Source: Lentimicrobium sp. (lineage in GTDB: Bacteria; Bacteroidota; Bacteroidia; Bacteroidales; Lentimicrobiaceae). Taken from it: DNA of 10,348 nt. This document shows, piece after piece, positions 1 to 10,348 of the stretch. The notes beneath the pieces were generated by a model. The model did not search any database. It was not told where the DNA came from and was given only the letters and a program-made list of their open reading frames with translations. Position 1 is the first letter of the stretch. The number at the start of each line of letters is the position of its first letter. Position numbers and translations under genes: made by a program. Location of the stretch: NCBI GenBank assembly GCA_013336205.1, contig JAAXUD010000052.1, positions 1 through 10,348 of the forward strand, read 5' to 3'.

Positions 1-1
1 T

Positions 2-796
2 ATCCGCCTTCGCCTCTTTGTGAATCCGGAGCATGTAAAGGGTTATTCTCCTGAAAAAGGTTATTGCGGACTGCAGGAAACCCTGGCAATGGCCCGCCGG
101 ATTAAAGAGGCAGGGATGAATTTCCTTCTTGATTTCCATTACAGTGACTACTGGGCCGATCCACAGAAACAATTCAAACCGGCGGCCTGGAAAGGTCAGG
201 ACTTTGAAACTTTACAGGCCACCCTGAAGGAATATACAAGAGCCACCCTGCTCAGCCTCAAAGAACAGGGCACCCTGCCACAAATGGTGCAGGTGGGGAA
301 TGAGATTAATCATGGAATAGTTTGGCCGGAGGGTCACATCAGCAATCCCGATAACCTGGCGGCGCTGCTCAGGGCGGGTATTGAGGCCTGTCGTGAGGTA
401 GATCCCGGGATTACGGTAATGATGCACCTTGCACTCGGCGGACAGCAGGAAGAGGCTATATTCTGGTTCGACAATATGATTGCCCGGGGTGTAGATTTCG
501 ATGTAATCGGCTTGTCATACTATCCCCGCTGGCACGGCACCCTTGACGACCTGAACAATACTATGATTGTTCTGGCAAATCGTTACCGGAAGGATATCAA
601 TGTAGCTGAATACAGCGCCTTTAAAACGGAGATAAACGACATGGTTTTCAATCTTCCCAATGGGCGAGGTAATGGCAGCTGCATCTGGGAACCACTGAAT
701 ACCTGGAGGCGACTCTTCGATAAACAAGGCAACGCTCTTGAAGAGATCAGGATTTACGATAAGGTTGCTGAAAAATATTTAGAAGTGAAAAATTAA
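2..796 (+). CDS. GH53 arabinogalactan endo-beta-1,4-galactanase, 3' part (5' end outside window)
   Basis: This is a retaining glycoside hydrolase of family 53, which cuts beta-1,4-galactan side chains of pectin (type I arabinogalactan). The frame is open through the left edge (reading IRLRLFVNPEHVKGY), so the GTG at 20 is not the start; the N-terminus, including any signal peptide or lipobox, is missing. Family hallmarks are seen in order: RLRLFVNP, GYCGLQETLAMARRIKEAGM, FLLDFHYSDYWADP, VGNEINHG and a C-terminal IWEPLNTW. By family knowledge the Glu of VGNEI (about residue 95 from the GTG) is the acid/base, and the Glu of NVAEYSAF (about residue 197) the nucleophile; both are present, so the visible part looks intact. 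It ends in TAA at 794-796. No SusC/D genes are in view, and no convincing terminator follows. The family call is firm; substrate is inferred from the family. Confidence 0.93.
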   Translation: MRLRLFVNPEHVKGYSPEKGYCGLQETLAMARRIKEAGMNFLLDFHYSDYWADPQKQFKPAAWKGQDFETLQATLKEYTRATLLSLKEQGTLPQMVQVGNEINHGIVWPEGHISNPDNLAALLRAGIEACREVDPGITVMMHLALGGQQEEAIFWFDNMIARGVDFDVIGLSYYPRWHGTLDDLNNTMIVLANRYRKDINVAEYSAFKTEINDMVFNLPNGRGNGSCIWEPLNTWRRLFDKQGNALEEIRIYDKVAEKYLEVKN

Positions 797-913
797 AGTG
801 CGTTTTTGGGGAATGGAGAAGTTGCGAAAGCTTCCGACAAATTTCCGTGGAGGAGGTAAGCGGAATACTGGTATTCTTAATTGGTGCGAACTTCCAGACT
901 GGCTTGATGTTTC

Positions 914-1024
914 GCCGCTTTGTGAAGGTGGGGATTTTCAGATTTAAAGTTAATAAAAAGACAAAACTTAAATACAGCACTTCACTTTCATCGAAGAAAG
1001 AAATCCCCGCTTTTGCAAAACGGC
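914..1024. repeat. Long-loop imperfect inverted repeat, element 1 (cassette-boundary candidate)
   Basis: Arm 914-937 (starts GCCGCTTTGTG, ends GGGGATTT) is the imperfect inverse of arm 1001-1024 (starts AAATCCCC, ends AAAACGGC). Nineteen of 24 positions pair as Watson-Crick, and all five differences are transitions. Four of the five become G-T wobbles if the plus strand folds, only one if the minus strand does, so the strand opposite to the neighbouring genes folds better. The loop is 63 nt. The right arm lies 22 bp past the stop of the propeller gene. Element 2 at 2188-2301 has the same design and shares sequence (AAG-TGG-GATTT on the left, ATCGAAGA on the right). There is no T-tract next to the stem, so it does not look like an ordinary terminator. 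Confidence 0.6.
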
Positions 1025-1046
1025 TGTTAGTACATGCCTTTCTCCC

Positions 1047-2135
1047 TTAAGGTTTGAATCTCTCAAATGTTTCTCCATTGAACTTAAATGCTCCGTTTTC
1101 AGGTGTGCCAAGCCATAGGTCGCCTTGGTTGTCTTTATACATTGAGACTAAATTAACCTCTGTCGAACCGTCTTTAACTATATAATTTGTGATGTTTTTT
1201 CCGTCATATTTATATACTCCCTTATCCCAGGTTGTCAACCAGATATTTCCGTTCTTGTCTTCTACAATGTATGAATAGTAGACGTATTCATCTCCACCAA
1301 ATATTTTTGTATTTCCAATTCCGTTTTCTTTTTGATATTGAAGTCTGTCGCTTTTTGTCGTTTTGTCAAAGTCAAAAACATACCGATGCCAGGTGTTACA
1401 GAACCAAAAACTACCTTCCCTGTCCTCAAAAATTGAACGAATACCAAAAGTGCCACCAGATGGAGCAATTGTCAAATCTTCTTCATACATCCACTTGATG
1501 GATTGTCCGTCAAAACGACAAGCACCAAAAACAGAAGTGCCAAACCACATAGCACCTTTTCGGTCTTTATAGATGCAATAAACTTCATAAGGACTAAAAA
1601 ATGGATTGATCCCCTTTGCATAAATCTCATTGTGCAGGTAATGTTTTGGAAATTCTAACTGAAACAGGGTTTTTCCGTCAAAGCGATAAGGTCCGTTTTC
1701 TCCTCTTTTGCCCAAAATACTGAACCATAAATCATTGGGTTCCAATTTCCAGTCTTTACTTTTTACTGGTTGCAAAGTTGTAAATTGCTTTCCGTCAAAT
1801 TTGTTGATACCACTCAGCGTTGAGAAAAATATATTCCCAAATTCATCTTCTTGAATTTGTCTAATACTGTCATTGCTTAGTCCGTCTTTGGTGGTAAAAT
1901 TGACAATGGTTTTACCGTCATACCGATATACGCCTTCTCCATTGCTCCCAAACCAATAGTTGTTCTTTGTGTCTTGAAAAACATACCATAAATGTTTGCC
2001 AGGTTGATTAACAGAGTTGCCTGTGGTAATTGGTTTTATTAAAATTTCAGCATTCGTTGCATTGCTGTTAGTCTGTCCGTTGCAGGAAGTCAATATGGCA
2101 AATATGCTTAAAAAGCAAAGAAGGTTCATTTTCAT
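1047..2135 (-). CDS. Lipoprotein with seven two-component-regulator propeller repeats
   Basis: A 362-residue protein with a lipoprotein signal: a hydrophobic stretch LLCFLSIFAI, then lipobox LTSC with Cys at residue 18, followed by NGQTNSN. The rest is about seven repeats of the Reg_prop type, with core pattern I..D..G..WFGT..G...YDGK.F. They start near residues 50, 91, 137, 186, 232, 289 and 329, for example DTKNNYWFGSNGEGVYRYDG and DNQGDLWLGTPENGAFKFNG. Seven repeats would close one beta-propeller. In Bacteroidota these repeats usually form the periplasmic sensor half of hybrid histidine kinases; here there is no transmembrane helix, kinase or DNA-binding domain after them. It is a stand-alone, membrane-anchored propeller, probably ligand-binding; the ligand is unknown. 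A second ATG two codons in (2129) is an alternative start. The leader AAACAGACGACA before ATG resembles that of the next gene upstream. Confidence 0.85.
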   Translation of the reverse strand: MKMNLLCFLSIFAILTSCNGQTNSNATNAEILIKPITTGNSVNQPGKHLWYVFQDTKNNYWFGSNGEGVYRYDGKTIVNFTTKDGLSNDSIRQIQEDEFGNIFFSTLSGINKFDGKQFTTLQPVKSKDWKLEPNDLWFSILGKRGENGPYRFDGKTLFQLEFPKHYLHNEIYAKGINPFFSPYEVYCIYKDRKGAMWFGTSVFGACRFDGQSIKWMYEEDLTIAPSGGTFGIRSIFEDREGSFWFCNTWHRYVFDFDKTTKSDRLQYQKENGIGNTKIFGGDEYVYYSYIVEDKNGNIWLTTWDKGVYKYDGKNITNYIVKDGSTEVNLVSMYKDNQGDLWLGTPENGAFKFNGETFERFKP

Positions 2136-2147
2136 TGTCGTCTGTTT
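2136..2147 (-). promoter_or_regulatory. Shared leader motif before the propeller gene start
   Basis: On the minus strand the bases directly before ATG read AAACAGACGACA. The other island gene has AAACAGACA in the same place (3241-3249). There is no purine-rich Shine-Dalgarno sequence in either, as is common in Bacteroidota. The shared bases may be a translation-start context or a common cassette end; the sequence alone cannot decide. Confidence 0.35.
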
Positions 2148-2187
2148 AATATTTGTAGTGTCGTCATAGAGTTGCCACTATCGATTT

Positions 2188-2301
2188 GCAGCGTCAAGAA
2201 GTTGGCGATTTCAGAGACGAAAACTGTCAACCAGTATAAAATTAAACACGAAGCCAAAAGCTTTATTTAATCGAAGAGCCGCCAATTTATTGTAGGTGCT
2301 G
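2188..2301. repeat. Long-loop imperfect inverted repeat, element 2 (cassette-boundary candidate)
   Basis: The left arm 2188-2212 contains GCAGCGTC, then AAGAAG, then TTGGCGATTTC. The right arm 2273-2301 contains GAAGAGCCGCCAA, then TTTATTGTA, then GGTGCTG. Two boxes pair: outer CAGCGTC with GGTGCTG, and inner TTGGCG with CGCCAA, separated by an unequal internal loop. The top loop is 60 nt, close to the 63 nt of element 1. Three of the four transition differences in the paired boxes are G-T wobbles on the plus strand. It lies 30 bp after the stop of the 302-residue gene and 52 bp before the propeller gene, between the two. Confidence 0.5.
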
Positions 2302-2331
2302 TTTTGGGCTGTCTTTCTTTTCTGTCCTTCT

Positions 2332-3240
2332 TTAAGCATAGTATTTCTTAGCAATGTTTTCTAATCGTTTCACTTCTTTGTTGTCGCCAAGTTTGTACTC
2401 TTTTAAAAAGTCAAAATAATTTTTCGTGTAGGTCGATACTTTAGGTTTGGTCAAAACTTCTTCAAGTTTTTTGTTGTCAGTTTGTTGAAAGTCGTAACCG
2501 TAATTGTTTAGAAAAATAATTGTTGTCAGATGAAGAAGATGAAGTCTATCCCATCTCATTCTATCCTCGTTTGGCGAAACTCCATCTATGTAGTGATATA
2601 TTGATTGAAGGTCATTTTGCAAATCTGGTATGTTGCTTTTGTAGTAAGCATATGATTTGGGCCCGTCTTTGTCCGAAATATAGTCTGGTAACAATTCAAA
2701 ATTGTTTCTAAAAAAGTGGTCAACTGCATAATCACCGTCAGCATCTTTACCTACAATGAAAGTCAAGTCGCACATTACGTCTGGGAAAAATTTCAAAAAC
2801 TTGATGAACTCTAAATCTTCTTTTGATGCAATAGTTGTATCCAGGTAAATCATTTCCCTTTTGATTTTTCCTACCCAAGCATAAAGGCAGAGAAGTTTAA
2901 AGACTGTTGAATGGAAATAGTAATGTTCTCTGCCGAAATCACCATTAATATTTATCCAATCACGGTGGTAATTACTTGATAAATTCCAAAAGCGATGATT
3001 AACGTCTTCGCACGCTGTCAGCAGATGCACTTTATATTTTGCGATTGCTTCTTTTATCTTTTTCTGTTGTTCAAATTTATGTTCCGTTTCCAGGTTGCGT
3101 TGAAGTAGTTTATTCTCGAAGTAATTTTTCAGCCAATTGGTAAGAAGAAATGTCAGAACTGAAACACAAATACTTATCAACGCAACTTGATAAGCGTTTA
3201 AAGTATAACTTTCAATTATCGTTTTTACTTGTTCGTCCAT
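2332..3240 (-). CDS. Membrane-anchored protein of unknown function, one N-terminal TM helix
   Basis: A 302-residue protein that I cannot name. Residues 16-36 form one transmembrane helix (YQVALISICVSVLTFLLT is its core), followed by a charged, probably coiled-coil stretch (about 41-66, ENKLLQRNLETEHKFEQQKK) and a mostly helical soluble part. Residues 69-135 follow a pattern I associate from memory with an unnamed bacterial family: Y-x-x-x-LL-x-A, then N-x-R-x-W-N-L, then GREHYYFHST, then YAWVGKIKREMIYLD. The positive K37/K45 side suggests the N-terminus is outside and the bulk cytoplasmic, but this is weak. No catalytic motif is evident. The gene ends with TAA at 2332-2334 and is followed by element 2. 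No good Bacteroidota promoter was found upstream, consistent with a gene depending on outside transcription. Confidence 0.8.
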   Translation of the reverse strand: MDEQVKTIIESYTLNAYQVALISICVSVLTFLLTNWLKNYFENKLLQRNLETEHKFEQQKKIKEAIAKYKVHLLTACEDVNHRFWNLSSNYHRDWININGDFGREHYYFHSTVFKLLCLYAWVGKIKREMIYLDTTIASKEDLEFIKFLKFFPDVMCDLTFIVGKDADGDYAVDHFFRNNFELLPDYISDKDGPKSYAYYKSNIPDLQNDLQSIYHYIDGVSPNEDRMRWDRLHLLHLTTIIFLNNYGYDFQQTDNKKLEEVLTKPKVSTYTKNYFDFLKEYKLGDNKEVKRLENIAKKYYA

Positions 3241-3249
3241 TGTCTGTTT
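3241..3249 (-). promoter_or_regulatory. Shared leader motif before the 302-residue gene start
   Basis: On the minus strand the bases just before ATG are AAACAGACA, within a longer run CAGCTAACAAAAAAACAGACA. This repeats the AAACAGAC core of the propeller gene leader. Function is unknown: a start context or a cassette-end signature. Confidence 0.3.
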
Positions 3250-3453
3250 TTTTGTTAGCTGTGTAGTTGTTTAAGTTTGCCCATAACTAAAAGATATCAT
3301 CACAAGCTTACCCCTTTTTAATACAATGAAAACGAACTTTTACCCTTCACTATATGGTTAAATAATTGATCAGGATATGTTTTCAACTAGTTAAAGTAAT
3401 TGAATCAATATTGAAGTATTCAATTTTGAACAAGTAAAATGTATAAAAGTTAA

Positions 3454-3618
3454 TCCAACTTCAAAATATTAATAAACGGGATCGATAAAGGTGGTTTCAA
3501 TTATGCCACCCAAAAGGGATTTCCTGTTAATATTGTAATCATCGATCTGATCTGGGGAACAGTACTCACTTCAATCATCAGTTTATCAGGTTATTACATT
3601 GTAAAGCTTGTTGGCTGA
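3454..3618 (+). pseudogene. 5'-truncated remnant of a DUF2177-like membrane protein gene
   Basis: A 54-codon open frame without any start codon ends in TGA at 3616-3618; an in-frame TAA precedes it at 3451. The recognisable part begins near 3478 and contains NYATQKGFPVNIVIIDLIWG and SLSGYYIVKLVG. From memory this matches the last third of DUF2177 family inner-membrane proteins (about 130 residues, last helix with the conserved IDLIWGT). The first two thirds are absent from the window: nothing similar occurs in 3290-3453 or left of the island. The stop is native-looking and is followed directly by a terminator-like hairpin, so only the 5' end was lost, probably when the neighbouring island was inserted or rearranged. 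Confidence 0.55.
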
Positions 3619-3662
3619 AACAGTAAAAGAGACACCATAAACAGAGTCTCTTTTACTTTCAG
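3615..3662 (+). terminator. Strong hairpin after the DUF2177 remnant
   Basis: Arms 3622-3633 (AGTAAAAGAGAC) and 3646-3657 (GTCTCTTTTACT) are perfectly complementary over 12 bp with a 12-nt loop. CTGAA (3615-3619) and TTCAG (3658-3662) extend the stem past a 2-nt bulge. It overlaps the stop codon of the remnant. There is no long T-run after it on the plus strand, so whether it ends transcription or only protects the 3' end is open. Confidence 0.55.
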
Positions 3663-3677
3663 TCAAAAACTATTCTT

Positions 3678-3706
3678 AAAAAGCCCAAAGACAATCGGGC
3701 CCTTTT
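3678..3706 (-). terminator. Rho-independent terminator, probably for the minus-strand T9SS gene
   Basis: On the minus strand GCCCGA, a 6-nt loop and TTGGGC form a short stem (3683-3700, one G-T wobble), followed at once by TTTTT (3682-3678). This lies about 170 bp after the stop of the minus-strand gene ending at 3871. On the plus strand the same stem is followed by CCTTTT, so it could work in both directions. Confidence 0.45.
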
Positions 3707-3870
3707 AGCAGCCTGATGTTAAAACCCCTTTAAACATGGAATTCAGACTTATCTATTCCTTTTTTGATTCCCTTTTTATCAGTTGGTCTTAAGCAGTGGT
3801 GTTTAATATTCCGTTACTCAAATCACTTGCAATTCGGGAGTGTGAAACAATAGGTTCATCAAAACCTTGG

Positions 3871-5052
3871 TCACTTTAGTATAAGTCTCTGATAGCCAAT
3901 AGAATTACCACTTTTTATCCTGACAAAGTACAATCCGGCAGGTTGCGCCGAAAGATCATATTCATCAGAACCTCCCACAACAATCTCCTGTTCCAGTACT
4001 TTAGCCCCATGAATATTGAAAACCGAAATCAGTCCACTGGTAACAGGATTTACAAGATCCAGCTTAAAGTAACCCTCAGTGGGATTGGGGAATAAACTGA
4101 AACCAGCCGTGTTGCTTAAGGGTTTTTCATTTACCGATGAAGGTTTTGTAAAACCGGATATCCGGATAACTTTATTTCCACCTCCGAAAGTAGAAAAGAG
4201 GAAATCGCCTGTCAGCGGATCTATCAGTGCACCTTCTGCCCCGGTAAGTCCGGTAACCATTTCTCTTGAGCTGGATGGAACAGGCAGGCCGTAATCCCCT
4301 ACCTCAAAAACAACGACGGTTCCATTGCCATAAGAGGAGATGGCCATCGAAAGGTTGGGGAAGGCTGCTGAACCTGCCGGAATATAAGCAATCCCCTCCG
4401 GCCCCGAAGCCACGTCAGAGATATCAACCTCAGCAATCTGGTTTGATAAAAGATATTGCCCGCTGATATCAATGGTATAAGGGACATTATACATAATCGA
4501 AGCACTATAGGATGAAAAAACCAGACCGCCTGCTCCGGGGTATCCTGCAGGAACAAAAGCCAGTGCACCCACCGAAGAAGCCACCCCGTAAGCTGTTAAA
4601 GGAGTGCCGATATAGGAATTGTTGGGCAATACCTGTCCAAGTTCATTCATGCTGTACCTGGTGAAGAGGAGCGTTCCATTCTGGGCGAAAAAAATACCTC
4701 CGTCATTGTTGGGTGCTTCGGTGTACAGGACAGCACTTCCACCAAAACCGGTGATGTGTTTTGATTCCGGATCCCTGGTCAGGGCAACTGTGTAAAGGCC
4801 TCCGCCGCTGGTGTTTGCACTTCCTCCTATATACAGCGTGTTCGGTTGTTCCGGTCTGATGGTTAGCCCACCGTACTGGGAGGGTAGTAGATCTATACTA
4901 CCCAGATCGGTTAAAGTGTATCCGGCTGTTACAAATTCAGGAGTCAGGTTTTGCGTATGTCCCTGAAAATATGCCAGGAAGAACAATGCCAGCAGGCCTT
5001 TTTTCATCATGAAGGATGAAAATTTTGCAAAGGGATGAGTAGCTGTTTTCAT
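3871..5052 (-). CDS. T9SS-sorted secreted propeller-like protein
   Basis: A 393-residue exported protein. The signal peptide core is KKGLLALFFLAYF with a likely cut near HTQ. Starts at 5010 or 5007 (Met15 or Met16) would give a more usual signal peptide than the first ATG at 5052. Residues about 40-300 look like a beta-propeller of unknown role, with LTIRPEQPNTLYIGGSAN, EAPNNDGGIFFAQNGTLLFT and GLTGAEGALIDPLTGDFLFS. From memory, this last motif and the layout match secreted proteins that in other phyla carry a PEP-CTERM tail. Here the tail is instead a type IX secretion C-terminal domain (about 318-393): SLFPNPTEGYFKL, ISVFNIHGAKV, PAGLYFVRIK and a basic end YQRLILK. By family knowledge it crosses the outer membrane through the Por system and is released or attached to the surface. 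It stands alone, 488 bp from the next same-strand gene. Confidence 0.9.
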   Translation of the reverse strand: MKTATHPFAKFSSFMMKKGLLALFFLAYFQGHTQNLTPEFVTAGYTLTDLGSIDLLPSQYGGLTIRPEQPNTLYIGGSANTSGGGLYTVALTRDPESKHITGFGGSAVLYTEAPNNDGGIFFAQNGTLLFTRYSMNELGQVLPNNSYIGTPLTAYGVASSVGALAFVPAGYPGAGGLVFSSYSASIMYNVPYTIDISGQYLLSNQIAEVDISDVASGPEGIAYIPAGSAAFPNLSMAISSYGNGTVVVFEVGDYGLPVPSSSREMVTGLTGAEGALIDPLTGDFLFSTFGGGNKVIRISGFTKPSSVNEKPLSNTAGFSLFPNPTEGYFKLDLVNPVTSGLISVFNIHGAKVLEQEIVVGGSDEYDLSAQPAGLYFVRIKSGNSIGYQRLILK

Positions 5053-5184
5053 TTCGAGTGTTTTTGATAGTCTAAGTTACGCATGAATTTAGTAAATCTG
5101 ACATTTTTAACTGAAACTTTAACAAAATATTAACATCAAAGCGATGTTCAAGTGTTTAGTGTACAAGGATATAAGGCAGCATGA

Positions 5185-5236
5185 GTATGGTTCAGCCTTT
5201 TCAGCCGACAAACAGCCTCGTGTTGCTGAGCAATAC
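5185..5236. repeat. Imperfect hairpin, 12-nt arms
   Basis: GTATGGTTCAGC (5185-5196) faces GCTGAGCAATAC (5225-5236): ten Watson-Crick pairs, one G-T wobble and one mismatch on the plus strand, with a 28-nt loop. It lies 50 bp from the second hairpin, in a locally GC-richer block. A structured RNA or a degenerate repeat are both possible. Confidence 0.35.
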
Positions 5237-5296
5237 CCTCAATGGCGGAAGTAGGACGAGCGCAAGCCGGGAACTCCTTTCTGAAAATCAGGAAAT

Positions 5297-5351
5297 GAGC
5301 AAAGGTGGCCCTGCCCCGATCTTTGTCAGGACAAAACCACCTTTAGTGCTC
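5297..5351. repeat. Two-tier hairpin
   Basis: GAGC plus AAAGGTGG (5297-5308) faces CCACCTTT (5337-5344) and, after a 3-nt bulge, GCTC (5348-5351). Inside, CCTG (5310-5313) faces CAGG (5327-5330). The perfect 8-bp core with outer and inner extensions is unlikely by chance, but there is no T-tract, so it is not a plain terminator. Confidence 0.4.
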
Positions 5352-5408
5352 TGCTACTAAACCATTACTTTTTAAGCTTCGACCTGGTTCGACAATGGTT
5401 CGGCAAAG

Positions 5409-5449
5409 AGCTCACCAACCAAAGCTCACCAACCATCGCTCAGCTCACC
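5409..5449. repeat. AGCTCACC direct repeats
   Basis: AGCTCACCAACC occurs at 5409-5420 and 5423-5434, and its first eight bases again at 5442-5449. Spacing is 14 then 19 bp. This sits between the TTCGRC repeats and the 7-bp array. Confidence 0.6.
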
Positions 5450-5450
5450 G

Positions 5451-5540
5451 CTTTAGACTTTAGACTTTTTACTTTAGACTTTTTACTTTAAGCTTTGAGC
5501 TTTTACTTTTTACTTTAGACTTTTTACTTTAAGCTTGAAC
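5451..5540. repeat. 7-bp tandem array (CTTTAGA/CTTTTTA) abutting a stop codon
   Basis: Thirteen units read on the plus strand: CTTTAGA twice, then CTTTTTA, CTTTAGA, CTTTTTA, CTTTAAG, CTTTGAG, a 6-bp CTTTTA, CTTTTTA, CTTTAGA, CTTTTTA, CTTTAAG and CTTGAAC. The array ends at the base directly next to the stop codon of the big propeller gene (TAG at 5543-5541), so it would form the beginning of that gene's 3' untranslated region. The first four bases are fixed in all but the last unit; the last three vary. Confidence 0.8.
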
Positions 5541-8500
5541 CTACTTCCACTCCGGCAACCTCCCCGGTGTATAAGGCACGCCAGCCTTCTCCATCTCAGC
5601 TTCAATGGCAGGTAATTCAACCTCACTGATTTGCTTTAGCTGTGTATAAAGAGGCGGGAATTCGTCGCGGATAATCTCAAAGCTGCGGCGGTGCGTGCTG
5701 GTTGGGGCCGAAGTGCTGCCATAGAATGCGTAGATAATATTACCAAGCCTTTCATTGATTGAAACCTGGGCCGGAGGATTTTCCTCGCGGCTGGCCTTTG
5801 GTTCCTTGCCATTGAATGCCAGCAGAATATCATCTACTTTCAACGAAAGCGCGTAAATTTTACCGGTAAGTTCAGGCGAAGCAGCCGGTGTCTGGTGAAC
5901 CGCCTGCAACATTGTTGTCAGTTTCTCTGAAAGCTCGCCGGCGAAATTATCAGTGCCCTGAACCTGACGGATCAATTGGGCAACCTGCTGCTGGAATGCA
6001 ACCAGCGCCGCGCGATCCGGAGCCGGAAGTGTAGTGTTGTTCAATACCACTGCATTAAACGGTGCTGGTCCGGCAAGGTTTTTTGTTTCACCACCGGCAA
6101 CAATTTCCATGGCTACATTGTACTTTCCTGGCATAGCAAAGAGACCTGAATTGCCTTCTTTGAACGGATCAAACTTCTCACTACGGTTACTAACAGGAGA
6201 AGTAGCGGCATAGCGCAGATCCCAGTTGGTTCGGTTCAGCCCGGCTGAAGGTTTACTGTATAACCTACGGACAACACTGCCGGCCTCATCGGTGATGGTG
6301 AAAACCAGGTAGGGTGGAATCTCATTTTCTTCGGCACGTAATTCTGCCTCGGTGGGTTGTGGAATACGTTCACTCTTTTTAAACAATTCCTTTTCTTTCT
6401 CCTTACGTTGTTCGCGAAGGGTTTTAGGAACTTCTTTCAGCCACCATGAAAAAGTAGCGCCAAACTCAGGGTTTTTGGCCGCATAATAGGAAGAACCCTG
6501 TCCGTATTTTCCACCGGTCTCAATAAACATAAGGGCGTCTTTGATATCGAAGATGTGCGCGGGGCTATCCATCACTGTTTTGTTGATGGTACGCAGGGGC
6601 GAATAATTCTCCAGGATATAGAAACCACGGCCAAAAGTAGCAAGTACCAGGTCATTTTCACGCTGCTGAATAACGATGTCTCTGATGGAAATGGTTGGTA
6701 ATCCGTTTTTTAATTGTGTCCACTGACCACCGCCATCGAGGCTGAAAAACAGGCCAAATTCAGTGCCCACAAATAAAAGATCAGGATTAACATGATCCTG
6801 AACAATGCTGTGAACGGAGCCGTTTTCAGGAAGATTGGAGGCAATGGAAACCCAGCTCTTGCCTTTGTCGGTGCTCTTGAGCAGGTAAGGCTTAAAATCG
6901 TCGCGCTTGGTATTGTCAAAGGCAGCAAAGACCACCTGCTCATCAAATCCGGAAGCCAGCACATCCGCTACGAAGGTAAACTCCGGTACACCGGGAAAAC
7001 TACCGGCCTTGCGCCATGTTTTTGCATCCTCGCTTATTTGAATCAGGCCATCATCGGTACCGGCATAAAGCAAATTCTCTTTTACCGGTGATTCGTCAAG
7101 TGACACAATAAGACCCCACAAAGAGGTGGAAACATCCTTCACTACGGCGTCAATACTCCAGTATTTGCCCATTACCGGCCAGGTGTTGCGGTCGGTTCCG
7201 GTACTCAGATCCTCAGAAATCACCTGCCAGGTGTTGCCCCGGTCGTCGCTGCGGAATACTTTGTTGGCTGCGGTATAAAGCCTGGTGGGCGCATGTTTGC
7301 TGATAAACAACGGCGTATCCCAGTACCACTTGAAGGTTTCTTCGCCTTTGCGTGGCTCAGGCCTGATGTCGATGGCTTCACCGCTCTTGCGGTCGTAACG
7401 TACCATATTCCCATACTGGGCTTCGGCATATACAATATTCGGATCGGTTGGGTCAACGGCTGTCCAGAACCCATCGCCGCCATTGGTTACAAACCATTCA
7501 TCATTTACCACACCATATTCGCTGGTATTACGCGAAGGGCCGCCCATACTGTTGTTGTCCTGGGTACCACCATATACATAATAAAACGGGAGGCTGTTGT
7601 CAACATTTACCCTGTAAAACTGGGTAACAGGCAGGTTGTTCTTGAAGAGGAAATTTTGACCGCCATCCCACGATTCATAAATACCTCCATCGCTACCAAT
7701 TAAAAAGTGTGCAGTGTTAGCCGGATCAATCCACATTGCATGGTCATCAACATGGCGGAATTTATTGCCTACATTTTGCCAGGTTTTGCCCCCATCTTTG
7801 GTAAACTGTGAAAATGTCTCCACCGAGTAAACCTTGTCCACATCCTTAGGATCACAGTAAATTTCATTGTAATACTGACCCTGAGCCGTATGTCCGCTCA
7901 TTTTATTCCAGGAAGCGCCACGATCGGTCGTGCGGAAAAACCCACCGGACTCGCCGGCAGCTTCTACAATTGCATATACGTAATCAGGATTTACGGGTGA
8001 GATGGCAATACCTATGCCCCCCACATCGCCCGAAGGAAGTCCGGAAGAGAGTTTTTCCCAGTTGGCCCCGGCATCGGTCGATTTCCAGATACCTGATTCG
8101 GGCCCGCCGCCAATCTTGGTGAAAGCATGCCTGCGGCGTTGTTCGGAAGTGGCATATAAAACATCCGGATTCCGGGGATCAAGGATCACATTGTTCACCC
8201 CTGTGTTTTCACTTACATTCAGTACCTTATTCCAGTTCTTGCCCCCATCGGTCGTTTTATAAAGACCACGTTCTTCGCCCGGGCCCCAGGCCGATCCTTC
8301 GGCTGCAACGTAAACCACGTTGGTGTTGCGTGGGTCAATGGCAATCATGCCTATCTGGCGGGAGTTTTTAAGGCCCATATTTTTCCAGCTCTTGCCGCCA
8401 TCCATTGATTTGTAAACTCCATCGCCATAGCCAAGAGCCCTTTGATGGTTGTTTTCGCCAGTTCCTGTCCAGATTACATTCGGGTTTTCAGGATCCAAAG

Positions 8501-8816
8501 CCAGACAGCCAATTGAATAGGCGCCATAATTATCAAAAACCGGCTCCCAGGTTGTACCGGCATTCACTGTTTTCCAGATATGACCAGAGGCAACCGCCAC
8601 ATAATATTCTGCATTATTTTTCGGATTAACGGCGAAATCACCAATTCTGCCCGAAGCAAAAGCCGGCCCGATTGACCGGAATTTTAGTCCACCGAAGTCG
8701 CCGGATTTAATCGTATCCTTGATTGCGGACTGTTGTTTTTTTTGTGCCTGCAGCATTGCAGGCCATAACACAATCAAACTCAGAAAAAATACTGCAATAA
8801 ATCTGCGGAAGGGCAT
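5541..8816 (-). CDS. Exported double beta-propeller protein with Asp-boxes (VPS10/sortilin-like, BNR)
   Basis: About 1,091 residues from the ATG at 8816; the frame extends to an ATG at 8894 (1,117 residues). The inner start is preferred because it begins a classical signal peptide, MPFRRFIAVFFLSLIVLWPA, with a cut after QAQ; the 26 extra residues are charged and would precede it. In long numbering, Asp-boxes (S-x-D-x-G-x-x-W) occur at 163, 214, 272, 322, 365, 408, 549, 674 and 718, e.g. SMDGGKSW, TTDRGASW, STDKGKSW. They fill two propellers (about 70-480 and 480-765), as in the sortilin/VPS10-N and GH74-like architecture. FRSIGPAFASGRIGDFAV and HVDDHAMWIDPANTAHFLIG are highly typical of this Bacteroidota family. 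A C-terminal part (770-1117) has a charged helical insert (825-858), a sandwich-like piece and a helical end closing in GRLPEW. It has no T9SS tail. Databases often label such proteins glycosyl hydrolase, but I see no proven catalytic residues, so activity is unknown. Confidence 0.92.
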   Translation of the reverse strand: MPFRRFIAVFFLSLIVLWPAMLQAQKKQQSAIKDTIKSGDFGGLKFRSIGPAFASGRIGDFAVNPKNNAEYYVAVASGHIWKTVNAGTTWEPVFDNYGAYSIGCLALDPENPNVIWTGTGENNHQRALGYGDGVYKSMDGGKSWKNMGLKNSRQIGMIAIDPRNTNVVYVAAEGSAWGPGEERGLYKTTDGGKNWNKVLNVSENTGVNNVILDPRNPDVLYATSEQRRRHAFTKIGGGPESGIWKSTDAGANWEKLSSGLPSGDVGGIGIAISPVNPDYVYAIVEAAGESGGFFRTTDRGASWNKMSGHTAQGQYYNEIYCDPKDVDKVYSVETFSQFTKDGGKTWQNVGNKFRHVDDHAMWIDPANTAHFLIGSDGGIYESWDGGQNFLFKNNLPVTQFYRVNVDNSLPFYYVYGGTQDNNSMGGPSRNTSEYGVVNDEWFVTNGGDGFWTAVDPTDPNIVYAEAQYGNMVRYDRKSGEAIDIRPEPRKGEETFKWYWDTPLFISKHAPTRLYTAANKVFRSDDRGNTWQVISEDLSTGTDRNTWPVMGKYWSIDAVVKDVSTSLWGLIVSLDESPVKENLLYAGTDDGLIQISEDAKTWRKAGSFPGVPEFTFVADVLASGFDEQVVFAAFDNTKRDDFKPYLLKSTDKGKSWVSIASNLPENGSVHSIVQDHVNPDLLFVGTEFGLFFSLDGGGQWTQLKNGLPTISIRDIVIQQRENDLVLATFGRGFYILENYSPLRTINKTVMDSPAHIFDIKDALMFIETGGKYGQGSSYYAAKNPEFGATFSWWLKEVPKTLREQRKEKEKELFKKSERIPQPTEAELRAEENEIPPYLVFTITDEAGSVVRRLYSKPSAGLNRTNWDLRYAATSPVSNRSEKFDPFKEGNSGLFAMPGKYNVAMEIVAGGETKNLAGPAPFNAVVLNNTTLPAPDRAALVAFQQQVAQLIRQVQGTDNFAGELSEKLTTMLQAVHQTPAASPELTGKIYALSLKVDDILLAFNGKEPKASREENPPAQVSINERLGNIIYAFYGSTSAPTSTHRRSFEIIRDEFPPLYTQLKQISEVELPAIEAEMEKAGVPYTPGRLPEWK

Positions 8817-8906
8817 GATTATTGCGTTAATTTCGCGGTCTGAAAACGCGGAAAATTTGGCCCTTGTTTCAGGGCTTAATTTAGATTTGGTCATAATTCA
8901 TCAGAT

Positions 8907-8939
8907 TTTGGGATTAATGTTATATAAAAAATCCCTTTG
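8907..8939 (+). promoter_or_regulatory. Possible weak promoter for the divergent T9SS gene
   Basis: TTTG (8907-8910) and TCCCTTTG (8932-8939), 21 bp apart, match the Bacteroidota consensus except for one base of the second box. It overlaps the transcribed leader of the divergent gene. Tentative. Confidence 0.25.
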
Positions 8940-8950
8940 GTGCTCACCGC

Positions 8951-8981
8951 CAAAATTAAAACAAAAACTGAATTAGCCAAA
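8951..8981 (-). promoter_or_regulatory. Bacteroidota sigma-70-type promoter for the double-propeller gene
   Basis: On the minus strand TTTG (8981-8978) and TAATTTTG (8958-8951) are 19 bp apart. This fits the known Bacteroidota consensus TTTG / TANNTTTG exactly. Transcription would begin a few bases further, near 8944, leaving a leader of about 50 bases to the ATG at 8894 or about 130 to the ATG at 8816. Confidence 0.7.
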
Positions 8982-9036
8982 CCTGATTTGCATAAGAATT
9001 AAATAATTGAAAAACCATCCACCAATTATATCAAAC

Positions 9037-10002
9037 ATGAAAAGGATTACCGTAATTATTGCCTTGCTGATGTTTTCGTTTACTTCGATCATAGCGCAGA
9101 ATGCAGGCAGAACCGGATTTGCAGCTTCTGATAAAGTGAACCAGGCTTACAACATAGTGAACGAAACCCCCGGCGATCGTGGGATTGAATGTGATACTTT
9201 GCGTTATCCCTTGCCAGGAACAATTATTTATTACTATCTGATGCCCCCGGGTGTTGGTTACATTACCGGCAATAACAGCTATCTCGACAAAACAAAAGCC
9301 GAATATTTTTCAAGTTTTGAAATCGGTACTACCATAAACGGGCTTATTGCAGACTTTGCAATTGCCAGAAACACCAACAGCCCACAAATAACTTTTGGTA
9401 TCTGGAATAATGCCGGAACCAACGGGAAACCAGGCGCACTGGTCGCCTCGGTCACCAAATCGCTGGCTTCGCTGGTTTCTGACTATAGCAGCGGAAATTA
9501 TTCGACAATTACTTTTGATCAACCTTATACAGTAACTGGTCCTTTTTATGCCGGGGTGGTTCTCCCTACAGTTTTGGGCGATACACTGGCTTTGTGGTGC
9601 CGCCAGCATGTTGCCGGTTATAACGGAACCGCCTGGGAACAATGGTCTAATAACAGCTGGTATGCATTCAATGATCCGGAGTCTTATGGAACGGGAATGC
9701 AAACTACCATGACCATTCACCCTATTACCTGCAAAACAGTTGGTATCAATGACCAGACCGACCCTGAAGCCTCCATTCATCCAAATCCGGCAAACGGTAT
9801 TGTGAATATTACAACCTGGAAGAGCGCAGGAAAAATTAACCTTGATATATTTACACTTTCCGGACAAACTGTATTTTCCAGGTCTTATCCGGGAGCAATC
9901 ACCAATTTCAACATCGACCTCGGCACACTGCCCAAAGGTATCTATATGGTACACCTGAGCGATGGCAAACGTCAGCATAGCCAGAAACTTATTATGGAAT
10001 AG
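9037..10002 (+). CDS. T9SS-sorted secreted protein, function unknown
   Basis: A 321-residue exported protein. The ATG at 9037 is chosen because it opens a normal signal peptide (MKRITVIIALLMFSFTSIIA, cut after AQ); the frame could begin at a TTG at 9007, which adds ten residues for no benefit. The middle part (about 40-230) is a beta-rich domain with LMPPGVGYITGNNSYLDKTK, EYFSSFEIGTTINGLIADFA and GPFYAGVVLP; similar domains occur, from memory, in Bacteroidota T9SS cargo without known function. Residues about 247-321 are the type IX sorting domain: IHPNPANGIVNIT, LDIFTLSGQTVF, LPKGIYMVHLSDG, ending KLIME. It should be released by the Por system or held on the surface. It is divergent from the big propeller gene. 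The last G of its TAG stop begins the palindrome GGGGCCCC, and a short-repeat array follows. Confidence 0.88.
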   Translation: MKRITVIIALLMFSFTSIIAQNAGRTGFAASDKVNQAYNIVNETPGDRGIECDTLRYPLPGTIIYYYLMPPGVGYITGNNSYLDKTKAEYFSSFEIGTTINGLIADFAIARNTNSPQITFGIWNNAGTNGKPGALVASVTKSLASLVSDYSSGNYSTITFDQPYTVTGPFYAGVVLPTVLGDTLALWCRQHVAGYNGTAWEQWSNNSWYAFNDPESYGTGMQTTMTIHPITCKTVGINDQTDPEASIHPNPANGIVNITTWKSAGKINLDIFTLSGQTVFSRSYPGAITNFNIDLGTLPKGIYMVHLSDGKRQHSQKLIME

Positions 10003-10013
10003 GGGCCCCGGAG

Positions 10014-10141
10014 TTACAGAATTACAGGGTTACAGGGTTAAAGGGTTTCAGAGTTACAGAATTACAGGGTTTCAGAGTTACAGAATTTCAGAATTACATA
10101 ATTACAGGGTTACAGGGTTGCAGAATTACATAATTACAGGG
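10014..10141. repeat. 8-bp tandem array TTACAGRR, 16 units without indels
   Basis: Sixteen consecutive octamers fill 128 bp exactly. The consensus is TTACAG followed by two purines. The last two positions are AA in seven units, GG in seven and AG in two, never GA. Other changes are few: TTTCAG in three units, TTACAT in two, TTAAAG and TTGCAG once each. It begins 12 bp after the stop codon of the T9SS gene. The period is not a multiple of three, and the reading frame through it is only a shadow. Confidence 0.9.
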
Positions 10142-10146
10142 TTGGG

Positions 10147-10217
10147 GTGGCTGAGTGTTTTGCGAAATAATCGTGTTTGATGACGTAATTTAGTTTCGCA
10201 AAATGTATCGAAGCCAC
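10147..10217. repeat. Two-tier palindromic block between octamer arrays
   Basis: Inner arms TTTTGCGAAA (10158-10167) and TTTCGCAAAA (10194-10203) are perfect inverse copies around a 26-nt loop; TAA and TTA can extend them with a bulge. Outer arms GTGGCT (10147-10152) and AGCCAC (10212-10217) also pair, past an unequal internal loop of 5 and 8 nt. The octamer array stops just before it and resumes at its right end, so the block looks inserted into the array. Confidence 0.55.
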
Positions 10218-10282
10218 AGGGTTACAGAGTTACAGAGTTACAGAATTTCAGAATTACAGGGTTTCAGAATTCAGTTTCAGAG
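10214..10282. repeat. 8-bp tandem array, second block
   Basis: After a first degenerate unit CCACAGGG come TTACAGAG twice, TTACAGAA, TTTCAGAA, TTACAGGG, TTTCAGAA, a 5-bp partial TTCAG and TTTCAGAG. It is the same family as the array at 10014-10141, in the same direction and separated by the palindromic block. Confidence 0.85.
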
Positions 10283-10346
10283 ATCCCGTATAATCAGACC
10301 AGAAGCCCGCATCAGAAAATAAGATACGGTCAAACTGCTGTAGATC
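10254..10346 (-). CDS. Possible 3' end of a minus-strand gene entering from the right
   Basis: On the minus strand one frame is open from the window edge for 30 codons, reading DLQQFDRILFSDAGFWSDYT and on to SETL, and ends in a TAA made by a repeat unit at 10256-10254. A second frame is also open, to a TGA at 10278-10276, so chance is a real possibility. I recognise no family. If real, its last codons run into the octamer array. Confidence 0.2.
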   Translation of the reverse strand, partial: DLQQFDRILFSDAGFWSDYTGSLKLNSETL

Positions 10347-10348
10347 GG

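What the first reader, a model, noticed from the sequence alone, without database searches (positions are those of the whole stretch)
914..3290. Cassette-like array: related long-loop hairpin elements after each of two unrelated genes
Seen: gene, element, gene, element in one direction, where the two elements (914-1024 and 2188-2301) share left-arm and right-arm sequence, similar 60-63 nt loops and lie 22 and 30 bp after a stop codon. Both genes also share AAACAGAC before ATG, and are AT-richer than their surroundings. Inference: this resembles an integron cassette array, or a similar unnamed gene-shuffling system of Bacteroidota, carrying an orphan sensor-like lipoprotein and an unknown membrane protein. 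No recombinase is in view and canonical core sites are missing, so a new type of recombination site would be needed.
Basis: partly seen in the sequence, partly recalled or inferred. Interest (0 to 1): 0.72.

Follow-up and report, generated by a model that had tools for sequence, protein, structure and literature searches.

The report
Integron-like gene cassettes of Bacteroidota
The two hairpins look like recombination sites at the ends of two gene cassettes, part of a widespread integron-like gene-swapping system of Bacteroidota whose likely enzyme lacks the hallmark insertion of known integron integrases.

Summary
Both elements (minus strand, 1031-899 and 2305-2173) match a model built only from other genomes (E 3e-22 and 1e-9). 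They belong to a ~130-nt hairpin family (AAC-A-stem-60 nt-stem-AAAMC-GTTR) found in at least 125 of 296 sampled Bacteroidota genomes. In 33 array stretches, chosen for their sites or recombinase, every site of a stretch points one way; 125 of 138 follow a same-strand stop codon, median 19 nt. Stems covary around a constant A/C mismatch. Eight of nine shared stretches inspected begin at the site's GTT; four of seven downstream ends lie there. At array heads lies a XerA-like tyrosine recombinase in cassette orientation: 11 of 14 array genomes, none found there in 3. It lacks the integron-integrase insertion and is followed by an attI-like motif. The window is a two-cassette cluster without a recombinase in view; no empty site was found. 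Similar sites follow tet(X), estT and aadS on plasmids. Recombination was not tested here; a 2026 Riemerella paper reports fitting behaviour.

The parts
3279..3287 (-). GTTATGGGC: inferred left boundary (R'-like box) of cassette 1
   Evidence: Sequence; 129 of 137 sites elsewhere are followed by one of the eight commonest GTT starts, GTTAT in 35. No site found upstream of it.
2332..3240 (-). cassette 1 gene: 302-aa protein with a hydrophobic N-terminal segment (read from the sequence), no Pfam or PADLOC family
   Evidence: 103 homologues, two named 'Phage abortive infection protein' by their source; at E<=1e-20 in 1 of 395 phylum genomes, its own
2173..2305 (-). site E2, attC-like site ending cassette 1 (reader: 2188-2301); R' box degenerate (GATA)
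   Evidence: 44.0 bits, E 1.1e-9 with model R2 that excludes it; 88.9 bits with R1 that includes it
1047..2135 (-). cassette 2 gene: 362-aa lipoprotein-like protein with Reg_prop propeller repeats
   Evidence: PF07494 E 5.6e-24
899..1031 (-). site E1, attC-like site ending cassette 2 (reader: 914-1024); terminal GTTR lost
   Evidence: 93.4 bits, E 2.7e-22 with model R2 that excludes it; 113 bits with R1 that includes it

Best explanation
The window holds two gene cassettes, each a gene plus a ~130-nt hairpin site at its 3' end, of an integron-like system of Bacteroidota. Shown by comparison: sites of one family end cassettes in one-way arrays; cassettes are shared between genomes with ends mostly at the GTT of the sites; arrays are often headed by a XerA-like tyrosine recombinase without the IntI insertion, followed by a conserved attI-like motif. 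Inferred: the recombinase recognises the site folded as a single-strand hairpin by its shape and its fixed unpaired bases, joins the cassette at GTT to the attI-like site or to another site, and replication completes the product. The window's pair is an orphan cluster (no recombinase on its contig), probably moved in trans or left behind.
For: Family: 60 hits of one half-site pattern (up to 1 mismatch) against 5 for the reversed control in 296 genomes; at least 125 of 296 genomes at E<=0.01, at most 11 candidates scored per genome. Window under a model blind to it: E 2.7e-22 and 1.1e-9. Structure: 24 of 27 pairs with changes on both sides, covariation score 0.525 against 0.138 shuffled (an alignment fitted to the model), constant A/C mismatch in 143 of 150. 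Arrays: 142 sites in 33 of 35 stretches searched, one orientation per stretch in 33 of 33; same-strand stop upstream in 125 of 138, median 19 nt (stretches were picked for their sites or a recombinase, and 4 of 142 sites had no gene end within 400 nt). Mobility: of 12 long matches between arrays of different genomes, 3 cover recombinase genes; of the other 9, 8 begin at GTT, e.g. 99.3% over 1.33 kb between two families, and two of the eight involve the window's own assembly and a congener. Recombinase: at the array head in cassette orientation in 11 of 14 array genomes, one of them a fragment; in 80 loci fetched by recombinase alone 31 of 34 sites are downstream and same-strand, in 16 of the 80 loci; 34 of 34 genomes with E<=1e-120 have sites, against 91 of 262 others; at E<=1e-60 it is 73 of 95 against 52 of 201. 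attI-like motif 18 of 21 core-clade loci, 0 of 24 controls. Same genus as the window: sites in 17 of 19 genomes, recombinase relatives in 12 of 19 (own included), and in G296 19 same-strand sites over ~47 kb with the enzyme at their head. Published experiment: in Riemerella, 27 bp + gene + 140 bp attC-like 3' UTR inserted as a unit without flanking homology (PMC13148043, section 11).
Against: No recombination assay was possible. The window's sites are worn (E1 lacks GTTR), no empty site was found, and its 302-aa gene was found in none of 394 other genomes, so movement of these two cassettes themselves is inferred. Three of seven inspected downstream ends (G186/G296 and both G244/G098 matches) and one of nine starts (G244/G098, second match) are not at GTT. 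Of the 30 genomes with 7 or more sites, 10 have no recombinase match at E<=1e-100 and 7 none at E<=1e-60; 22 of 95 genomes with a match at E<=1e-60 had no site. Not all sites lie in arrays (e.g. G132, far apart and on both strands). The recombinases with arrays are not one clade. The attI-like motif was chosen on the sequences in which it was then counted, and is found in only 2 of 14 non-core loci. The own assembly holds only 286- and 305-aa relatives beside IS91-type transposases, apart from Xer-like enzymes and a weak fragment.
Confidence: 0.85

Rival explanations
1. The cassettes are moved by an IS91-type rolling-circle (HUH) transposon that carries a tyrosine recombinase; the hairpin is a transposon end.
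For: In the own genome two 286/305-aa recombinases are followed by IS91-type transposase ORFs and each has a site just upstream on the opposite strand; a Myroides plasmid also carries IS91 plus an integrase near sites.
Against: A search with the two own transposases found no such ORF beside the divergent recombinases L232-L234 nor in the 20 array stretches L085-L104; distant relatives could be missed. Sites end cassettes one by one in one-way arrays, which one-ended transposition does not predict.
Confidence: 0.08
2. The hairpins are passive repeats and cassettes move by homologous recombination between them.
For: Sites are repeated and can be about 75% alike; three of seven inspected downstream ends are not at GTT.
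Against: In 8 of 9 shared stretches identity starts at GTT while the sequence before it, mostly a site, differs right up to it; crossovers in a 130-bp repeat should carry part of the site along. A site with an unrelated stem has the same ends (case 1).
Confidence: 0.04
3. They are transcription terminators, RNA elements or MITE-like repeats after genes.
For: Hairpins a median of 19 nt after stop codons; pairing kept by compensating changes also fits RNA.
Against: No Rfam family beyond one weak unrelated hit in the window and none in L086; long conserved loop; site ends coincide with breakpoints; association with a recombinase.
Confidence: 0.02
4. They are ordinary attC sites worked by canonical IntI.
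For: Same logic and AAC/GTT ends; one of the array genomes (G006) also has a canonical IntI (429 bits).
Against: Only 1 of 14 array genomes has a TIGR02249 hit over the cut-off, on a contig stretch with no site found; the array recombinases measured lack the ~40-aa insertion.
Confidence: 0.04

Closest known systems
Chromosomal integrons (IntI / attI / attC cassette arrays)
   Same: One-way arrays of unrelated genes each ended by a structured site, AAC...GTT ends, tyrosine recombinase and attI-like motif at the head, clusters without a recombinase, resistance and defence cargo
   Different: Recombinase lacks the IntI insertion (64-69 residues between KGxKDR and HxLRHS in the site-linked enzymes that could be measured, 106 in three IntI), most have an N-terminal extension and are transcribed toward the cassettes; sites of nearly constant ~130 nt
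XerA recombinases (NCBIfam NF040815; PDB 5hxy, 4a8e)
   Same: Best sequence matches of L087 in the PDB (E 2.9e-40 and 9.5e-40); 5 of 8 site-linked array enzymes scanned pass the NF040815 cut-off; top Foldseek hits
   Different: Added N-terminal domain; cassette arrays instead of a dif site
attC-like 3' UTR of aph(3')-IVb, Riemerella anatipestifer (PMC13148043, section 11 read)
   Same: 140-bp attC-like segment after the gene, insertion as a unit without flanking homology
   Different: The section describes one gene and names no recombinase, site family or arrays; its sequence was not compared here
IS91-type elements with a tyrosine recombinase
   Same: Related recombinase with a site beside it in the own genome
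   Different: No IS91-type ORF found beside the array-head recombinases searched

Membership tests
Integron | IntI-type integrase with the additional domain (insertion in the catalytic domain) | tested here: not met
   TIGR02249 195-217 bits, cut-off 265, in 8 of 8 array enzymes scanned; motif distance 64-69 aa against 106 in three enzymes over that cut-off (L091 and L153 could not be measured); alignment A4
Integron | Array of cassettes, one orientation, each ended by a recombination site | tested here: met
   33 of 33 site-bearing stretches, 142 sites; 125 of 138 after a same-strand stop; stretches were selected
Integron | Sites fold into imperfect hairpins with conserved unpaired features | tested here: met
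   (mean fold -20.6 top, -21.4 bottom for 140 sites; -12.4 for 60 shuffled)
Integron | R boxes RYYYAAC / GTTRRRY (consensus recalled) | tested here: inconclusive
   AAC and GTTR near-invariant, outer letters not
Integron | attI site beside the integrase gene | tested here: inconclusive
   ATAAACGAGTTAGC with up to 3 mismatches: 18 of 21 core, 2 of 14 non-core, 0 of 24 controls; motif chosen on the core set; function untested
Integron | Integrase-driven cassette excision and insertion | not testable with these tools
   Only breakpoints seen
IS91 family element | HUH transposase in the unit | tested here: not met
   Found beside the two own-genome recombinases only, among the loci searched with those two transposases; a Myroides plasmid has one by annotation

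The most novel reading that the evidence does not exclude
Bacteroidota have their own integron-like cassette system, built on XerA-like recombinases (with a HARP-like N-terminal domain in part of them) instead of IntI, that reads folded hairpin sites, leaves its sites in about two fifths of the genomes sampled, and is the native source of cassettes such as tet(X), estT and aadS that later spread on plasmids.
Probability: 0.6. Interest if true: 0.93.

Novelty: new variant of a known kind. Interest (0 to 1): 0.86.

Why it matters
Reviews list Bacteroidota among phyla with integrons (PMC8618304, PMC9668308, passages), but the IntI-based survey whose passages I saw found a complete one only in Salinibacter among Bacteroidetes (PMC9024848). 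If this system works as inferred, a major phylum has a widespread route of gene exchange that IntI-based searches miss, integron-like recombination does not need the IntI insertion described as essential though not fully conserved (PMC8138268, passages), and resistance genes followed by such sites on plasmids gain an explanation for their origin. It makes testable what lets a recombinase use a folded single strand.

Tried and rejected
Direct BLAST of E1: two weak short hits elsewhere in the own genome, none on plasmids; a canonical site of another genome did find 8 plasmids. Rfam: one weak unrelated hit in the window, none in L086. Empty site: the GH53 gene was found in six congeners, but neither cassette gene nor the window's other flank matched in the 19-20 kb fetched, so the junction could not be tested. 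Cassette context of the 302-aa gene elsewhere: no match in 394 other genomes. PADLOC: no family for either window gene. Recombinase tree: 35 site-linked head-type enzymes, 21 of them a core clade (100/100), the rest in several groups; three IntI a clade apart (100/100); deep branches unresolved, so one origin is neither shown nor excluded. AAACAGAC as a leader signal: rejected. Structure: model of the L150 recombinase, pLDDT 83.9, pTM 0.63; Foldseek top hits XerA-type and IntI4, TM-scores 0.4-0.6 to the query; the N-terminal domain could not be searched alone. Pfam and PADLOC were run on 100 of the 127 cassette-end genes. Literature: ten searches in an open-licence library; subscription papers and preprints were not seen.

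Two enzymes used as IntI yardsticks were confirmed by profile.
Full report
What is in the window. On the minus strand lie a 302-aa gene (3240-2332), a hairpin (2305-2173), a 362-aa Reg_prop lipoprotein-like gene (2135-1047) and a second hairpin (1031-899), between a GH53 gene on the plus strand and unrelated minus-strand genes. The two genes have 34 and 37% GC, three neighbours 47-49%. The window is contig C320 of a 914-contig assembly, 89.75% complete, 5.23% contaminated.

Are the hairpins real? A half-site pattern from the left element (up to one mismatch) gave 60 hits in 42 of 296 Bacteroidota genomes against 5 for the reversed pattern. Reading the 29 loci fetched with it (L021-L049) showed full elements in other genomes: AAC, A, a stem of about ten pairs, a second stem, some 60 nt of partly conserved loop, the partner strands, AAAMC and GTTR. 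I kept 12 such elements from 11 loci; the other loci, among them plain coding-sequence matches, were left out. A model from the 12 alone finds E1 at 93.4 bits (E 2.7e-22) and E2 at 44.0 bits (E 1.1e-9). Model R1 (those 12 plus E1 and E2) finds at least 125 of 296 genomes at E<=0.01; at most 11 candidates were scored per genome, so counts are lower bounds.

Structure. In 150 aligned sites 85.6% of pair cells are standard, 24 of 27 pairs show changes on both sides, and the covariation score is 0.525 (shuffled 0.138; slid partners at most 0.083). That alignment was fitted to the model, but the 14-site MAFFT alignment agrees (0.264 against 0.078). Amid these changing pairs one position is A opposite C in 143 of 150. 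Both strands fold well; the bottom one is more stable in 90 of 140, the top in 47. attC sites use fixed unpaired bases in this way (recalled).

Arrays. I fetched 35 stretches from 14 genomes, chosen because one search showed several sites near each other or because one search showed a recombinase. After removing 9 opposite-strand shadows, 142 sites remain in 33 stretches; in each, all point the same way. Of 138 with a called gene end within 400 nt upstream, 125 have it on the same strand, median gap 19 nt; gene calls are mechanical. Among neighbours less than 6 kb apart the median spacing is 1.5 kb. The 127 genes ending at sites fall into 118 families, 111 of them single. Of 100 of these genes scanned, several match restriction or defence families (GmrSD, MvaI/BcnI, AlwI, AIPR and others), one MerB, one beta-lactamase. 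Some genomes have scattered sites instead (G132).

Mobility. One search lists 12 matches of 300 bp or more at 84% or more between array stretches of different genomes. Three cover recombinase genes and were set aside. I read the other nine base by base: G059/G023 (99.3% over 1.33 kb, different families), G186/G023 (87% over 3.6 kb), two between the window's own assembly (contigs C841, C813) and congener G305, G186/G296 (99.6% over 0.9 kb; G296 is a congener of the window's genome), L151/G296, G194/G016, and two for G244/G098. In eight of nine identity starts at GTT, while the sequence before it, in most cases a detected site, differs. Of seven downstream ends that could be read, four end at the next GTT (GTAAT in the C841 case); G186/G296 and both G244/G098 matches do not, the latter looking like a later rearrangement. 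The G059/G023 cassette has a site with a quite different stem but the same ends, which R1 did not find.

Recombinase. At array heads lies a tyrosine recombinase transcribed toward the cassettes: in 11 of the 14 array genomes (a fragment in G192); in the other three (G269, G244, G126) none was found there. Eight further loci agree (L235, L240-L242, L244-L246, L249). Starting from the enzyme alone, 80 loci of named genomes were fetched; 31 of their 34 sites are downstream on the same strand, in 16 of 80 loci (Flavobacterium, Algoriphagus, Cyclobacterium, Algibacter, Winogradskyella, Zunongwangia and others; the L153 frame is broken); 3 are upstream on the other strand (L170, L175, L180). In 296 genomes all 34 with E<=1e-120 carry sites, against 91 of 262 others (Fisher 9e-15); at E<=1e-60 it is 73 of 95 against 52 of 201. 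The enzymes from which the profile was made are among them, and the thresholds were chosen afterwards. A second type, 273-306 aa without the N-terminal extension, is divergent from its sites in L232-L234 and in two own-genome units that also carry IS91-type transposases.

What the enzyme is. Five of eight array enzymes scanned pass the XerA-type model NF040815 (192-235 bits, cut-off 220) and all eight stay below the integron integrase cut-off (195-217 bits, cut-off 265). The stretch from KGxKDR to HxLRHS is 64-69 residues in the site-linked enzymes that could be measured, and 106 in three enzymes that pass the integron cut-off. PDB relatives of L087: XerA first, then IntI4. The first ~60 residues of the L150 enzyme are modelled as a compact bbabba domain. 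HARP domains bind DNA junctions (recalled): a lead for hairpin recognition, not a result. After the stop codon, 18 of 21 core-clade loci have ATAAACGAGTTAGC with up to 3 mismatches, non-core 2 of 14, controls 0 of 24; the motif was picked on the core set.

Window and genus. Sites occur in 17 of 19 genomes of the genus and recombinase relatives in 12 of 19, own included; G296 has 19 same-strand sites over ~47 kb with the enzyme at their head. The own assembly has six sites at E<=1 and, besides Xer-like enzymes and a weak fragment, only the IS91-linked recombinases. So the window reads as a small orphan cluster, its left boundary at GTTATGGGC (3287-3279) and its last site worn.

Wider reach. A canonical site matches 8 of 72,556 plasmid records. 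With the hairpin model, sites follow by 9-17 nt estT in Acinetobacter indicus (tet(X5) comes next), tet(X2) in Sphingobacterium faecium and Bacteroides thetaiotaomicron, and aadS in the latter, and lie near erm(F) and ere(D) in Myroides. A 2026 paper reports that in Riemerella aph(3')-IVb with 27 bp before and 140 bp after it inserted without flanking homology, likens the 140 bp to attC and leaves the mechanism open (PMC13148043, section 11). I found no account of the family, its arrays or its recombinase in the ten searches listed under tried and rejected.

Verdict. It works like an integron and is not one by the IntI criterion: a new variant of a known kind. What remains is a direct test of recombination.

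Noticed in passing
window 10013-10283: Tandem 8-nt repeats (ACAGGGTT / ACAGAATT type) after the last gene, broken once.
   Followed up: no
window 5439-5548: Period-14 A/T-rich repeats (TTTACTTTAGACTT) between genes.
   Followed up: no
L236 and L237 (own genome contigs C348, C452): Tyrosine recombinase overlapping an IS91-type transposase ORF, each with a site just upstream on the other strand; one site is only 78 nt.
   Followed up: partly
L297, L298, L299, L300 (plasmids): Sites of this family after or beside tet(X), estT, aadS, erm(F) and ere(D), once in an Acinetobacter.
   Followed up: partly
L091 8050-8300 and L240 11462-11712: In a shared cassette the site's stem arms differ while most of the loop is nearly identical.
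   Followed up: no
L092 9300-10930 and L244 6001-6408: A gene continuous in one genome is split in the other by ~1.4 kb whose ends resemble halves of a site.
   Followed up: no
L150-L191 recombinases, N-terminal part: N-terminal extension with weak HARP / DUF5710 matches, much longer in some (up to 718 aa).
   Followed up: partly
L145 11105-12130: A canonical IntI (TIGR02249 429.8 bits) in a Bacteroidota genome that also has the array-type enzyme.
   Followed up: no
window 2332-3240: Homologues of the 302-aa gene are patchy (103 proteins, one in Acinetobacter sp. Tol 5); two are named 'Phage abortive infection protein' by their source.
   Followed up: partly
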